64,000 nucleotides of DNA from positions 124,001 through 188,000 of the forward strand of contig NZ_JAMHIV010000010.1 in NCBI RefSeq assembly GCF_023897065.1, in the 5' to 3' direction. This stretch comes from Crossiella sp. SN42. Its GTDB lineage: Bacteria; Actinomycetota; Actinomycetes; Mycobacteriales; Pseudonocardiaceae. The notes under the pieces were generated by a model. It saw only the letters and a list, made by a program, of their open reading frames with translations, ran no database searches and was not told the DNA's origin. Position 1 is the stretch's first letter. Every line of letters starts with the position of its first letter. Positions 1 to 64,000 of this stretch are shown here, one piece after another. A program made the position numbers and the translations under genes.

Positions 1-336
1 GCCCGCGGGGAGCCGATCCCGTGCGTGCTCACCATGATCGCCGATGAGTTCGGCGGCGAGATCCCGGTCGGGCCGTTCGCGCTCATCGGCGACGACTCGA
101 TCGGGCGCGGCATCGTGGACACCTTGCGCGCCAGCCGGTCTCCCGCGGTGCTCATGCGCAACCACGGCCCGTTCACCGTGGGCGCGGACGCCCGCGCGGC
201 GGTCAAGGCCGCGGTGCTGCTGGAGGACGTGGCCCGCACCGTGCACTTCGCCAGGCAGCTCGGCGCGCCGGAATCCATTGCCCAGCAGGACATCGACAGC
301 CTGTACGAGCGCTACCAGAACGTATACGGGCAGTGA
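1..336 (+). CDS. araD: L-ribulose-5-phosphate 4-epimerase, C-terminal part
   Basis: The reading frame is open from the first base, so only the last 111 codons are visible and the start lies outside the window. The protein is expected to interconvert L-ribulose 5-phosphate and D-xylulose 5-phosphate in cytoplasmic L-arabinose catabolism. The visible part matches the class II aldolase/epimerase fold of AraD: a GEPIPC stretch, then [11 protein letters not shown], then RNHGPFTVG, whose histidine corresponds to a zinc ligand of the family. The stop lies 17 bp before the araA start codon, so the two genes form one operon. The related fuculose-phosphate aldolases share this fold, but the araA neighbour makes AraD the clear choice. 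A ribulokinase (araB) would be expected just upstream, outside the window. Confidence 0.93.
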
Positions 337-353
337 GCCCGCGAGGAGTGAAC

Positions 354-1862
354 ATGCCGGTCGCGGCCAAGCCCCAGGTCTGGTTCCTCACGGGCAGCCA
401 GCACCTCTACGGGCCGGAGACGCTGGCGCAGGTCGCCGCGCAGTCCCAGTGGATCCAGCGGATGCTCACCGAGTCCGGCAGGCTCTCGGTGGAGGTCATC
501 TGGCGCCCGGTGCTCACCGACGCCGGGGCGATCCGGGCGGTGCTGCACGAGGCCAACGGCGATCCGTCCTGTGTCGGGGTGATCGCCTGGATGCACACCT
601 TCTCCCCGGCCAAGATGTGGATCTCCGGCCTGGACCTGCTGCGCAAACCGTTGCTGCACCTGCACACCCAGCTCAACGAGGCGCTGCCATGGGCGAGCAT
701 CGACATGGACTTCATGAACCTCAACCAGGCCGCGCACGGTGACCGCGAGTTCGGCTTCGCCCAGACCAGGATCGGGCTGGCCCGCAAGACCGTGGCGGGC
801 CACGTGCGCGAGCCGCACGTGATCGAGCGGATCGACGGCTGGGCCCGCGCCGCGACCGGGGCGCAGCACCTGCGCAACCTGCGGCTGGCGCGCTTCGGCG
901 ACAACATGCGCGATGTCGCGGTGACCGAGGGCGACAAGGTCGAGGCGGAGCTGAAGCTGGGCGTCTCGGTGAACACCTACGGCGTCAACGACCTGGTCGA
1001 GCTGGTGGCCGAGGCGACCGAGGCCGAGGTGGACCTGCTGGTCGCCGAGTACGCCGAGACCTACCGGCTGGCGCCGGAGCTGGGGCGGGACGGGGCGCGG
1101 CACGAGTCGCTGCGCTACGCCGCCCGGATCGAGTGCGGGCTGCGCCGGTTCCTGGTGGAGGGCGGCTTCGGCGCGTTCACCACCAACTTCGAGGACCTCG
1201 GCGGGCTGCGCCAGCTGCCGGGCCTGGCCGTGCAGCGGCTGATGGCCGACGGCTACGGCTTCGGCGGCGAGGGCGACTGGAAGACCTCGGCGCTGCTGGC
1301 CGCGGTGAAGGCGATGGGCGAGGGCACCGGGCGCGGCACCTCGTTCATGGAGGACTACACCTACCACTTCGGGCCGGGCGAGCCGAAGATCCTGGGCGCG
1401 CACATGCTGGAGGTGTGCCCGAGCATCGCCGCCCAGCAGCCCTCCTGTGAGATCCACCCGCTGGGCATCGGCGGCCGGGAGGACCCGGTGCGGCTGGTCT
1501 TCGACGCCGAGCCCGGACCCGGGGTGGTCATCGGCCTGGCCGACCTCGGCGACCGGTTCCGGTTGACCGCCAACGAGATCCAGGTGGTCCCGCCGGACGA
1601 GCCGCTGCCGAACCTACCGGTGGCGCGCGCGGTGTGGCGGCCCGCGCCCTCGCTGTCGACCTCCGCGGAGTGCTGGCTCACCGCGGGCGGGCCGCACCAC
1701 ACCGTGCTCACCCAGGCCGTCGGCGCCGAGCCGCTGCGCGACCTGGCGCGCATCCTCGACGTCGAGCTGGCGCTCATCGACGAGCGCACCACCACCGATG
1801 AGTTCACCGACCGGCTGCGCTGGAACCAGGCCTACCACCGGCTCGCGCAGGGCCTGCGCTGA
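354..1862 (+). CDS. araA: L-arabinose isomerase
   Basis: This 502-residue cytoplasmic enzyme should convert L-arabinose to L-ribulose, using a divalent metal ion. It opens with [12 protein letters not shown], the family signature. The four residues known to sit around the catalytic metal are present in [29 protein letters not shown] and GGPHHTVLT (two Glu, two His), and the length is typical. I chose the ATG at 354 because a GAGGAG ribosome site lies 5 bp before it; an in-frame GTG at 333 overlaps the end of araD and lacks such a site. It is followed after 16 bp by the sugar-binding lipoprotein gene, so uptake and the first catabolic step are co-transcribed. Confidence 0.97.
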
Positions 1863-1878
1863 GAATCAGGGAGAAACA

Positions 1879-2964
1879 ATGAGGTTTCCACGATCCGCGG
1901 CCCTGGTCGCGTTGCTGGCCACGCTCACCGCCTGCGGCTCCTCGGTCAAGACCGTCGACCAGCAGGGCGGCTCCGGCGAGGGCGCGCTGGTCGGCGTGAC
2001 CATGCCGACCAAGTCCTCCGAGCGCTGGATCCACGACGGCGACAACATCCGCAAAGCCCTGGAGCAGCAGGGATTCCGGGTCGACCTGCAGTACGCGGAG
2101 AACGACATCCCGACCCAGGCCAACCAGCTGGAGAACCAGATCACCAAGGGCGCCAAGGCGTTGATCGTGGCCTCCATCGACGGCACCGCGCTCAGCTCGC
2201 AGCTGCAACAGGCCGCGGACGCCAAGATCCCGGTCATCGCCTACGACCGGCTGATCCGCAACAGCCCCGCGGTGGACTACTACGCCACCTTCGACAACTT
2301 CCGGGTCGGCGTGGAACAGGCCAACTCGCTGGTGGCCGGGCTGAAGGCGCGCGGCGCGGGACCGTACAACGTGGAGCTGTTCGGCGGCTCGCCGGATGAC
2401 AACAACGCCACGTTCTTCTTCAACGGCGCCATGTCCGTGCTCCAGCCGCTGATCGACGCGGGCACCGTGGTGGTGCGCAGCGGCCAGCGCGACTTCGGCA
2501 CGGTGGCCATCCTGCGCTGGGACCCGGCCACCGCGCAGCGCCGGATGGAGGACATCCTCACCAAGACCTACGCCGGGTCCAGAGTGGACGGTGTGCTCTC
2601 GCCGTACGACGGGCTGTCCATCGGCATCCTGTCCGCGCTGAAGAGCAACGGCTACGGCAAGGCGGACCGGCCCTACCCGGTGGTCACCGGGCAGGACGCC
2701 GAGGTGGCCTCGGTGAAGTCGATCATCGCGGGGGAGCAGTACTCCACCGTGCAGAAGGACACCAGGGAGCTGGCCAAGGTGGCCGCGAACATGGCGGGCG
2801 CGGTGCTGCAGGGCCGCAAGCCCGAGGTGAACAACGAGAAGGACTACCACAACGGCGTCAAGGTGGTGCCCTCCTTCCTGCTCCAGCCGGTCGCGGTGGA
2901 CAAGGACAACTACCGCAAGGTGCTGGTGGAGTCCGGCTACTACACCGAGGGCCAGCTGAAGTAA
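1879..2964 (+). CDS. chvE: ABC transporter sugar-binding lipoprotein, ChvE type
   Basis: The 361-residue protein is the extracellular substrate receptor of a CUT2-family monosaccharide importer. It has an N-terminal signal with lipobox LTACGSS, so it should be anchored by lipidation of that cysteine. The periplasmic-binding type 1 fold is recognisable from [13 protein letters not shown] near the mature N terminus, from [16 protein letters not shown], and from [14 protein letters not shown] in the second lobe. This pattern is that of ChvE, the multiple-sugar binding protein (arabinose, xylose, galactose, glucose). Linkage to araDA makes L-arabinose the likely main ligand. The ATG at 1879 follows an AGGGAGAAA ribosome site. 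The ATPase gene begins 2 bp after the stop. Confidence 0.9.
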
Positions 2965-2966
2965 CG

Positions 2967-4505
2967 ATGACCGAGCACATCCTGCGGATGCGGGGCATCA
3001 CCAAGACCTTCGGCCCGGTCACCGCGCTGGACGGCGTGACGCTGTCGGTGCGGCGCGGGGAGATCCACGCGATCTGCGGGGAGAACGGCGCGGGCAAGTC
3101 CACGCTGATGAAGGTGCTCTCCGGGGTGTACCCGCACGGCTCCTACGCCGGTGAGATCGACTTCGACGGCGCGCCCTGCGCCTTCGCCGGGATCGCCGAG
3201 AGCGAGGCGCGCGGCATCGTCATCGTGCACCAGGAGCTGGCGCTCTGCCCCGAGCTGTCCATCGCGGAGAACCTGTTCCTGGGCAACGAGATCGCCACCC
3301 GCGGCTGGATCGACTGGAACCGGGTCAACCACGACGCGGCCGCGCTGCTGGCCAGGGTGGGCCTGCGGGAGAACCCGGTGACGCCGGTGCGCGAGATCGG
3401 CATCGGCAAGCAGCAGCTGGTGGAGATCGCCAAGGCGCTGGCCAAGGACGTGCGGCTGCTCATCCTGGACGAGCCCACCGCGGCGCTCAACGACGAGGAC
3501 TCCGCGCACCTGCTGGACCTGCTGCGCGAGCTGCGCGGGCAGGGCGTCACCTCGGTGATCATCTCGCACAAGCTCAACGAGATCACCGCGATCGCCGACT
3601 CGATCACCATCATCCGCGACGGCCGCACCGTGCAGACCATGGACGTGCACGCCGAGGAGGTGAGTGAGGACCGGATCATCGCGGGCATGGTCGGCCGCGA
3701 CCTGACCCACCGGTTCCCGCCGCGCACCCCGCGGATCGGCGCGGAGGTGCTGCGGATCGAGGACTGGACCGTGCACGACCCGGCCCGGCCGGAACGGGCC
3801 GTGCTCAAGGACGTCTCGCTGTCGGTGCGGCGCGGGGAGATCGTCGGGCTGGCCGGGCTGATGGGCGCGGGACGCACCGAGCTGGCCATGAGCGTGTTCG
3901 GCCGCTCCTGGGGCACCGGCTTCGCCGGCCGGATCTTCAAGGACGGCAAGGAGATCGCGCCGCGCTCGGTGCGCGCGGCCATCCGGCACGGCATCGCCTA
4001 CGTCAGCGAGGACCGCAAACGTTACGGCCTCAACCTGATCGAGGACATCCGGCGCAACATCTCCGCGGCCGGGCTGGGCAAGCTGTCCCGGCGCGGCTGG
4101 GTGCGGGAGGGCGAGGAGTTCGGCGTGGCCAAGGGATACCTGCGCGAGCTGGGTATCCGGGCGCCCGGCGTGCTCACCCCGGCTGGCGCGCTCAGCGGCG
4201 GCAACCAGCAGAAGGTGGTGCTGGCCAAGTGGATGTTCACCGAGCCGGACGTGCTGATCCTGGACGAGCCCACCCGCGGCATCGACGTCGGCGCGAAGTA
4301 CGAGATCTACGGCATCGTCAACCAGCTCGCCGAGCGCGGCGCCGGCGTGCTGGTCATCTCCTCGGAGCTGCCGGAGCTGCTCGGTCTGTGCGACCGGGTG
4401 TACGCGCTGGCCGAAGGCCGGATCACCGGTGAGGTGAGCAGGGCGGAAGCCACTCAGGAACGCCTCATGCGGCACATGACCCAGGGACAGGAGCGGAACC
4501 GTTGA
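2967..4505 (+). CDS. gguA: Sugar ABC transporter ATPase with two nucleotide-binding domains, GguA/MmsA type
   Basis: The 512-residue cytoplasmic ATPase powers the ChvE-linked importer. It contains two ABC domains in tandem, as all CUT2 ATPases do. The first has a full Walker A (GENGAGKS) and Walker B ([11 protein letters not shown]). The second begins near residue 250 and has a degenerate P-loop ([10 protein letters not shown]), an intact signature (LSGGNQQKV) and Walker B ([12 protein letters not shown]). A degenerate second P-loop is normal for this family. The gene overlaps the permease gene by 4 bp (TTGA), which indicates translational coupling. Confidence 0.95.
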
Positions 4506-5704
4506 GCACCAAGGCAGAACTCGCGCCACGCCGCCGGTTCCGGATCAACCCCAGGCAAAGCGGCATCTACGTGGCCTTCGCGCTGATCGTGCTGCTGTTC
4601 ACCGCGCTGACCGGCGGCACCCTGCTGGAGCCGCAGAACATCTCCAACATCATCGTGCAGAACTCCTACGTGCTCATCCTCGCCGTGGGCATGATCCTGG
4701 TGATCATCGCCGGGCACATCGACCTGTCCGCGGGCTCGGTGGTCGCGCTGACCGGGGCGCTGTGCGCGGTGCTGACCGTGCAGCTGGGCCTGCCCTGGCC
4801 GCTGGCGGTGCTGGTCACGCTGGTGGCGGGTGGGGTGATCGGGGCCTGGCACGGCTACTGGATCGCCTACTTCGGCATCCCGGCCTTCATCGTCACCCTC
4901 GGCGGCATGCTGGTCTTCCGCGCGCTCACCCTGAGCGTGCTGGGCAACCAGGGCATCGGCCCGTTCCCGGAGCCGATCCGCACGCTGTCCAACGGTTTCC
5001 TGGACGGCTACCTGGGCAACATCGGCCTCGGCCCGCTCGGCGGCGCGGACCTGCTGAGCCTGCTGATCGGCCTGGCCGTGGTGGCCGGCATCGCGCTGAC
5101 CCAGTGGCGAGCCCGGCGCGGGCGCGCGGGGTACGGCCAGGAGATCGACCCGATGCCGGTGTTCGTGGCCAAGATCGCCGCGGCCGGGCTGCTGGTGCTC
5201 GCGGTGGTGGTGCAGCTGGCCCGCTTCCGCAACCTGCCCTGGGTGCTGGTGCTGCTGGCCGCGCTGGTGTGGGGCTACTCGGTGCTGGCCGGTCGTTCGG
5301 TGTTCGGGCGACGGATCTACGCCATCGGCGGCAACCTGCAGGCGGCCACCCTGTCCGGGGTCAACGTCCGCGCGGTCACCTTCTGGGTGTTCGTGAACAT
5401 GGGTGTGCTGGCCGCGCTGGCCGGGGTGGTCTTCGCGGGCAGGCTCAACCAGGCCGGTCCCACCGCGGGCGCCTCCTTCGAGCTGGACGCGATCGCGGCG
5501 GCCTTCATCGGCGGCGCGGCGGTGCAGGGCGGGGTCGGCAAGGTGGTCGGCGCGGTCACCGGCGGCCTGATCATGGCGGTGATCAACAACGGCATGTCCC
5601 TGATCGGCGCGCCCAGCGAACGGGTGATGCTGGTCAAGGGCCTGGTGCTGCTGGCGGCGGTGGCCTACGACGTGTTCACCAAACGGCGCGCCGGCGCGCG
5701 CTGA
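4502..5704 (+). CDS. gguB: Sugar ABC transporter permease, GguB type
   Basis: This 400-residue integral membrane protein forms the channel of the CUT2 importer. It has about ten hydrophobic segments, and the family signature [21 protein letters not shown] appears in parts around residues 60-80. The extended length and the insert after residue 195 ([11 protein letters not shown]) are typical of GguB/XylH rather than the shorter RbsC permeases. The start is a TTG whose last two bases are shared with the stop codon of the ATPase gene, so translation is coupled. A perfect 13-bp inverted repeat follows the stop, consistent with the end of the operon. Confidence 0.93.
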
Positions 5705-5713
5705 CCCGGGGTG

Positions 5714-5751
5714 CGGCCGCCCATCGATGCCATGGCGACGATGGGCGGCCG
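5714..5751 (+). terminator. Hairpin after the arabinose/GguAB operon
   Basis: CGGCCGCCCATCG (5714-5726) and its exact complement (5739-5751) enclose a 12-nt loop directly after the permease stop. There is no T-run, as is common for hairpin ends in high-GC actinomycetes. Confidence 0.6.
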
Positions 5752-5848
5752 GTTGCTGCCAGTGGTGTGTCACGCCGGCACCGGATGAGGTCGACTTGTG
5801 CCACGCGTTCCTGCGCAGGCTGCATGAGACTCGACCGAGGAGAAGCGG

Positions 5849-6289
5849 ATGGACCACTCCATTGGGCAGGCACAGCGGCGTCGGCCGAGCCGCGTGCCGT
5901 TCGTCACGGCGGTGACCTTCGCGCTCCTGCTCGGCCTGGTCGCGCTGCTGGCCGCTTCGGGCTTGTTCGGCCTGGGAGATACCCGGGCAAGCACCGTTGG
6001 CCTCGTGCTGAGGATCGGGCTCGCCATCGACGGCGGGTGCTGCCTGGTCGGTGCGGGGTTGCTGCTGATGTCGCGGTCGGCGGGATGGGTCCTGACCGCG
6101 GTGGGCGGCGGTCTCGCCCTTGCCCTGCCCATGCTGGTCTTCCCGGCCGCGGTGGCGGCTCCGGCGGAGCTGGCCGCCGGCATCCGGCAGGCCGGCGGGG
6201 TGCCGGTGCTGCTGGTGATGATCCTGTTCGGCCTGGTGACGATGGTGCAGAGCCTGCGCCGTGGCACTCGTGAGGCCATCCAGCGGTGA
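5849..6289 (+). CDS. Small four-helix membrane protein of unknown function
   Basis: The 146-residue product has a charged N terminus (QRRRPSR) and four hydrophobic segments at about residues 20-42, 50-72, 78-100 and 115-135, ending in a basic tail (RRGTREAIQR). I recognise no enzyme or transporter motif. The ATG follows GAGGAGAAGCGG, a good ribosome site. It stands alone between the arabinose operon terminator and a convergent gene whose stop is only 6 bp away, so it is probably a single-gene transcript. No function can be given. Confidence 0.75.
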   Translation: MDHSIGQAQRRRPSRVPFVTAVTFALLLGLVALLAASGLFGLGDTRASTVGLVLRIGLAIDGGCCLVGAGLLLMSRSAGWVLTAVGGGLALALPMLVFPAAVAAPAELAAGIRQAGGVPVLLVMILFGLVTMVQSLRRGTREAIQR

Positions 6290-6295
6290 GCCGGT

Positions 6296-6826
6296 TCAGT
6301 CCTCGGTGGCCTGGTCCGCCGCGGTCCACGCGTACTGCAGGTAGTCCGACACGCTGAGCACGGCCAGCACCGAGGACCCCAGCCGCGCCGCCCTCGGCGC
6401 GAACAGGTAGGTGGCGACCGCACCGCCCGCGATCCACATGCCGATGCAGAACGGGCAGGTCAGCAGTTCGCCGATGGCCCTGCGCAGCCCGCGGCCGCGT
6501 GGCTGCTCCGAGACCTCCGCATTGGTCTCGGCCTCCGCGCAGGTGGTGAACGGCGCCCGCAGGAAGCCGGTCACCTTCTCCTTGCTGATGATCCGGGACG
6601 CCTTGTGGGTGGCGATGCCCAGCAGCACCAGGTCACCCGGCGGGATGCGCTCAGGCACCCGCCCGGAGCGGTGCGCCGCCACCGCCACCGCGGCCGCACC
6701 GCTCAGGAAGGTTGCCGTGAGGACCAGCCGGCCGCCCAGCGGAGTGGCCTTCTCCGGGGCGTCCTCGGTGCGGAGCGGCGTGACCTTGCCGGTGATCGCC
6801 TGCGGTGTGTGCTCACCCATCGTCAT
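6296..6826 (-). CDS. DUF1360-family membrane-associated protein
   Basis: The 176-residue protein matches the small DUF1360 family of actinobacteria and firmicutes. Diagnostic stretches are DLVLLGIATHKASRIISKEKVTGFLRAPFT in pieces around residues 66-95, and LLTCPFCIGMWIAGGA, with a paired-cysteine CPFC motif before a hydrophobic segment. Two or three membrane segments are likely (about residues 32-50, 122-140 and 147-165). The family has no established role. It is transcribed alone, convergent with the preceding small membrane protein. Confidence 0.85.
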   Translation of the reverse strand: MTMGEHTPQAITGKVTPLRTEDAPEKATPLGGRLVLTATFLSGAAAVAVAAHRSGRVPERIPPGDLVLLGIATHKASRIISKEKVTGFLRAPFTTCAEAETNAEVSEQPRGRGLRRAIGELLTCPFCIGMWIAGGAVATYLFAPRAARLGSSVLAVLSVSDYLQYAWTAADQATED

Positions 6827-7068
6827 CCGCCGTCCCGATCAATCGACTCGCCATGCCGCCAGGTTGCCCCCGCATCGAACAGGCAAACTGGGTTCCTCCG
6901 CGTTTCCCCGGACCGTGGCGGCCTCCTCGAGACCGGCGCCGTCCTGGGGAGTCGCTCGGATGGAGGCGGACCTGGGGAGTACGCCGAAGTGGGCGAGTCC
7001 GAGCGGGTGGCGCGAACAAGGGATGTCTCGTGACCAATTCGGTGGCCGATGGCCGGCCCACCCCGCCG

Positions 7069-8268
7069 TCAGTCGCGTGCCGGCACCGGGGCCGCGGTGC
7101 GCAGGTTGGGCAGGAAGGTCATGGCGACCGCCGCGCAGGCGATGAAGGCCGCGCACACGAGCAGTCCGATGCCGAACCCGGCGGTGATCGCCAACGCGCC
7201 CAGCGTCAACGGGGCGAAGGCGGACACACCGCGCCCGACGTTGAAGCAGAACCCGGCACCGGTCGTGCGCACCCTGGTCGGGAACAGCTCACCCAGGTAG
7301 GCGCCGAAGACGCCGGCGAAGGCAGCGAAGAAGGCGAACATCGGGCCCAGCCACAGCAATGCCGTGCGGTCGGCGGCGACCACGTAGAGCGGCAGGGTCA
7401 GTGCCACTCCGGCGAGGGAGAGGACCAGCGCGTACTTGTGGCCGATCCGGTCGGCGATCAGCCCGAAGACGTTGTAGCCGACGAACATGCCGAGGTTCAG
7501 CACAATCATGAACAGGGCCACGGTTGCCGCCGGGATGCCCTTGACGGTCTGCAGGTACGTCGGCAGCCACGTGGACGCGCCCCACCAGCCGAACATCGCG
7601 AGCCCGGCCACGGTGGCGCCCAGCAGCGTGCGCCTGCGCAGCGCCGGGGAGAAGATCTCGCTCACCCGCACCGGTGTGCTCTGCTGCCGCGCCCATTCGG
7701 TGGACTCGCGGAAGAACACGCCGACGATCACCAGCGGGATCACCACACCCACTCCGGCCACGAAGAACAGCAGCCGCCAGTCCGGTAGCAGCGCACCGGA
7801 GAGCACCGCGGCGACCACTCCGCCGATGGGGAACGAGCTGAGCACGAACGCGGCCGCGCGGCCGCGTTGCCCGGCGGGCCAGGTCTCCACCACGTAGGTC
7901 GACACGACTCCCCAGACGCCGCCGAGGCCCAGGCCCGCCAGGAAGCGCAGCACCAGGAACATCGTGAATCCAGGCACGATCGCCAGTGCCGCGGTGCAGA
8001 CCCCGAACACCGCCAGCGAGACCATCAACGCCCGCTTGCGGCCGTAGTTGTCGGCGAGCCAGCCGACGGCCACGCTGCTCAACCCGATACCGAGCAGCGT
8101 GGCCGTGGCCAGCAGGCCGCCCTGGGTCGCGGTGAGCCCGAACTCGGCCCGGATGGCGGGCAGCGCGAACGACAGCAGCAAGATCTCCACCGCGTCGAAC
8201 ATGTACGCCACGAACGAACCTGTGAGCACCACCCACTTGGTGGAAGCACTCATGCGAACCGGGTCCAT
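7069..8268 (-). CDS. MFS transporter, aromatic-acid:proton symporter (AAHS) type
   Basis: The 399-residue protein has twelve predicted membrane helices and the MFS loop 2-3 motif GWLADNYGRKRAL, repeated weakly in the second half (GLIADRIGHKYAL). The DAVEILLLSFALPAI stretch in the first helix resembles the AAHS subfamily, whose members import benzoate-type aromatic acids with protons; sugar or metabolite transport in the related MHS/SP groups is the alternative. It lies 88 bp downstream of a solute-binding protein gene on the same strand, so it may extend that ABC operon. No clear ribosome site precedes the chosen ATG; a second ATG five codons in is possible. Confidence 0.85.
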   Translation of the reverse strand: MDPVRMSASTKWVVLTGSFVAYMFDAVEILLLSFALPAIRAEFGLTATQGGLLATATLLGIGLSSVAVGWLADNYGRKRALMVSLAVFGVCTAALAIVPGFTMFLVLRFLAGLGLGGVWGVVSTYVVETWPAGQRGRAAAFVLSSFPIGGVVAAVLSGALLPDWRLLFFVAGVGVVIPLVIVGVFFRESTEWARQQSTPVRVSEIFSPALRRRTLLGATVAGLAMFGWWGASTWLPTYLQTVKGIPAATVALFMIVLNLGMFVGYNVFGLIADRIGHKYALVLSLAGVALTLPLYVVAADRTALLWLGPMFAFFAAFAGVFGAYLGELFPTRVRTTGAGFCFNVGRGVSAFAPLTLGALAITAGFGIGLLVCAAFIACAAVAMTFLPNLRTAAPVPARD

Positions 8269-8356
8269 TCTGTGATGATGCTCGTTCGTTCAGGGCTCAC
8301 CGGGGCTCGGCTGCCGTTTGCCGCAATCGGCGGAGCAATGTCCGCGAATTCACGAC

Positions 8357-9355
8357 TCACCGGGGAAGGTAGTCGTTGGTGTAGGTCTTGCCGAGGTCGA
8401 TCTTCGCCTCCGCGACACCGGTGTTGAACTTGCTGAGCACCGTGTAGGCGGTCTGGGCGCCGTCGGAGTGGATGACCCCGTCCTTGCTGAAGGACTCCTT
8501 CATCCGCTCGATCGCGGCGATGTACACCTCACGGTTGCCGACGGTGTACTCCGGTGGCATGCGGTCGGCGATCTCGGCGGCCGAGTGCTGGTCGATCCAC
8601 TTCAGGGTCCGCACGATCGCGCTCGCGAGCTTCCGGGCGGTACCAGTGTTCGCGGCCAGCCACTCACTCGTGGAGTAGAGGACGGAGGCCGCGTAGTTGT
8701 CCACACCGAACTCGGCCTTGAGCCCGTCGACGGTGTGCGTGTCGGCGAGGATCCGCGGGTTTCCGGCGCGCTGGCGCAGCAGGGAGATCGACGGCTCCAC
8801 CATCACCGCGGCGTCGACCTTGCCCTGTTCCACGGCGGCCACCGCGCCGGCGTCCCCGCCGATCGCGGCCACGCCGGCCGCATCAGCTGCCAGGCCGTGC
8901 CGGACGAGCAGGTACTTGAGGAAGAAGTCAGTCGACGAGCCGGGCGAGGTCACACCGACGGTGGCGCCGCGCAGGTCGGTGATCGAGGTGATCAGCCTGC
9001 TGCTCTTCGGTGACACGACGAGCGCGAGCGAGGGCAGCCGCAGCATGCCGGCGAACGCCGTGGCGGCGCGGTTCTTCGCCTGCATCTGGATCGTGTGGTC
9101 GTAGTACCCGCTCACCACGTGCACACTGCCGCCCTGCAACGCCTGCAGTGCTTTCGAGCCGCTCTGCATGTCCTCCAGCTTCACCTGCAAGCCCTCCTCG
9201 CGGTAGTGGCCGAGGCGGTCCGCGAGTGTCGTGGGCAGGTACACCAGCAGCGGCTGGCCACCCACGCCGACGGTCACCTCGGTCCTGTCGTCCACTGTGG
9301 ACACACAGCCGGCGAGTGTCAGCACCGCCAGCAGGACGGTGAGAAGCCGTTTCAC
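8357..9355 (-). CDS. ABC transporter solute-binding lipoprotein, sulfonate/nitrate/taurine (NMT1/SsuA-like) type
   Basis: The 332-residue protein has a signal ending in lipobox LTLAGCVST and then a type 2 periplasmic-binding fold of the NMT1/SsuA group (VTVGVGGQPLLVYLPTTLA, then GATVGVTSPGSSTDFFLKYLL, then VDAAVMVEPS). Such proteins bind nitrate, sulfonates, thiamine precursors or aromatic carboxylates. The ligand cannot be told from sequence; the adjacent AAHS-like MFS gene favours an aromatic acid. The GTG start at 9355 overlaps the permease stop by 4 bp (GTGA), which settles the start within a longer open frame. Confidence 0.9.
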   Translation of the reverse strand: MKRLLTVLLAVLTLAGCVSTVDDRTEVTVGVGGQPLLVYLPTTLADRLGHYREEGLQVKLEDMQSGSKALQALQGGSVHVVSGYYDHTIQMQAKNRAATAFAGMLRLPSLALVVSPKSSRLITSITDLRGATVGVTSPGSSTDFFLKYLLVRHGLAADAAGVAAIGGDAGAVAAVEQGKVDAAVMVEPSISLLRQRAGNPRILADTHTVDGLKAEFGVDNYAASVLYSTSEWLAANTGTARKLASAIVRTLKWIDQHSAAEIADRMPPEYTVGNREVYIAAIERMKESFSKDGVIHSDGAQTAYTVLSKFNTGVAEAKIDLGKTYTNDYLPR

Positions 9356-10119
9356 GGTGCCTCCGGTTTCCAGCGCAACAGATTGCGTTCGAGCAGGCCG
9401 ACCGCGAAGTCGACGAGGAGCACAACGGTGGCCAGCACGACCATGCCCGCGAAGACGCCGGTGGTGTCGAACGTTCCCTCGGCCTGGGAGATGAGGTAGC
9501 CGATGCCCGCCGAGCTGCCCAGGTACTCGCCGACCACCGCGCCGACGATGGCGAAACCGACGCTGACGTGCAGGCTGGCGAAGATCCACCCGAGCGCGCT
9601 GGGCAACAGCACGTGCCAGGCCAGCTGGCTCTCCGTCGCGCCGAGCATCCGGGCGTTGTCCACCAGGACCTGCTCCACCTCGCGCACGCCCTGGTAGGTG
9701 TTGAAGAAGACGAGGAAGAACACCAGCGTCACGCCGAAGGCGACCTTCGACCACACGCCCAGCCCGAACCAGAGCAGGAAGATCGGCGCGAGCACCACCC
9801 GCGGCACCGCGTTGAGGACCTTGATGAACGGGTCGAACACAGCACCCAGGAACCTGAAGCGAGCCAGCGCGAACCCGGCCACCAGCCCGCCCGCGGTGCC
9901 GATCACCAGCGCCAGCGCGGCCTCGGTGAGGGTGATCCCGAGGTGTGCCCAGATCGACCCGCTCGTGAACCACTCGACGATCCGGCCTGCGACGTCGCTC
10001 GGCTTGCTGAAGAAGAACTCGTCGGCGCCGCCGAACTCCCAGCCCAGTACGACGACGGCGCCGAGTGCGAGCTGCGCGGCGAGGACGGTTCCCTTCGCCG
10101 TGACTGTCTTCTCAGCCAT
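9352..10119 (-). CDS. ABC transporter permease, SsuC/TauC type
   Basis: The 255-residue membrane protein has six hydrophobic segments and the EAA-type loop (VEQVLVDNARMLGATESQLAWHVLLPSALG, seen across residues 140-170) that contacts the ATPase. The WFTSGSIWAHLGITLTEAALALVIG stretch near the N terminus is typical of the SsuC/TauC/NrtB group. Its start overlaps the end of the ATPase gene by 8 bp and its stop overlaps the lipoprotein start by 4 bp, so the three genes are translated as a block. Confidence 0.92.
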   Translation of the reverse strand: MAEKTVTAKGTVLAAQLALGAVVVLGWEFGGADEFFFSKPSDVAGRIVEWFTSGSIWAHLGITLTEAALALVIGTAGGLVAGFALARFRFLGAVFDPFIKVLNAVPRVVLAPIFLLWFGLGVWSKVAFGVTLVFFLVFFNTYQGVREVEQVLVDNARMLGATESQLAWHVLLPSALGWIFASLHVSVGFAIVGAVVGEYLGSSAGIGYLISQAEGTFDTTGVFAGMVVLATVVLLVDFAVGLLERNLLRWKPEAP

Positions 10120-10906
10120 GGCTTTTCAGCACCTCCTCCCGCAGGTCGGCCCAGATCGCGCGGTAGATCTCGGTGAACCGCGGCGAGGTGCGGATCTCCA
10201 GCAGGTCGCGCGGGCGCGGCAGGTCGACCGGATAGCGGCCGAGCACCCGGCTTCCCGGGCCGGCCGAGAGCACCAGCACCTCGTCCGACAGCGACACCGC
10301 CTCATCCAGGTCGTGGGTGACGAACAGGACGGTGTTGCCGCGCTCACTCCACAGCGCGAGCAGCTCGTTCTCCATGATCTGGCGGGTCTGCACGTCCAGC
10401 GCGCCGAACGGTTCGTCCATCAACAGGATGTCCGGATCGGTGATCCACATCTGGGCCACCGCGGCCCGTTTGCGCATGCCGCCGGAGAGCTCGTGCGGGT
10501 AGGCGTGTTCGAAACCGCTCAGCCCGACCCGGGCAATCCACTCCCGCGCGCGGTCGGTGCGCTCCTGCTTGCCGACGCCTCGCAGGCGGAGCCCGAACCC
10601 GACGTTGTCCAGCACCGTTCTCCACGGCAGCAGGGCATCCTGCTGGAAGAGGTAACCCGCCGCCCGGTTGAGCCCTCGCAGTGGCACCCCGTCGACGAGG
10701 ACTTCGCCGGAGGTGGGCGCGCGCAGTCCGGCGACGCAGTTGAGCACGGTGGACTTGCCGCAACCGGTGGGCCCGACCACCGACACGAACCGTCCTCGCG
10801 GGACCGCGAAGCTCACGTTCTCCAGTGCCGTGGTGGTGCTGGGAAAGGAGACGCTCACCGAGGCCAGCTCGATCGCGCTGGGCGCGGCCTGCACATCAGG
10901 TCTCAT
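10112..10906 (-). CDS. ABC transporter ATPase, SsuB/TauB type
   Basis: The 264-residue ATPase has Walker A GPTGCGKST, a Q-loop (YLFQQDALLPW), the signature LSGGMRKRAAVAQ and Walker B ILLMDEPFGALD, all in the form typical of sulfonate/nitrate/taurine importers. It is the first gene of the minus-strand operon ATPase-permease-binding protein. The promoter must lie in the 227-bp gap shared with the divergent Rieske protein gene, where I could not pick out convincing -35/-10 boxes. Confidence 0.93.
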   Translation of the reverse strand: MRPDVQAAPSAIELASVSVSFPSTTTALENVSFAVPRGRFVSVVGPTGCGKSTVLNCVAGLRAPTSGEVLVDGVPLRGLNRAAGYLFQQDALLPWRTVLDNVGFGLRLRGVGKQERTDRAREWIARVGLSGFEHAYPHELSGGMRKRAAVAQMWITDPDILLMDEPFGALDVQTRQIMENELLALWSERGNTVLFVTHDLDEAVSLSDEVLVLSAGPGSRVLGRYPVDLPRPRDLLEIRTSPRFTEIYRAIWADLREEVLKSHG

Positions 10907-11133
10907 TTGTCCCGTATTCGATGCTCAGGTCAGACGAAGACTGCGCGCCAAACGTAACAGGGGCCGAATGCGCGCTATCGTCCATACAAGACAGTTCCGC
11001 GTTCTTCGGAAAACGCTCCTCAGGTTGCCAGGACGGCACCTGGGTTGCCTTACGTTTCGAACAAGCATCGTGGTGAGCCGACCGCGTACTTGTGTGCTCT
11101 GACCCGAACACCCACCACCACGGAGGATCAATC

Positions 11134-11607
11134 GTGAATGGCGACAACTCACTCAGCAGACGAGCGGCGCTGTGTGGAGTCATGGCTGCCGTCGTCGTGC
11201 CCAGTGGACTCGTGGCGGCGTGCGGCTCAGCTGGCTCGTCGGGCTCTGGTGCCACGCCGACGCAGGGCCAGTCGACGCCGACCGGATCGACTGACCCCGC
11301 CGGTACGGGTGGCAAGGCTCTCGTGGCGCTCGCGGACGTGCCGGAGAGCGGCGGCGTGGTCGTGGACGGCCCAGACGGCAAGAAGATCGTCGTCGCGCGC
11401 GTCTCGGCGACCGAGGTGAAGGCTTATGACGCGTCCTGCACCCACAAGGGGGCGAAGGTCGGGGTGCCGTCCGGCGGCATCATCACGTGCCCGGCGCACG
11501 GCAGCCAGTTCGCGGTCTCGGACGGCGCGGTGAAGAAGGGGCCCGCCACGGCGAGCCTGCGCGCGGTCGAGGTGAAGGTCGACGGCGGGCAGGTGGTGTT
11601 GGCCTGA
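11134..11607 (+). CDS. Tat-exported Rieske [2Fe-2S] lipoprotein
   Basis: The 157-residue protein begins with a twin-arginine signal (SLSRRAALCG) whose hydrophobic part ends in lipobox LVAACGS, so it is probably folded and loaded with its cluster in the cytoplasm, exported by Tat and lipid-anchored. A Ser/Thr/Gly-rich spacer of about 30 residues follows. The Rieske domain carries both ligand motifs, CTH in ASCTHKGAKV and CPAH in TCPAHGSQF. Small proteins of this kind are common in actinomycetes and are presumed to be electron carriers; the partner is unknown. The GTG at 11134 is preferred over one at 11092 because of the GGAGG site at 11122-11126. Confidence 0.9.
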   Translation: MNGDNSLSRRAALCGVMAAVVVPSGLVAACGSAGSSGSGATPTQGQSTPTGSTDPAGTGGKALVALADVPESGGVVVDGPDGKKIVVARVSATEVKAYDASCTHKGAKVGVPSGGIITCPAHGSQFAVSDGAVKKGPATASLRAVEVKVDGGQVVLA

Positions 11608-11625
11608 CGACTCGCGCCCGGGTCG

Positions 11626-11657
11626 GCGCCGTCCCGCGGGTGGCAAGAGGACGGCGC
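11626..11657 (+). terminator. Hairpin after the Rieske protein gene
   Basis: GCGCCGTCC (11626-11634) pairs exactly with GGACGGCGC (11649-11657) across a 14-nt loop, 18 bp after the stop codon. Confidence 0.5.
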
Positions 11658-11855
11658 GCGGATCCTTCCTCTCGCACGGCTCGCATCAGCGCCTCCTGGC
11701 ATGGATGAACTGTTCTTCTGAGCAGAATCCAAGTCCCATTCAGCAGAACCAAAGTCACCCTGCCTGGCATGCTCCAGCATGGAAGACGACGGTGTGTCCG
11801 GCGCTCTGCCGGCTCAGCCACGACGATCGTGATCCTGCTTTCCGCTTTGCTCGTA

Positions 11856-14800
11856 CTACTGTCTCCCGCGGCGGCGGGCGCCGCGGCGCCGGTCGAATGC
11901 CGGGAGCTGCGCCACGGCCCACAGGGTCGTGGCCTCTTCCGGTGCGAAGCCGCACTTCTTGGCGAGCTCGCGGGCGCGGGCGTGGTGCTCGGCGGCCAGT
12001 TCGGGCTCGCCGAGCTGCGCGTAGCAGGCTCCCAGGCCTTGCAGCGCGCGGACCTGGTGCAGCGCGTCGCCGATCTTGGTGGTGAGGGCGAGGGCCTGCC
12101 GGTGGTGGTCGACCGCGGCGGCCGGGTCGCCGAGGGCTTGCAGGGCGAAGCCGAGGCAGAACAGGTCCGAGCCGGTGGTGTAGAGGTCGCCTGCCGCGCG
12201 GGAGAGCGCCAGTGACTCCGCGAGCCGCTGCCTGCCCTCCTCGGCCCGGCCGAGGCGGACCAGCGCGATGCCCATGCCGTTGAGCCCGTTCCACTCCAGC
12301 GAGTCGACGCCGCCCGCCGCCCTGGCGATCTCCACCGCGGCCTGGTGGTGTTCGAGCGCGCGCTGGTAGTCGCCCATCCAGTGGTGGACGAAGCCGGCGC
12401 CCATGTGCGCGTTGGCGCGCAGATAGGCATCGCCCAGCTCGCGACCGGCCTCCAGCACCGCCTTGAACTCGGCTAGTGCCTGCTCGTGCTCCGCCAGCCG
12501 CCAGTGGCCGAGGCCGAGGCCGATGAGCGCCTCCGCCTCGGTCCGCGGGTTGCCCACCGACCTGGCGTGCTCCAGCGCCCGCCGGCAGTGGGTCACCGAC
12601 TCGGCGAAACGGTTGAGGTGCCAGCAGGTCAGGCCAAGGCACACCGAGGCGGTCGCGGTCAGCTCCGCATCGCCGAGGTCCATGATGACCTGTCCGAGGC
12701 TGAGCGCGATGTCGAAGTGCCCGAAGGCGTCCAGCATCCGCAGCACCCCTCTGGCCAGCCCTGGCAGACCCGGCAGCCAGCCCCGGTGGGCGGCGTGGGT
12801 GGTGGCGGCGACCAGGTTGGCCACCTCGGGCAGCAGCGCGGGGTCGAGGAAGTGCCCGACCCGGTCCTGGTAGTGCGCGAGCAGCCTGCGCAGCGCCGCG
12901 TCGGTGTCACCGGCGTGTTCGGCGGCGTAGCGGCGGACCAGGTCGTGCATGCGGTAGCGGCCGGGCAGGTGCTCCTGGACCAGGTGCACCGCGGCCAGTT
13001 CGCGGAACAGGGCGCGGGCGGCGGGTTCGGTGACCTCGGCCAGCACCGCGGCGGCCGGCAGGCCGAGATCGGGGCCCGGGGCCAGGGCGAGCAGTCCGGC
13101 CAGTGCCACCGCGCCGGGGGAGAGGACCTGGTAGGTGGTGGCGAAGACGGCGCGCAGGCTGGTGGTCAGCTCGCCGGAGTCCAGGGCGTCCAGGCGGTCC
13201 TCGCGCAGCTCCTCGGCCACTGCGGACAGCGGGAACCCGGGGTGGGTGGCGGCGCGGGCGGCCACGATGCCCAGGGCCAGCGGCAGCCGGGCGCAGCGGG
13301 CCAGCAGATCGGCCACCGCCTGGGGTTCGGCGGCCACCCGGTCGGCGCCCAGGTAGCGGGCGAGCAGGTGCTCGGCGTCGGGCTCGGTGAGGGCGTCCAT
13401 GGGCAGGGTGCGCACGCCGTGGGTGGCCAGCAGGCCGTCCAAGCGGTGGCGGCTGGTGATCACCACCGTGCAGGCGGGGCTGCCGGGCAGCAGCGGGCGG
13501 ACGTGGTCGGCGTCGCGGGCGTTGTCCAGCACGATGAGCAGGCGGCGCCCGGCGACCAGGCTGCGATAGAGGGCGGCCTGGGCGTGTTCGTCCACCGGGA
13601 CGGCGGCGGCGGGCACACCGAGGGCGTCCAGGAAGCCGCGCAGGGCCACCGCGGGCGGCATCGGCGGTGCGGTGGGGTCGAAGCCGCGCAGGTTGACGTG
13701 CAGCTGGCCGTCGGGGAAGGCGGCCAGGTTCGCGTGCGCCCAGTGCAGCACGAGCGCGGTCTTGCCGACGCCGCCGATCCCGCCGACCGCGGACACCGCG
13801 ACCGTGCTGCCCGGGGTCAGCACCTGGTCCAGGTGAGCGAGCTCGGTGTCCCGGCCGGTGAACAGGCTGGGCGGGGCGGGCAACTGCGCGGGGGTGGCGC
13901 TCGGCTCCGGCTGGTCACCGGGCAGGTCGAGCCGCTCGGCGAGCTCGGCCACCGGCCGGTCGGGGAAGCGGGCGGCCCGTTCCCCGGCCAGCACCAGCGC
14001 CAGCGGCAGTCCACCGCACCGCTCGATCAGCTGCTCCACGGCCAGGGGGTCGGCGCGCAGGCGGTGTTCGCCGAGGCCCTGCCGCAGCAGCCCCAGCGCC
14101 TCGGCCGGGGACAGCCCGCCGAGGGTGATCCGGTGCGCGCCCGTGGTGGCGCTCAGGCCGGGCAGCGGGGTGCGCGAGGTGAGCACGACCAGGCAGCCGG
14201 GGATCGGCGCCAGCGGCCGGACCTGGTCGGCGTCCCTGGCGTTGTCCAGCAACAGGAACACCTGCCGCCCGGCCAGCACGGTGCGCAGCAGGGCGGCGCG
14301 TTCCGGCAGCGTGCCGGGAATGTCCGCCGGCGGCACGGACAGCGCGCGCAGCAACACCGCCAGCGCCGAGGACGGGGACATCGGTTCGCTCCCGGCGTGA
14401 CCGTTGAGGTCCAGGAACAGTTGCCCGTCGGGGAAGTGCTCGGCGATCCGGTGTCCCCAGTGCACGGCCAGCGCCGTCTTGCCCGCGCCGCCCGGGCCCT
14501 CGATCACGACCAGCGCGCCCGCCCGCTGATCCCCTTGGCGCAGCAGGACGTCGAGCTCGGCGAGCTCCGCGGCGCGCCCGGTGAAGTGCCGGATGCCGGC
14601 GGGCAGCTGACGGGGGATGAGGGCGCGCACGGGCGGGGTCTCGGTCAGCAGCGACAGGTGCAGGCCGCGCAACGCCGGTCCTGGCTCCACGCCGAGCTCC
14701 TCGGCCAGCCGCTCCCGGCAGGCCGCGTACCCGGCCAGCGCCTCGGCCCGGCGACCGGCCGCGGCCAGCGCCCTGATCAGCAGCAGCCACAACGACTCCC

Positions 14801-15353
14801 GCAGCGGGTGCGCGCCGAGCAAGCTCCGCAACCGCTCCGGCAGACCGGCGAAGCGCCCTTCGGCCAGATCCACCTCGGCCAGCCGTTCCTCGGCCGCCAG
14901 CCGCCGATCGGCCAGCACCAGCCTGCTCTCCGGCGCGAGCACGTGCGGCTCACCGCGCCACTGCTCCAGCGCCCTGGCCAGCGACTCCCGCGCACGCACC
15001 GGTTCCTGTCGCGCCGCCTGCTCGACGAGCCGGGTGAACCGGGCCGCGTCCACCGCCTCGGCAGGCAGGTCCAGCCGGTAGCCGTGCCGGTCGGTGGAGA
15101 TCACGTCCCGGCCGAGCGCCCGGCGCAACCGCATCACATACGTCTGCAGCGCGCCCTTCGCGCTGGCCGGCAGCTCCGCGCCCCGCCACATGTCCGCCAC
15201 CAGCGAATCGGCCGGGACCGTGCGGCCGACCTCCAGCGCCAGCGCCGCGAGCATCGCCTGCTGCCGGTCGCCGCGCAGCGCCACCTCCCGGCCGTCCACG
15301 CGCACCACGAACGGCCCGAGCAACGCGATCTCAACCCGTGGAACCAGTGCCAA
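11856..15353 (-). CDS. AfsR/SARP-family regulator with two NB-ARC NTPase cores and C-terminal TPRs
   Basis: This large cytoplasmic transcription factor (about 1165 residues) begins with a SARP winged helix (VEIALLGPFVVRVDGREVALRG, split by the start), followed by a bacterial transcriptional activator (BTAD) helical domain to about residue 245. Two complete NB-ARC modules follow: P-loop GPGGAGKT near residue 286 with LLLDNARDADQVRPL, and P-loop GGIGGVGKT near residue 525 with VLDNARDADHVRPL. The C-terminal 280 residues are tetratricopeptide repeats. AfsR/DnrI-type proteins activate secondary-metabolite genes; usually one NB-ARC is present. The start is uncertain: the TTG at 15353 has GGGAG 5 bp upstream, and a longer frame begins with GTG at 15413. 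Its target genes cannot be inferred from position alone. Confidence 0.88.
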   Translation of the reverse strand: MALVPRVEIALLGPFVVRVDGREVALRGDRQQAMLAALALEVGRTVPADSLVADMWRGAELPASAKGALQTYVMRLRRALGRDVISTDRHGYRLDLPAEAVDAARFTRLVEQAARQEPVRARESLARALEQWRGEPHVLAPESRLVLADRRLAAEERLAEVDLAEGRFAGLPERLRSLLGAHPLRESLWLLLIRALAAAGRRAEALAGYAACRERLAEELGVEPGPALRGLHLSLLTETPPVRALIPRQLPAGIRHFTGRAAELAELDVLLRQGDQRAGALVVIEGPGGAGKTALAVHWGHRIAEHFPDGQLFLDLNGHAGSEPMSPSSALAVLLRALSVPPADIPGTLPERAALLRTVLAGRQVFLLLDNARDADQVRPLAPIPGCLVVLTSRTPLPGLSATTGAHRITLGGLSPAEALGLLRQGLGEHRLRADPLAVEQLIERCGGLPLALVLAGERAARFPDRPVAELAERLDLPGDQPEPSATPAQLPAPPSLFTGRDTELAHLDQVLTPGSTVAVSAVGGIGGVGKTALVLHWAHANLAAFPDGQLHVNLRGFDPTAPPMPPAVALRGFLDALGVPAAAVPVDEHAQAALYRSLVAGRRLLIVLDNARDADHVRPLLPGSPACTVVITSRHRLDGLLATHGVRTLPMDALTEPDAEHLLARYLGADRVAAEPQAVADLLARCARLPLALGIVAARAATHPGFPLSAVAEELREDRLDALDSGELTTSLRAVFATTYQVLSPGAVALAGLLALAPGPDLGLPAAAVLAEVTEPAARALFRELAAVHLVQEHLPGRYRMHDLVRRYAAEHAGDTDAALRRLLAHYQDRVGHFLDPALLPEVANLVAATTHAAHRGWLPGLPGLARGVLRMLDAFGHFDIALSLGQVIMDLGDAELTATASVCLGLTCWHLNRFAESVTHCRRALEHARSVGNPRTEAEALIGLGLGHWRLAEHEQALAEFKAVLEAGRELGDAYLRANAHMGAGFVHHWMGDYQRALEHHQAAVEIARAAGGVDSLEWNGLNGMGIALVRLGRAEEGRQRLAESLALSRAAGDLYTTGSDLFCLGFALQALGDPAAAVDHHRQALALTTKIGDALHQVRALQGLGACYAQLGEPELAAEHHARARELAKKCGFAPEEATTLWAVAQLPAFDRRRGARRRGRQ

Positions 15354-15488
15354 CTCCGCTCCCAGGATGAGTGTTCGGCGCAGTCTAGCCGCGCGGACCA
15401 CCGGTGACACCACGCGGACAGTGCCGTGACAGTGCGGGCGGGCAGGGTCAGCGCCGCTGTCGACGAGTGATCACTGGGGGACTTCGCG

Positions 15489-16337
15489 GTGCTGAGACGC
15501 TTGCTGGCTGGGATGGCGGTGTTCGCCGTCGTGGGGTTCGCCGTGGTCGTGGTCCTGACCCGCCCGGAGGGTCGTGGCCAGGAGCCGGTGCGGTTTCTGG
15601 ATGACCGCGCCGCGGTGGCCCAGGCCCAGCAGCTGCTCATCCGCGAATGCATGCGCGAGCTCGGGTTCGAGTACCGGGTCAGCGCGCCGTCGACGGCACC
15701 GCCCAGGCGGGATTTTCCTTACGCGCTGGACGATCCCGCCTGGGCTGCTGAACACGGCTACGGCCAGGCCCCGGAGGCGCAGGGCGAGAACCCCAACCAG
15801 AGCTACTACGCGGGCCAGCCACGGGGGCGGGCCGAGGCGGCGCTCAAGGCCCTCCACGGTGACCGGCCTCGCGCGCTGAGCGTGCGCGCGCCGGACGGCG
15901 CGCTGGTCACCCGCGGCGACAACGGCTGTCAGGCCAAGTCGGAGGGCAAGCTCTACGGGGACCTGGCGACCTGGTTCACCGCCGAGACCGTGGTGCGGGA
16001 GCTGCCATCGCTGCGGCGCGCCAGGGTACTGGCCGATCCCAGGTTCACCGAGGCGGCCATCCCGTGGGCGGACTGCATGCGCGCCGAGGGCCACCGGTAC
16101 GCCACACCGGCTGAGGCCCGTGCCGCGCTGCCGCTGCCCGCGGGGGCTGAGCGCAAGCTCGCCGTGGCCGAAGCCGGTTGCGCCGTGCGCACGGGACTCG
16201 CCGCCGCCGCGGCTGCCCTCGACCTGGAGCACGGCGACCGGCTGAACCGGGAGTTCCAGTCCGAAGTGGACACCGAACGGAGACTGCGTGCGAACGCGGT
16301 GCCGCGCGCCCGCGCGGTGCTGGCCGCCGCTCGCTGA
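15489..16337 (+). CDS. Exported protein of unknown function with two C-M-R motifs
   Basis: The 282-residue protein starts with a basic N terminus and one hydrophobic segment (residues 5-24), so it is a membrane-anchored or secreted protein. Two similar motifs, ECMRELGFEY and DCMRAEGHRYATP, each with a cysteine followed by Met-Arg, flank a central region with DNGC; a fourth cysteine lies near the C terminus (AEAGC). Four cysteines in this arrangement suggest two disulfides outside the cell. Similar hypothetical proteins occur in actinomycetes, but no function is known to me. It begins with GTG at 15489 and is probably co-transcribed with the inhibitor-like gene 41 bp downstream. Confidence 0.75.
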   Translation: MLRRLLAGMAVFAVVGFAVVVVLTRPEGRGQEPVRFLDDRAAVAQAQQLLIRECMRELGFEYRVSAPSTAPPRRDFPYALDDPAWAAEHGYGQAPEAQGENPNQSYYAGQPRGRAEAALKALHGDRPRALSVRAPDGALVTRGDNGCQAKSEGKLYGDLATWFTAETVVRELPSLRRARVLADPRFTEAAIPWADCMRAEGHRYATPAEARAALPLPAGAERKLAVAEAGCAVRTGLAAAAAALDLEHGDRLNREFQSEVDTERRLRANAVPRARAVLAAAR

Positions 16338-16378
16338 CCCAACACAACACCCGATCCGGAAACGAAAGAAGGAACACC

Positions 16379-16789
16379 ATGAGAATTCACAACTTCCGCT
16401 CCCGGCTGGCCGCCATCGTCGCGGCGGTCGCGATCCTGCCCGCGGCGGCCCAGAGCGCGCACGCGGGCGAACTGGAGGCGGCCCCCGCGGAACCGGACGG
16501 CCGGGTCTTGATCTGGAACGGCTACAACTACACCGACTACTGCAACGCCTTCGACGGTAGCCCCGACAGTCTGGGGTTCTGCCACGACACCACGTCCTCG
16601 GTGTGCAACCGCGGCTGGGAGGGCGGGCTCGACGACGTGTGGCTCTACCAGCACACCGGCTACCAGGGTGCCAAGCGGGGCCTCTACAACGCGCGGTGCA
16701 TCAACGACCTGCGGAACTTCAAGTTCGACGCCTCGAACGTCTCGATGGACAACCAGATCAGCTCCATCAAGTGGACCAACCTGGCCTGA
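16379..16789 (+). CDS. Secreted peptidase-inhibitor family I36 (beta/gamma-crystallin-like) protein
   Basis: The 136-residue protein has a signal peptide ending at QSAHA, leaving about 107 mature residues. The mature part contains four cysteines and the I36-type pattern VWLYQHTGYQG, followed by a Cys-Ile-Asn-Asp-Leu turn and a DNQISSIKW ending. This matches the Streptomyces metalloproteinase inhibitor (SMI) group with a crystallin-like beta fold. Many relatives have no tested inhibitory activity, so the role as a peptidase inhibitor is an inference from the family. The ATG follows AGAAGGAACACC. The gene is followed after 35 bp by the first of two giant exported proteins. Confidence 0.78.
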   Translation: MRIHNFRSRLAAIVAAVAILPAAAQSAHAGELEAAPAEPDGRVLIWNGYNYTDYCNAFDGSPDSLGFCHDTTSSVCNRGWEGGLDDVWLYQHTGYQGAKRGLYNARCINDLRNFKFDASNVSMDNQISSIKWTNLA

Positions 16790-16824
16790 TCGGCCGTCCG
16801 AGGAGCTGGGGAGAGAGGAAGCAG

Positions 16825-19800
16825 TTGAGACGTCGAAGATGGCAGGCGCCGGTCGTGGTGCTGGCGGCGGTGGCGGCCACGGTCCCGGTGGGACTCCTGC
16901 CGCGCACCGCGGCGGCGGCACCAGCCGGGCCGGCCCAGGCCGCGGTGGCCGAGGAACGCAGGGCCGAGCTGCTCGGCCGGGACTGGCGTGCCTCGCAGGA
17001 CCGCGCGGTGACCACCACCGGTGACGAGCACGGGCTGCACCTGCTGGTGGCCGAGGAGAACAACGGCTACCGCTGGCGCACCGCGGCCAGCCTGCGCGAG
17101 CCGGGGCTGGAGGCCGACCAGTGGATCGGCAACGCCTGTGTGACCGCTTCGGGCGACCGGGCCGTGGTGGCCTACGCGCCGAGGGCGTTCACCAACCGGG
17201 CCGAGCTGTTCGACCGGGGCGCGTTCACCGCCGTGGTCGACCTGCGCACCGGCGCGGTCACCAGGCTGCGCGCGCGGTCCAGCCTCGCCTACTTCAGCCC
17301 GTCCTGCGGCGCGGGTGAGCAGGCGGTGCTGACCCAGGCCGGGGACGAGGACCTCGGGCGTACCCGCCTGCTCAGGGTGGACGCGGCCAAGGCCGCGGTG
17401 CTGGCGCCCATCGAGGTGCCCGGCCAGCTGACCGCCGCGGTGCCCACCGAGCAGGGCATCGTGGCCGCGGACAGCGGCGCGGTGGTGCGGGTCGATGAGA
17501 AGGGGCACCGGCACTTCCTCGCCGCCGCCTCGGGGGTGCCGTTCAAGCTCGCCGCGGACGCCGGTGGGGGCGTGGTGTACCTGGAGCGCGTCGGCCAGGA
17601 CCAGGTGGCGGCGCGGCGGGTCGACCAGGCCCGGCGCAGTGTGACCACGGTCGAGTCCGGCGGGCTGACCGCGCTGGATGTGACCTCCGGCCGGGGCGGG
17701 CAGGTCTTCGTCACCGGCGCGGCCAAGGCCAAGTCGGTCCAGGGGGTCCAGGTGCTCGCCGTGCCCGCCGGCGCCCAGCCGTCCACCAGGGGCGGTCTCG
17801 CGGTGACCTCGGTGAAGGGCGAGACCGCCGATCCGAGGGCGCGGGTGCCCGGCGCGGCGCCGCAGGCGGTGATCCTGTCCGCGACCTCTTTGCGCACCGG
17901 CAAGGCCATCGAGTTCCGCGCCCAGCCCGAGCGCGTGTCCCCGCCGGAGCAGCCCGGCGCCGCCTCGCCCGCCGCGACGGCCGCCGGTGATCCGCACGAC
18001 CCGGCCGACACCGCGGACCGGTTCTGTTCGGTGGCCCGCAACGATCCCCGCAACCAGGCCATGCAGCCCCGGCCCCGGCAGGTGGAGTGGGCGGTGAACC
18101 AGGCGGTGCGCGGCGCGCTCATGGTGCAGCGGCCCGGGAACTGGAAGAACCTCGGCATGCCCGCCTACCAGCCGCAGGCGATGTTCCCGCCGATCCAGCT
18201 CATCGACGGCACGCACGTGCCCGCACAGGTGATGCTGGGCATCGCCGCCCAGGAGTCCAACCTGTGGCAGGCGGGCCGGTACGCGGTGCCAGGGGTCACC
18301 GCCAACCCGCTGATCGGCAACTACTACGGCATCGACTACTACAACGGCGATCCGGCCGACGACTGGACGATCGAGTTCAGCAAGGCCGACTGCGGCTACG
18401 GCGTCACCCAGGTGACCGACGGCATGCGCCTGGCGGGCCGGACCAAACCGGGCGAGGTGGCGCTGCCCTACCAGACCCAGCGCGCGGTGGCCCTGGACTT
18501 CGCGGCCAACATCGCCGCCGGGCTGCGCATCCTGCAGGCCAAGTGGAACCAGGTGGCCTCGGCCGGGCTGAAGGTGAACAACGGGGACTCCGCGAAGCTG
18601 GAGAACTGGTTCTTCGCCGTGTGGGCCTACAACTCCGGCTTCTACCCGAACAAGGGCGACGGCTCGCCGTGGGGCCTTGGCTGGCTGAACAACCCGGCCA
18701 ACCCGAAGTACCCGGCCAACCGCGCGCCGTTCCTGGAGTACACCTACGAGGACGCGAAGAACCCGCAACGCTGGCCGTACCCGGAGAAGGTGCTGGGCTG
18801 GGCCGGTCATCCGGTCGAGATCATCGACACCCCCGGCAATCTGGTGGCCGGGTTCCGGCCCGCGTGGTGGAACGGCGATGCGAGCACCGGACCGGCGAAC
18901 CGGCGTGCGGTCAAACCACCGGTCAACCAGTTCTGCGACCCGAGCAACCAGTGCCACCCCGAGCGGCCGAGGGTCACCCCGAACGCGCCGGAGGTCGTCG
19001 GTGAGCCGGCAGGCCCCTGCTACCACCAGAACGGCGCCGGGCAGTACGACCTGAAGTGCTGGTACCACCAGTCGAACACGTGGAAGGCCGACTGCGCCTA
19101 CAGCTGTGGCAACGAGCTGCTGCGGTTCGACCCCGGCCACGCCTACCAGGAGGACGTGGCCAGCTACCCGCCGACCTGCGACCTGCGCGGCCTGCCGCAG
19201 GGCGCGCTCATCGTCGACGACGTGCCCGACGGCACCCCGTCGGTGCGCCCGGACTGCGGCCGCCCGTGGACCAACGCGGGCACCTTCACCCTGTCCTATC
19301 AGAACGACGCGAGCGGACGGCAGCCCGGCAAGATCGACACCCACCAGATCGGCGGCGGCTTCGGCGGCCACTTCTGGTTCACCCACGCCCGCACCGCTGG
19401 CATGGAGGGCGGCAAGCTCGACACCAGGGCGACCTGGCGGCTGGGGCAGCCCCGCACCGGTCCGATGAAGATCATGGTCGCGCTGCCGGACCACGGCGCG
19501 CACACCAACCTGGCCCAGTACCAGATCAAGGGCGCCGATGGTCCGCGGACCCGGCTGATGCCGCAACTGGGCGAGGGCAACCGCTGGGTGTCCCTTGGCA
19601 TCTATCAGTTCAACGGCACGCACCCGGAGGTGACGCTGTCCTCGGTGACCGAGGACGGGGACGGGGTGCGCGACATCGCCTTCGACGCGGTGGCCTTCGT
19701 GCCGATCAACGGGACCTACCGCGAGGAGTCCGTCGAGGCGGTGGCCATCTTCGACGAGAACCAGAACATCGACACCACGTTCCCCGGCTCGGCCCTCGGC

Positions 19801-21006
19801 GGGATCATCAAGGACCGGCAGACCCTGTTCGACTGGGCCTTCGACACCTCCTCGGCGATCCACCGGCTGCCCCGGTGCACGAGCACTCCGCACTCCGGGT
19901 GCGTGCCGCAGAACCTGGGCACCTTCGCCGAGACGTGGCGGGACGAGGTGCTCGCCGCGGGCACGGATCCGGTCAACCACCCGCCGGGCCGCAGCATCGC
20001 GGGCTGGATCGGCTTCGCCAACACCAACCTGGACCGGCCGACCGACAACCGGCGGCCCGCGCACTTCGACAACGACAACCGCTACAAGCTCAAGAGCAAG
20101 ACCGTGGTGTCCTTCGTCGCCGACGACACCGGGAAGATCGTGCCGGGCAGCGAGTCGGTGCGGTATGAGAACCGCAGCGGCATCACGCACCTGCCGAAGT
20201 TCCTGCTGAACCTGGTGACCGACCTCAACCGCGCCTACGGCACGGCCGTGCCGGACCTGCGGTACAGCATGCCGGACCTGCTGGTGCACGACGGGGTGTG
20301 GCGCACGGTCGACCCACTGGCCACCGGCGGCATGCCGGGCAGGGCGTTCCACCACATCGGCATCGCGCCAAGACTGGTGGACCTCGACCCGGCGGCGGGC
20401 AACGGCAGTGAGTGCGTGCAGACCCTGGGCACCGCGGGCGGCATGATCGCCTACCGGCCGATGCTCAGCCAGTCCGGGCCGACCACCGCCATGCGCAACT
20501 GGATGTCCACTGTGGACACCAACGTCCGGGTGCCCGACCCGGTCAAGGAACTGGTCCGCCAGAGCTACAGCACCTTCTTCGCCAACGAGGGCGTGGCCGG
20601 CCTGGGGTCCAGCCCGTTCACCCAGGCGGCGCCGATCTGGCAGGAGCTCAGTTTCCTCGCCTGTGCGGACGGGGTGATCAGGAAGGCCAAGCCGGAGGTG
20701 CCGGTGCTGACCGCGAGCTTCATGCCGGATCAGTACCTCTACCACAACGGCCTGGCCATCGACCGCGACGGCAACCGGGTCAACGGGGCCGCCCCGGTGC
20801 TCAAGGGGGACTTCCAGAGCTTCAGCTCGCTGCCCAGCGACATCAGCGACAACGCCTACCGGGCGTGCGGCGCGGCGAAACCCGAACGTACCGGCAATCC
20901 GTGGCAGATCAGCGCGGATCCGGATCCTGGGATCAATCCTTCGCGTGCGTTCTTCTGCCGCACCCACGGCATTCCCGCCGATCCGGCGCACTCCAGCAAC
21001 CACTAG
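16825..21006 (+). CDS. Giant exported protein: propeller-like region, transglycosylase-like core, golvesin-like domain, unknown C-terminal domain
   Basis: The 1393-residue product begins at a TTG preceded by GAGAGAGG and has a signal peptide (RRRRWQAPVVVLAAVA, cleavage after TAAA). Residues 50-370 look like a repeat-containing beta propeller (HLLVAEENNGYRWRTAASL). Residues 440-720 contain AQVMLGIAAQESNLWQAG with E477 in the position of a lytic-transglycosylase glutamate, then CGYGVTQVTDGM. Residues about 830-962 fit a golvesin C-terminal-like domain (GKIDTHQIGGGFGGHFWF). Residues 970-1393 form a domain I do not recognise, found in this copy only. The next gene, 8 bp on, is a paralogue. The likely site of action is the cell wall or the exterior; the substrate is unknown. 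Confidence 0.85.
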   Translation: MRRRRWQAPVVVLAAVAATVPVGLLPRTAAAAPAGPAQAAVAEERRAELLGRDWRASQDRAVTTTGDEHGLHLLVAEENNGYRWRTAASLREPGLEADQWIGNACVTASGDRAVVAYAPRAFTNRAELFDRGAFTAVVDLRTGAVTRLRARSSLAYFSPSCGAGEQAVLTQAGDEDLGRTRLLRVDAAKAAVLAPIEVPGQLTAAVPTEQGIVAADSGAVVRVDEKGHRHFLAAASGVPFKLAADAGGGVVYLERVGQDQVAARRVDQARRSVTTVESGGLTALDVTSGRGGQVFVTGAAKAKSVQGVQVLAVPAGAQPSTRGGLAVTSVKGETADPRARVPGAAPQAVILSATSLRTGKAIEFRAQPERVSPPEQPGAASPAATAAGDPHDPADTADRFCSVARNDPRNQAMQPRPRQVEWAVNQAVRGALMVQRPGNWKNLGMPAYQPQAMFPPIQLIDGTHVPAQVMLGIAAQESNLWQAGRYAVPGVTANPLIGNYYGIDYYNGDPADDWTIEFSKADCGYGVTQVTDGMRLAGRTKPGEVALPYQTQRAVALDFAANIAAGLRILQAKWNQVASAGLKVNNGDSAKLENWFFAVWAYNSGFYPNKGDGSPWGLGWLNNPANPKYPANRAPFLEYTYEDAKNPQRWPYPEKVLGWAGHPVEIIDTPGNLVAGFRPAWWNGDASTGPANRRAVKPPVNQFCDPSNQCHPERPRVTPNAPEVVGEPAGPCYHQNGAGQYDLKCWYHQSNTWKADCAYSCGNELLRFDPGHAYQEDVASYPPTCDLRGLPQGALIVDDVPDGTPSVRPDCGRPWTNAGTFTLSYQNDASGRQPGKIDTHQIGGGFGGHFWFTHARTAGMEGGKLDTRATWRLGQPRTGPMKIMVALPDHGAHTNLAQYQIKGADGPRTRLMPQLGEGNRWVSLGIYQFNGTHPEVTLSSVTEDGDGVRDIAFDAVAFVPINGTYREESVEAVAIFDENQNIDTTFPGSALGGIIKDRQTLFDWAFDTSSAIHRLPRCTSTPHSGCVPQNLGTFAETWRDEVLAAGTDPVNHPPGRSIAGWIGFANTNLDRPTDNRRPAHFDNDNRYKLKSKTVVSFVADDTGKIVPGSESVRYENRSGITHLPKFLLNLVTDLNRAYGTAVPDLRYSMPDLLVHDGVWRTVDPLATGGMPGRAFHHIGIAPRLVDLDPAAGNGSECVQTLGTAGGMIAYRPMLSQSGPTTAMRNWMSTVDTNVRVPDPVKELVRQSYSTFFANEGVAGLGSSPFTQAAPIWQELSFLACADGVIRKAKPEVPVLTASFMPDQYLYHNGLAIDRDGNRVNGAAPVLKGDFQSFSSLPSDISDNAYRACGAAKPERTGNPWQISADPDPGINPSRAFFCRTHGIPADPAHSSNH

Positions 21007-21014
21007 GGACATCG

Positions 21015-24000
21015 ATGAGCAGAAGACGGATGAGGTGCGCCGCCGTGGTGCTGGCGCTCCTCGGCTCCTTCACCACGACCACGGTGGCCACCGCGGCCAC
21101 CGAAGCACAGACCAAGGACGGGGTTTTCGGGCGGGGCTGGCAGAGCTCCGGCGACCGGCTGTGGACGACCACCGGTGACGCCGACGGTTTCCACCTGCTG
21201 GTCGCCGACGCGGCGAAGGGTTACGGCTGGCGGACCGCGGCCACGCTGTCCCGGCCTGGCATGGACACCGACCGGTGGATCGGCAACGCCTGCCTGACCG
21301 CATCGGGCAGGCACGCGGTGGTGGTGTACGCGCCGCGCGCCTTCGCCGCCGACGAGCAGCTCTTCGCCAGGGGCGGGTACACCGCGGTGGTCGACCTGGA
21401 CACCGGGCAGGTCCGCGACCTGCCGGTGCGCACCACCCTGGCCTACTTCAACCCCGGCTGCGGCGCGGCTGACACGGTGGCGCTGACCCAGGCCGGCGAG
21501 CAGGACCTGGGCAAGACCAGGGTGCTCACCATCGAGGCCGCCACCGGGAAGGAGCGCGGCCGGGTCGAGATCCCTGGGCAGGCGACCTCCGCCGTGCCGG
21601 CCGGCGACTCCCTGGTGATCGCCAGCGCCGGGCAGCTGGAGCGGGTCGAGCCGAACGGGGTGCGCAGGCGGATCGCGCCCACCAAGGGGGTGGCCCACCG
21701 GTTGCTCCCCGACGCCCAGGGCGGGGTGGTCTTCACCGACCTGGACGGCACGACCAGCCGGGTGCGGCGGTTCGCGGGCAAGGACACGACCACACTGGCC
21801 ACCGGCACAGTCGGCGACGTCGGCACCACGGCAGGCGCCGGGGGCCGGGTGTTCATCCACGGTGGGGCCAAGGTGGCAGGCGCGTTGCCGCCGTCGGTCA
21901 CCTCGGTGACCACGCCCGCGCAGGCCCAGCTGTCCACACTGGGGCGGACCGCGGTCACCGGGCTGAGCGCGGTGGCCGGTCAGCCCTCGCGGATCCAGCT
22001 CGACGTGACCGGCACCGGCAGCCAGAAGTCGATAAAGTCTATTGTGGACAGACAGGTGGTCGAGGGACGGGCGAAGGCGAAGCCCGCCAACGGTTCTGCT
22101 CCGGCGGCACCGGCCGCGCAGTCCTCATCGATCGATGACGGTGCGGTGTGCTCGGTGCTGCGCAACGACCCCCACCTCCAGGTGTACCAGCCCTCGCCCC
22201 GGCAGGTGGAATGGGCGGTGGACTACGCGGTGGTGGGTGAGCTGAAGGTGCTGCGCCCACCGGACTGGAAGGGCAACGGCCTCGGCGCGTACCGGCCGCA
22301 GGACTTCTTCCCGCTGCCCGCGCTGCGCAACGGCGGCCGGGTCCCGGCCCAGGTGATGCTCGGGGTGCTCGGCCAGGAGTCCAACCTGTGGCAGGCGAAG
22401 CGGCACGTGCTGCCCGGCCAGACCGGCAACCCGCTGGTCGGCAACTACTACGGCGTGGACTACTACAACGAGTCCGAGGCCGACGACTGGACGATCCGGT
22501 GGGACAAGGCCGACTGCGGCTACGGGGTCGGCCAGGTCACCGACGGCATGCGGCAGCCGGGCAAACCGCATCCGAACAAGCCGAACGACAAGCCCCGCTC
22601 GCTCAACCACCAGGTCGCGATCGCGACCGACTACGCGGCCAACGTCGCCGCCTCGCTGCAGATCCTGGTGGGCAAGTGGAACGAGCTGCAAGCTGCCGGG
22701 GTCACGGTGAACAACAACGATCCAGCCAAGCCAGAGAACTGGTTCTACGCGCTGTGGGCCTACAACTCCGGCTACCACGTGCCCGGTGAGGCAGGCGCGA
22801 ACGGCGCCTACGGGCTCGGCTGGGGCAACAACCCGGTCAACCCCAAGTACCCGCCGGACCGCCGGCCCTTCGGCAAGAGCCCTTCGGACTTCGCCAAACC
22901 GCAGCAGTGGCCCTACCCGGAGAAGGTGCTCGGGTTCGCCTCCAACCCACCGTCGGGCTACGAGGCGCCCGGCATGGAGGTGCCGTTCTTCCGCGCGGCG
23001 TGGTGGGGTGGCGGGGAGTTGGCGCCGCTCTACCGGGATCTGGCGAAGCCGCCGGTCCGGCAGTTCTGCGACTCCTCCAACGACTGCTTCCCCGACCGGC
23101 CGTGGGTGCCGCCCACCGCGCCGGAGGTGGTCGGCGAGCCCGCCGGGCCGTGCCACCACGTCAACGCCGGCGGCCAGCGCGATCTCAAGTGCTGGTACCA
23201 CAAGTCGGCCACCTGGAAGGACAACTGCGCGGCGACCTGCGGGAACGAGTTCCTGCGTTTCGAGGGCGACGAGCACCGGGCCGAGGAACCCGTGCGGCGG
23301 GACTCCGCGACCAAACCGGTGACCACGATCAGCTACCCGCCGAGGTGCGTCACCACGGGGTTGCCGGTGGACGCGCTGGTGATCGACAACCTGCCGAACG
23401 ACGTGCCGCCGGTGAGCGTGCCGGACTGCTACCGGCCGCCCAACGCGGGATCCTTCGAGCTGGACTTCGCCAGGGACCAGCACGGCGCGCAGCCGGGCAA
23501 GATCGATCTGCACCAGGTCGGCGGCGGGTTCGGCGCGCACTTCTGGACCAGCGAGGCCAAGGTCTCCCCCAGGGACGACTCGTTGCGGATCACCGGCACC
23601 TGGGCGCTCAACCGGCGGATCGACGGGGTGGCCAAGGTCTACGCGCACATCCCGGACCACCTGGCCGTCGCCGAGGTGAAGTACGAGATCGAGACCGCCT
23701 TGGGCACGGACGTCCGCACGGTGAGACAGGCCGACGCCGAGGGAAGCGCGCCAGGACCCAACGGCGGGGTGGTCCAGGTGCGCGGCGGCAACCGGTGGGT
23801 GCGGCTGGGCTTCTTCCAGTTCAGCAACATGCCGAAGGTCCGGTTGAGCAACATCAACGCGCGCAGCTCACCCGGCGGGGTCGCCTTCGACGCCATCGCC
23901 GTCGTCCCGGGCGCGGTGGACGACCGGCCGGATGACGTGGTGGCCGCGATCGTCAACGGGCACAGTGAGAAGTGCATGGTGGTGGACAACAACTCGACCG

Positions 24001-24407
24001 CCGAGCGCGCCGTGGTCGAGCAGCGCGGCTGCGTGAACACCTTCACCGACCACTGGACGGTGCGGTACGACCACTACGGCGCGGGCCCCGGCGGCAACCC
24101 GCACAACTATCGCCTGATCAACCGCTCCAGTGGCAAGTGCCTCGCGGTGCCGAAGGACAAGAAGGAGGAGCTGAACACGGTCGCCGTGCAGGTGGACTGC
24201 GCCAATGCCGACTACGTCACCACCTGGGGCTACGGCATCGCCGCCGGCTCGGTGCAGTACCTGCTGTCGCCGACCGGGGTGTCGAACCGGGTGCTGGTGG
24301 TCGCCGGTGACTCGCTCAACGACGACGCGTCGGCGGTTCTCGGCCCGCTGAGTGAGACCGGCCCCGTTCCGGTGTCGTCGATCTGGAACGCCAAACCGGT
24401 CGTCTGA
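21015..24407 (+). CDS. Giant exported paralogue: propeller-like region, transglycosylase-like core, golvesin-like domain, ricin-type C terminus
   Basis: The 1130-residue protein is a paralogue of the gene 8 bp upstream and is surely in the same operon. It has a signal peptide (MSRRRMRCAAVVLALLGS), the same propeller-like first third, the same core (AQVMLGVLGQESNLWQAK with E455, then CGYGVGQVTDGM) and the golvesin-like domain at about residues 829-968. The paralogue's unknown C-terminal domain is replaced by about 155 residues resembling a ricin-type beta trefoil (NRSSGKCLAVPKDK, and QVDCANADYVTTWGY), a carbohydrate-binding module. A shared core with different tips suggests one activity aimed at two ligands. 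Proteins of this type are widespread in actinomycetes but functionally uncharacterised. Confidence 0.85.
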   Translation: MSRRRMRCAAVVLALLGSFTTTTVATAATEAQTKDGVFGRGWQSSGDRLWTTTGDADGFHLLVADAAKGYGWRTAATLSRPGMDTDRWIGNACLTASGRHAVVVYAPRAFAADEQLFARGGYTAVVDLDTGQVRDLPVRTTLAYFNPGCGAADTVALTQAGEQDLGKTRVLTIEAATGKERGRVEIPGQATSAVPAGDSLVIASAGQLERVEPNGVRRRIAPTKGVAHRLLPDAQGGVVFTDLDGTTSRVRRFAGKDTTTLATGTVGDVGTTAGAGGRVFIHGGAKVAGALPPSVTSVTTPAQAQLSTLGRTAVTGLSAVAGQPSRIQLDVTGTGSQKSIKSIVDRQVVEGRAKAKPANGSAPAAPAAQSSSIDDGAVCSVLRNDPHLQVYQPSPRQVEWAVDYAVVGELKVLRPPDWKGNGLGAYRPQDFFPLPALRNGGRVPAQVMLGVLGQESNLWQAKRHVLPGQTGNPLVGNYYGVDYYNESEADDWTIRWDKADCGYGVGQVTDGMRQPGKPHPNKPNDKPRSLNHQVAIATDYAANVAASLQILVGKWNELQAAGVTVNNNDPAKPENWFYALWAYNSGYHVPGEAGANGAYGLGWGNNPVNPKYPPDRRPFGKSPSDFAKPQQWPYPEKVLGFASNPPSGYEAPGMEVPFFRAAWWGGGELAPLYRDLAKPPVRQFCDSSNDCFPDRPWVPPTAPEVVGEPAGPCHHVNAGGQRDLKCWYHKSATWKDNCAATCGNEFLRFEGDEHRAEEPVRRDSATKPVTTISYPPRCVTTGLPVDALVIDNLPNDVPPVSVPDCYRPPNAGSFELDFARDQHGAQPGKIDLHQVGGGFGAHFWTSEAKVSPRDDSLRITGTWALNRRIDGVAKVYAHIPDHLAVAEVKYEIETALGTDVRTVRQADAEGSAPGPNGGVVQVRGGNRWVRLGFFQFSNMPKVRLSNINARSSPGGVAFDAIAVVPGAVDDRPDDVVAAIVNGHSEKCMVVDNNSTAERAVVEQRGCVNTFTDHWTVRYDHYGAGPGGNPHNYRLINRSSGKCLAVPKDKKEELNTVAVQVDCANADYVTTWGYGIAAGSVQYLLSPTGVSNRVLVVAGDSLNDDASAVLGPLSETGPVPVSSIWNAKPVV

Positions 24408-24414
24408 GGTGGGC

Positions 24415-25752
24415 TCAGCCCTGTGCGCCACTCCTCGGCACGGCCGGGGAGGTGGCGCGCAGGGTGATCCACACGGCCAGGCCGCCGGAGGGGGCCGCTG
24501 CCAGGCGCACAGTGCCGGCGGCGTCGGCGACGAGTTGCTTGACGATGGCCAGACCCAGGCCGGAGCCGCCCCGGCCGGTCAGGCCCTGGCCGCGCCAGAA
24601 GCGGTCGAAGGCCCTGGCCTGTTCCGGTTCGGACAGGCCGGGGCCCTCGTCCAGGACCACCAGGGTCACCCGGTCGGCCTCGGTGGTGGCGCGGACGGTG
24701 ACCGTGCCGCCGTCGGGGGAGACCTCGATGGCGTTGGAGAGCACGTTGTCCAGCACCTGTTCCAGGTGGCCGGGCGCGGCCAGCGCGTGCGTCTCCGCCT
24801 CGGGGAGGTCGGCGAGCAGGCGCAGGCCGCGTTCGGCGGCCACCGGGGACCAGATCTCGAACCGGTCCCTGACCAGCTCGCCCACCGCGACCGGTTCCGG
24901 CGCGGCCACCTGGCCCTCCGCCTTGGCCAGTGCGAGCAGTCCGTTGACCAGCCTGCTCATCCGCACCACCTCGGCGGTGGCGGTGTCCACGTCCTCGCGG
25001 GTGAGCTCGTCGGTGACCTCCTCGCCGATGTTGTCCAGGGACAGCCGCAGCGCGGTCAGCGGGGTGCGGAGCTGGTGGGAGGCGTCGGCGACGAAGGCGC
25101 GCTGGGCGTCGACCAGGGTGCCCAGGCGCTGGGCGCCGGAGTTGAGGGTGCGGGCCAGGGCGCGGGTTTCCGGGGGGCCGGTCTCGGCGGAGCGGGCGGT
25201 GAGGTCGCCGTCGCTGAAGCGGGCGGCCATCGCGGTCAGCTCGCGCAGCGGGCGGGTCAGCCTGCGGGCGAAGAGCACCCCGACCGCGGCGGCCACGATG
25301 AGCACGCCGACGGCCAGTGCGGCGCGGAAGCCCCAGATCTGCCACAGCCGCCGGTTGAGCGGCTCCTCCGGGTAGCTGAAGCGCACCGCGCCCACCACCG
25401 TCCCATCAGGACGGTGGGCGGGCACGGTGAGCACCAGGGCGTCCGCGTCGAACACGGGGGAGTGGGTCCAGCGGGTGGTGCCCGCGCCGCGGGCCTCCGG
25501 CGAGTCGGCGGGCAGCAGCTCGATCCGGCCGGGGGTCTGCTGCTGGTAGGCGCGCACCAGCCGGTCCAGTGCCTGCCGGGAGGGCTCGTCCTGGCCGGTG
25601 AGCAGCAGGGCCACGGTGTCGGCCTCGCGGCGGACGGTCTGCTCCAGGTCCTCCTCCAGCTGGGTGGTCAGGGTGAAGGCGACCGGGACGGTGAAGGCGG
25701 CGATGGCCACCGCGACCAGCATCACGTAGCTGGCCACCAGCTGGCGGATCAT
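24415..25752 (-). CDS. Two-component sensor histidine kinase
   Basis: The 445-residue kinase has a first membrane helix (residues 5-27), an extracytoplasmic sensor loop of about 105 residues, a second helix (143-162), a HAMP region, and then the dimerisation box VADASHQLRTPLTAL with the phosphorylated His at 226. The catalytic domain has an N box (NVLSNAIEVSP), G1 (DEGPGL), an F box (FDRFWRG) and G2 (GGSGLGLAI). The ATG overlaps the response-regulator stop (ATGA), so the pair is coupled. The sensor loop gives no ligand clue. The 3' end converges on the giant exported protein gene with 7 bp between the stops. Confidence 0.93.
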   Translation of the reverse strand: MIRQLVASYVMLVAVAIAAFTVPVAFTLTTQLEEDLEQTVRREADTVALLLTGQDEPSRQALDRLVRAYQQQTPGRIELLPADSPEARGAGTTRWTHSPVFDADALVLTVPAHRPDGTVVGAVRFSYPEEPLNRRLWQIWGFRAALAVGVLIVAAAVGVLFARRLTRPLRELTAMAARFSDGDLTARSAETGPPETRALARTLNSGAQRLGTLVDAQRAFVADASHQLRTPLTALRLSLDNIGEEVTDELTREDVDTATAEVVRMSRLVNGLLALAKAEGQVAAPEPVAVGELVRDRFEIWSPVAAERGLRLLADLPEAETHALAAPGHLEQVLDNVLSNAIEVSPDGGTVTVRATTEADRVTLVVLDEGPGLSEPEQARAFDRFWRGQGLTGRGGSGLGLAIVKQLVADAAGTVRLAAAPSGGLAVWITLRATSPAVPRSGAQG

Positions 25753-26414
25753 GGGGTGACCACCAGCCGGAAGCCGACGCCGCGCACGGTCTCGATGGTG
25801 AAGGCGCCGGGGAACTTCCGGCGCAGCGAGCCGATGTGCACGTCCAGGGTCTTGGTGGGGCCGAACCAGTTGGCGTCCCACACCGCTTCCATGATCTGTT
25901 CCCTGGTGAACACCGCGCCCGGCTCCTCGGTGAGAAAGGCCAGCAGGTCGAACTCCTTCGGTGTCAGCAACACCTCGGCCTCGTCCATAAAGGACCGTCG
26001 TCCTCGGCGGTCGAGGCTGAGCCGTCCGTAACTGTCCGGTCGCGCCTGCGCCGGTTGTTCGGCCGGGCGGACCCGGCGCAGCACGGCGCGCATCCGGGCG
26101 ATCACCTCGCGCACCCCGAAGGGTTTGGTGACGTAGTCGTCCGCGCCGATCTCCAGGCCGACCACCCGGTCCACCTCGTCGCTGCGCGCGCTGATCACGA
26201 TGATCGGCACGTCGCCGCGGGCCCGCAGCTCCCGGCAGACGTCCAGCCCGTCGGTGTCCGGCAGGCCGAGGTCGAGCAGCACCAGCTCCGCCTCGGCCGC
26301 GGCCAGCGCGTCCGCGCCGGTGCGCACCCACTCGACCTCGAAGCCGTAGCGGCGCAGGCCGCGGCGCAGCGACTCGGCGATCGGTTCGTCGTCCTCAACC
26401 AGCAGCACTCGCAC
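25749..26414 (-). CDS. OmpR-family response regulator
   Basis: The 221-residue regulator has a receiver domain (VRVLLVEDDEPIAESL) with the acidic pair D8/D9 and phospho-acceptor D48 in VLLDLGLPD, and a C-terminal winged helix (LTPKEFDLLAFL through GVGFRLVVTP) of the OmpR/PhoB type. The GTG at 26414 fits the usual N terminus of the family; upstream in-frame codons do not. Three GTCGAATTC direct repeats lie 71-94 bp upstream of this start, in the divergent region shared with the GH127 gene, and are the likely binding site for autoregulation. Confidence 0.94.
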   Translation of the reverse strand: MRVLLVEDDEPIAESLRRGLRRYGFEVEWVRTGADALAAAEAELVLLDLGLPDTDGLDVCRELRARGDVPIIVISARSDEVDRVVGLEIGADDYVTKPFGVREVIARMRAVLRRVRPAEQPAQARPDSYGRLSLDRRGRRSFMDEAEVLLTPKEFDLLAFLTEEPGAVFTREQIMEAVWDANWFGPTKTLDVHIGSLRRKFPGAFTIETVRGVGFRLVVTP

Positions 26415-26476
26415 GCGCGCATCGTCGCACGTCGCGCGCGCGAACGCGGATTGGTGCCCGGCGCGGCGCAGGGCCG

Positions 26477-26508
26477 GAATTCGACGGGAATTCGACCACG
26501 AATTCGAC
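26477..26508 (-). promoter_or_regulatory. Triple GTCGAATTC direct repeat, candidate response-regulator box
   Basis: On the minus strand GTCGAATTC occurs three times, starting at 26508, 26496 and 26485, so the spacing is 12 then 11 bp. One-turn direct repeats are the usual target of OmpR-family regulators. The site lies between the response-regulator gene and the divergent GH127 gene and could serve both. The same GTCGAA core with the same 12/11 spacing occurs at 60562-60591. Confidence 0.55.
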
Positions 26509-26575
26509 ATTCATTGTCCGCGATATGTGATTTCCCTTAATCTCCAATGCATTCCCCCTTTGAGTGGAGTGGCTC

Positions 26576-29368
26576 ATGAGTCCCGTTGACCGCCGGTCAT
26601 TCCTGCGTGCCTCCGCACTGGCCGCCGCGAGCCCGGTGCTGCTGCCCTCGGGCGCGGCTGCCGCGCCTGCCGCGCCCGCGCCGCCCGCCGCGTGGCGGGT
26701 GCGGCCGTTCGCGCTCAAGGACGTCGCGCTGGGGGAGGGGATCTTCGCGGCCAAGCGGCGGCTGGTGCTCGACTACGGCCGCGGCTACGACCTCGACCGG
26801 CTGCTCCAGGTCTTCCGCGCCAACGCCGGGCTGGACACCCGCGGCGCGGTGGCCCCCGGCGGCTGGGAGGGCCTGGACGGGGAGGCCAACGGCAACCTGC
26901 GCGGGCACTACACCGGGCACTTCCTCAGCATGCTCAGCCAGGCCTACGGCAGCACCGGCGAGGCGGTCTACGCGGACAAGATCGACCAGGCGCTCGGCGC
27001 GCTGACCGAGGTGCGCGCGGCGCTGCGGCGGGATCCGGCGGTGCTCAGCGTGCCGGGCCGGTTCGGCCGGGCCATGGAGAACGTCCGCGGCTCGCACCAG
27101 TACCTCGACCTCCCGGCCACCGTGCTCGGCGGTGCGGCCGCGATCACGCTCTCGGTCTGGGTGCGGCTGACCCACCAGACCAACTGGGCCAGGGTGTTCG
27201 ACTTCGGCAACGGCACCGACCGCTACCTCTACCTGGCCGCGCGCAACGCCGACGGGGTGCCGCGCTTGGCCATCACGACTACTGGCGCGAGCGGTGAGCA
27301 GGCGGTCAACGGCACCGCGCCACTGCCGCTGAACCAGTGGAGCCACCTGGCCGTGACCATCGGCGGCGGCACCGCGACCTTGTACGTCAACGGGATCGCG
27401 GTGGGCAGGAACACCGGCCTGACCCTCAACCCCGCGGTGCTCGGTCCGCTGCGGAACAACTGGCTCGGCCGGTCGCAGTACCCGGATCCGGTGCTGGCAG
27501 CGGCTTTTGACGAGGTCAACATCTACTCCCGGGTGCTCACCGCGGCCGAGATCGGGCGCCTGCACCAGGTTCGGGCCGCCGAGTCACCGGCGGGTGCGGG
27601 TGATCTGGCCTCCTACGGCTTCGAGGAGACCGAGGGCGGGGTCTTCGCCGACGCCTCCGGGCGGGCGCGGCACGCCACCCTCCGACGCACCTGGGGCGGG
27701 CCCAGCCACCCCGGATTCCTCGCCGCCTACCCGGAAACGCAGTTCATCACGCTGGAGTCGATGACCCGGGGCGACTACTCCGTGGTGTGGGCGCCCTACT
27801 ACACCGCGCACAAGATCATGCAAGGTCTGCTCGACGCGCACCGGGAGACCGGCGACCGCCGCGCGCTGGACCTGGCCGCGGGCATGGCCGACTGGATGCA
27901 CTCCCGGCTGTCCAAGCTGCCGGCCGGCACCCTGCAACGGATGTGGGGCATCTTCTCCAGCGGCGAGTTCGGCGGCCTGGTGGAGTCGATCGTCGACCTG
28001 CACGCGATCACCGGCCGGGCCGAGCACCTGGCGCTGGCCAAGCTGTTCGACCTGAACCGCCTGATCGACTCCTGCGCGGCCGGCACCGACATCCTGGACG
28101 GGCTGCACGCCAACCAGCACATCCCGATCCTCACCGGGCTGCTCCGGCTGCACGACAGCACCGGGGAAGCGCGCTACCTGGCCGCGGCGAAGAACTTCTG
28201 GGGCATGGTGGTGCCGACGCGGATGTACAGCATCGGCGGCACCAGCACCGCGGAGTTCTGGCGCGCGCCCGGCGTGATCGCGGGCACGCTCAGCGGCAGC
28301 ACCGCCGAGACCTGCTGCGCCTACAACCTGCTCAAGCTCAGCCGGATGCTGTTCTGCCACCAGCAGGACCCGCGTTACATGGACTACTACGAGCGCGCGC
28401 TCTACAACCAGGTGCTCGGGTCCAAACAGGACAGAGCGGACGCGGAAAAGCCGTTGGTGACCTACTTCATCGGCCTGCTGCCCGGCCAGGTCCGCGACTA
28501 CACGCCGAAGGCGGGCACCACCTGCTGCGAGGGCACCGGGCTGGAAAGCGCCACCAAGTACCAGGACACGGTGTACCTCGCCAACGCCGAGAACACCGCC
28601 CTGTACGTCAACCTCTACAGCGCGTCCACGCTCACCTGGGCGGCCAAGGGCATCACCGTCACCCAGCGCACCGGCTACCCGGCCGAGCAGGGCTCGACGC
28701 TCACCATCAGCGGCAGCGGGAAGTTCGACCTGCGGCTGCGGGTGCCGGCCTGGGCCACGGACGGGTTCCGGGTCACGGTGAACAACCGGGCGGTGCGGCA
28801 GAACCCGGTGCCCGGCACGTACTTCTCGGTGTCCCGATCCTGGACCCACGGCGACACCGTCCGGATCGAGATCCCGTTCCGGCTGCGGGTCGAGCAGGCC
28901 CTTGATGACCCTTCGGTGCAGACCCTGTTCTACGGACCGGTCAACCTGGTGGCCAGGGACGCCCGGCAGAGCTGGCTGCGGTTCGGCCTCTACCGCAACT
29001 GCGGCCTCTCCGGCGACCTGCTGCCCAGCCTCACCCCGGTGCCGGGCAAGGCATTGCACTTCCGGCTGGACGGGGTGGAGCTCGCGCCGTTCTTCGAGGG
29101 CACCGAGGATCCGACGCACGTGTACTTCCAGCGCGCCGAACCGGAAGTGGTCTTCGGCGGCACCGGCTCCGGCATCGCCAACCCGGCCCGGCCCGACGGG
29201 CGCACGCTGCTGGACGAGATCTGGGCGGCCGCGCCCTTCGCGGACAAGGGAAAACTGGTCCAGCACGTGCGCGCGACCGCGGCGAGCTGGCGCGCCGCCG
29301 GGCTGCTCACCGCGGCCGCGGCGGCGAAGGTGGTGGACACGGCCGCGGCGGCCACCTACGCGAGGTAG
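26576..29368 (+). CDS. Tat-exported GH127 family enzyme (beta-L-arabinofuranosidase type, DUF1680) with LamG insertion
   Basis: The 930-residue protein has a twin-arginine signal (VDRRSFLRASALAAAS). The N-terminal GH127 part (VALGEGIFAAKRR, GHYTGHFLSM) is interrupted at about residues 155-375 by a LamG/concanavalin-like domain (ITLSVWVRLTH, ATLYVNGIAVG) and then resumes as an alpha-barrel. The four residues equivalent to the zinc site of the characterised GH127 arabinofuranosidase HypBA1 are present: E578 and C580 in AETCCAY, and C650/C651 in TTCCEGTG, one of which is the cysteine nucleophile. It should release L-arabinose from plant arabinosides or arabinans outside the cell, which fits the araDA operon in this window. 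The ATG follows GTGGAG. Confidence 0.9.
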   Translation: MSPVDRRSFLRASALAAASPVLLPSGAAAAPAAPAPPAAWRVRPFALKDVALGEGIFAAKRRLVLDYGRGYDLDRLLQVFRANAGLDTRGAVAPGGWEGLDGEANGNLRGHYTGHFLSMLSQAYGSTGEAVYADKIDQALGALTEVRAALRRDPAVLSVPGRFGRAMENVRGSHQYLDLPATVLGGAAAITLSVWVRLTHQTNWARVFDFGNGTDRYLYLAARNADGVPRLAITTTGASGEQAVNGTAPLPLNQWSHLAVTIGGGTATLYVNGIAVGRNTGLTLNPAVLGPLRNNWLGRSQYPDPVLAAAFDEVNIYSRVLTAAEIGRLHQVRAAESPAGAGDLASYGFEETEGGVFADASGRARHATLRRTWGGPSHPGFLAAYPETQFITLESMTRGDYSVVWAPYYTAHKIMQGLLDAHRETGDRRALDLAAGMADWMHSRLSKLPAGTLQRMWGIFSSGEFGGLVESIVDLHAITGRAEHLALAKLFDLNRLIDSCAAGTDILDGLHANQHIPILTGLLRLHDSTGEARYLAAAKNFWGMVVPTRMYSIGGTSTAEFWRAPGVIAGTLSGSTAETCCAYNLLKLSRMLFCHQQDPRYMDYYERALYNQVLGSKQDRADAEKPLVTYFIGLLPGQVRDYTPKAGTTCCEGTGLESATKYQDTVYLANAENTALYVNLYSASTLTWAAKGITVTQRTGYPAEQGSTLTISGSGKFDLRLRVPAWATDGFRVTVNNRAVRQNPVPGTYFSVSRSWTHGDTVRIEIPFRLRVEQALDDPSVQTLFYGPVNLVARDARQSWLRFGLYRNCGLSGDLLPSLTPVPGKALHFRLDGVELAPFFEGTEDPTHVYFQRAEPEVVFGGTGSGIANPARPDGRTLLDEIWAAAPFADKGKLVQHVRATAASWRAAGLLTAAAAAKVVDTAAAATYAR

Positions 29369-29385
29369 TGCGGCCCTGACCGGGA

Positions 29386-29419
29386 GGGGTGGTGGCCGGC
29401 CGCGAGCGGCCACCACCCC
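29386..29419. terminator. Bidirectional hairpin between GH127 and GH6 genes
   Basis: GGGGTGGTGGCCG (29386-29398) is exactly complementary to 29407-29419, with an 8-nt loop. It lies between two convergent stop codons and can end both transcripts. Confidence 0.7.
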
Positions 29420-29431
29420 GACCCCCTCTTC

Positions 29432-30811
29432 TCAGGCAGGCACTGCGGGATGGGCGTTGCGGACCAGCATGGTGAACTGGTCGTGGAACCAGTGCCCGGC
29501 CAGCGGTGAGTCCGGCAGGGCCCCGGTCTTGTGGCCGCCCGCGTTCGGCGGCACGAACTCCGGGTCGCACATGGGGTCCGGCTTCTTGCCCTCCGGATTC
29601 TGGATGTCCTTGCTCGCGCCGTCGGACTCACCCGGCGGCTTGATCCAGACCAGTGCGTCCAGGTGCGGCTGGCCCTGGGGCTTCGCCTGCGGGGGCAGGC
29701 CCAGGCCGGTGGCGCTGACGTTGCACCACAGGCCGCGGTGCGCTCGTCTGTCTACTTTGGACTCGGTGACGTAGGTGTCCAGGTCGGTGCTGGTGCTGGG
29801 GCCGCTCGGGCGGTTCGGGCCGCCCCAGCCGTTGCGGCCGGTGTCCACCAGCATGCCGATGCCCTCGGGCCAGCCCTGGGCGCGGAAGGCGGCGTGCAGG
29901 GCGGCGGTGAAGTCGGCCTCGTCGAAGTTCGGGTTCCACTCGAAGTACTTCGCCGAGCGCACCGGCGCCCCGCCGACGGGCAGGCTTGGATCGGGCAGGT
30001 GCGGTTCGGCCAACGGGGTGTAGTTCGACACGTTGGTCACGAATCCGTCCACACTGGACAGTCCGGCGGCGGTGCCCCGGATGGTGTCGGTGTAGAGCGC
30101 CACGGTGTCGCGCAGGTTGGTGTCCCAGCCGAGCCAGCCGGAGTGCGCGATGTCCAGGTAGTTGTAGACGTTGGGGATCGCGTGCAGCTTGTTCACCGCG
30201 TAGCGGACCGCGTCCACGTAGATGCCGCTGGCCTTGGCCTGCGCGCACTCCGGGTCGGCCTGGTTGGTGGCCAGGTTGGGCAGGCCGTCCGGCTCGATCA
30301 CCGCGACGATCCGGATGCCCGCGTACTTCGGGTTGCGGAAGGTGCGGGCGATGACGTCGATGTACTCGCGCTGGTAGCGGGCCAGTCCGGCCGCGGACAG
30401 TGGCAGCTCGCCGCTGGAGGCCAGCGCGGCGCAGTCCCGGCCGGGCAGGTCGTAGATGACGAACGTGGCGGTGATCGGCCTGCCCGGCTTCTTCTGCGCC
30501 AGCGCGGCGTCCAGGTGGCCCTTGAGGCTGCGCCGGCCGCCGTTGGGCTTGCCGCCGTGGATGGCCGCGATCCGGTCCAGCCACACCGCGGTCGGATAGG
30601 TCTTGACGGTGGCCATCTTGGCCCTGAGCGCGGGGTCGGCGGTCTTGGCGATCGAGGTGTCCACCAGTGCCGCGTAGTCCGGGTTGCGGTAGCTGGTGGC
30701 GCCCGCGAACGGGTTGTCGGCGTGCGGCCAGGCCGGGGTGGCCTCAGCCGCGACCGCGACCGGGGCGGTCACGGCCAGGGCCGCGACCAGTGCCAAGGCT
30801 AGTTTTCGCAA
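29432..30811 (-). CDS. Secreted GH6 cellulase (cellobiohydrolase type), no binding module
   Basis: The 459-residue protein has a signal peptide ending near VAVAAEA and then a single GH6 domain. Catalytic carboxylates are visible at D126 in DLPGRDCAAL and D175 in VIEPDGLPNL, the positions of the two essential aspartates of the family. The length of the catalytic domain (about 430 residues) and the motif WIKPPGESDG near the end favour the loop-rich exo-acting (cellobiohydrolase, Cel6B-like) type over endoglucanases, which are about 290 residues. It carries no CBM, unlike its neighbour at 32073. Translation starts at TTG 30811 behind CTGGAG. A CebR-type operator at 30848-30861 sits 37 bp upstream. 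Confidence 0.92.
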   Translation of the reverse strand: MRKLALALVAALAVTAPVAVAAEATPAWPHADNPFAGATSYRNPDYAALVDTSIAKTADPALRAKMATVKTYPTAVWLDRIAAIHGGKPNGGRRSLKGHLDAALAQKKPGRPITATFVIYDLPGRDCAALASSGELPLSAAGLARYQREYIDVIARTFRNPKYAGIRIVAVIEPDGLPNLATNQADPECAQAKASGIYVDAVRYAVNKLHAIPNVYNYLDIAHSGWLGWDTNLRDTVALYTDTIRGTAAGLSSVDGFVTNVSNYTPLAEPHLPDPSLPVGGAPVRSAKYFEWNPNFDEADFTAALHAAFRAQGWPEGIGMLVDTGRNGWGGPNRPSGPSTSTDLDTYVTESKVDRRAHRGLWCNVSATGLGLPPQAKPQGQPHLDALVWIKPPGESDGASKDIQNPEGKKPDPMCDPEFVPPNAGGHKTGALPDSPLAGHWFHDQFTMLVRNAHPAVPA

Positions 30812-30847
30812 CGGGATGCTCCAGGAGTGGCAGGGGTGTGGTTATTC

Positions 30848-30861
30848 TGGGAGCGCTTCCA
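30848..30861. promoter_or_regulatory. CebR-type operator (one mismatch) between divergent GH6 and GH5 genes
   Basis: TGGGAGCGCTTCCA differs by one base from the CebR operator TGGGAGCGCTCCCA. It lies 37 bp before the GH6 start and 96 bp before the mannanase start and may repress both. Confidence 0.8.
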
Positions 30862-30956
30862 GTTCCAGCCGACTGTAACGGCGTCTGCCGCCGGATGTGA
30901 ATGCCGGGTAACGAGAATCCGGGGCGGCAGACCCGATCGGACTAGTGAGGTGGATC

Positions 30957-31949
30957 ATGCGATTAACGAAATCCCTGGTGGGCACGGTCTTGTTGAGCCT
31001 GCTCGCCTGCCTGTTCCTGACCGGGCCCGCGCACGCGGCCACCGGCTTCACCGTGCGCGAGGGCAGGCTGCACGACGCCAACGGCACGGAGTTCGTGCTG
31101 CGCGGGGTGAACCACGCGCACACCTGGTACCCGCAGCGGTTCAACTCGCTCGCGCACATTTCCGCGCTCGGCGCCAACTCGGCGCGGGTGGTGCTCAGCA
31201 GCGGCGACCGCTGGACCCGCAACGACACCGCCGACGTGACCAAGGTGGTCGCGGAGTGCAAGCGGCAGAAGCTGGTGTGCGTGCTGGAGGTGCACGACAC
31301 CACCGGCTACGGCGAACAGGCCGGCGCGGTCACCCTGGACCGGGCCGCGGACTACTGGCTGAGCATCCGGGAGGCGCTGCGCGGCCAGGAAGCCTTCGTC
31401 ATCATCAACATCGGCAACGAGCCGCACGGCAACAACGGCTACCAGCGCTGGAGCGCGGACACCCGGGGCGCGATCGCCAAGCTGCGCGGGGCCGGACTGC
31501 GGCACACGATCATGGTGGACGCGCCGAACTGGGGCCAGGACTGGTCGTTCACCATGCGGGACGGCGCGGGCGCGGTCTTCGCCGCGGACCCGTTGCGCAA
31601 CACCGTGTTCAGCGTGCACATGTACGGGGTGTACAACACCGCGGCCAAGGTCTCGGACTACCTCGGCCGCTTCCTGGCCGCCCGGCTGCCGATCGTGGTG
31701 GGCGAGTTCGGCCACTTCCACTCCGACGGCGACCCGGACGAGAACGCGATCCTCGCCTACAGCCAGGCCAACCGGATCGGCTACCTGGGCTGGTCCTGGA
31801 GCGGCAACAGCGCTGACGTGGGCTATCTGGACATGGCAACCAACTTCGACCCGGCCCAGCTGACCAGCTGGGGACAGCGGATCTTCCACGGCCCCAACGG
31901 GATCAAGCAGACCGCGAAACGGGCCACGGTGTTCGGCAGGGCGGCCTGA
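30957..31949 (+). CDS. Secreted GH5 subfamily 8 endo-beta-1,4-mannanase
   Basis: The 330-residue protein has a signal peptide cleaved after PAHA (residue 27). The mature start, a Gly-Phe-Thr-Val-Arg-Glu-Gly run leading to NGTEFVLRGVNHAHTWYP, is the signature of actinomycete GH5_8 mannanases. The acid/base glutamate is E155 in IGNEPHGNN and the nucleophile is E250 in VVGEFGHFH. It should hydrolyse mannan and glucomannan backbones outside the cell. Many relatives have a C-terminal CBM; this one ends right after the barrel. The ATG follows GAGGTGG. The promoter region is shared with the divergent GH6 gene and holds a CebR-type operator, which places mannan use under cellulose control. Confidence 0.92.
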   Translation: MRLTKSLVGTVLLSLLACLFLTGPAHAATGFTVREGRLHDANGTEFVLRGVNHAHTWYPQRFNSLAHISALGANSARVVLSSGDRWTRNDTADVTKVVAECKRQKLVCVLEVHDTTGYGEQAGAVTLDRAADYWLSIREALRGQEAFVIINIGNEPHGNNGYQRWSADTRGAIAKLRGAGLRHTIMVDAPNWGQDWSFTMRDGAGAVFAADPLRNTVFSVHMYGVYNTAAKVSDYLGRFLAARLPIVVGEFGHFHSDGDPDENAILAYSQANRIGYLGWSWSGNSADVGYLDMATNFDPAQLTSWGQRIFHGPNGIKQTAKRATVFGRAA

Positions 31950-32014
31950 CCGCCGTGGGAGCCGCCAGGACGAATGTCTGTACACACGTTGGCACCCGGG
32001 TTAGTATCCGAAAC

Positions 32015-32028
32015 TGGGAGCGCTCCCA
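32015..32028. promoter_or_regulatory. CebR-type operator (perfect) before CBM2-GH6 gene
   Basis: A perfect TGGGAGCGCTCCCA palindrome ends 44 bp before the ATG of the CBM2-GH6 cellulase gene. Confidence 0.88.
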
Positions 32029-32072
32029 GAAAGCCCCCCTGTGATCGCTCAGCGACGAGCGGAGGAACCGCA

Positions 32073-33803
32073 ATGAGGTTCAAATCCCTGTTGACGAACT
32101 TACGAACGGGCCGCGGTCTACGCGGCTCGGCCGCGGGTCTGGCGGCGGTGCTGACCGCCACGACCTTCGGCACGGTGCTCGCCGCCCCCTCGGCCAGCGC
32201 CGCGCCCGCCTGCAAGGTCGACTACAGCGTGAACGACTGGGGCAGTGGCTTCACCGCCCGAGTCAAGATCAACAATCTCGGTGACGCGATCCCCAGCTGG
32301 ACGCTGGGCTTCGCCTTCCCCGGCAACCAGCGGCTGTCCCAGGGCTGGAGTGCCAACTGGTCCCAGGCCACCGACAGCCCCAACGTGACCGCGACCGGCA
32401 ACGGATCCCTGGGCACCGGGGCCTCGGTGGAGATCGGCTTCAACGCCACCTACTCCGGCAGTAACCAGGCCCCGGCCAGCTTCACGCTCAACGGCAACGC
32501 CTGCACCGGCGAGCCGACCGAGCCGCCGCCGGGCGGGAGCAAGGAGAACAACCCCTACACCGGCGCCGACGTGTACGTGAACCCGGACTGGGCGGCCAAG
32601 GTGCGCGCCGAGCCCGGTGGCAGCCGCATCGCGAACCAGCCGACCGGTGTCTGGATGGACCGCATCGCGGCGATCAACGGCACCCCCGGCGCCAGGGGGC
32701 TGGTCAGCCACCTCGACGAAGCGGTACGGCAGGACGCGGCGAACGGCGCGCGGCCCCTTGCGGTCCAGCTGGTGATCTACAACCTGCCGGGCCGGGACTG
32801 TGCGGCGCTGGCCTCCAACGGTGAGCTCAAACCGGACGAGATCGGCCGCTACCGCAGCGAGTACATCGACCCCATCGCCGCGATCCTGGCCAGGCGTGCC
32901 TACGCCGGCCTGCGCATCGTGACGGTGATCGAAATCGACTCCCTGCCGAACCTGGTCACCAACGTCAGCCCCCGGCCGACCGCCACGCCGCAGTGCGACA
33001 CGATGAAGGCCAACGGCAACTACGTCAATGGCGTGGGCTACGCGCTGAACAAGCTCGGCGACATCCCGAACGTGCACAACTACGTCGACGCCGGGCATCA
33101 CGGCTGGATCGGCTGGGACGACAACTTCGACGCGACCGTGCAGCTGATGTGCCAGGCGGCCAACGCCTCCGGGGCCACCCCGGCCGACGTGAGCGGCTTC
33201 ATCGCCAACACGGCCAACTACAGCGCGCTGTCCGAGCCGTTCTTCAAAGCCGACACCGTGGTCGGCGGCAGGCCGGTGCGCGAAACCACGAAGTGGGTCG
33301 ACTGGAACCGCTACGTCGACGAGGTGACCTTCGCACAGGCCTTCCGGGCCAGGGCCGCCGCGCAGTGCTTCGGCCCGAACATCGGCATGCTCATCGACAC
33401 CGCGCGCAACGGCTGGGGCGGCCCCAACCGCCCGACCGCGGCGAGCACCTCCACCGACCCGAACACCTTCGTCAACCAGTCCCGCGTCGACCGGCGCATC
33501 CACCTCGGCAACTGGTGCAACCAGTCCGGGGCCGGCCTCGGCGAGCGGCCGAAGGCCAACCCCGGTCCCGCCGGGATCGACGCCTACGTCTGGATGAAGC
33601 CGCCGGGTGAGTCCGACGGCTCCAGCAAGTACATCCAGAACAACGAGGGCAAGGGCTTCGACCGGATGTGCGACCCGACCTACCCCGGCAACATCCGTAA
33701 CGGCAACAACATGTCCGGTGCACTCGGCAACGCGCCGCTGTCGGGGCACTGGTTCTCCGCGCAACTGCAGGAGCTCATGCGCAACGCCTACCCGGCGCTG
33801 TGA
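32073..33803 (+). CDS. Secreted CBM2-GH6 exocellulase
   Basis: The 576-residue protein has a long signal peptide (cleavage near SASAAPA, residue 45), an N-terminal CBM2 with the usual end cysteines at about residues 47 and 144 (ACKVDYSVNDWGSGF to NGNACTGE), a short Pro-rich linker (TEPPPGGSK) and a GH6 catalytic domain from about residue 158. D242 in NLPGRDCAAL and D289 in VIEIDSLPNL are the catalytic aspartates. N-terminal CBM2 plus a 420-residue GH6 domain is the architecture of Thermobifida Cel6B-type exocellulases that attack the non-reducing ends of cellulose. It should work with the GH48 enzyme, which attacks reducing ends. The ATG follows GCGGAGGAA. Confidence 0.94.
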   Translation: MRFKSLLTNLRTGRGLRGSAAGLAAVLTATTFGTVLAAPSASAAPACKVDYSVNDWGSGFTARVKINNLGDAIPSWTLGFAFPGNQRLSQGWSANWSQATDSPNVTATGNGSLGTGASVEIGFNATYSGSNQAPASFTLNGNACTGEPTEPPPGGSKENNPYTGADVYVNPDWAAKVRAEPGGSRIANQPTGVWMDRIAAINGTPGARGLVSHLDEAVRQDAANGARPLAVQLVIYNLPGRDCAALASNGELKPDEIGRYRSEYIDPIAAILARRAYAGLRIVTVIEIDSLPNLVTNVSPRPTATPQCDTMKANGNYVNGVGYALNKLGDIPNVHNYVDAGHHGWIGWDDNFDATVQLMCQAANASGATPADVSGFIANTANYSALSEPFFKADTVVGGRPVRETTKWVDWNRYVDEVTFAQAFRARAAAQCFGPNIGMLIDTARNGWGGPNRPTAASTSTDPNTFVNQSRVDRRIHLGNWCNQSGAGLGERPKANPGPAGIDAYVWMKPPGESDGSSKYIQNNEGKGFDRMCDPTYPGNIRNGNNMSGALGNAPLSGHWFSAQLQELMRNAYPAL

Positions 33804-33820
33804 CCGCCTCCAGGTGAATC

Positions 33821-33860
33821 CGGAATGCCGTCCCCGCAGTGTCGCGGGGGCGGCATTCCG
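33821..33860 (+). terminator. Strong hairpin after the CBM2-GH6 gene
   Basis: Seventeen bases (33821-33837) pair with 33844-33860, with one G-U pair and a 6-nt loop, 17 bp after the stop codon. Confidence 0.75.
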
Positions 33861-33958
33861 CCGTTCCAGGCCTGCTCGTGGCCTGAAGCTGCCAATGGAT
33901 GGTTGCTCGCCGGGTGGCTTGCGCTACGGTCCGGGCACGTCTCCCTTCGGAGGGAAGC

Positions 33959-34312
33959 ATGAGCTACCACGAACGACTGGCCGAACTGGTCGCCAAGCGG
34001 GCGGCGCCGCACCTGGAGCCGGGCGAGCAGATCCAGACGGGATTCATCGCGCTGACCGGTTCGTGGATCTTCACCGTGCCGGCGGCGACGGTCGTGGCCA
34101 CCGATCGCGCGATCCTGGTCGTGGGCCGCGACGGCGTCCAGCGCCTGCCCCGCGACGTCCGCTTCGGCGAGCCGACCGGGATGTACCACCAGATCGAGCT
34201 TGACCGTACGTACAAGGTGCACCGGCAGTACTACCCGGAGCTCACCGCCGCCGACCGGGCACTGAGCGAAATGCGGAACCGCGGCAACCTGCCGGAGAGC
34301 GAACAGCCCTGA
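33959..34312 (+). CDS. Small PH-domain-like protein of unknown function
   Basis: The 117-residue product has no signal or membrane segment. The pattern LEPGEQIQTGFIALTGSW, then a TDRAILVVGRDGVQRLPRDVRF strand-turn series, resembles bacterial PH-like domains (bPH group), in which short beta strands carry charged turns. The resemblance is by eye and the call is tentative. The ATG follows GGAGGGAAGC. It is flanked by strong hairpins on both sides, so it is a separate single-gene transcript inside the cellulase island and need not be related to polysaccharide use. Confidence 0.7.
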   Translation: MSYHERLAELVAKRAAPHLEPGEQIQTGFIALTGSWIFTVPAATVVATDRAILVVGRDGVQRLPRDVRFGEPTGMYHQIELDRTYKVHRQYYPELTAADRALSEMRNRGNLPESEQP

Positions 34313-34333
34313 CCCCGGCTCACTCGCACGACA

Positions 34334-34389
34334 ACCGCCAGCCCACCGGCGTCCCCTGCACCCGCTGGTGACGTCGATGGGCTGGCGGT
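34334..34389. terminator. Bidirectional hairpin between PH-like gene and bglC
   Basis: ACCGCCAGCCCA (34334-34345) and its exact complement (34378-34389) enclose a 32-nt loop between two convergent genes. Confidence 0.55.
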
Positions 34390-34409
34390 CGGTCAGTTGC
34401 CTGGAGCGA

Positions 34410-35810
34410 TCACGCCTGCTCGGCGGTCAGCCCGTTCTGCCTGATCACCTGCGAGTAGTAGTGCGCGCTGCGCTTCGGCGTGCGGACCTGGGTCTGGTAG
34501 TCCACGTGCACCAGGCCGAACCGCTTGGCATAGCCCTCGGCCCACTCGAAGTTGTCCAGCAGCGACCAGCTGAAGTACCCGCGCAGGTCGGCCCCGGCCT
34601 GGATGGCCTCGTGCGCCGCGCGCAGGTGACCGTCCAGATAGGACACCCGGTCGGTGTCCTCGATCTGGCCGTCGCCGTTGGGCTTGTCCGGCCAGGCCGA
34701 GCCGTTCTCGGTGATGTAGAGCGGCAGCGGCGGGTACTCGGTGTGCAGCCGGGTGAGCACCTCGGTGAGCCCGGAGGCCTGGATCTCCCAGTTCATGTCC
34801 GTGCGCGGCAGGCCCCTGCTGGGGAAGCGCACGTGTTCGGCGCCGATCCAGGTGGTGGGGCCGTCGGCGGGCTCGGTGGACGCGCCGGAGACGTGCAGGC
34901 TGCTGTAGTAGTTGACGCCCAGCAGGTCCAGCGGCGCGCCGATCAGGTCCAGGTCGCCGTCCTGGATGTGGCTGGACAACCCGAAGGGCTCCAGGTCGGC
35001 GAGCACGTCCTCGGGGTACTCCCCGCGCAGCACCGGGTCGAGGAAGATCCGGTTCTGCAGGCCGTCGACCCTGCGGACCGCCTCCAGGTCGGCTTCGGAA
35101 GCGGGGTCGGCGGGGTGCACCGGGTACAGGTTGAGCGTGATCCCGGCCTTGGCCTCGGGCGCGGCCTCCCTGATCGCTTGCACGCCGAGGCCGTGCGCCA
35201 GGTGCAGGTGGTGCACGGCGGCCACGGTGGCGTGCGGGTCGGTGCGGCCGGGGGCGTGCCTGCCCGAGGCGTAGCCGACGAAGGAGGAGCAGTAGGGCTC
35301 GTTGAGCGTGGTCCAGAACGGCACCCGGTCGCCGAGCGCGCCGACCACGGTCTGGGCGTACTCGCCGAAGCGGTAGGCGGTGTCCCGGTTCGCCCAGCCG
35401 CCGCGCTCCTCCAGCGCCTGCGGCAGGTCCCAGTGGTAGAGGGTGATCCACGGGGTGATCTGCCTGGCCAGCAGCTCGTCCACCAGGCGCTGGTAGAAGT
35501 CCAGGCCCGCCGGGTTGACCGGGCCGCCGTCCGGCCGGATCCGCGGCCAGGCCGTGGAGAACCGGTAGGCGCGCAGGCCGAGGTCGGCCATCAGCGCGAC
35601 GTCCTCGCGCATCCGTCGGTAGTGGTCGGTGGCCGGTTCGCCGGTGTCGCCGTTGTGCACCTTGCCGGGGGTACGGCAGAAGGCGTCCCAGATCGAGTCG
35701 GTTCGACCGTCCACAGTGGTCGATCCTTCGATCTGGAAGGCCGCGGTGGCCGCGCCCCACAGGAATCCCGGTGGGAACGCCAGCTCGACGGCGTGGTCAG
35801 ATACGTGCAC
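34410..35810 (-). CDS. bglC: GH1 beta-glucosidase of the cellodextrin operon
   Basis: The 466-residue cytoplasmic enzyme lacks a signal peptide. It begins with FPPGFLWGAATAAFQIEG and has the acid/base E171 in TTLNEP and the nucleophile E368 in YITENGSA, the two GH1 signatures. It should cleave imported cellobiose and cellodextrins to glucose. It is the last gene of the cebE-cebF-cebG-bglC operon, with only 3 bp separating its GTG start from the permease stop. In Streptomyces the same order is controlled by CebR, whose inducer is cellobiose, so this enzyme also removes the inducer. Confidence 0.95.
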   Translation of the reverse strand: MHVSDHAVELAFPPGFLWGAATAAFQIEGSTTVDGRTDSIWDAFCRTPGKVHNGDTGEPATDHYRRMREDVALMADLGLRAYRFSTAWPRIRPDGGPVNPAGLDFYQRLVDELLARQITPWITLYHWDLPQALEERGGWANRDTAYRFGEYAQTVVGALGDRVPFWTTLNEPYCSSFVGYASGRHAPGRTDPHATVAAVHHLHLAHGLGVQAIREAAPEAKAGITLNLYPVHPADPASEADLEAVRRVDGLQNRIFLDPVLRGEYPEDVLADLEPFGLSSHIQDGDLDLIGAPLDLLGVNYYSSLHVSGASTEPADGPTTWIGAEHVRFPSRGLPRTDMNWEIQASGLTEVLTRLHTEYPPLPLYITENGSAWPDKPNGDGQIEDTDRVSYLDGHLRAAHEAIQAGADLRGYFSWSLLDNFEWAEGYAKRFGLVHVDYQTQVRTPKRSAHYYSQVIRQNGLTAEQA

Positions 35811-35813
35811 TCG

Positions 35814-36635
35814 TCATCCCTTCACGGCGCCCTGCATGATGCCGGCGACGATCTGTCGGCCGAGCAGGACGAAGATCAGCAGGACCGGGACCGTCGCCAT
35901 GGTCGTGCCGGCCAGCACCAGCGAGTAGTCGATGTAGAAGCCGCTCTGGAGCTTCTCCAGGGCCACCTGGATGGTGGGGTTGCCCGCGTCGAGGGCGACC
36001 AACGGCCACAGGAAGTCGTTCCAGGAGGTCATGAAGGTGAACATGCCGAGGAAGGCCGCCGCCGGGCGGACCGCGGGCAGGCACACGTGCCAGAAGGTGC
36101 GGATCAGGCTGCACCCGTCCATCCGGGCGGCCTCGATCAGCTCGAAGGGCACCGCCTCCAGGATGTACTGGCGCATCCAGAACACCCCGAGCGCGGTGAC
36201 CAGGTTCGGCACGATCACCGCCTCCAGGCTGTTGGCCCAGCCGAACTCGGCCATCAGCATGTACAGCGGCACGATGCCCAGCTGGGTGGGCACCGCCAGG
36301 GTGGCCACCACCGCGACGAAGAGCACCCCCCGGCCGCGGAAGCGCAGCTTGGCGAAGGCGAAACCGGCCAGGGTGGACAGCAGCACGGTGGACACCGTCA
36401 CCGTGCCCGCCACGATCATGCTGTTGGCCAGGGCCTTCCAGAACGGCACCGAGTCGAACACCTTGGCCGCGTTGGCGAAGAAGTTGCCGCCGGGCAGCAG
36501 CGGCGGCACCCGGTCGCTGACCGTGGCGCTGTCCCTGCTGGCCACCACGAACGACCAGTAGAACGGGAAGGCCGAGCCGAGCACGAAGGCCAGCAACAGC
36601 CCGTACACGGTGGCATTGGGCTTGCCCACGCTCAT
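35814..36635 (-). CDS. cebG: Cellobiose/cellotriose ABC transporter permease, CebG type
   Basis: The 273-residue CUT1 permease has six membrane segments and the cytoplasmic EAA loop (EAVPFELIEAARMDGCSLIRTFWHVCLPAVRP, across residues 175-207). Its ATG overlaps the stop of the upstream permease gene (ATGA). It pairs with CebF to form the channel. As in other Streptomyces-type Ceb operons there is no ATPase gene nearby; such systems use a shared ATPase (MsiK) encoded elsewhere. Confidence 0.92.
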   Translation of the reverse strand: MSVGKPNATVYGLLLAFVLGSAFPFYWSFVVASRDSATVSDRVPPLLPGGNFFANAAKVFDSVPFWKALANSMIVAGTVTVSTVLLSTLAGFAFAKLRFRGRGVLFVAVVATLAVPTQLGIVPLYMLMAEFGWANSLEAVIVPNLVTALGVFWMRQYILEAVPFELIEAARMDGCSLIRTFWHVCLPAVRPAAAFLGMFTFMTSWNDFLWPLVALDAGNPTIQVALEKLQSGFYIDYSLVLAGTTMATVPVLLIFVLLGRQIVAGIMQGAVKG

Positions 36636-37612
36636 CGCCCCACCCCCGCCAGCCGCCGGGTCAGCAGGAAGTTGATGCCGGCGAAGACGATGATCACCAG
36701 GAACAGCACCCAGGCGATCGCCGAGGCGTAGCCGAAGTTCTGGTTCTCGAAGGCGGACTGGTACAGGTAGAGGGTGATGGTCTGGAACTGGTTTTCCGAG
36801 CCGCCGTTGTTGGAGCCCGGCCTGGTGTCGAACAGCTTGGGCTCGGTGAAGATCTGCAGGCCGCCGATGGTCGAGGTGATCACCACGAAGATCAGCGTCG
36901 GGCGCAGCAGCGGCAGGGTGATGCTGAAGAACCGGCGCACCGCACCGGCCCCATCGACCACCGCGGCCTCGTAGACGTCCTTGGGGATGGCCTGCATCGC
37001 GGCCAGCACGATCAGCGCGTTGTAGCCGGTCCACCGCCAGTTCACCATGAACGCGATGGCCAGGTGACTGGCGAAGCGGTTGGCCTGCCAGTCGATCCGG
37101 TCCAGGCCGAACCATTCCAGCAGGTTGTTGACCAGGCCGAAGTCGCGGCCGAACAGGTTGGCGAAGATGATGCCGATGGCCACCAGGCTGGCCGCGTAGG
37201 GCAGCAGCACGCCGACCCGCCAGCCGGTGGCCGGGCGGACCCTGGTGTTGAGCAGCGCGGCCAGCAGCACCGCGATCACCAGCTGCGGTCCGCTGGAGAG
37301 CAGGAAGATGCTGATCGTGTTGGTCAGCGTGGTCCAGAACTGCTCGTCGGCCAGCAGGTTGGTGAAGTTGTCCAGCCCGATGAACGTCGGCTCCGCGCCG
37401 CCCAGCTCCCAGTCGAACAGCGCCACATAGGCGGTGTAGAGCAACGGGAACAGGCCGGTGAGGCCGAAGATCAGGAAGAACGGCGCGATGTAGAGGTAGG
37501 GCGAGAACCGGAGGTCCCACTCGCCGAGCCGATCGCGAATGGGACGCCGTGACCGCGGCGGAACGGGAGCACCGCGGTCACGGCGGGTCTGCGGGTGGAG
37601 GTCCAGACTCAC
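36632..37612 (-). CDS. cebF: Cellobiose/cellotriose ABC transporter permease, CebF type
   Basis: The 326-residue CUT1 permease has a cytoplasmic, arginine-rich N terminus of about 40 residues and six membrane segments, beginning with YLYIAPFFLIFGLTGLFPLL. The EAA loop reads DVYEAAVVDGAGAVRRFFSITLPLL in the last third. The GTG start shares bases with the binding-protein stop (GTGA). The gene lies between cebE and cebG in a single operon. Confidence 0.92.
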   Translation of the reverse strand: MSLDLHPQTRRDRGAPVPPRSRRPIRDRLGEWDLRFSPYLYIAPFFLIFGLTGLFPLLYTAYVALFDWELGGAEPTFIGLDNFTNLLADEQFWTTLTNTISIFLLSSGPQLVIAVLLAALLNTRVRPATGWRVGVLLPYAASLVAIGIIFANLFGRDFGLVNNLLEWFGLDRIDWQANRFASHLAIAFMVNWRWTGYNALIVLAAMQAIPKDVYEAAVVDGAGAVRRFFSITLPLLRPTLIFVVITSTIGGLQIFTEPKLFDTRPGSNNGGSENQFQTITLYLYQSAFENQNFGYASAIAWVLFLVIIVFAGINFLLTRRLAGVGR

Positions 37613-38886
37613 TTGGCCAGCTTCTTCGCACCGTCGACGAGTTGCTGCCAGCCCTCCGCCGAGGATCCGCCCTGCTCGACCTTCTGCAGCGCGGCGACGC
37701 CGACGACGTCCTGGAGCTCACCGTCGGCGGGACCCTTGTACTGGGCCTTGGTCACCTTGCGGGCCTGCGCGGCGTACAGCGCGCCCGCCTTGACGTCGAA
37801 GTACTTGTTGTGGCTGTTCAACAGCTGCTCGCTGCTGAGCGCCTCGACCTGGCTGGGGAAGGGGCCCTTGGCGGCGAAGGCCTTCAGCTGCTGCGCGGGC
37901 GCGGACAGCCAGGCGGCCAGCTCCGCGGCCTCCTTCGGGTGCTTGCTCTGCTTGGGCACGGTCAGGTACGAGCCGCCCCAGTTGCCGCCGCCTTCGGGGA
38001 AGGCGTCGGTGACCGCCCACTTGCCCTGGTTCTCCGGGCCCGCGTGCTGTTCGACCACGCCGAGCATCCAGGACGGGCAGGTCTTGGTGGCGAAGGAGCC
38101 GGTGCGGAAGGCGCTGTTCCACTCCGGGCCGAACGCGGTCAGCTTGGCCGACTGGCCCTTGGCCACCGCGGCGGTCAGCTTGTCCCAGTTGGCCTTGATG
38201 GCCGTGTTGGACTCGATGATCAGCTTGTCCTCGGTGTTGTAGTAACCCTGGGGCAGCTGGTTCTGCATGGCGTTGAAGATCTGCGCGGCCGAGTCGAACC
38301 AGGCCTTGCCCTTGACCTTGTCCGCGAACTTCTCGCCCGCGGCGAAGAAGCTGTCCCAGGTGGCGAACAGCGGCTTGACCCCCTCGGGGTCGCTGGGCAG
38401 CCCGGCCTCGGCGAAGAGGTCCTTGCGATAGCACATGGCCAGCGGGCCGATGTCGGTGCCGTAGCCGATCAGGCGGCCGTCCTTGGTGGTGACCGCCTCG
38501 GACTTCCAGGGCAGCCAGCGGTCCGGGGTCACCTCGGCCGGGCCGATCTCGCGCAGGTTGGCGAACTTGTCCGCGCGTTCCATCACCTTGGCGCGGTGGC
38601 CCTCCTCCACCGCCTCCACGTCGGCCAGGCCGGAACCGGCGCCCAGCTTGGTGTAGAGGTTCTGGTGGTGGGGCGCGGCCTGCCCGGTCTTGCGGTGGGT
38701 GATGCGGATGTTCGGGTGCGCCGCCTCGTACTCCTTGAGCAGGTCCTCGTACCCGAACTCGGTGAAGGTGGCGATGGTGAGCTCCAGCTTGCCGTCCGAG
38801 CCGGCGCCGGAACCGCACGCGGTCACCGCGGCAACTGCCGAGACCGCGAGCCCGAGTGCGAGTGAGCGAGGTAAGAGATGGCGCAC
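37609..38886 (-). CDS. cebE: Cellodextrin-binding lipoprotein, CebE type
   Basis: The 425-residue protein has a signal peptide with lipobox AVTACGS, so it is a membrane-anchored receptor for the importer. The mature part is a CUT1 solute-binding protein; ATFTEFGYEDLLKEYEAAHPNI and GYGTDIGPLAMCYRKDLF (seen in pieces around residues 38-60 and 145-162) resemble CebE of Streptomyces, which binds cellobiose and cellotriose. It is the first gene of cebEFG-bglC and starts with GTG at 38886. A perfect CebR-type operator lies 30 bp upstream and a weaker one a further 105 bp away. Confidence 0.92.
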   Translation of the reverse strand: MRHLLPRSLALGLAVSAVAAVTACGSGAGSDGKLELTIATFTEFGYEDLLKEYEAAHPNIRITHRKTGQAAPHHQNLYTKLGAGSGLADVEAVEEGHRAKVMERADKFANLREIGPAEVTPDRWLPWKSEAVTTKDGRLIGYGTDIGPLAMCYRKDLFAEAGLPSDPEGVKPLFATWDSFFAAGEKFADKVKGKAWFDSAAQIFNAMQNQLPQGYYNTEDKLIIESNTAIKANWDKLTAAVAKGQSAKLTAFGPEWNSAFRTGSFATKTCPSWMLGVVEQHAGPENQGKWAVTDAFPEGGGNWGGSYLTVPKQSKHPKEAAELAAWLSAPAQQLKAFAAKGPFPSQVEALSSEQLLNSHNKYFDVKAGALYAAQARKVTKAQYKGPADGELQDVVGVAALQKVEQGGSSAEGWQQLVDGAKKLAK

Positions 38887-38915
38887 GTCAACCCTTTCGC
38901 CGTTCTGGACCGTGC

Positions 38916-38929
38916 TGGGAGCGCTCCCA
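38916..38929. promoter_or_regulatory. CebR-type operator (perfect) before cebEFG-bglC
   Basis: A perfect TGGGAGCGCTCCCA palindrome lies 30 bp upstream of the cebE start codon. Confidence 0.9.
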
Positions 38930-39020
38930 GAAATCGACTTGAGTGTTGCCCCGAGGTGTTCGGGGTGTCAAGGGGATCAAGGAAAAAGACTGTCGAAGGG
39001 TTGCCAGATCGGGCGCGAAC

Positions 39021-39034
39021 TGGAATCGCTCCCA
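39021..39034. promoter_or_regulatory. Secondary CebR-type site (two mismatches)
   Basis: TGGAATCGCTCCCA has twelve of fourteen operator bases. It lies 105 bp (ten turns) from the perfect cebE site, between cebE and the end of the GH48 gene, and may be an auxiliary site. Confidence 0.5.
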
Positions 39035-39051
39035 GTCCGCGCCCGTCTGAC

Positions 39052-41985
39052 TCAGCCGCCGAAGAGCTCGCTGTGCGCTGCGAAGGCGGTGGCGATCTCC
39101 GCCTGTGACCAGAACCGGTGCACGGTCAGGGTCGGCGCCGGCCCGCCGTCCAGGTAGGCCTGGACCTTGGGCCAGTCGGGGTCGTTCTTGTAGAAGGAGC
39201 GGATGGACAGGAAGGTGGAGTTGGCGTCGATGCGGTCGCCGTTGGCCATCGTGCCGGTCCAGCCCGGCGGGATGTACAGGCCGTCGCCGTTGGCGGTGGT
39301 GAGCTTGTCGTCGAAGCGGCTGTAGTCGGCGCGGGTCTCCGGGATGGCGATGCCCTTGCCGTCCTGGTGCGCCAGCAGCGCGTCGAGCAGGCGCTCACCG
39401 GTGGTGCGGGCGGCGGTGTTGCCCGAGGCCGCCGCGTAGTAGAGCAGCGTCTTGGACAGCGCGGCCGCCACGCCGACGTCCTGGCTGTGGTTGAGCACCT
39501 TGACCGTCAGGCCGGCGTTGCCGGTGGGCGTGCCGGTCCAGTCGTCGGGCTTGCCGGTCCACTCCAGGTCCGAGGGCACCTTGAAGGTGCCGTTGCCCGC
39601 GGTGGTGTTGGCGATGGCCCAGGGCACCCACTTGTCCAGGATCGCCTTGGCGCGGGCGTCCTTGGTCACGTGGTAGAGCTGGGCGATGCGTTCCACGCCC
39701 CAGACCTGGAAGCCGAACCACCGGTTGCTCGGCGGGTCGTGCCACACCGGCTGGAAGTCATACGCCATGCCGTGGAACTTCGCCGACCCGGCAGGCGGCG
39801 GCTGGTAGGAGCCGCCCCAGCTGTTGCTGGCGCCACCGGCGATGCCGCCGTTGGAGGCCTGCAACCACTGCAGGAACTCCAGCTGCCGGTCGTAGCTGGT
39901 GTCCCAGTCCTGCTGCCCGGTGGCCGACTTCGGCTTCAGCGCCGGGTCGTTGGCCAGCGCCCAGGCGGCCAGTGGGTTCTGGTAGCCCTGGTGCGGTGCG
40001 CTGGAGCCGATCCGCCAGGCCCACCCGGCCGAGGTGTCGGTCGCGCCGCCCCAGGAGTAGTACCAGCCCATCAGGTAGTGCGCGCTGTTCTTGCCGGTGC
40101 CTGCCGGACAGCTGGCCGGACCGACGCAGTTGCCGATCTTCTTGAAGTACTTGTCGAACATGGCGTAGCGCAGGTAGTCGCCCATCTTGGCCGCCTTGGC
40201 CAGGATCGGCGCCACCTCCGCGCCCTTGCCCTGCGCCTCGGCCCAGGTCTTGGCCCAGTAGGCCACCTGCACCGCGCGCGCGTCGGCATCCGGCGCGTTG
40301 GTGTAGCGCCACTGCTTGGAGTAGCTGGCGTCCTTGGTGAACAGGTCCAGGAACCCGTTGCGGCCGCCGTGCTTGAACGTGTCGCAGGAGGGGTGGGTCA
40401 CGGTCTCCCAGACCGACTCCTGCTCACCGCGCTGGAAGGTGTTGACGTAGGCCGGCGCGTTGTTGGTGCCGTCCCCGCAGTGCCCGTAGCCGTAGGTGTT
40501 GTCGACGTCCAGCAGCCAGTGCATGCCGTAGATGTCGTTGTTGCCGTAGGCCGAGCGCAGCTCAGCGGCCAGCGGGTCCTGCCCGACCGCGACGCCGGGG
40601 TCCAGCTGCGAGGGGTAGCCCCTGGGGTGCGGGTGCTCCGGGGCGTAGGTGGCCGGTTTGGCCGGGTTGTAGAAGGAGTTGGTCGGCTGGTCCTTGCTGC
40701 CGGGGATGATGAACTTCTCCATCGACTCCCAGGCCTTGGCCAGCGGCGCCCAGTCCTTGGTCACCCGGCCGTAGCTGGCCTCCAGCCACAGGTAGTAGCT
40801 GAAGGCCTCCGAGGTGGTCTGGTGCCCGTGGTCGGGCGCCTCCACCACCAGGGTCTCCACCGAGTGGTAGGGCACCAGCAGCTCGCCGAACCGGCGGAAG
40901 TAGCCAGCCGCCGGATCCTTGATCTTGTTGTACTGGGCCAGGAAGGCCGCCGCGTAGCTGGAGGTGTCCTTGGCCAGTTCCTTCGCGGTGATGGTGGCCG
41001 CGGTGTGGCCCGCCGCGGACACGGTGAACCTGGCCTCGCCCAGCGTGCCGCCGTTGTCGGCCGCGGCGATGGTGAGCTGCTGCGCGGTGTTCCAGTTCTG
41101 CGGGGTGAACCGCAGGGTGGCCGGGGTCGCGGTCAGGTCCGCGCTGCCGGTGCGGGTCACCGTCGCCGTGACCTCACCGGCAGGCGCGGAGGCCAGCTTG
41201 ACCCCGACCTTGACCGAGTCGCCCTGGCGCACGCTGACCGCGCCGGGGGTGGCCAGCACCGCGGGCGCGCCGAGCACCCGCACCGCGACCGGGTTGGACA
41301 CGGTGGTGGCGCCCTTGTCGTCGGTGGCGCGGGCGGTCACCGAGTACTCACCGGCGGTGGCGCCGGTCCAGTTGACCCGCCACGGCGCCGCGGTGGCGGT
41401 GCCGACGGGGGTGGTGCCGGCGAAGAACTCGACCTTGCTGACCGTGCCGTCGGTGTCGGCGGCGTCGGCGGCCAGCGCGATGCTGGCCGGCGCGGTGAAG
41501 GTGCTGCCGTCGGCCGGGCTGGTCAGCGCGACCGAGGGGGCCCGGTTCGCACCGGTGCAGCGGACGCCGTTGACCGCGAAGTCGGTCGGCGGCCGGTTCG
41601 CCGCGCCCTTGTCGGCGTTGAAGTTGACCTGGGTGCTGCCGCCTGCGGGCAGGACCCGGCTCCAGGCCGGGTTGGCCACGGTGACCGCGGCGCCCTGCTG
41701 GGTGAACACGCCGTTCCAGCCGTTGCTGACCTTCTGGCCGTCGGGGAAGGTCCAGGTCAGCTTCCAGCCGTCCAGGGCCTCGCCCTCGTTGCGGATGGTC
41801 GCGGCGGCGCTGAAGCCGGTGCTCCACTCGTTGGTCACCTGGTACACCACGGTGCAGGCCACCGAGGGGGCGGCCGCGGCGGGCAGCGCGCCCAGCGGGA
41901 GCGTCACCGCCCCGGCCAGCGCGGTGGCGAGTGCGGCGGGCAGTGGCCCGGCTCGCCATCGCCGGGATAGCGCACGGGATCTCAT
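39052..41985 (-). CDS. Secreted CBM2-Ig-like-GH48 reducing-end cellobiohydrolase
   Basis: The 977-residue enzyme has a signal peptide (cleavage near residue 39), a CBM2 (residues 43-143), an Ig-like domain (148-238), a second beta-sandwich module starting with ATPGAVSVRQGDSVKVGV (245-335), and a GH48 barrel from about 342 to the end. E393 in HGHQTTSEAFSYY is the family's general acid. GH48 enzymes act processively from the reducing end of cellulose and are central to bacterial cellulose breakdown. The ATG at 41985 follows GGAGGAGG; a longer frame to 42165 would read through the operator and is rejected. A perfect CebR-type site lies 45 bp upstream. Confidence 0.95.
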   Translation of the reverse strand: MRSRALSRRWRAGPLPAALATALAGAVTLPLGALPAAAAPSVACTVVYQVTNEWSTGFSAAATIRNEGEALDGWKLTWTFPDGQKVSNGWNGVFTQQGAAVTVANPAWSRVLPAGGSTQVNFNADKGAANRPPTDFAVNGVRCTGANRAPSVALTSPADGSTFTAPASIALAADAADTDGTVSKVEFFAGTTPVGTATAAPWRVNWTGATAGEYSVTARATDDKGATTVSNPVAVRVLGAPAVLATPGAVSVRQGDSVKVGVKLASAPAGEVTATVTRTGSADLTATPATLRFTPQNWNTAQQLTIAAADNGGTLGEARFTVSAAGHTAATITAKELAKDTSSYAAAFLAQYNKIKDPAAGYFRRFGELLVPYHSVETLVVEAPDHGHQTTSEAFSYYLWLEASYGRVTKDWAPLAKAWESMEKFIIPGSKDQPTNSFYNPAKPATYAPEHPHPRGYPSQLDPGVAVGQDPLAAELRSAYGNNDIYGMHWLLDVDNTYGYGHCGDGTNNAPAYVNTFQRGEQESVWETVTHPSCDTFKHGGRNGFLDLFTKDASYSKQWRYTNAPDADARAVQVAYWAKTWAEAQGKGAEVAPILAKAAKMGDYLRYAMFDKYFKKIGNCVGPASCPAGTGKNSAHYLMGWYYSWGGATDTSAGWAWRIGSSAPHQGYQNPLAAWALANDPALKPKSATGQQDWDTSYDRQLEFLQWLQASNGGIAGGASNSWGGSYQPPPAGSAKFHGMAYDFQPVWHDPPSNRWFGFQVWGVERIAQLYHVTKDARAKAILDKWVPWAIANTTAGNGTFKVPSDLEWTGKPDDWTGTPTGNAGLTVKVLNHSQDVGVAAALSKTLLYYAAASGNTAARTTGERLLDALLAHQDGKGIAIPETRADYSRFDDKLTTANGDGLYIPPGWTGTMANGDRIDANSTFLSIRSFYKNDPDWPKVQAYLDGGPAPTLTVHRFWSQAEIATAFAAHSELFGG

Positions 41986-42029
41986 GCAGGGTCCTCCTCC
42001 GGACACGCAGGGGTGAGGGCGGTGGATTC

Positions 42030-42043
42030 TGGGAGCGCTCCCA
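42030..42043. promoter_or_regulatory. CebR-type operator (perfect) before GH48 gene
   Basis: A perfect TGGGAGCGCTCCCA palindrome lies 45 bp before the GH48 start and 137 bp before the divergent lacI-type regulator gene. Confidence 0.9.
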
Positions 42044-42179
42044 GAGCGGGACTGTAACCGCGCCGAAACCCGCTGTGAACCCTCGGCCGCGCACGGGGGT
42101 GGACCATCGGCGACATTGCACCCGTTCGGTCCCGCCTTGGCCGCCGGGCGGGCTAAGCTGATCATCGGAGGTGGTGGGT

Positions 42180-43205
42180 GTGACCCGAGGTGCCACGCGG
42201 CCGACGCTGGAAGACGTCGCCGCCTACGCCGGTGTGTCCCGGTCGACCGCCTCCCGGGCGCTCAACGAGGACGCCTACGTCAGCTCGCGGGCCAGGGAGA
42301 AGGTGCTCGACGCCGCGCGCGAACTGGGCTACTCGCCCAACCTGGCGGCGCGCTCGCTGGTCACCCGCCGTACCAACGCGATCGCGCTGGTGCTCTCCGA
42401 GCCGGAGACCAAGGTCCTGGAGGACCCGTACTTCGCCGAGATCGTCCGCGGCGCGTTCCGGCAGCTGTCCTCGGTGGGCAGCCAGATGCTGATGATGCTG
42501 GTGGACAGCCGCGAGGACGTGCCGGGCACGGTGCGCTTCCTGGAGGGCGGGCACGTCGACGGCGCGCTGGTCTTCGCCGCGCACCGGGGTGATCCGCTGC
42601 CGACCGCGCTGCGGCTGCTCCGGCTGCCGATGGTCTTCGGCGGCGGCAGTCCCGGCGGCGCCATCCGCGGCCTGCACATGGTCGACTTCGACAACGTGGG
42701 CGGCGCGAAGCTGGCGGTGGAACATCTGCTGTCGTTGGGGCGCAAGCGGATCGGCACCATCACCGGACCGCTGGACCAGCGTTCGGCGGTGGACCGGCTG
42801 GCCGGCTGGCGGACCACCGTGGGCCTGGGCGACCGCGCCACGGCCCGGCTGTGCGAGGAAGGCGACTTCACCACCGAGAGCGGCGAGCGGGCGATGGCCA
42901 GGCTGCTGGCGCGCAACCCGAAACTGGACGCGGTCTTCGCCGCCAACGACCCCATGGCCGCCGGCGCCCTACGCGCGCTGCACGCCGCCGGACGGCGGGT
43001 GCCCGAGGACGTGGCCGTGGTCGGCTTCGACGACCACCGGGGGCTGGCCGAGGCGACCAACCCGCCGCTGACCACGGTGCACCAGGACCCGCGCGAGCAG
43101 GTCCGGCAGATGGTGCTCACCCTGCAGCGGCTGATCGAGGGGGAGAACCCGCCGCCGCGCAGGCAGGTGCTGCCGGTCAGCCTGGTGCGCCGGGCCTCGG
43201 CTTAG
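42180..43205 (+). CDS. cebR: LacI-family repressor, likely CebR orthologue
   Basis: The 341-residue protein has an N-terminal LacI helix-turn-helix (RPTLEDVAAYAGVSRSTASRALN) and hinge (YSPNLAARSLVTRR), followed by a type 1 periplasmic-binding effector domain (MVDFDNVGGAKLAVEHLL, GFDDHRGLAEATNPPLTTV). It is divergent from the GH48 gene, beside the cebEFG-bglC operon, and the operators around it are of CebR type, so it is the best candidate for the repressor that recognises TGGGAGCGCTCCCA and is released by cellobiose. Assignment rests on context. The GTG at 42180 has GGAGG 8 bp upstream and is preferred over the GTG at 42171. Confidence 0.85.
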   Translation: MTRGATRPTLEDVAAYAGVSRSTASRALNEDAYVSSRAREKVLDAARELGYSPNLAARSLVTRRTNAIALVLSEPETKVLEDPYFAEIVRGAFRQLSSVGSQMLMMLVDSREDVPGTVRFLEGGHVDGALVFAAHRGDPLPTALRLLRLPMVFGGGSPGGAIRGLHMVDFDNVGGAKLAVEHLLSLGRKRIGTITGPLDQRSAVDRLAGWRTTVGLGDRATARLCEEGDFTTESGERAMARLLARNPKLDAVFAANDPMAAGALRALHAAGRRVPEDVAVVGFDDHRGLAEATNPPLTTVHQDPREQVRQMVLTLQRLIEGENPPPRRQVLPVSLVRRASA

Positions 43206-43223
43206 CAAGCCCCGGCACGGCGG

Positions 43224-43775
43224 TCAGTGCTCGTGCGCGGGCGGCTGGGCGAAGACGCAGTTGTCCACATCGGCCGGGATCTGGCGGACCTTGTCGTCGG
43301 CGTAGGCGCAGCGCAGGTAGTACAGGCCCAGCTGGTAGACGCCGAGGAAGCCCGAGGTGACCGCGAAACCGTTGCCGAAGGCCAGGGTCGGGCCGTCGCC
43401 GATGGTGCCCTTGGCCATCGCATCCCGCCAGGTGCGCTGGAACTCGATCTGCTTGCCAGGGGCGAACAACAGCAGTCCGACCTTGGGGTAGGAGGGCGGC
43501 ACCGCGCAGGTGGACCACTCCGCGATGTAGGGCTCGTACAGCTCGCGCAGCTCGGCGCCGACCAGCCTGCCCAGCTCCTCGGGCGTGCCCGCCCTGGCGT
43601 CGGTGCAGCCGGAGGTCTTCTCGCTGACCAGGTCCACCAGTGCGCCCATCGTGGTGACCGGCGGGCCGAGTGCGCCCGCGCCGCGATCGGCAAGGGGCAC
43701 AACGGGTTCCGCCGCGCAACCGGTGAGCAGGGCGAGGGTGAGTGCGACGGCCGCGGCGATTCTGGGCACGGTCAT
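43224..43775 (-). CDS. Lipoprotein of unknown function under a CebR-type operator
   Basis: The 183-residue protein has a clean lipoprotein signal (VALTLALLTGCAAEP) and no recognised domain. The mature part is mixed alpha/beta with four cysteines (TSGCTDARAG, WSTCAVPPSYPK, LRCAYADD, DNCVF) and a His-containing tail (PPAHEH). The ATG at 43775 follows AGGAGG. A CebR-type site with one mismatch lies 14 bp upstream of the start, and the gene is divergent from the LPMO gene, which has its own site. This suggests a role at the cell surface during cellulose use, such as binding or copper/redox support of the LPMO, but no function can be assigned. Confidence 0.8.
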   Translation of the reverse strand: MTVPRIAAAVALTLALLTGCAAEPVVPLADRGAGALGPPVTTMGALVDLVSEKTSGCTDARAGTPEELGRLVGAELRELYEPYIAEWSTCAVPPSYPKVGLLLFAPGKQIEFQRTWRDAMAKGTIGDGPTLAFGNGFAVTSGFLGVYQLGLYYLRCAYADDKVRQIPADVDNCVFAQPPAHEH

Positions 43776-43788
43776 GACGCCTCCTATC

Positions 43789-43802
43789 TGGGAGCGTTCC
43801 CA
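43789..43802. promoter_or_regulatory. CebR-type operator (one mismatch) before the unknown lipoprotein gene
   Basis: TGGGAGCGTTCCCA has one mismatch to the operator. It lies 14 bp before the lipoprotein ATG, so a bound repressor would cover the ribosome-site region or the transcript start. Confidence 0.8.
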
Positions 43803-43855
43803 GTACCGTAGCCAAACCTTTGTGTGGTTGACAAGGAGATGTGGTACCCGGAGTC

Positions 43856-43869
43856 TGGAAGCGCTCCCA
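43856..43869. promoter_or_regulatory. CebR-type operator (one mismatch) before the LPMO gene
   Basis: TGGAAGCGCTCCCA has one mismatch and ends 26 bp before the LPMO start codon. It is 67 bp from the neighbouring site, close to six and a half helical turns. Confidence 0.82.
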
Positions 43870-43894
43870 GATTCCCTGCCCTGAGGAAATGACC

Positions 43895-44968
43895 ATGACA
43901 CTGCGAAGCAGGCTCGCGGCGTTGGCGGCAGTGGTCGTCGCGCTGTGTTCGATGGTCCTCGTCCTACTGGATCAACGCCCGGCTCAGGCGCACGGCGCCA
44001 TGATGCAGCCGGGCAGCCGGACTTTCTTCTGCTGGAAGGACGGCCTCAGCTCCACCGGTGAGATCAAGCCGAAGAACCCGGCCTGCGCCGCGGCGGTGGC
44101 GCAGAGCGGCACCAACCCGCTGTACAACTGGTTCAGCGTGCTGCGCTCCGACGGCGAGGGCCGCACCCGCGGCTTCGTGCCGGACGGGCAGCTGTGTAGT
44201 GGCGGCAACAGCACCTTCTCCGGCTGGAACCTGGCCAGGAACGACTGGCCGCTCACCCACCTGACCGCCGGTGCGAACATGCGCTGGTCCTACAACGCCT
44301 GGGCTGCCCACCCCGGCTGGTTCTACCTCTACGTCACCAAGGACGGCTGGAACCCGAACCGGCCACTGACCTGGAACGACATCGAGGAGCAGCCGTTCCT
44401 CACCGTCGACCACCCGCCGCTGACCGGTTCGGTCGGCACGGTCGAGGGCCACTACGGCTGGAACGGCAAGCTGCCGGAGGGCAAGAGCGGCAAGCACATC
44501 ATCTACTCGGTGTGGAAGCGCTCGGACAGCAAGGAAACCTTCTACGGCTGCTCCGACGTGGTCTTCGACGGCGGCAACGGCGAGGTCACCGGCATCGGCG
44601 GCGAACCGGGCCCCGGCCCGACCGGCACCACCAGCCCGACCAGCACCACCGCGGTCCCGCCAGGGGCCTGCACCGCCGAGTACGCGGTCACCAACAGCTG
44701 GGCCGGTGGCGCCCAGGTGACGGTGACCGTGCGCAACCCCGGCAGCACGCCGGTGCGGGGCTGGACCGTGCGCTGGACCGCCCAGGCGGGTCAGCGGATA
44801 TCCAGCCTGTGGGACGCCACGCACTCGGTCACCGACTCCGCGGTGACGGTGAAGAACGCGTCCTGGAACGCGAGTGTGCCCGCGGGCGGGCAGGCGGCGT
44901 TCTCGTTCAACGTGGAGTCGACCGGTGACCACAAACCGGCGAGTCCACTCACCTGCGCCAGTCCCTGA
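43895..44968 (+). CDS. Secreted AA10 lytic polysaccharide monooxygenase with C-terminal CBM2
   Basis: The 357-residue protein has a signal peptide ending at RPAQA, so the mature chain begins with H33 (HGAMMQPGSR), the N-terminal histidine required for the copper brace. The second copper histidine is H139 in NAWAAHPGWF, and F224 in DVVF fits the axial position. The AA10 domain ends near residue 235; a Gly/Pro/Thr linker (GPTGTTSPTSTT) joins it to a CBM2 (residues 258-357). AA10 enzymes of this type oxidatively cleave cellulose or chitin; CBM2, the length and the Ceb regulon favour cellulose. GAGGA at 43883-43887 fits the ATG at 43895 better than the in-frame ATG at 43889. Confidence 0.95.
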   Translation: MTLRSRLAALAAVVVALCSMVLVLLDQRPAQAHGAMMQPGSRTFFCWKDGLSSTGEIKPKNPACAAAVAQSGTNPLYNWFSVLRSDGEGRTRGFVPDGQLCSGGNSTFSGWNLARNDWPLTHLTAGANMRWSYNAWAAHPGWFYLYVTKDGWNPNRPLTWNDIEEQPFLTVDHPPLTGSVGTVEGHYGWNGKLPEGKSGKHIIYSVWKRSDSKETFYGCSDVVFDGGNGEVTGIGGEPGPGPTGTTSPTSTTAVPPGACTAEYAVTNSWAGGAQVTVTVRNPGSTPVRGWTVRWTAQAGQRISSLWDATHSVTDSAVTVKNASWNASVPAGGQAAFSFNVESTGDHKPASPLTCASP

Positions 44969-44976
44969 TGGCGCCC

Positions 44977-45020
44977 CCGCGGCGCGGGTCCCTTACCTCC
45001 ACCCGGGACCCGCGCCGCGG
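44977..45020. terminator. Perfect 16-bp bidirectional hairpin between LPMO and bxlR genes
   Basis: CCGCGGCGCGGGTCCC (44977-44992) is exactly complementary to 45005-45020 with a 12-nt loop. It lies between two convergent stops and also separates the cellulose and xylan regulons. Confidence 0.8.
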
Positions 45021-45026
45021 CTTGGG

Positions 45027-46037
45027 TCAGTTCGCGGGCGGCGCGGTGCTGCGGCGGACGATCAGCGTGGTGGCCAGCTCGACCCTGCGGTGCTCCGGTT
45101 CGGTGCCGCGGGCCAGTGCCACCGCCAGCCGGGTGGCCGCGGCGGCCATGTCCTGCAACGGCTGGCGGACCGTGGTCAGCGGCGGGCCGACCCACTGCGC
45201 CACCGGCAGGTCGTCGAAGCCGACCACGCTCAGGTCCTCCGGGATGCGCAGGCCCGCGGTGCGCGCGGCCTCGTAGACGCCCAGCGCCTGCAGGTCGCTG
45301 CCGGCGAAGACCGCGGTGGGCCGCTGGGGCAGCTTGAGCAGCGCCTCGAACTGCGCGCGGCCGGACTCGACGTGGAAGTCGCCGTAGCGCACCAGTTCCG
45401 GATCCACCACCAGCCCGGCGGTCTCCAGCGCGGCGCGGTAGCCGTCCACCCTGGCCCGGCTGCACAGCACCCGCTCCGGGCCGCCGATCACCGCGATGCG
45501 CTGGTGCCCCAACTCGATCAGGTGCCGGGTGGCGGTCAGGCCGCCGTTCCAGTTGGTCGCGCCGATCGAGGGGGTGTGCACGCCCGGCTCGCCGATCGGG
45601 TCCACCACCACGACCGGGATGTCCCTGGCCCGCAGCTTGGCCAGCTGGGCGGCGCTGAGGTCGGAGAACACCGCGACCACGGCAAGCGGCTTGCGGGTGA
45701 TCACGCCGTCCACCCAGCGCTGGCCGGGGGTCAGCCTGCCCTGGGACTCCGAGAGCACCAGCGCCAGACCCTGCTCGGCGGCCACCTGCTCGGCGCCGCG
45801 GATGATCTCCAGCGCCCAGGCGCTCTCCAGCTCGTGGAACATCAGCTCCACCAGGGTCGAGCGGCGGGACCGCTCATCGCCCCTGCGCTGGTAGCCGTGC
45901 TGCCGGATGATCGCCTCCACCCGCTCGCGGGTCTCCGCCGCGACATCGGGTCTGCCGTTCATCACCTTCGAAACTGTCGGGATCGAGACGCCTGCCTCGG
46001 CGGCGATGTCCGCGATGGTGACCTTGCCCGGTGCCAT
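45027..46037 (-). CDS. bxlR: LacI-family repressor of xylan genes, BxlR type
   Basis: The 336-residue regulator has a LacI helix-turn-helix (VTIADIAAEAGVSIPTVSKVMNG) and an effector domain of the periplasmic-binding type (VVVVDPIGEPG, IGATNWNGGLTATRHLIELGHQ, VVGFDDLPVAQWVGPPLTTVRQPL). It is divergent from the GH10 xylanase gene and lies near a BxlEFG importer and a GH3 xylosidase, the gene set controlled by BxlR in Streptomyces. CGAAA/TTTCG-type elements occur before the xylanase gene, between bxlE and the GH3 gene, and inside this gene at codons 20-24. Xylobiose would be the expected inducer. The function is inferred from family and context. Confidence 0.85.
   Translation of the reverse strand: MAPGKVTIADIAAEAGVSIPTVSKVMNGRPDVAAETRERVEAIIRQHGYQRRGDERSRRSTLVELMFHELESAWALEIIRGAEQVAAEQGLALVLSESQGRLTPGQRWVDGVITRKPLAVVAVFSDLSAAQLAKLRARDIPVVVVDPIGEPGVHTPSIGATNWNGGLTATRHLIELGHQRIAVIGGPERVLCSRARVDGYRAALETAGLVVDPELVRYGDFHVESGRAQFEALLKLPQRPTAVFAGSDLQALGVYEAARTAGLRIPEDLSVVGFDDLPVAQWVGPPLTTVRQPLQDMAAAATRLAVALARGTEPEHRRVELATTLIVRRSTAPPAN
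45966..45980. promoter_or_regulatory. Intragenic copy of the xylan operator within bxlR
   Basis: CTTCGAAACTGTCGG matches the site before the xylanase gene (46105-46119) at 14 of 15 bases. It overlaps codons 20-24 of bxlR, where the GC-poor codons ACA and GTT are used. Confidence 0.4.
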
Positions 46038-46104
46038 GGCCGGAGTCTACGACAGCCCGGTTGCCCCAACGGGGCTATTGCCGGGGCGACACGAACCCGC
46101 CTAG

Positions 46105-46139
46105 CTTCGAAAGTGTCGGTTTTCACTTAGAAAGTATCG
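46105..46139. promoter_or_regulatory. Paired BxlR-type operator elements before the xylanase gene
   Basis: GAAAGTGTCG (46109-46118, within CTTCGAAAGTGTCGG) and GAAAGTATCG (46130-46139) are repeated with 21-bp spacing, two helical turns, in the divergent region between bxlR and the xylanase gene. Both resemble one half plus spacer of the CGAAA-N2-TTTCG palindrome found before bxlE. Confidence 0.6.
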
Positions 46140-46157
46140 ACAAGCCCTGGAGCGACA

Positions 46158-47162
46158 ATGAAGTTGCGCAGACAACTGCTGGTGCTGGGCCTGCTGGCGG
46201 CCGGAGTGGGCGCGGGCGCGCTACCCGCCTCGGCCGCGGGCCCCCTGCACGGCATCACCAACCGCTGGGTCGGCAGCGCGGTGGCCGCGGGACCGTTGGC
46301 CAACGAACAGGACTACCGCGGGACCCTGACCCGCGAGTTCGACAGCGTGACGCCGGAGAACGAGATGAAGTGGGCGGTCACCGAGCCCAACCGCGGCCAG
46401 TACAACTGGGGCGGCGCGGACGCGATCGTCAACTACGCCCAGCAGAACGGCAAGACCGTGCGCGGGCACACCCTGGTCTGGCACAGCCAGTACCCGAACT
46501 GGCTGGACAACCTCTCCGCCAACGACCTGCGGGCCGCGGTGGAGCAGCGGATCCGCACCACGATGAGCAGGTACAAGGGCAAGATCCGGGCCTGGGACGT
46601 GGTCAACGAGGTGTTCGAGGAGGACGGCAGGCGCCGCAACTCGATCTTCCAGACCAAGCTGGGCGACAACTGGATCGCCGAGGCCTTCCGGCTGGCCCGC
46701 CAGATCGACCCCTCGGCCAAGCTCTACATCAACGACTACAACACCGAGGGCAACAGCGCCAAGGCCAACGCGATGTACGCGCTGGTGCGCCAGCTCAAGC
46801 AGCAGGGCGTGCCGATCGACGGGGTGGGCATCCAGGCGCATCTGGCCACCCAGTACGGCTTCCCCGGCGGCTACCAGGACAACCTGCGGCGGCTGGCCGC
46901 GCTCGGCCTCGATGTGGCCATCACCGAGGCCGACGTGCGCATCCAGCTGCCCAGCGACAGCGGCAAGCTGGCCGCCCAGGCCAACTACTACAAGCAGCTG
47001 TGGGACGGCTGCCACGCGGTGAGCCGCTGCGTGGAGTTCACCACCTGGGGCTTCACCGACCGGCACTCCTGGGTGCCGGGCACCTTCCCGGGCACCGGGG
47101 ACGCCTGCCTGTTCGACCGCTCCCTGCGACCGAAACCGGCCTACCGCGCGATCAACCCCTGA
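46158..47162 (+). CDS. Secreted GH10 endo-beta-1,4-xylanase, catalytic domain only
   Basis: The 334-residue enzyme has a signal peptide cleaved near ASAAG (residue 27) followed by one GH10 barrel. The acid/base is E151 in AWDVVNEVFEE and the nucleophile is E257 in VAITEADVRI; FDSVTPENEMKW and HTLVWHSQYPNW are further family blocks. Its product, xylo-oligosaccharide, would be taken up by the BxlEFG system encoded next to it. Many actinomycete GH10 enzymes carry a CBM13 or CBM2; none is present here. The gene is divergent from bxlR and its promoter carries paired operator elements. Confidence 0.95.
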   Translation: MKLRRQLLVLGLLAAGVGAGALPASAAGPLHGITNRWVGSAVAAGPLANEQDYRGTLTREFDSVTPENEMKWAVTEPNRGQYNWGGADAIVNYAQQNGKTVRGHTLVWHSQYPNWLDNLSANDLRAAVEQRIRTTMSRYKGKIRAWDVVNEVFEEDGRRRNSIFQTKLGDNWIAEAFRLARQIDPSAKLYINDYNTEGNSAKANAMYALVRQLKQQGVPIDGVGIQAHLATQYGFPGGYQDNLRRLAALGLDVAITEADVRIQLPSDSGKLAAQANYYKQLWDGCHAVSRCVEFTTWGFTDRHSWVPGTFPGTGDACLFDRSLRPKPAYRAINP

Positions 47163-47177
47163 CCCGGCGGGCCGGTC

Positions 47178-47996
47178 TCACTTGCCGAACCCGGCGGTGA
47201 GGCCGGCCAGCAGGAACCGCCGCCCGATCAGGTAGACCACGAAGATCGGCAGCACGGACAGCGTCACCGCGGCCAGCAGGCCGGGCACGTTCACCCCGAA
47301 CTGGCCCTGGAAGTTCCACAGGCCCAGGGTGAGCACCCGGTTCTCCGCGGACTGGGTGAGCACCAGCGGGAACAGGAACCCGTTCCAGGCGCTGAGCGCG
47401 GTGTAGATGGCCACGGTCACGATGGCCGGCCTGGCCAGCGGCAGCACCAGGTCGAACAGCGTGCGCAGCGGCCCGGCCCCGTCGATGGCCTGCGCCTCGT
47501 AGAGCTCCCGCGGCACATCGCGCAGGCTGGTGGTCAGCACCAGGGTGGCCACCGGCAGCGCGAAGGCCGCGGTGGGCAGGATGATCCCGGTGAGGCTGTC
47601 GTAGAGGTGCAGCCGGGTGATCAGCAGGTAGACCGGGATGATGGTGGCCTGCGCGGGAATCGCCAGCCCGGCCAGCAGCAGGCTGAACCCGCGCCGCACC
47701 CACGGGCTGGTGCTCCTGGTGGCCGCGTAGGCCGTGGGCACGGCCAGCAGCAGCACGATCAGCACGGTGGCCACGGTGACCACCACGTTGTTGAGCAGGT
47801 ACCGGCCGAACCCGCCCTCCAGCACGGTGAGGTAGTTCGCCAGGGTCGGGTTCGCCGGTGGGGCAAGCGGATGGCCGCCGAGGTAGTCGGCCCGCCCGCG
47901 CAGGCTCGCGGCCAGCATGTAGTACAGCGGCACCAGCACCACCAGCAGCCAGAGCCCGGCGAAGGCGCCGCCGATCCGGTTCGGCGTGATCCTCAT
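47178..47996 (-). CDS. bxlG: Xylo-oligosaccharide ABC transporter permease, BxlG type
   Basis: The 272-residue CUT1 permease has six membrane segments and an EAA loop (DVPRELYEAQAIDGAGPLRTLFDLVLPLARP, across residues 175-206). It ends 16 bp from the convergent xylanase stop. Its ATG overlaps the stop of the preceding permease gene (ATGA). No ATPase gene is present, in line with a shared MsiK-type ATPase. Confidence 0.9.
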   Translation of the reverse strand: MRITPNRIGGAFAGLWLLVVLVPLYYMLAASLRGRADYLGGHPLAPPANPTLANYLTVLEGGFGRYLLNNVVVTVATVLIVLLLAVPTAYAATRSTSPWVRRGFSLLLAGLAIPAQATIIPVYLLITRLHLYDSLTGIILPTAAFALPVATLVLTTSLRDVPRELYEAQAIDGAGPLRTLFDLVLPLARPAIVTVAIYTALSAWNGFLFPLVLTQSAENRVLTLGLWNFQGQFGVNVPGLLAAVTLSVLPIFVVYLIGRRFLLAGLTAGFGK

Positions 47997-48844
47997 ACGC
48001 CCTCCTGTTGACTGGACATGGCGCGGAAACCGGTGGCCCGCAACACGATCAGCGACAGCGCCGCGCCCAGCACCATGAGCAGCACGCCGATCGTGCTGGC
48101 GTAGCCCAGCTCGAAGCCGGTGAACCCGGTGATGTACATGTGCAGCGGCAGGATCCGGGTCGCGGTGCCCGGTCCGCCGCCGGTGAGGATCAGCACGGTG
48201 TCGAAGGTGGTCAGCGAGCCGACCAGCATCAGCACCGAGGAGCTGATCACGGTGTGCCGCAGCTGGGGCAGCGTGATGTGCCGGAAGCGGGCCAGCCGCC
48301 CGGCCCCGTCCAGCACCGCGGCCTCGTACAGCGTGGGCGGCACCGCCCGCGCCGCGCCCTGGTAGAGCAGGGTGTGGAAGGGCACGTACTGCCAGGTGAT
48401 CACCAGCACCACCGTGTAGAGCGCCAGCTCCGGGTCGCCCAGCGGGGCCAGCGTCCCGGCGGTGAGCCCGAAGTTGGGGTCCAGCAACGCTTGCCACAGC
48501 AGGGCGATGGCGGCGGTGGAGAGCAGCAGCGGCAGGAAGAACAGCGCGCTGAGCACCGCCCGGCCGCGCTGCCTGCCCGCCGCCCACACCCCGATCAGCA
48601 GCGCCAGCGGGGTCTGCACCAGCCAGGACAGCACCATGATCAGCAGGGTCCGGCCGAGCGCGGCGTGCGCCTGTCCATCGGCGTAGAGCCGGGCCCAGTT
48701 GTCCGTGCCGGTGACCCGCGGCGTGCCCAGGCCGTCCCAGGCGGTGAAGCTCAGGCCGAAGACCAGCACCATCGGCAGCACCGCGAACAGGGTGAAGAAG
48801 GCCAGCGCGGGCAGGGCGTAGAGAGCCGACGGCCGCTGGGTCAT
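47993..48844 (-). CDS. bxlF: Xylo-oligosaccharide ABC transporter permease, BxlF type
   Basis: The 283-residue CUT1 permease begins with a short cytoplasmic tail and the segment YALPALAFFTLFAVLPMVLVF; the EAA loop is VPPTLYEAAVLDGAGRLARFRHITLPQL. Its ATG overlaps the stop of the binding-protein gene (ATGA), which fixes the start within a longer open frame. It forms the channel with the next gene product. Confidence 0.9.
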   Translation of the reverse strand: MTQRPSALYALPALAFFTLFAVLPMVLVFGLSFTAWDGLGTPRVTGTDNWARLYADGQAHAALGRTLLIMVLSWLVQTPLALLIGVWAAGRQRGRAVLSALFFLPLLLSTAAIALLWQALLDPNFGLTAGTLAPLGDPELALYTVVLVITWQYVPFHTLLYQGAARAVPPTLYEAAVLDGAGRLARFRHITLPQLRHTVISSSVLMLVGSLTTFDTVLILTGGGPGTATRILPLHMYITGFTGFELGYASTIGVLLMVLGAALSLIVLRATGFRAMSSQQEGV

Positions 48845-50130
48845 CCGCGGCTGGCCAGCGCGTCGACGAACTGCTGCGGGGAGAGCTTGCCCAGGAAGAA
48901 CTCCTGGAGCTGGGTGAGCATGAAGGTGGCCTGCTCGGCAGGCAGGTCCTGGTCCCAGGACAGCTGGAAGTGCGGGGCGGCGCGCACCTGCTCGTAGAGC
49001 CAGCTGGTGTAGGCGGAGTTGGGCGCCTTGGCCAGCTTGTCCGCCAGCCCGCTCACCGCGGGCACGTCGCCCGCGTCGATGAGCGCCTGCACGTAGGCGG
49101 GATCGTGCAGCTGGGTGGCCACGAACTTCTTGGCCTGGTCCACTGTGGACGATCCGGCGGACACCGAGTAGAAGTTGGCCGGGTTGCCGACCACGTTGCG
49201 CGGATCGCCCTTGCCGCCGGGCACCGCGGGGAAGGGCGCCCAGCCCAGCGCCTCCCGCTTGACGAACTCCGGGCTCTGGCCGAGCTGGTTGACGTACTCC
49301 CAGGAGCCCATCAGGTGCATCGCGGCCCTGCCCTGGGCCAGGATGGTGGAGGCGCCGCCGAGGTCGTAGCCCACCCCGGCGAAGTCCCGGCCGAAGCCGC
49401 CGCGGTCGATGAGCTCCTTGAGCCGGGTCATCGACTCCAGCACCGCCGGGTGCCGCCAGCCCTCGGGCTTGCCCTTCACCGCGGCGAAGACCTCGGTGCC
49501 GCCGATCCGGTCGAGCAGGTACTCCGCCCACATCAGCTCGGTCCAGGCCTGCGAGCCGGCCAGCGCGATCGGCTGCACGTTCCTGGCCTTGAAGGTCTCC
49601 ACCAGCGCCAGCAACTCGTCCCAGGTGCCCGGCGGCCGCGCGCCCGCGGCGGCGAAGACCTCCTTGTTGTAGAACAGGACCACCGGCTGCATGCCGCGCA
49701 TCGGCAGGCCGTAGAGCTTGCCGTCCAGCCGGGCCGCGTCCAGCACGTTGGGCAGGAACGCCTCGCTCAGGCCGGGGTTCTCGGCCAGCAGCGGGGTCAG
49801 GTCGGCGACCTTGCCCGCGTCGACGTACTCCTTGAGGTTGCCGCCGCCCCAGTTGAAGAAGGCCGAGGGCGGGTTCGGCGAGCCGAGGGCGACCCGCAGC
49901 TTCTGCTTGTACGGGTCGTTGGCGAAGGTCTCCAGCTTGGCGGTGCCGCCCGCGCGGTTGAAGCGGTCCACCGACTGCTGTTCGATCGGGTTGAGCACGT
50001 TGTCCTGCAAGGCCCACACCGTGACCCCCGCCTGGCCCGCCGGGCCGGAGGTGCCGCAGGCGGCGAGCGCGCCCGCGGTCAGGGCGAGCGCGCAGAGGCG
50101 GAGAAAGCGCGGTCGGGAACGCCGTAACAT
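48841..50130 (-). CDS. bxlE: Xylo-oligosaccharide-binding lipoprotein, BxlE type
   Basis: The 429-residue protein has a signal with lipobox LAACGTS and a CUT1-type binding domain (VTVWALQDNVLNPIEQQSVDRFN; then KLYGLPMRGMQPVVLFYNKEVF, in pieces). It resembles BxlE of Streptomyces, the xylobiose receptor. It is the first gene of the minus-strand bxlEFG operon and is divergent from the GH3 gene. A perfect 9-bp inverted repeat lies 10 bp before its start codon and should control it. Confidence 0.9.
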   Translation of the reverse strand: MLRRSRPRFLRLCALALTAGALAACGTSGPAGQAGVTVWALQDNVLNPIEQQSVDRFNRAGGTAKLETFANDPYKQKLRVALGSPNPPSAFFNWGGGNLKEYVDAGKVADLTPLLAENPGLSEAFLPNVLDAARLDGKLYGLPMRGMQPVVLFYNKEVFAAAGARPPGTWDELLALVETFKARNVQPIALAGSQAWTELMWAEYLLDRIGGTEVFAAVKGKPEGWRHPAVLESMTRLKELIDRGGFGRDFAGVGYDLGGASTILAQGRAAMHLMGSWEYVNQLGQSPEFVKREALGWAPFPAVPGGKGDPRNVVGNPANFYSVSAGSSTVDQAKKFVATQLHDPAYVQALIDAGDVPAVSGLADKLAKAPNSAYTSWLYEQVRAAPHFQLSWDQDLPAEQATFMLTQLQEFFLGKLSPQQFVDALASRG

Positions 50131-50139
50131 GGAGCCACC

Positions 50140-50159
50140 TTTCCGAAATGTTTCGGAAA
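50140..50159. promoter_or_regulatory. BxlR-type palindrome before bxlEFG
   Basis: TTTCCGAAATGTTTCGGAAA is a perfect inverted repeat with 9-bp arms around TG. It sits 10 bp before the bxlE start, in the gap shared with the divergent GH3 gene, and contains the CGAAA-N2-TTTCG core expected for BxlR. Confidence 0.75.
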
Positions 50160-50276
50160 TATCGCGAGTGCGGCCGACCCTAGGGACGCTGCTCTGGTGG
50201 TGTCAAGAGCGGCTTTAGTCCGAACAGAGTCCCGTTTCGGCAGCTCATTCGCCGCGGCTTGTGTTTCGCGTTCTTA

Positions 50277-50288
50277 TCGATACTATCG
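50277..50288. promoter_or_regulatory. Possible second xylan operator immediately before the GH3 gene
   Basis: TCGATACTATCG shares ten of twelve bases with the reverse complement of the site at 46129-46140 and ends 5 bp before the GH3 ATG. Confidence 0.35.
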
Positions 50289-50293
50289 GAATC

Positions 50294-52645
50294 ATGGATC
50301 GTGTCTGGGGGATGCCGGGTCGCCCGGTGCAGGAGCGGGTGGCCTCGCTGCTCACCGAGATGACCCTGGCGGAGAAGCTGGCCCAGCTCGTCGGCGTGTG
50401 GGTGGGGGTGTCGGAGGTGGCGGCCGAGGTCGCCCCGGCCCAGCACGAGTTCGCCGAGTCCCTTCCTCCGTGGGACGAGCTGACCAAGTCCGGGCTGGGC
50501 CAGCTGACCCGCGTCTTCGGCACCGCCCCGGTCGATCCGGCGCACGCGGCCAGGGCGCTGGCCCAGACCCAGCGCCGTCTGGTCGAGAACACCCGGCTGG
50601 GCATCCCGGCGATGGCGCACGAGGAGTGCCTCTCCGGCTTCACCGCCTGGCAGGCCACCGTGTTCCCGGCGCCGCTGGCCTGGGCCGCGGCCTTCGACCC
50701 CGGCACGGTGCGGTGGATGGCCGAGGCGGTGGGCCGCTCGCTGGCCGAGGTCGGCGTGCACCAGGGCCTGGCCCCGGTGCTGGACGTGCTGCGCGATCCG
50801 CGCTGGGGCCGGGCCGAGGAGACGCTGGGGGAGGACCCGTACCTGGTCGGCGTGCTCGGCGCGGCCTACACCGGCGGCCTGGAGTCGGCCGGGATCGTGG
50901 CCACGCTCAAGCACTTCGCCGGGTACTCCGCCTCCCGCGCCGGCCGCAACCACGCCCCGGTGGGCATGGGGCCGCGCGAGTTCGCCGACGTGGTGCTGCC
51001 GCCGTTCGAGCTGGCCCTGCGGGTGGGCGGGGCGCGGTCGGTGATGCACTCCTACGCCGAGGTCGACGGCGTGCCCCCGGCGGCCGATCCGGCGCTGCTG
51101 ACCGGGCTGCTGCGGGAGGCCTGGAGCTTCCAGGGCGTGGTGGTGGCCGACTACTTCGGCATCTCCTTCCTGGAGACCGCGCACGGCGTGGCCGGTTCCC
51201 CCGGCGAGGCGGCCGCGCTCGCGCTGGCCGCGGGGGTGGACGTGGAGCTGCCGAGCGTGCGCTGCTACGGCGAGCCGCTGGCCGAGCTGGTGCGTTCCGG
51301 CGTGGTGCCGGAGGAGCTGGTGGACCGCGCGGTGACCAGGGTGCTGCGGCAGAAGTGCGAGCTGGGCCTGCTGGACGAGGGCTGGGACCCCGAGCCGCCC
51401 GCGCTGCGCCAGGACCGGCCGGTGGACCTGGACCCGCCGGAGCTGCGCACGCTGGCCCGCACCCTGGCCGAGCGCTCGATCGTGTTGCTGGCCAACGACT
51501 CCGGCCTGCTGCCGCTGCGCGAGCCAGGCCGCCTGGCGGTGGTCGGGCCGTGCGCGGAGGAGGTGCTTTCGCTGCTGGGCTGCTACTCCTTCCCCAGCCA
51601 CGTCGGCATCCAGCACCCCGAGGTCCCGCTGGGCATCGAGGTGCCCACCCTGCTGGACGCGCTGCGCGCCGAGTTCCCGGACACCGAGATCCGTTGTGCC
51701 CCAGGCTGTGCGGTCACCGGCGAGGACCGCTCCGGCATCCCGGCCGCGGCCGCGCTCGCCGACGCCGCCGAGGTGTGCGTGCTGGCCCTCGGCGACCGCT
51801 CCGGCCTGTTCGGCCGCGGCACCTCCGGCGAGGGCTGCGACGCCGCCGACCTGGCCCTGCCCGGGGTGCAGGCCGAGCTGCTGGCCGCGGTGCTGGACAC
51901 CGGGACGCCGGTGGTGCTGGTCCTGCTGGCCGGCCGTCCCTACGCCCTCGGCGGGGACGCCGAGCGGGCCGCGGCCGTGGTGCAGGCCTTCTTCCCAGGG
52001 CAGGAGGGCGCGGGTGCGGTCGCGGGGGTGCTCAGCGGCCGGGTGAACCCCTCGGGCAAGCTGCCCGCGCAGGTCCCGCACGGCCCCGGCGGGCAGCCCG
52101 CGACCTACCTGCACCCGCCGCTGGGCGGCCCGGGATCGGTCAGCTCGGTGGACCCGGCCCCGCGGTTCCCGTTCGGCCACGGCCTGTCCTACACCAGCTT
52201 CGAGTACCTGGAGGGCCACGCGCCGGCGGAACTGCCTGCCGATGGCGAGATCGAGGTGTCCTGCCTGCTGCGCAACACCGGCGGCCTGCCTGGCGCGGAG
52301 GTCGTCCAGCTGTATCTGCACGACCCGGTGGCCTCGGTGACCCGGCCGGTGCGCCAGCTGGCCGGGTTCGCCCGGGTGCAGCTGGATCCCGGCGAGTCGG
52401 TGCGGGTCCGCTTCCGGCTGCACGCCGACCGGATCGCCTTCACCGGCCGCGACGGCCGCCGGGTGGTCGAGCCCGGCGAGCTGCACCTGCTGCTGGGCTC
52501 CTCCAGCGCCGACATCCGCTGGCGGCACACGGTGCGGGTCACCGGCGAGCCCCGCTACCCCGGCCCGGACCGGGTGCTGCTGACCCCGGTGTGGCTGGAC
52601 GAGGTGGAGGCCACCGGCCTGCCGGTCAGCCACCGGCGCGACTGA
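50294..52645 (+). CDS. bxlA: GH3 beta-xylosidase, BxlA type
   Basis: The 783-residue enzyme has no signal peptide and is therefore cytoplasmic. It has the GH3 N-terminal barrel with nucleophile D286 in GVVVADYFGI, the substrate-side stretches KHFAGYSASRAGRNHAP and EETLGEDPYLVG, the second alpha/beta domain (ERSIVLLANDSGLLPL, TSGEGCDAADLALPG) and a C-terminal fibronectin-like domain (RQLAGFARVQLDPGES). The ADYF form of the nucleophile motif is typical of BxlA-type xylosidases that split imported xylobiose. It is divergent from bxlEFG. The ATG at 50294 is preferred over an upstream GTG at 50261 because the family starts at the PVQERVASLL helix. The last 20 bp overlap the convergent esterase gene. 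Confidence 0.9.
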   Translation: MDRVWGMPGRPVQERVASLLTEMTLAEKLAQLVGVWVGVSEVAAEVAPAQHEFAESLPPWDELTKSGLGQLTRVFGTAPVDPAHAARALAQTQRRLVENTRLGIPAMAHEECLSGFTAWQATVFPAPLAWAAAFDPGTVRWMAEAVGRSLAEVGVHQGLAPVLDVLRDPRWGRAEETLGEDPYLVGVLGAAYTGGLESAGIVATLKHFAGYSASRAGRNHAPVGMGPREFADVVLPPFELALRVGGARSVMHSYAEVDGVPPAADPALLTGLLREAWSFQGVVVADYFGISFLETAHGVAGSPGEAAALALAAGVDVELPSVRCYGEPLAELVRSGVVPEELVDRAVTRVLRQKCELGLLDEGWDPEPPALRQDRPVDLDPPELRTLARTLAERSIVLLANDSGLLPLREPGRLAVVGPCAEEVLSLLGCYSFPSHVGIQHPEVPLGIEVPTLLDALRAEFPDTEIRCAPGCAVTGEDRSGIPAAAALADAAEVCVLALGDRSGLFGRGTSGEGCDAADLALPGVQAELLAAVLDTGTPVVLVLLAGRPYALGGDAERAAAVVQAFFPGQEGAGAVAGVLSGRVNPSGKLPAQVPHGPGGQPATYLHPPLGGPGSVSSVDPAPRFPFGHGLSYTSFEYLEGHAPAELPADGEIEVSCLLRNTGGLPGAEVVQLYLHDPVASVTRPVRQLAGFARVQLDPGESVRVRFRLHADRIAFTGRDGRRVVEPGELHLLLGSSSADIRWRHTVRVTGEPRYPGPDRVLLTPVWLDEVEATGLPVSHRRD

Positions 52646-53360
52646 CCCCCGCGGCGGCCCGGCCCAGTGCCGCGGCCACCGCGGGCCGCCAGCGGGCGGC
52701 CATCTTGCGGAAGCCGGAGTCGACCGGGTGCACCCCGTCGTTGGTGTCCGCGCCCGGGTCGAAGCCGGTCCACTGGTCCACCACCACGATCCGCGAGCGC
52801 GCGGTGGACTTCCCGGCCGCCCAGCCCGGGATCGCGCGGTTGAGCGCCACCACCCGTTGCGCGCAGTCCGGGCAGCCGCCGGGCCGCATCGGGATGATCT
52901 GCGCGACCAGCACGGTCATCGCCGGGTTGCTCGCCCGCATCTGATCGACGAGCTTCGAGTACGCCGCCAGGATGGCCGTGGGGCTCAGCGCGCTCCACAC
53001 GTCGTTGGTGCCCAGGTGCATCAGCACGATGTCCGGCCGGGCGGCGGACAGCCAGGGCGGCAACAGGTTCTGGTTGGCGATCCCGGTGGCCAGGTAGCCG
53101 CCGTGGCCCTCGTGGTCGCCGTCGTGCGGCACCGCGCAGCCGCCACCGCGCTGGGTGCCCACGAAGTCGATGTTCGTGTGCCCGCCGCGGCGCAGCTGGT
53201 CCCACAGGTAGGCGCGCCAGCAGCCGGGACCGGCGGTGATCGAGTCGCCCAGCGGCATGATCCGCACTGGCGCGGCCGCGGCCGGAGCGGGGGAGGCCGG
53301 GACCGTGCCCAGCAGGGCGGTCACCGCGCCCAGCACGGTCAGCACCCGGCGAACCAGCAT
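52626..53360 (-). CDS. Secreted SGNH esterase, CE3 acetylxylan-esterase type
   Basis: The 244-residue protein has a signal peptide ending near residue 30 and then RIMPLGDSITAGPGCWRAYLW, with nucleophile S40. The SGNH blocks continue with GTND (119-120 region) and the D208/H211 pair in NDGVHP. The GDSIT-Cys-Trp-Arg arrangement and the IDFVGTQ strand match carbohydrate esterase family 3, which removes acetyl groups from xylan. A perfect CebR-type operator lies 24 bp upstream, so it is tied to the cellulose regulon although it sits among xylan genes. The stop lies within the end of the convergent GH3 gene. Confidence 0.88.
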   Translation of the reverse strand: MLVRRVLTVLGAVTALLGTVPASPAPAAAAPVRIMPLGDSITAGPGCWRAYLWDQLRRGGHTNIDFVGTQRGGGCAVPHDGDHEGHGGYLATGIANQNLLPPWLSAARPDIVLMHLGTNDVWSALSPTAILAAYSKLVDQMRASNPAMTVLVAQIIPMRPGGCPDCAQRVVALNRAIPGWAAGKSTARSRIVVVDQWTGFDPGADTNDGVHPVDSGFRKMAARWRPAVAAALGRAAAGVSRAGG

Positions 53361-53383
53361 CGGAACCTCCTGGCGGACAAGGC

Positions 53384-53397
53384 TGGGAGCGCTCCCA
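53384..53397. promoter_or_regulatory. CebR-type operator (perfect) before the CE3-like esterase gene
   Basis: A perfect TGGGAGCGCTCCCA palindrome begins 24 bp upstream of the esterase start codon. Confidence 0.88.
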
Positions 53398-53433
53398 GAC
53401 CTGTCACGGTCGCGCCAGGAGGACCGTGCTGTC

Positions 53434-53462
53434 AATCCGCGGGCGTCGGTGCGCCGCGGATT
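53434..53462 (-). terminator. Hairpin after the P450 operon
   Basis: AATCCGCGG (53434-53442) pairs with CCGCGGATT (53454-53462) across an 11-nt loop, 14 bp beyond the stop of the minus-strand P450 gene. Confidence 0.55.
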
Positions 53463-53476
53463 TCACCCGACTGGCC

Positions 53477-54667
53477 TCACCAGGTGACGGGCAGCCGGTA
53501 GACCCCGTAGACCGAGCCGTCGTGCTTGAACGGGATCTCCGCCACCGGTGCCGCCAGCCGCAGTGTGGGGATGCGCCGGTACAGCGTGCCGTAGACCACC
53601 TGGAGCTCCAGCCGGGCCAGGGTCTGCCCGAGGCACTGGTGCACGCCGAACCCGAAGGCCACGTGCCGCCGCGGGTTGCGCCGCAGGTCCAGGCGGTCCG
53701 GGTCGGGGAAGACCGAGGGGTCGCGGTTGCCGAGGTCCCCGGCCAGGATGACGCCCTCGCCCGCGCGGATGGTCTGCCCGGCGACCTCGAGGTCCGCGGT
53801 CACCGCGCGGCGGCGGCCGTTGTGCGTGATGTGCAGGTACCGCAACAGTTCCTCCACCGCGGAAGCGATGAGCTCCGGGTCCTCGGACGAGCGCAGCAGG
53901 GCGAGCTGGCCGGGGTGCTCCAGCAGCGCCAGGGTGCCCAGGGCGATCATGTTCGCGGTGGTCTCGTGCCCGGCGACCAGCATGAGCACGCCCATCTGCC
54001 CGGCCTCGCCCCTGGTCAGCTCGCCGCGGTGGATCCGCTCGGTCAGACCGGAGAGCAGGTCGTCACCAGGGCTGGCCAGCTTCGCGCCGATCAGCTCGTC
54101 CAGGTAGCGGAACAGCTCGCCACCGGCCGCGGCCCGCTCGGCCGCCCCGGCCTCGCGGTTGATCAGGGTGTTGCTGTGCCGCTGGAAGAAGTCGTGGTCG
54201 GTGTAGGGCACGCCGAGCAGGTCGCAGATCACCAGCGAGGGCACCGGCAGCGCGAACGCCCGCACCAGGTCCACCGGCTTCGGACCGGTCAGCAGGGCGT
54301 CGATGTGCTCGTCCACGATCCGCTGCACCACCGGCCGCATGGCCTCGATCCGCTTGACCGCGAACGGCGCGGTCACCATCCGGCGCAGACGGGCGTGCTC
54401 CGGATCGTCCTTGAGGATGAAGCTGATGCCCGCGTCGGCGCTGATCGGCACCCCGGCCGGGAAGCCGGGGCTGGCCGGGTCGGAGCTGAGCCGGGGATCG
54501 GCCAGCAGCGTGCGCTGCTCGGCGTGCCGGGTCACCAGCCAGGGCGTGCTGCCGTCGGCCAGCCGGACCCTGGTCAGCGGGGTGTGCTCGCGCAGCGCCC
54601 GGAGGGCGGGCGGCGGGTCGAACGGGCAGCCCTCGGCCCTGGCGGCGGGGTAGGGGAGCGTGGTCAC
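53477..54667 (-). CDS. Cytochrome P450, last gene of the TetR operon
   Basis: The 396-residue bacterial class I P450 has the I-helix AGHETTANM, the ExxR motif in VEELLRY, and the heme loop FGFGVHQCLGQ with ligand C345. It lacks a membrane anchor and depends on a ferredoxin; a ferredoxin gene directly precedes it and overlaps it by 4 bp (GTGA). The sequence resembles CYP105/CYP107-type hydroxylases in general build, but the substrate cannot be inferred. An upstream frame extension is rejected because the GTG at 54667 is coupled to the ferredoxin stop. Confidence 0.93.
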   Translation of the reverse strand: MTTLPYPAARAEGCPFDPPPALRALREHTPLTRVRLADGSTPWLVTRHAEQRTLLADPRLSSDPASPGFPAGVPISADAGISFILKDDPEHARLRRMVTAPFAVKRIEAMRPVVQRIVDEHIDALLTGPKPVDLVRAFALPVPSLVICDLLGVPYTDHDFFQRHSNTLINREAGAAERAAAGGELFRYLDELIGAKLASPGDDLLSGLTERIHRGELTRGEAGQMGVLMLVAGHETTANMIALGTLALLEHPGQLALLRSSEDPELIASAVEELLRYLHITHNGRRRAVTADLEVAGQTIRAGEGVILAGDLGNRDPSVFPDPDRLDLRRNPRRHVAFGFGVHQCLGQTLARLELQVVYGTLYRRIPTLRLAAPVAEIPFKHDGSVYGVYRLPVTW

Positions 54668-54861
54668 CGCTCGTGCACCGCGATCGCCGCGGCCGGGCAC
54701 ACCGCGGCGGCCTCGCGGATCGTCTCGTGCAGCTCCGCGGGCGGCTCCTCGGCCAGCAGCACGACGATGCCGTCGTCCTCCCGCTGGTCGAACACCTCCG
54801 GCGCGAGCAGCACGCAGGTGCCCGCGCCGCAGCACCGGTCCTGGTCCACGGTGATCTTCAT
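54664..54861 (-). CDS. Small [3Fe-4S] ferredoxin, P450 partner
   Basis: The 65-residue ferredoxin begins MKITVDQDRCCGAGTC and ends AAAVCPAAAIAVHER. Cysteines at the first and third positions of the CCGAGTC loop plus the CP cysteine give the three-ligand pattern of single-cluster [3Fe-4S] ferredoxins that feed actinomycete P450s. It is translationally coupled on both sides: its ATG overlaps the TetR stop (ATGA) and its stop overlaps the P450 start (GTGA). It could serve both P450 enzymes of the operon. Confidence 0.92.
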   Translation of the reverse strand: MKITVDQDRCCGAGTCVLLAPEVFDQREDDGIVVLLAEEPPAELHETIREAAAVCPAAAIAVHER

Positions 54862-55508
54862 GGTCGTTCCTCCTCGGTGGTCGTGACCGGGGCCAGCCAC
54901 AGCCCGACCAGCGCGTCGATCAGGCCGGTGCCGGCTTCGTGCCAGCTGGGGACGTGGGTGTGCTCGGCGAGGGCGAGCTCGCGTTCGGCCATCATGTGCA
55001 CCATCAGGTGCCGGAGCATGGCGCCGCGATCGGCCCTGACCTCGCCGGGCAGGTCGGGCAGGCTGCGGTGCAGCCCGTCCACGATCCGGTTGAGGCTGAG
55101 GGAGGTCAGCGCCTCCTCCTCCATGATCGGGCGCAGCGACGGGTCGGTCATCACCTGGGCGGCGAAGCGGGCGAACCAGGTCGGGCTGCCCTGCGAGGCC
55201 AGGTGGTCGGTAAGCGGGCGGACCAGGCAGGTGATCCAGTCCCGGACCTCCGTGCTCTCCGCGACCTCGGCGACCATGGGTCCGCGCCGCTGCTCCATCG
55301 CGGTGGCGTGCCTGCGGATGACCGCCCGGACCAGGTCGGCCTTGGTGCCGAAGTGGTAGCCGACCACGGTGTTGTTGCCCTGCCCCGCGGCCTCGGCGAC
55401 CTGCCGGTTGGACACCGCGAACACGCCGTGCTCGGCGAAGAGCCGTTCCGCGGCGGTGAGGATCTGTTCCCTGGTGGCCTGGGCCCGCGCCGCTCTGCTG
55501 GTGGTCAT
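54858..55508 (-). CDS. TetR-family repressor within the P450 operon
   Basis: The 216-residue regulator has a TetR helix-turn-helix near its N terminus (TREQILTAAERLFAEHGVFAVSNRQVAEAAGQGNNTVVGYHFGTKADL in pieces, residues 11-57) and a ligand-binding helical domain. It is the second gene of the operon P450-TetR-ferredoxin-P450, overlapping both neighbours by 4 bp. A regulator made from inside the operon it controls suggests negative feedback. A palindrome AAGTCA-N6-TGACTT upstream of the first gene is its probable operator. Confidence 0.9.
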   Translation of the reverse strand: MTTSRAARAQATREQILTAAERLFAEHGVFAVSNRQVAEAAGQGNNTVVGYHFGTKADLVRAVIRRHATAMEQRRGPMVAEVAESTEVRDWITCLVRPLTDHLASQGSPTWFARFAAQVMTDPSLRPIMEEEALTSLSLNRIVDGLHRSLPDLPGEVRADRGAMLRHLMVHMMAERELALAEHTHVPSWHEAGTGLIDALVGLWLAPVTTTEEERP

Positions 55509-56716
55509 AGCCGCCATCGAACCGGAAGCTCCCGCAGTCCGCCCACCGCGAGTCCCTCGACCTTGCGCAGCTCGGCCACTGGCACGGCCAGCTCCAGGGA
55601 GGGCAGCCTGCGCAGCAGCACCTCCAGGGTCACCTGCAGCTCGGTGCGGGCCAGCGGCTGGCCCAGGCAGGCGTGCGCGCCGGCGCCGAAGGCCAGGTGC
55701 GGGTTGGGGCTGCGGCCCAGGTCCAGCTCGGAGGCGGCGGTGAAAACGCGCTCGTCCCGGTTGGCCGCGGCCATGCTGCACACCGCGGTGGTGCCGCTGG
55801 GCAGGGTGGTGCCGGCGATCTCGATGTCCTCGGTGAGGTAGCGCGCCATGCCGAAGCCGGCGTTGGCGTCCAGCCGCAGCGTCTCCTCCACCGCGGTGCG
55901 CACCAGCGCGGGCTCGGCCAGCAGCCGCTCCCAGTGCCGCCGGTCGGCCAGCAGCATCGCGGTCATCTTGACGATCATGTTCGCGGTGGTCTCGTGCCCG
56001 GCGATCAACAGGCCCATGCCGGTGGCGATCAGCGCCGGATCGGACATCGGCGCGCCGTCCGGGCCGGTCTCCGCGATGAGGGCGCTGAGCAGGTCATCGC
56101 CGGGCTCGGCGCGCTTGGCCGTGATGTGCGTGGCCATGTACCCGGCGAACTCCGCCTGGGCCAGGTCCATCTCGGCCTGGGTGTAGCGGGTCATGCTCAG
56201 CAGCGCGTCCGACCAGTGCGCGAAGCGGTCCCGGTCGGCATCCGGCACGCCGAGCAGGTCGCAGATCACCCACACCGGCAGCGGGAAGCCCAGCGCCGCC
56301 TTGAGATCCGCGGGCGAGCCCTTGGCCACCATGTCGTCCACCAGCTGCTCGGCCATCGCCTCGATGGCGGGCCGCAGCGCGTTCATCCGCTTGGCGGTGA
56401 ACCACTTGCCGATCATGCGCCGCCAGCGCAGGTGTCCCTCGCCGTGCTGGGGGAGCACAGTGGACATCTCGCTGTTGAACAGCCCGCCGGACTCGGTGTC
56501 GGCGACGCGGGCCGCGTTGTCCGCCGCGGTCGGCCTGGTGAACCTGGGGTCGGCCAGCACGCTCTTGACGTCCTCGTAGCGGGTGACCAGCGTGGCCTCG
56601 TCGCCGCTGGCCAGTCGCACCTTGGCCACCGGGCAGCGGTTCTGGTAGTCGGCCCACTCGGCGGGTGGCTCCAGGGCGGCGTCGGTCTCGAACGGGAAGC
56701 GGGGCAGCTGGGTCAT
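55505..56716 (-). CDS. Cytochrome P450, first gene of the TetR operon
   Basis: The 403-residue soluble P450 has the I-helix IAGHETTANM, ExxR in VEETLRL, and the heme loop FGAGAHACLGQ with ligand C350. WRRMIGKWFTAKRMNALRP is a typical C-helix region for the CYP105-like actinomycete group. The substrate is unknown. It is the promoter-proximal gene, and its start codon lies 28 bp from the candidate TetR operator. The two P450s of the operon are clearly different in sequence and so are not a recent duplication. Confidence 0.93.
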   Translation of the reverse strand: MTQLPRFPFETDAALEPPAEWADYQNRCPVAKVRLASGDEATLVTRYEDVKSVLADPRFTRPTAADNAARVADTESGGLFNSEMSTVLPQHGEGHLRWRRMIGKWFTAKRMNALRPAIEAMAEQLVDDMVAKGSPADLKAALGFPLPVWVICDLLGVPDADRDRFAHWSDALLSMTRYTQAEMDLAQAEFAGYMATHITAKRAEPGDDLLSALIAETGPDGAPMSDPALIATGMGLLIAGHETTANMIVKMTAMLLADRRHWERLLAEPALVRTAVEETLRLDANAGFGMARYLTEDIEIAGTTLPSGTTAVCSMAAANRDERVFTAASELDLGRSPNPHLAFGAGAHACLGQPLARTELQVTLEVLLRRLPSLELAVPVAELRKVEGLAVGGLRELPVRWRL

Positions 56717-56740
56717 GCCACCAGCATGGCCGCGAACTCG

Positions 56741-56766
56741 AAGTAAGTCAATCAGCTGACTTAACT
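56741..56766. promoter_or_regulatory. Candidate TetR operator before the P450 operon
   Basis: AAGTCA (56745-56750) and TGACTT (56757-56762) are inverted around 6 bp, with further partial symmetry outside (AAGT and AACTT). The left arm overlaps the stop codon of the upstream anti-sigma gene, so the P450 promoter is embedded in the end of that gene. Confidence 0.55.
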
Positions 56767-57146
56767 TGGCGGGGTGGGCGCGGGGGCACGAGCCAGGTGG
56801 CCACCAGCGCCCCGGCCAGAAACCCGGCGAGCACTGCGGTCAAGACTCCGGCGGGCACTGCGGTCACCAGCCCGGCGGTGCCGAACCTGGCCCGCCGGAC
56901 CTTGCGCGCCGCGCGGACCGGCCGGGCTTCCGGCGGCGCGGGACCGGCCGGATCGAGCAGTTCGGCCGCCTGCTCCCTGGCCACCAAGGCGAGCAGGCCG
57001 GGCAGCCCGGCGGACCCGGCGACCGCGCGGGCGCACGGCAGGCAGGCGTGCAGGTGTCCTTCGTAGTCCCGGCGCTCGGCGTGCGAGAGCGCGCCCAGCA
57101 GGTAGGCGGCGTCCCAGTCCCGGTACGGGTCGGCTGGTGGCGTCAC
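56748..57146 (-). CDS. Zinc-finger anti-sigma factor with one membrane segment
   Basis: The 132-residue protein begins with the anti-sigma zinc-finger pattern: DAAYLLGALSHAERRDYEGHLHACLPCARA has the H-x3-C-x2-C ligands. A variable linker follows, then one membrane segment (about residues 93-117, ending WLVPP) and a short basic tail outside. Such proteins hold an ECF sigma factor at the membrane until a signal releases it. The GTG start overlaps the sigma-factor stop by 4 bp (GTGA). The extracytoplasmic part is only about ten residues, so the signal may be sensed by the cytoplasmic zinc site or by a partner, possibly the membrane oxidoreductase two genes upstream. Confidence 0.88.
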   Translation of the reverse strand: MTPPADPYRDWDAAYLLGALSHAERRDYEGHLHACLPCARAVAGSAGLPGLLALVAREQAAELLDPAGPAPPEARPVRAARKVRRARFGTAGLVTAVPAGVLTAVLAGFLAGALVATWLVPPRPPRQVKSAD

Positions 57147-57652
57147 CGGCTGGTCAGCCCCTTCTCCCGGAGGGCGCGGCGCAACGCGCGCAGGCCGTAG
57201 TGCAGGCGGGAGCGCACGGTGCCCTGCGGCACCGCCAGGTCCACCGCGAGCTCGGCCACCGAGTGCCCGAGGTAGAACGCGCGGATGATGACCGTGCGGT
57301 GCTCGGCGGTCAGCTGGGTCAGCACCTCGGTGATCACCCAGGCGTCCAGCACCGAGTCGGTCTGGTCGGGGCGCGGCGGGTCGGGCACCTTGGCCGCGCG
57401 CACCTCCCGCCGCGAGTGCGCGCTGCGGCGCTCGTCGATGACCACGTTGCGCGCCACCCGGAACAGCCAGGCCCGCGCCGCGGACTCGCCCTGGTCCAGC
57501 ACCGCGGGGCTGCGCCACAGCCGCAGCAGGCTCTCCTGCACGACGTCCTGGGAGAGCTGTTCGTCGCCGGTCAGCCGCAGCGCGAAGCGCCACAGCGCGG
57601 GCGCGTGGCGGTCGTGCACCAGGCGGAGCAGCTCCGCCGCCGTGGTGCTCAC
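57143..57652 (-). CDS. ECF-type RNA polymerase sigma factor
   Basis: The 169-residue sigma factor has region 2 (HAPALWRFALRLTGDEQLSQDVVQESLLRLWR, in pieces, with the AWLFRVARNVVID -10-reading segment) and region 4 (LTAEHRTVIIRAFYLGHSVAELAVDLAVPQGTVRSRLHYGL). The pattern is that of the SigK/RpoE-like actinomycete groups. Its GTG start is 1 bp beyond the stop of the membrane oxidoreductase gene and its stop overlaps the anti-sigma start, so all are in one operon. It probably activates the operon's own promoter; a candidate ECF promoter is seen at 60487-60511. Confidence 0.92.
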   Translation of the reverse strand: MSTTAAELLRLVHDRHAPALWRFALRLTGDEQLSQDVVQESLLRLWRSPAVLDQGESAARAWLFRVARNVVIDERRSAHSRREVRAAKVPDPPRPDQTDSVLDAWVITEVLTQLTAEHRTVIIRAFYLGHSVAELAVDLAVPQGTVRSRLHYGLRALRRALREKGLTSR

Positions 57653-57653
57653 C

Positions 57654-58922
57654 TCAGGAGTCCCAGATCGCGCCGTAGGCCGGAATCCCTTGGGCCTCAA
57701 GGGACTCGACCACATGCCAGGTGGTCTTCCGGTTGGAGATGCAGATGACCGCCTCCGCGCCGGACTCCCGGTGCGCGCGCAGCGCCAGCTCGACCAGGTC
57801 GGGCTTGCCGTCCCGGTCGGTGTCCCAGATGATCGCCTCCGGCTGCACGGACTCGATCTCGGCCACCAGCGCCTCGCCGTAGGTGCGCACCGGGTTCCTG
57901 GTCGACCACACCAGGCGGGCCGGGGTGTCCCCGGCGAGCAGGTGCGGCAGGCACGGCCCGATCCCGCTGCCGGTGGCCACCCACACCACGCCGCGGAAGA
58001 GCCGGTCGATGTTGCCCACGCCCGCGGTCGGGATGCCCTTGACCCACAGGTGCGTGGGTCTGTCGTCCACCAGCGCGCCGGTCCAGTCACCCGCGCGGGA
58101 GATGGTGAGCCGGAAGCCGGAGCGGCCGGGCGCGGGCACGTTGGCGAAGGAATGCCACTCCAGCAACGGGTTCCGGCTCACCGCGGTCGACGACCCGGCG
58201 AACGGGGTGACGCCGTAGTCGAAGGCCACCAGGGCCACGTGCCGGGACGGCGTGCTGATCCGCACCGGCACCCGGCGCAGCCGCAGCCAGGGCAGCGCGA
58301 CGCTGGTCACCACCACCAGCAGGGCCCAGAACGGCGCGGAGCCGAGGAAGTCCCGGCCCTGCGCCTGCGCCAGCGCGGCCGCCTGCGCGGTGAACAGCAC
58401 CAGCAGCGCCCAGCCGCCGAAGCGGTGGCAGCGCTCGAACAGGTCGTGCCGGGCGGCGCGCAGCTTCGGCAGCGCGAACACCACCATGGCGACCAGCAGC
58501 ACCGCGATGGCCCAGGTGCAGGCCAGCAGCGCCACCGGGCCGCCGCGAGTGGTGATCACCCCGGCCAGCACGGCGAACCAGGCCGTGCCGGCGATCGCGG
58601 CGCCGACGTGCAGGCCGCCGAAGTGGTAGACCTTGCCCAGCGTCCACCGCACCCGCAGCGGCCAGTGCTTCGGCGCGCTGGTGGCCAGCCGGAACAGCAG
58701 GTTGATCACGTGCTGCTGGCGGATCAGCACGGCCAGCAGCAGGTTGCCGAGCACCAGCCACAGCAGCACATCGAGGTCGGCGCGCCAGTCGGTGACCAGG
58801 GCCAGCACCAGGTTGGCCAGCAACACCGCGGCCAGCAGCCGGTTGTGGTGGGTGAAGGGCCTGCGCCGCAGCCGGGCGCGCCAGCTCGCCGGGGCGGGGG
58901 CCAGGACCGGGGCGGCGCTCAC
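57654..58922 (-). CDS. Membrane oxidoreductase with FNR-type NAD(P)-binding domain
   Basis: The 422-residue protein has about six membrane helices in its first 225 residues, with histidines placed at or near helix ends (QQHVINLLF, YHFGGLHVGAA, ERCHRFGGW) that could bind heme. The C-terminal half resembles a ferredoxin-reductase/ferric-reductase NAD-binding domain: VVWVATGSGIGPCLPHLLAG is the nucleotide loop and ICISNRKTTWHVVESL follows. The GTG start overlaps the stop of the adenylation gene (GTGA). In some fungi (TmpA/TmpB-type proteins, from memory) a comparable membrane flavoprotein is joined to an adenylation domain, so this looks like a split bacterial counterpart. The substrate is unknown. 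Confidence 0.8.
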   Translation of the reverse strand: MSAAPVLAPAPASWRARLRRRPFTHHNRLLAAVLLANLVLALVTDWRADLDVLLWLVLGNLLLAVLIRQQHVINLLFRLATSAPKHWPLRVRWTLGKVYHFGGLHVGAAIAGTAWFAVLAGVITTRGGPVALLACTWAIAVLLVAMVVFALPKLRAARHDLFERCHRFGGWALLVLFTAQAAALAQAQGRDFLGSAPFWALLVVVTSVALPWLRLRRVPVRISTPSRHVALVAFDYGVTPFAGSSTAVSRNPLLEWHSFANVPAPGRSGFRLTISRAGDWTGALVDDRPTHLWVKGIPTAGVGNIDRLFRGVVWVATGSGIGPCLPHLLAGDTPARLVWSTRNPVRTYGEALVAEIESVQPEAIIWDTDRDGKPDLVELALRAHRESGAEAVICISNRKTTWHVVESLEAQGIPAYGAIWDS

Positions 58923-60448
58923 GCGACGGTCTCCGTCCGCTGGCCGGGCAGCCGGGACAGCAGCGCCCGCCGGTCCACCTTGCCGCGTTCGGTCAGCGGC
59001 AGCCGGTCCACCGGCACGATCAGCGAGGGCACGCAGTAGTAGGGCAGCTGGGCGGCCACCGCGCGGCGGACCGCCTCCGGCACGGCGGTGGCCGGGCTGA
59101 CGAACCCGACCAGCCCGCCCTGGTGCAGCACCGCGCTGGCCCGCCGGCAGCCGGGCGCTCGTTCCAGCGCCGCGGTGACCGCGTCCAGCTCGACCCGGAA
59201 ACCCTTGACCTTCACCTGGTCGTCGGTGCGCCCGTGGTGTTCCAGCTGGCCGTCGGCGGTCCAGCGGACCAGGTCGCGGGTGCGGAACATCAGGCCACCG
59301 CCCAGGAACGGGTCGGGGCGGTAGCGCTGCGCGGTGAGGTCGGCGTTGCCGAGGTAGCCGCCGGTGACGCAGGCGCCACCGGCCCACATCTCGCCGACCT
59401 CGCCGATCCGGCACGGGTTGAGCGCCTCGTCGAGCACGTAGACGGTGGTGTTGGGCACCGGGCGGCCGATGGTCAGCCTGCCGGTGGCCGGGTCGTAGCG
59501 CTGCACGGTGTTGACGATGGTGACCTCGGTGGGGCCGCAGGCGTTGTGGAAGACCGCGGTGCGCGACCAGGCGCGGGCCAGCGCGGGCGGGCAGCGTTCA
59601 CCGGCCACCGCGACCACCCGCACCTGCGGGCAGTCCCTCGGGTCCACAGTGGACAGCACGCCGGGGGTGGCGATCAGCGCGGTCGCGGTGCGGGCCGCCG
59701 CGGTGGGGTCGCCGCCGCGCACCAGCACGCAGCCGCCGTTGGCCAGCGTGCCCAGCACCTCCCACACGGCCATGTCGAAGGCGATGTTGAGCAGCTGCGG
59801 CACCCGGTCGCCGGGGCCGACGCCGAGCGAGCCCGGCGCGGTGAGCAGGACGTTGCACAGGTTCGCGTGCGTGACCCTGACCCCGTTGGGCCTGCCGGTG
59901 GTGCCCGAGGTGAAGATCACCACCGCGGTCTCGCCGCCGTCGGCGGGCAGGGCCGCGGTCGCGGCGGGGTGGTCGTCGATCGCGATCACCGTGCCCAGGC
60001 CCGCCGGCAGCAGTCCTCGGTGTGCCGTGGTGGTGAGCACGACCTCGATGCCGGCCACCGCGGCGATGTGCCGCAGGTGCGGCGGCGGGGTGAGCCGGAT
60101 GTCCTGCGGCACATAGGCCGCACCGGCTTTGAGCACCGCGAGCATGCCCACCACCATGGCCACCGACCTGGTCAGGAACAGCCCGACGTGCGCGCCGGGG
60201 CGCACCCCGTGCTCGACGAGCAACCGGGCCAGCGCGGTGGCCCTGCGGTCCAGCTCGGCGTAGGTCACCGACTCGCCGAGGTGCTCCACGGCCGGGGCCT
60301 GCGGGCAGGCCGCGGCCTGTGCCTGGACCGCGTGGTGGACGCGGGTGAACGGGACTGGTGTGCGTGGCCCCCAGCCGAAGCGGTCGAAGAGCACGCGCTC
60401 GTGCGGGGGCAGGCCGCGCAGGGCAGGGGATTCGACGATCGGGGTCAC
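58919..60448 (-). CDS. Free-standing amino-acid adenylation (AMP-binding) enzyme
   Basis: The 509-residue protein has the ANL-family core motifs: A3 IFTSGTTGRPNGV (Asn in place of the usual Lys), A4 NIAFDMAVWEV with the Asp that grips an alpha-amino group, A5 NACGPTEVTI, a modified A7 FRTRDLVRW, A8 GRTDDQVKVKGFRVE and A10 LTERGKVDRRAL with the catalytic Lys. There is no carrier (PCP) or condensation domain, so the activated acyl group must be passed to another partner. It is the first gene of a four-gene coupled operon with a membrane oxidoreductase, ECF sigma and anti-sigma. GTG 60448 has AGGA six bp upstream; a longer frame begins at 60478. Confidence 0.88.
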   Translation of the reverse strand: MTPIVESPALRGLPPHERVLFDRFGWGPRTPVPFTRVHHAVQAQAAACPQAPAVEHLGESVTYAELDRRATALARLLVEHGVRPGAHVGLFLTRSVAMVVGMLAVLKAGAAYVPQDIRLTPPPHLRHIAAVAGIEVVLTTTAHRGLLPAGLGTVIAIDDHPAATAALPADGGETAVVIFTSGTTGRPNGVRVTHANLCNVLLTAPGSLGVGPGDRVPQLLNIAFDMAVWEVLGTLANGGCVLVRGGDPTAAARTATALIATPGVLSTVDPRDCPQVRVVAVAGERCPPALARAWSRTAVFHNACGPTEVTIVNTVQRYDPATGRLTIGRPVPNTTVYVLDEALNPCRIGEVGEMWAGGACVTGGYLGNADLTAQRYRPDPFLGGGLMFRTRDLVRWTADGQLEHHGRTDDQVKVKGFRVELDAVTAALERAPGCRRASAVLHQGGLVGFVSPATAVPEAVRRAVAAQLPYYCVPSLIVPVDRLPLTERGKVDRRALLSRLPGQRTETVA

Positions 60449-60486
60449 TCCGGATCCTTTCGCCAGGCCGGTGGTCACCCCGTTCG

Positions 60487-60511
60487 AACGAGACAGGTCG
60501 GGTGAATGTTC
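60487..60511 (-). promoter_or_regulatory. Candidate ECF-sigma promoter of the adenylation operon
   Basis: On the minus strand GAAC (60511-60508) and CGTT (60490-60487) are separated by 17 nt, matching the usual GAAC-N16/17-CGT form of ECF promoters. Self-activation by the sigma factor of this operon is a reasonable guess; the motif is short and could arise by chance. Confidence 0.28.
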
Positions 60512-60561
60512 AACTAAATCTGCGGAAAACGTTGCCGCGTGGAGAAATTAGCCCGGTCGTG

Positions 60562-60591
60562 GTCGAACGCGGTGTCGAACGCGCGTCGAAC
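60562..60591 (+). promoter_or_regulatory. Triple GTCGAAC direct repeat upstream of the adenylation operon
   Basis: GTCGAAC begins at 60562, 60574 and 60585, giving 12 then 11 bp spacing, exactly as for GTCGAATTC before the response-regulator gene at 26485-26508. It is a candidate target of the same OmpR-family regulator. Confidence 0.45.
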
Positions 60592-60595
60592 AGAA

Positions 60596-60612
60596 GAGTC
60601 CACAATGGACTC
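60596..60612 (-). terminator. Short hairpin after the third LacI gene
   Basis: GAGTCCA (60596-60602) and TGGACTC (60606-60612) form a 7-bp stem with a 3-nt loop, 10 bp beyond the stop of the minus-strand LacI-type gene. Confidence 0.4.
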
Positions 60613-60621
60613 CAGGGTGGC

Positions 60622-61632
60622 TCAGGAGCCGGGGCGGCGGCGGTGCGCGCTGGCCCGTTCGGTCAGCCGCGGCGGCAGCAGGGTCAGCGCGGGCGGCCGG
60701 ACCCCGGCCAGGCGGGCGGCGAGCAGGTCCACGGCCCTGGCGCCGAGCTCCTCGGCGGGCAGGTGCACCGAGGTCAGCCGCGGCGAGGCCCGCTCGGCCA
60801 GCTCGTCCGGGCAGATGGCCACCACCGAAAGGTCGGCCGGCACGTCGCGGCCGAGCTCGCGCAGGCAGGTCAGCACCGAGGGCAGCGCGCCCTCGTTGTG
60901 CACCACCAGCGCGGTCAGCCGGGGCTGCTCCTGCAACAGGGCGGCCACCGTGCGCCGCACCGAGGGCAGCTGCTCGTCGGTGGCCCTGGTCAGCACCGAG
61001 ACGCCGCGGCGGATCGCGGCCGCGGTGAAGCCTGCCATGGTGCGGTGCGCGTAACCGGCGTCGCGGTGGTAGACCAGCTGGGGCGAGCCGAGCAGGGCCA
61101 CGCTGTGGTGCCCGAGGTCGGCCAGGTGGTCCAGGCACAGCGCGCCCGCCGCGGTGAAGTCCAGGTCCACGCAGGTCAGTCCGGTGGGGTCGACCGGGAA
61201 GCCGATCAGCACCGAGGGGCGGTCCATCGCGCGCAGCACCGGCGCCCTGGCATCGCGCAGCTCCACGTCCATCACCACCAGGCCGTCCACGCCGCTGCGC
61301 TGCACCGCCTGGCGCAGGCCCTCCGCGCCGGTGTCCGCGGTGAGCAGCAGCACGTCGTTGCCGTGCCGGTGCGCGGCGGTGGTCACCGCGCTGACGAAGC
61401 GCATCAGCACCGGCAGGTGGGTGCCCGCGCGCAGCGGCGCGACCAGGCCCAGCACCCCGGTCCGGCGCGCCGCGCCGCGAGGCGGCTGCTGGGTGAGGTA
61501 GCCGAGGGCGCGGGCGCTCTCCTCCACCTTGGCCTTGGTGGCCGGGCTGATCGCGCGCTTGCCGGAGAGCACGTAGGACACCGTGCTCGGGGCGACGCCG
61601 GCCCGCCGAGCCACGTCCGCGATGGTGGCCAA
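60622..61632 (-). CDS. LacI-family repressor, probably for the adjacent pectate lyases
   Basis: The 336-residue regulator has a LacI helix-turn-helix (ATIADVARRAGVAPSTVSYVLSG) and hinge (LGYLTQQPPRGAARR), then an effector domain (LTCVDLDFTAAGALCLDHLADLGH, SVVAICPDELAERASPRLTSVHLP). It starts with TTG at 61632 behind AGGAGG. It is divergent from the PL1 pectate lyase gene across a 333-bp gap rich in inverted repeats, so control of pectin genes is the simplest reading. It is clearly different from the CebR- and BxlR-like proteins in this window. Confidence 0.88.
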   Translation of the reverse strand: MATIADVARRAGVAPSTVSYVLSGKRAISPATKAKVEESARALGYLTQQPPRGAARRTGVLGLVAPLRAGTHLPVLMRFVSAVTTAAHRHGNDVLLLTADTGAEGLRQAVQRSGVDGLVVMDVELRDARAPVLRAMDRPSVLIGFPVDPTGLTCVDLDFTAAGALCLDHLADLGHHSVALLGSPQLVYHRDAGYAHRTMAGFTAAAIRRGVSVLTRATDEQLPSVRRTVAALLQEQPRLTALVVHNEGALPSVLTCLRELGRDVPADLSVVAICPDELAERASPRLTSVHLPAEELGARAVDLLAARLAGVRPPALTLLPPRLTERASAHRRRPGS

Positions 61633-61689
61633 CCCGCCCTCCTCGTCACCGCCGTTGGTGCTCTGGGACGGTACGGCCGGGCAGGGGGT

Positions 61690-61744
61690 CCGGCTAGGGC
61701 CAACCGTCTTGCCAACGCCCTCCGGCAAGACGGTTTCCAGCCGG
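61690..61744. repeat. Long inverted repeat with internal loop upstream of PL1 gene
   Basis: AACCGTCTTGCC (61702-61713) pairs exactly with GGCAAGACGGTT (61724-61735) around a 10-nt loop. Outside small unpaired steps, CCGGCT (61690-61695) pairs with AGCCGG (61739-61744). Between divergent genes this is more likely an operator or insulating hairpin than an ordinary terminator. Confidence 0.55.
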
Positions 61745-61751
61745 CCGGAGC

Positions 61752-61786
61752 CATTTCGACAATTCGATTCGAAGGCAATCGAAATG
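61752..61786. promoter_or_regulatory. Nested TCGAA palindromes, candidate operator of the PL1 gene
   Basis: CATTTCGA (61752-61759) and TCGAAATG (61779-61786) are exact inverted arms 19 bp apart, and TTCGATTCGAA (61763-61773) is a second palindrome inside them. They lie about 40 bp before the -35 box of the candidate promoter. Confidence 0.5.
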
Positions 61787-61825
61787 AGTCATATACGTGA
61801 TGAGAGAAATCGGCGAATCGGCATG

Positions 61826-61854
61826 TTGACAGCTGGTAAATGCCTCATTACGCT
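61826..61854 (+). promoter_or_regulatory. Sigma-70-type promoter of the PL1 pectate lyase gene
   Basis: TTGACA (61826-61831) and TACGCT (61849-61854) are separated by 17 bp. A transcript from here would have a leader of about 100 nt before the ATG at 61966. Confidence 0.55.
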
Positions 61855-61965
61855 GCCGGTTGCAGCATTTTTTGTCATTATCATTTACCGCCGCTGATTC
61901 TCATTCACCGCAGTGGCCGCTGTCTTTTTCCGCTGGCGGTGGCCACCGTTCACGAGAGGAAGCAG

Positions 61966-62925
61966 ATGTCCCGGACATCCTTACTGAACCGGCGGGCTCC
62001 CTGGTCTGCCGCGCTGGTCGTCGCGCTGGCCGTCACCGGCGTGGCAGCGGCCGCGCCTGCCGCCTCGGCCGCACCGTTCGACCTGGCGGGCTGGGCCACC
62101 CAGGGCGGCGGCACCACCGGCGGTGGCGGCGCCACCCCGGTCACCGTCAGCACCGCGGCCGCCTTCACCGCCGCGGTCAAGGCCAGCGGTCCCGCGGTGG
62201 TCCGCGTCACCGGCACCATCGCGCTGTCCGGCATGGCCGCGGTCAGCTCGGACAAGACCATCATCGGGGTCGGCTCCGGCGCCACCATCACCGGGCATGG
62301 CCTCAACATCTCCAGGTCCGCCAACGTGATCGTGCGCAACCTGAACTTCCGCAACTGGGCCGATGACGCGATCAACGTGCAGTACTCCACCCGGGTGTGG
62401 ATCGACCACAACAGCTTCGCCAGTGGCAAGGACGGCGCGGTCGACGTCAAGCGCGCCTCCGACCTGGTCACCGTGTCCTGGAACAAGTTCTCCAGCCACG
62501 ACAAGACGATGCTGCTCGGGCACAGCGACGACAACGGCGGCGAGGACCGGGGCAAGCTCCGGGTGACCTACCACCACAACTTCTTCGACGGCACCGGGCA
62601 GCGGCACCCCAGGGTGCGCTTCGGCAACCCGGTGCACGTCTACAACAACTACTACGGCGGCGTCACCGGTTACGGCGTGGCGTCCACCAAGGAAGGCGGC
62701 GTGCTGGTCGAAGGCAATTTCTTCGAAAACACCGAGGACCCGTTCCACCTGGGTGAGGGCAGTTCTCCCGCGGGCACGCTGGTGGCCAGGAACAACCATT
62801 TCGTCGGCTCCGGCTCCGGGCAGGCCGGCGGCAGTGTGAAGAGCATTCCCTATTCGTATCAGCTGGACCGCGCCAGTGACGTGAAGACGATCGTCCGGAA
62901 CGGGGCAGGCCCAGGGCGCATCTGA
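61966..62925 (+). CDS. Secreted PL1 pectate lyase
   Basis: The 319-residue protein has a signal peptide cleaved after AASA (about residue 35) and a right-handed beta-helix of polysaccharide lyase family 1. Family blocks are present: VWIDHNSFASGKDGAVDVKR, in pieces, with the calcium-site acids; VSWNKFSSHDKTMLLGHSD; and RVTYHHNFFDG followed by GQRHPRVRFG, which contains the conserved Arg-Pro-Arg catalytic arginine region. It should cleave polygalacturonate by calcium-dependent beta elimination outside the cell. The ATG follows GAGAGGAAGC. A strong hairpin follows the stop, so the next pectate lyase gene may have its own promoter or rely on read-through. Confidence 0.94.
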   Translation: MSRTSLLNRRAPWSAALVVALAVTGVAAAAPAASAAPFDLAGWATQGGGTTGGGGATPVTVSTAAAFTAAVKASGPAVVRVTGTIALSGMAAVSSDKTIIGVGSGATITGHGLNISRSANVIVRNLNFRNWADDAINVQYSTRVWIDHNSFASGKDGAVDVKRASDLVTVSWNKFSSHDKTMLLGHSDDNGGEDRGKLRVTYHHNFFDGTGQRHPRVRFGNPVHVYNNYYGGVTGYGVASTKEGGVLVEGNFFENTEDPFHLGEGSSPAGTLVARNNHFVGSGSGQAGGSVKSIPYSYQLDRASDVKTIVRNGAGPGRI

Positions 62926-62937
62926 GCGCCTGCCCGT

Positions 62938-62982
62938 GCGCTCCGGGGCCGGCGCGGCCGTCGCCCGCCGTCCCCGGAGCGC
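62938..62982 (+). terminator. Hairpin between the two pectate lyase genes
   Basis: GCGCTCCGGGG (62938-62948) pairs exactly with 62972-62982 across a 23-nt loop, beginning 12 bp after the PL1 stop. Confidence 0.5.
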
Positions 62983-63018
62983 CACCGCGTCCATCGCCGG
63001 CCACGCACCGGAGGAGCC

Positions 63019-64000
63019 ATGAGCACACCCCTGAGCCGCCGCTCCTTCGCCCGGCTCACCCTCGCCCCGGCCGCCCTCACCCTGCTCGGCGGCGGCACGG
63101 CGCAGGCGACCACCGCCCCGGCGGGCCTGGACCGCGGCGCGGTGGTGCGCGCGATGGGCCGGGCCGCGGTCTTCCTGGACCGCCAGGTCTCCTGCCGCGG
63201 CGGTTACCTGTGGAGCTACCTGCCCGACCTGTCCGCCTGCTGGGGTGAGCTGGCGGCGCGGCGGAGCATGTGCTGGGTGCAGCCGCCCGGCACGCCCTCG
63301 GTCGGGCACAGCCTGCTCGACGCCTACCACGCCACCGGCGCGGAGGAGTGCTACCGCGCCGCCGAGCGCACCGGGCTGGCCCTGGTGGCCGCGCAGCTGC
63401 CGAGCGGCGGCTGGAACTACGTGCACGACTTCGCCGGGACCGGCGCGCTGCGCCGCTGGTACCACACCGTCGGCGCGAACGGCTGGCGGCAGGAGGAGTT
63501 CCAGCACCACTACGGCAACGCCACCTTCGACGACGCGGGCACCTCGGCCGCCGCGCAGCTGATCCTGCGGCTGTACCTGGCACGCCGCGATCCCCGGTTC
63601 AAGGCGGCGCTGGCGCGGGCGATCCGGTTCGTGCTCGCCGCGCAGTTCCGCGGTGGCGTGGCCGACGGCGGCTGGCCGCAGCGGTTCCCCGCCTTCGCCG
63701 GCTCGGTCTCCCGCACGCACTGGCCAGCCGAACGGCCGCCGTGGCTGCCCGCCGACGTGCGGCACGGCCTGGAGGACGGCGAGTACACCCAGCACGTCAC
63801 CTTCAACGACGACGTGCTCGGCGAGAACATCAAGTTCCTGCTGCTGTGCGCCACCTCGCTGCGCCGACCGGACCTGTTCGAACCGGTGCACCGCGCGATG
63901 CGCTGCCTGCAACGGATGCAGCAGCCAGGGCCGCAGGCCGGCTGGGCCCTGCAACACCTGTCCAGGGCCGCGCGCGGCCGTCCGGCAGGCGCCCCGGCGG
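63019..64000 (+). CDS. Tat-exported pectate lyase, PL10-like, cut by window end
   Basis: The frame is open from the ATG at 63019 (behind GGAGGAG) to the end of the window, giving 327 visible residues. It starts with a twin-arginine signal (SRRSFARLTLAPAALTL). The mature part resembles the alpha/alpha-barrel of Pec_lyase/PL10 proteins: VGHSLLDAYHATGAEECYRAAE, in pieces; QLPSGGWNYVHDFAG; HYGNATFDDAGTSAAAQLILRLY; GGWPQRFP; and FNDDVLGENIKFLLL. The last visible stretch (AGWALQH...RPAGAPA) fits the usual substrate-site block. It should act on pectate together with the PL1 enzyme. Family assignment is by pattern and is less certain than for PL1. Confidence 0.8.
   Translation, partial: MSTPLSRRSFARLTLAPAALTLLGGGTAQATTAPAGLDRGAVVRAMGRAAVFLDRQVSCRGGYLWSYLPDLSACWGELAARRSMCWVQPPGTPSVGHSLLDAYHATGAEECYRAAERTGLALVAAQLPSGGWNYVHDFAGTGALRRWYHTVGANGWRQEEFQHHYGNATFDDAGTSAAAQLILRLYLARRDPRFKAALARAIRFVLAAQFRGGVADGGWPQRFPAFAGSVSRTHWPAERPPWLPADVRHGLEDGEYTQHVTFNDDVLGENIKFLLLCATSLRRPDLFEPVHRAMRCLQRMQQPGPQAGWALQHLSRAARGRPAGAPA

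Follow-up and report, generated by a model that had tools for sequence, protein, structure and literature searches.

A conserved bacterial pair of an adenylation enzyme and a membrane flavoreductase-like protein, apparently controlled by its own sigma factor in Crossiella

Introduction

Can a stand-alone amino-acid-activating enzyme, a membrane reductase and a sigma/anti-sigma pair belong to one functional unit? The question is raised by four minus-strand genes, here called A, M, S and Z, at 56748-60448 of the window, by which we mean the whole 64,000-nucleotide stretch of Crossiella DNA that was analyzed. The reading we favor, tentatively and at a probability somewhat short of even, is that they form a split bacterial version of the fungal proteins TmpL and TmpB: a small redox-switched biosynthetic operon in which A would activate an amino acid, M would carry out a redox step, and S and Z would provide control. 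The locus presents a bacterial A-M pair in two genes, apparently switched on by its own oxidation-sensing-type sigma factor.

Results

A and M form a conserved pair that is usually followed by a hydratase gene

The four-gene arrangement described in an earlier, sequence-only reading of this DNA was found intact (Table 1), with GTGA overlaps joining A to M and S to Z and a single base separating M from S. For A, the GTG at 60448 is the preferred start codon; a GTG at 60478 is possible, yet it lies merely 9 bases from the promoter element.

Table 1. Features of the Crossiella operon within the window.
Feature	Position	Strand	Length	Description	Support
Promoter	60488..60512	-		Likely ECF-type promoter TGAAC-N17-CGT; 39 bases ahead of the A start codon	3' box TGTCTCGT
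A	58919..60448	-	509 aa	Stand-alone NRPS-type adenylation domain without carrier domain	TIGR01733 and PF00501 matches
M	57654..58922	-	422 aa	Membrane flavoreductase-like protein, six-TM, FAD/NAD(P)-type domain (ATGSGIGP)	
S	57143..57652	-	169 aa	ECF sigma factor, SigL-like	PDB 6dv9 (SigL) match
Z	56748..57146	-	132 aa	Anti-sigma factor, RslA-like; zinc motif HLHACLPC, hydrophobic C-terminal stretch	PDB 3hug_B (RslA) match

The adjacency of A and M, which the sequence-only reading had considered might prove rare in other genomes, is instead the rule: A lies directly upstream of M in 80/80 named loci (the best 80 of 239 confirmed) and beside M in 16 of the 17 places from sampled genomes, an arrangement that is far beyond chance. 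The natural fusions it had suggested looking for also exist. A and M make up a single protein of about 1,000 residues (1005-1019 aa) in 12 of the 80 loci, all of them Bacteroidota, and stand as two separate genes in every Actinomycetota and Chloroflexota locus among the 80. These locus counts come from tblastn; simple ORF calling misreads several high-GC genes. Distances among A proteins correlate with those among M proteins (r = 0.95, 77 loci). In a predicted structure of one fused protein (L064), both parts folded well (pLDDT 88.3) with a pTM of 0.58, and no A-M interface was read from the model. M was also seen without a nearby A at one genome place (L132), on a Pantoea plasmid, where the M-type protein shares 48% identity with M, and on cyanobacterial plasmids.

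An enoyl-CoA hydratase gene lies downstream of A-M in 77 of the 80 named loci. The sequence-only reading had overlooked this third conserved gene. It is absent beside the operon in the Crossiella window and in the other same-genus places examined, and two Kribbella loci likewise do without it, indicating that it is not needed everywhere. A host orthologue elsewhere in the genome was sought with the Lentzea protein, giving 19 matches, the best at 40% identity and another at 42%, of which none was accepted. Hydratase aside, ORF clustering found no gene recurring beside A-M across lineages, with the carrier-domain scan confined to the host genome. Anti-phage defense was rejected after PADLOC gave no match for A, M, or the Lentzea hydratase. 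A phage origin was rejected as well: 43 viral_contigs stretches fit a pattern and none was confirmed, and phage records gave one match, an unverified 4.9 kb scaffold.

A keeps its amino acid pocket and departs from two core motifs

Profile searches matched A to TIGR01733 (340.3 bits, cut-off 317.4) and to PF00501 (219.7 bits). Only AMP-binding models matched, and neither a carrier (thiolation) nor a condensation domain was found in these searches, which agrees with the carrier-free enzyme originally described; the amino-binding Asp and A10 Lys credited to it are D225 and K490, kept in 81/81 aligned sequences. The substrate pocket reads D M W A A A I V K and is nearly constant across four phyla, which suggests one shared substrate.

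Ordinary NRPS adenylation domains carry PKG and YGPTE core motifs, and A departs from both. Throughout its family, PKG reads PNG and YGPTE reads CGPTE (N and C, respectively, in 81/81 aligned sequences), and RTRD stands in place of RTGD. Control A domains from the same genome, in contrast, carry the PKG lysine in 20/20 cases and the YGPTE tyrosine in 16/16 readable cases (of 20). The altered motifs sit near the nucleotide, and with this lysine and tyrosine lost, normal ATP use by the A family is not certain.

One alternative, which we consider distinctly unlikely, is a redox-homeostasis module in which M, a membrane NAD(P)H oxidoreductase, would drain off or sense reducing power. A would bind a nucleotide or an amino acid and regulate M, with acyl transfer slight or absent, and the SigL/RslA-type pair would induce the operon under thiol stress. 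Altered motifs near the nucleotide in all 81 sequences would suit such a module, as would the bacteria that have M without a nearby A, the redox-sensing type of the controlling pair, and the stronger oxidative burst and H2O2 sensitivity reported for fungal TmpL mutants; A. nidulans tmpB-deletion conidia, however, were reported not to be H2O2-sensitive. A mere regulator, moreover, need not keep its pocket, D225 and K490 so strictly, and the frequency of the hydratase gene points to acyl-CoA chemistry.

We find it quite improbable that A instead acts in trans as an accessory, loading a carrier protein that belongs to an NRPS encoded at another place in the genome, while M tailors the amino acid. 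The host genome does contain 74 matches to AMP-binding domains and 105 to carrier domains, many within very long frames, and stand-alone A domains are able to act in trans (Bushley and Turgeon, 2010), but 0/105 of the carrier-domain (PF00550) matches fall on the operon's contig (234,867 bases), no neighbor other than the hydratase recurs across lineages, and both the A-M fusions and the near-constant pocket speak against such a role.

M resembles NADPH oxidases in fold and differs in its histidines

The six-helix membrane protein with an NAD-binding tail that had been read from the sequence can be seen in the predicted structure of M (pLDDT 89.5), where six TM helices, as we read them, are followed by an FNR-type FAD/NAD(P) domain and the best PDB fold match is SpNOX. 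M had no NCBIfam match, and its Pfam match was only sub-threshold and to an unrelated family. The NAD(P) motif GSGIGP is invariant in 56/56 aligned M proteins. At the place expected for the FAD motif M reads RLTIS, an exact match to neither the RLHFD of TmpL nor the RXYS/T consensus, and the motifs EWHSFAN and C-terminal AIWDS are strongly conserved.

NOX and ferric reductases carry two His pairs about 13 residues apart (HX13H) in TM3 and TM5. The conserved His residues in the TM region of M are 5 apart (H100/H105) and 7 apart (H159/H166), near the starts of TM3 and TM5 and, as we read the model, probably on the cytosolic side; no conserved His was found further out in M, and the two-heme spacing is missing. 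It is thus very improbable that M is a trans-membrane ferric reductase or NADPH oxidase sharing an operon with an unrelated A. Its overall fold, together with a weak Ferric_reduct match of a cyanobacterial homologue (18.7 bits, under the cut-off of 28), would fit such an enzyme, but the His spacing and the missing outer heme pair do not, and the fusions and universal adjacency among the named loci argue against an unrelated A. That M is an ordinary ferric reductase or NOX was rejected on its His spacing and the conserved A-M coupling; the sequence-only reading had named an ordinary ferric reductase unrelated to the fungal family among the outcomes that would count against it.

S and Z are tied to the operon through a promoter element

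The best PDB match of S is Mycobacterium tuberculosis SigL (6dv9, 4.8e-49), and S scores 201.4 bits against NCBIfam subfamily NF007227, whose cut-off is 202. The sole PDB match of Z is RslA (3hug_B, 4e-12), which is redox-sensitive. Z keeps the HxxxCxxC zinc motif, and the N-terminal zinc-site His of RslA aligns with Pro7 of Z. In one relative (L016) the exact HxxxCxxC is not present in Z as read, and the Z-type protein is short in several genera (97-147 aa, counted from match start).

The element TGAAC-N17-CGT, a likely sigma-factor promoter, precedes A in each of the 27 evaluable sequences that have S close by, namely 26 loci plus the window, and in 0/53 loci without S. Its boxes hold 2.00 and 1.87 bits per column and its spacer 0.60. 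S and the element are jointly missing in L034, L037, L038, and L045, which are members of the same clade. This association places the sigma/anti-sigma pair in the operon, as had been proposed. On the report to transcription that the sequence-only reading had also suggested, what the data show is a likely sigma-factor promoter ahead of A. The host has further SigL-like sigma factors (46-47%), and these might use the same promoter element. The sigma pair occurs in a single actinobacterial clade among the 80 loci, a restriction that the earlier reading missed. That S and Z are orphan, chance neighbors of A-M retains next to no probability and was rejected: the pair was not found in 53/80 fetched loci, but the promoter element and S vary together, within the clade too, and the window genes abut or overlap.

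Discussion

On top of the gene coupling, linkage, fusions, predicted fold and promoter association, which are established by computation, the biosynthetic reading would proceed as follows. A would adenylate a bulky, probably aromatic or otherwise hydrophobic, alpha-amino acid and, having no carrier domain, would hand the acyl group to CoA or directly to M. M would draw electrons from NAD(P)H via FAD, perhaps with one cytosolic-side heme, and may then act on the activated acyl group in a redox step. The enoyl-CoA hydratase that most relatives seen possess would then hydrate or isomerize the product, and Crossiella may borrow another hydratase or stop earlier. Oxidation of the zinc-thiol site of Z would free S, which would transcribe the operon, its own gene included, from the TGAAC-N17-CGT promoter.

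A more ambitious version, which we regard as speculative and on balance unlikely, would make A-M-hydratase an old bacterial and fungal cassette whose product is a single conserved signal, redox or developmental, derived from an amino acid. A would have a remodeled nucleotide site and hand its acyl group straight to the membrane reductase without a carrier protein, a use of A domains for which we found no report, and actinomycetes would have added a private SigL/RslA-type oxidation switch.

With separate bacterial genes, a clean promoter and a neighboring sigma factor, the chemistry of TmpL and TmpB becomes open to experiment: the two proteins can be purified individually, S gives a way of turning the operon on, and metabolites can be compared. 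If, as the pocket suggests, there is one shared substrate, an answer from one bacterium should carry over widely, and the locus offers a bacterial source for working out what these enzymes make.

Comparison with known systems

TmpL of Alternaria brassicicola and Aspergillus fumigatus and TmpB of A. nidulans belong to the ChNPS12 family. Both are reported to be required for normal sporulation, and TmpL also for virulence in two fungi; in papers of 2009 and 2016 their reaction was still open. As published, they share with bacterial A-M a carrier-less NRPS-type A domain, six TM helices and an FAD/NAD(P) domain with GSGIGP, so that the fusion of two such parts, named in the sequence-only reading as TmpA/TmpB type, matches TmpL/TmpB in architecture. 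The published TmpB residues D238, W242, I315, and K495, which were the residues compared, fit A, and fusion lengths are nearly equal (1005-1019 aa in bacteria versus 989-1025 in fungi). The proposed kinship of bacterial A-M with TmpL/TmpB draws on these published motifs and the architecture, not on alignment. An enoyl-CoA hydratase/isomerase gene is also reported to adjoin fungal tmpB, and the A-M-hydratase cassette thus appears to be shared across kingdoms.

TmpL/TmpB is one polypeptide, whereas Crossiella A and M are two genes; Crossiella, unlike the tmpB locus as published, has no neighboring hydratase gene; and the SigL/RslA-like pair with its promoter is a feature of Crossiella's actinobacterial clade, unlike TmpL/TmpB. 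The statement that no such bacterial system had been described held to the extent that we found no paper describing one among open-licence PMC papers, but it needs amending in that stand-alone bacterial A domains had already been placed inside the fungal ChNPS12 clade (Bushley and Turgeon, 2010).

SigL/RslA of M. tuberculosis is the nearest solved pair to S and Z, and HxxxCxxC is common to RslA and Z; S and Z differ in being located in the A-M operon and in that Z lacks the aligned N-terminal His. M has its overall fold in common with the SpNOX/NOX/ferric reductase superfamily, from which it departs by lacking the two-heme His spacing and any Pfam match at cut-off and by carrying EWHSFAN and AIWDS. 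Finally, TmpA of A. nidulans is a membrane flavoprotein without an A domain, as the Pantoea plasmid protein is without a nearby A, whereas in the window M is linked to A through their overlapping genes.

Operon Architecture and Genomic Linkage

Inspection of the window sequence showed that the genes for the adenylation domain (A) and the membrane flavoreductase-like protein (M), and likewise those for the ECF sigma factor (S) and its anti-sigma factor (Z), are joined by GTGA overlaps, and that 1 base separates M from S. The window (G000:C2:124001-188000) comes from a host genome of 9.72 Mb.

Features of the operon and its surroundings in the window
Feature	Description	Position	Strand
Promoter (predicted)	TGAACATTCACCCGACCTGTCTCGT, upstream of A	60512-60488	minus
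A	adenylation domain, 509 aa; first gene of four-gene operon	operon 60448-56748	minus
M	membrane protein, 422 aa; second gene	operon 60448-56748	minus
S	ECF sigma factor, 169 aa; third gene	operon 60448-56748	minus
Z	anti-sigma factor, 132 aa; last gene	operon 60448-56748	minus
Genes past Z	cytochrome P450, TetR regulator, second P450 (Pfam)	53477-56716	minus
Genes on both sides	GH3 glycosidase, GDSL esterase, LacI regulator, pectate lyase	50261-53360, 60622-62925	

Co-transcription of the operon with the first P450 gene, which starts 31 bases beyond the Z stop, is possible. The carbohydrate-degradation genes on both sides are not evidently linked to it.

From 239 confirmed relatives in named genomes we took the best 80. 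Among these, A immediately preceded M on one strand at every locus (80/80), and an enoyl-CoA hydratase gene (matched by PF00378 in both loci scanned) followed downstream in 77, within 400 nt in 76 and at 419 nt in one; the three loci lacking it belong to Crossiella (L011) and two Kribbella (L037, L038). In 12/80, all of them Bacteroidota, a single open frame encoded both A and M. The nearest named relative, Crossiella sp. S99.2 (94% in M), was sister to the window's M in the M tree with support of 100/100, and on this basis we refer to the host as Crossiella.

Genomes were also sampled by kinship (60), phylum (396), and class (394), in overlapping sets that each include the window's own genome and, for phylum and class, with up to four candidates scored per genome; M was found in 9/60, 3/396, and 9/394, respectively. 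Of the 17 distinct places recovered, 16 had A next to M and 11 had the hydratase adjacent. The five same-genus places lacked the hydratase, two of them viewed with flanks of just 1.5 kb, and in genome G048 (L132) M had neither hydratase nor A on its 5.8 kb contig. The A-M cassette is therefore sparse across genomes but tightly linked where it is found. Distance matrices correlated at 0.95 for A-M, 0.78 for A-hydratase, and 0.76 for M-hydratase (77 loci; 0/999 permutations as high), part of which would be expected from shared descent alone.

M also occurs without A nearby, on plasmids of Pantoea piersonii and in Fischerella and Calothrix, where it adjoins an HlyD-like gene. Two distant M relatives (L174, 13313-14560; L175, 7831-9078) lie on cyanobacterial plasmids and are followed by an HlyD-like membrane-fusion protein, which is another partnership of the M family. 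In L064 (7105-7833) and other Bacteroidota loci, the hydratase is followed by a DUF6733 protein (PF20507 in L064), relatives of which were grouped from 14 loci by ORF clustering. An M-like frame of 55.5% identity (L176, MT838715.1, 2480-3781) was seen on a phage-labelled, unverified faecal scaffold that is probably bacterial DNA.

A Predicted Promoter Element Accompanies the Sigma Factor

The predicted ECF-type element TGAAC-N17-CGT stood 61-84 bases ahead of the estimated start of A in all 26 evaluable loci of the 27 named loci with S (the L014 sequence is truncated), with a variant 3' box in L017, L031, and L033; the window has it too. It was found within 300 bases of the A start in 0/53 loci without S, the presence of S being scored within the fetched DNA, which was short in a few loci. 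Information per column was 2.00 and 1.87 bits in the boxes, 0.60 in the spacer, and 0.60-0.90 in the flanks. In the M tree, the 28 rows with S all fell in one clade of 32; its other four rows (L034, L037, L038, L045) lacked both S and the element. Relatedness alone does not explain this association, because L034 sits beside L032 (99/76) and L037/L038 beside L022 (100/93), and both neighbors have S and the element. Gene coupling and promoter association are both shown computationally.

The exact pattern TGAAC-N14-TCTCGT occurred twice in the host genome, and of these two sites only the A promoter carried the full TGTCTCGT box. Allowing one mismatch gave 44 matches vs. 34 for a reversed control, so the element alone is not specific. 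When boxes were scored by eye across 17 genomes (that of L034 not among them), full-box sites numbered one or two in 10/12 genomes with S and none in the other two (L031, L033); 5/5 genomes without S had none, and the shorter pattern appeared there 0-3 times.

The nearest matches of S and Z were SigL of M. tuberculosis and RslA. The consensus of SigL itself presumably resembles the element; our literature search found no paper on it. Because the host also encodes SigL-like paralogues (46-47% identity), S may not be the element's only user. A one-mismatch copy ~130 bases upstream of one paralogue match (G000:C56:161940-162582) suggests that this gene has the same type of element. Another (G000:C7:190474-190962) has a TGA stop within the match and is possibly a pseudogene or an assembly error. 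In L022 and L139, two SigL/RslA-like pairs flank the A-M-hydratase operon, the upstream pair being more diverged (46-48% to S). The L022 record (JOAA01000037.1), labelled Rhodococcus rhodnii, has a 12.4 Mb genome and an M that groups among Amycolatopsis and Kribbella, and is possibly mislabelled.

The motif HLHACLPC of Z is of the RslA type, HXXXCXXC, which was present in 14/15 Z proteins including the window's (L016 lacked it as read). In the alignment, Z has a proline opposite an N-terminal RslA histidine that is presumably the ligand His25. In RslA, oxidation releases zinc and a disulfide forms within HXXXCXXC (PMC2877774). The operon's trigger, like its chemistry, we infer.

Conserved Features of A and M

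Profile searches matched A to PF00501 and TIGR01733, with no carrier domain among the matches; of 105 carrier-domain matches in the host genome, none fell on the operon's contig (C2). The window's A was aligned with those of the 80 named loci, giving 81 rows from Actinomycetota, Chloroflexota, Bacteroidota, and Pseudomonadota in which close relatives are over-weighted. At PheA positions 235, 236, 239, 299, 301, 322, 330, 331, and 517, assigned by motif, the pocket read D M W A A A/S/C/G I V K, with L at 236 in 1/81, I at 299 in 7/81, and I at 331 in 10/81. Core motifs were altered: PNG replaced PKG and CGPTE replaced YGPTE in 81/81, and RTRD replaced RTGD in 78/81. The PKG lysine and YGPTE tyrosine of A domains would contribute to holding ATP. 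As controls, 20 host A domains were hand-picked from 74 places, mostly long NRPS-like frames; the lysine was kept in 20/20 and the tyrosine in all 16 readable (four had no match), while no RTGD-type motif matched in any, leaving the RTRD count without a control.

M had no Pfam match at cut-off (one unrelated match reached 11.7 bits) and no NCBIfam match. Its AlphaFold2 model (56 sequences; pLDDT 89.5, pTM 0.85) placed TM helices before a beta domain and an NAD domain, and its top Foldseek match was the NADPH oxidase SpNOX (8qt6, E 5.2e-11, TM 0.59), with DUOX1, NOX2, and NOX5 among the further best. ATGSGIGP was kept in 56/56 aligned proteins. Invariant histidines of the TM part were H100 and H105 in TM3 and H159 and H166 at the start of TM5; helix limits and hydropathy placed them toward one helix end, which we read as cytosolic. 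Two cyanobacterial relatives (29% identity) also have H105, H159, and H166. NOX histidine pairs stand ~13 residues apart; because the spacing in M departs from this, M probably has no more than one heme.

Comparison with Fungal TmpL and TmpB

We likened the bacterial A-M pair to TmpL and TmpB by published motifs, residues, and architecture only. In TmpL, an AMP-binding domain is combined with six TM helices and with an FAD/NAD(P) domain for which flavin binding was shown experimentally; the protein carries GSGIGP, as in M's ATGSGIGP (PMC2766074). TmpB of A. nidulans shares this plan, with key residues D238, W242, C307, G309, I315, and K495, and an enoyl-CoA hydratase gene is reported beside tmpB. 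The C307 position was C in 12/81 bacterial A proteins and otherwise A, S, or G. Intervals along D-W-322-324-330-K517 were 4, 65, 2, 6, 180 in TmpB (published residue numbers), 4, 74, 2, 6, 179-181 in six bacterial A proteins, and 4, 83, 2, 6, 187 in PheA, the second interval being unlike among the three. The usual bacterial operon is made up of these three kinds of part, of which two are present in the window. Bushley and Turgeon (2010, PMC2823734) placed A domains that stand alone in Hahella and Salinispora within the fungal ChNPS12 clade, and the accessible portion of that study mentions no membrane partner for them.

The combination of an A domain with a membrane flavoreductase is already known from fungi. 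As far as searches of open-licence PMC full texts show, what is new is the bacterial operon with its hydratase partner and four-phylum spread, the A-M fusions in Bacteroidota, the changes in the core motifs of A, and the likely SigL/RslA-type promoter control of A-M.
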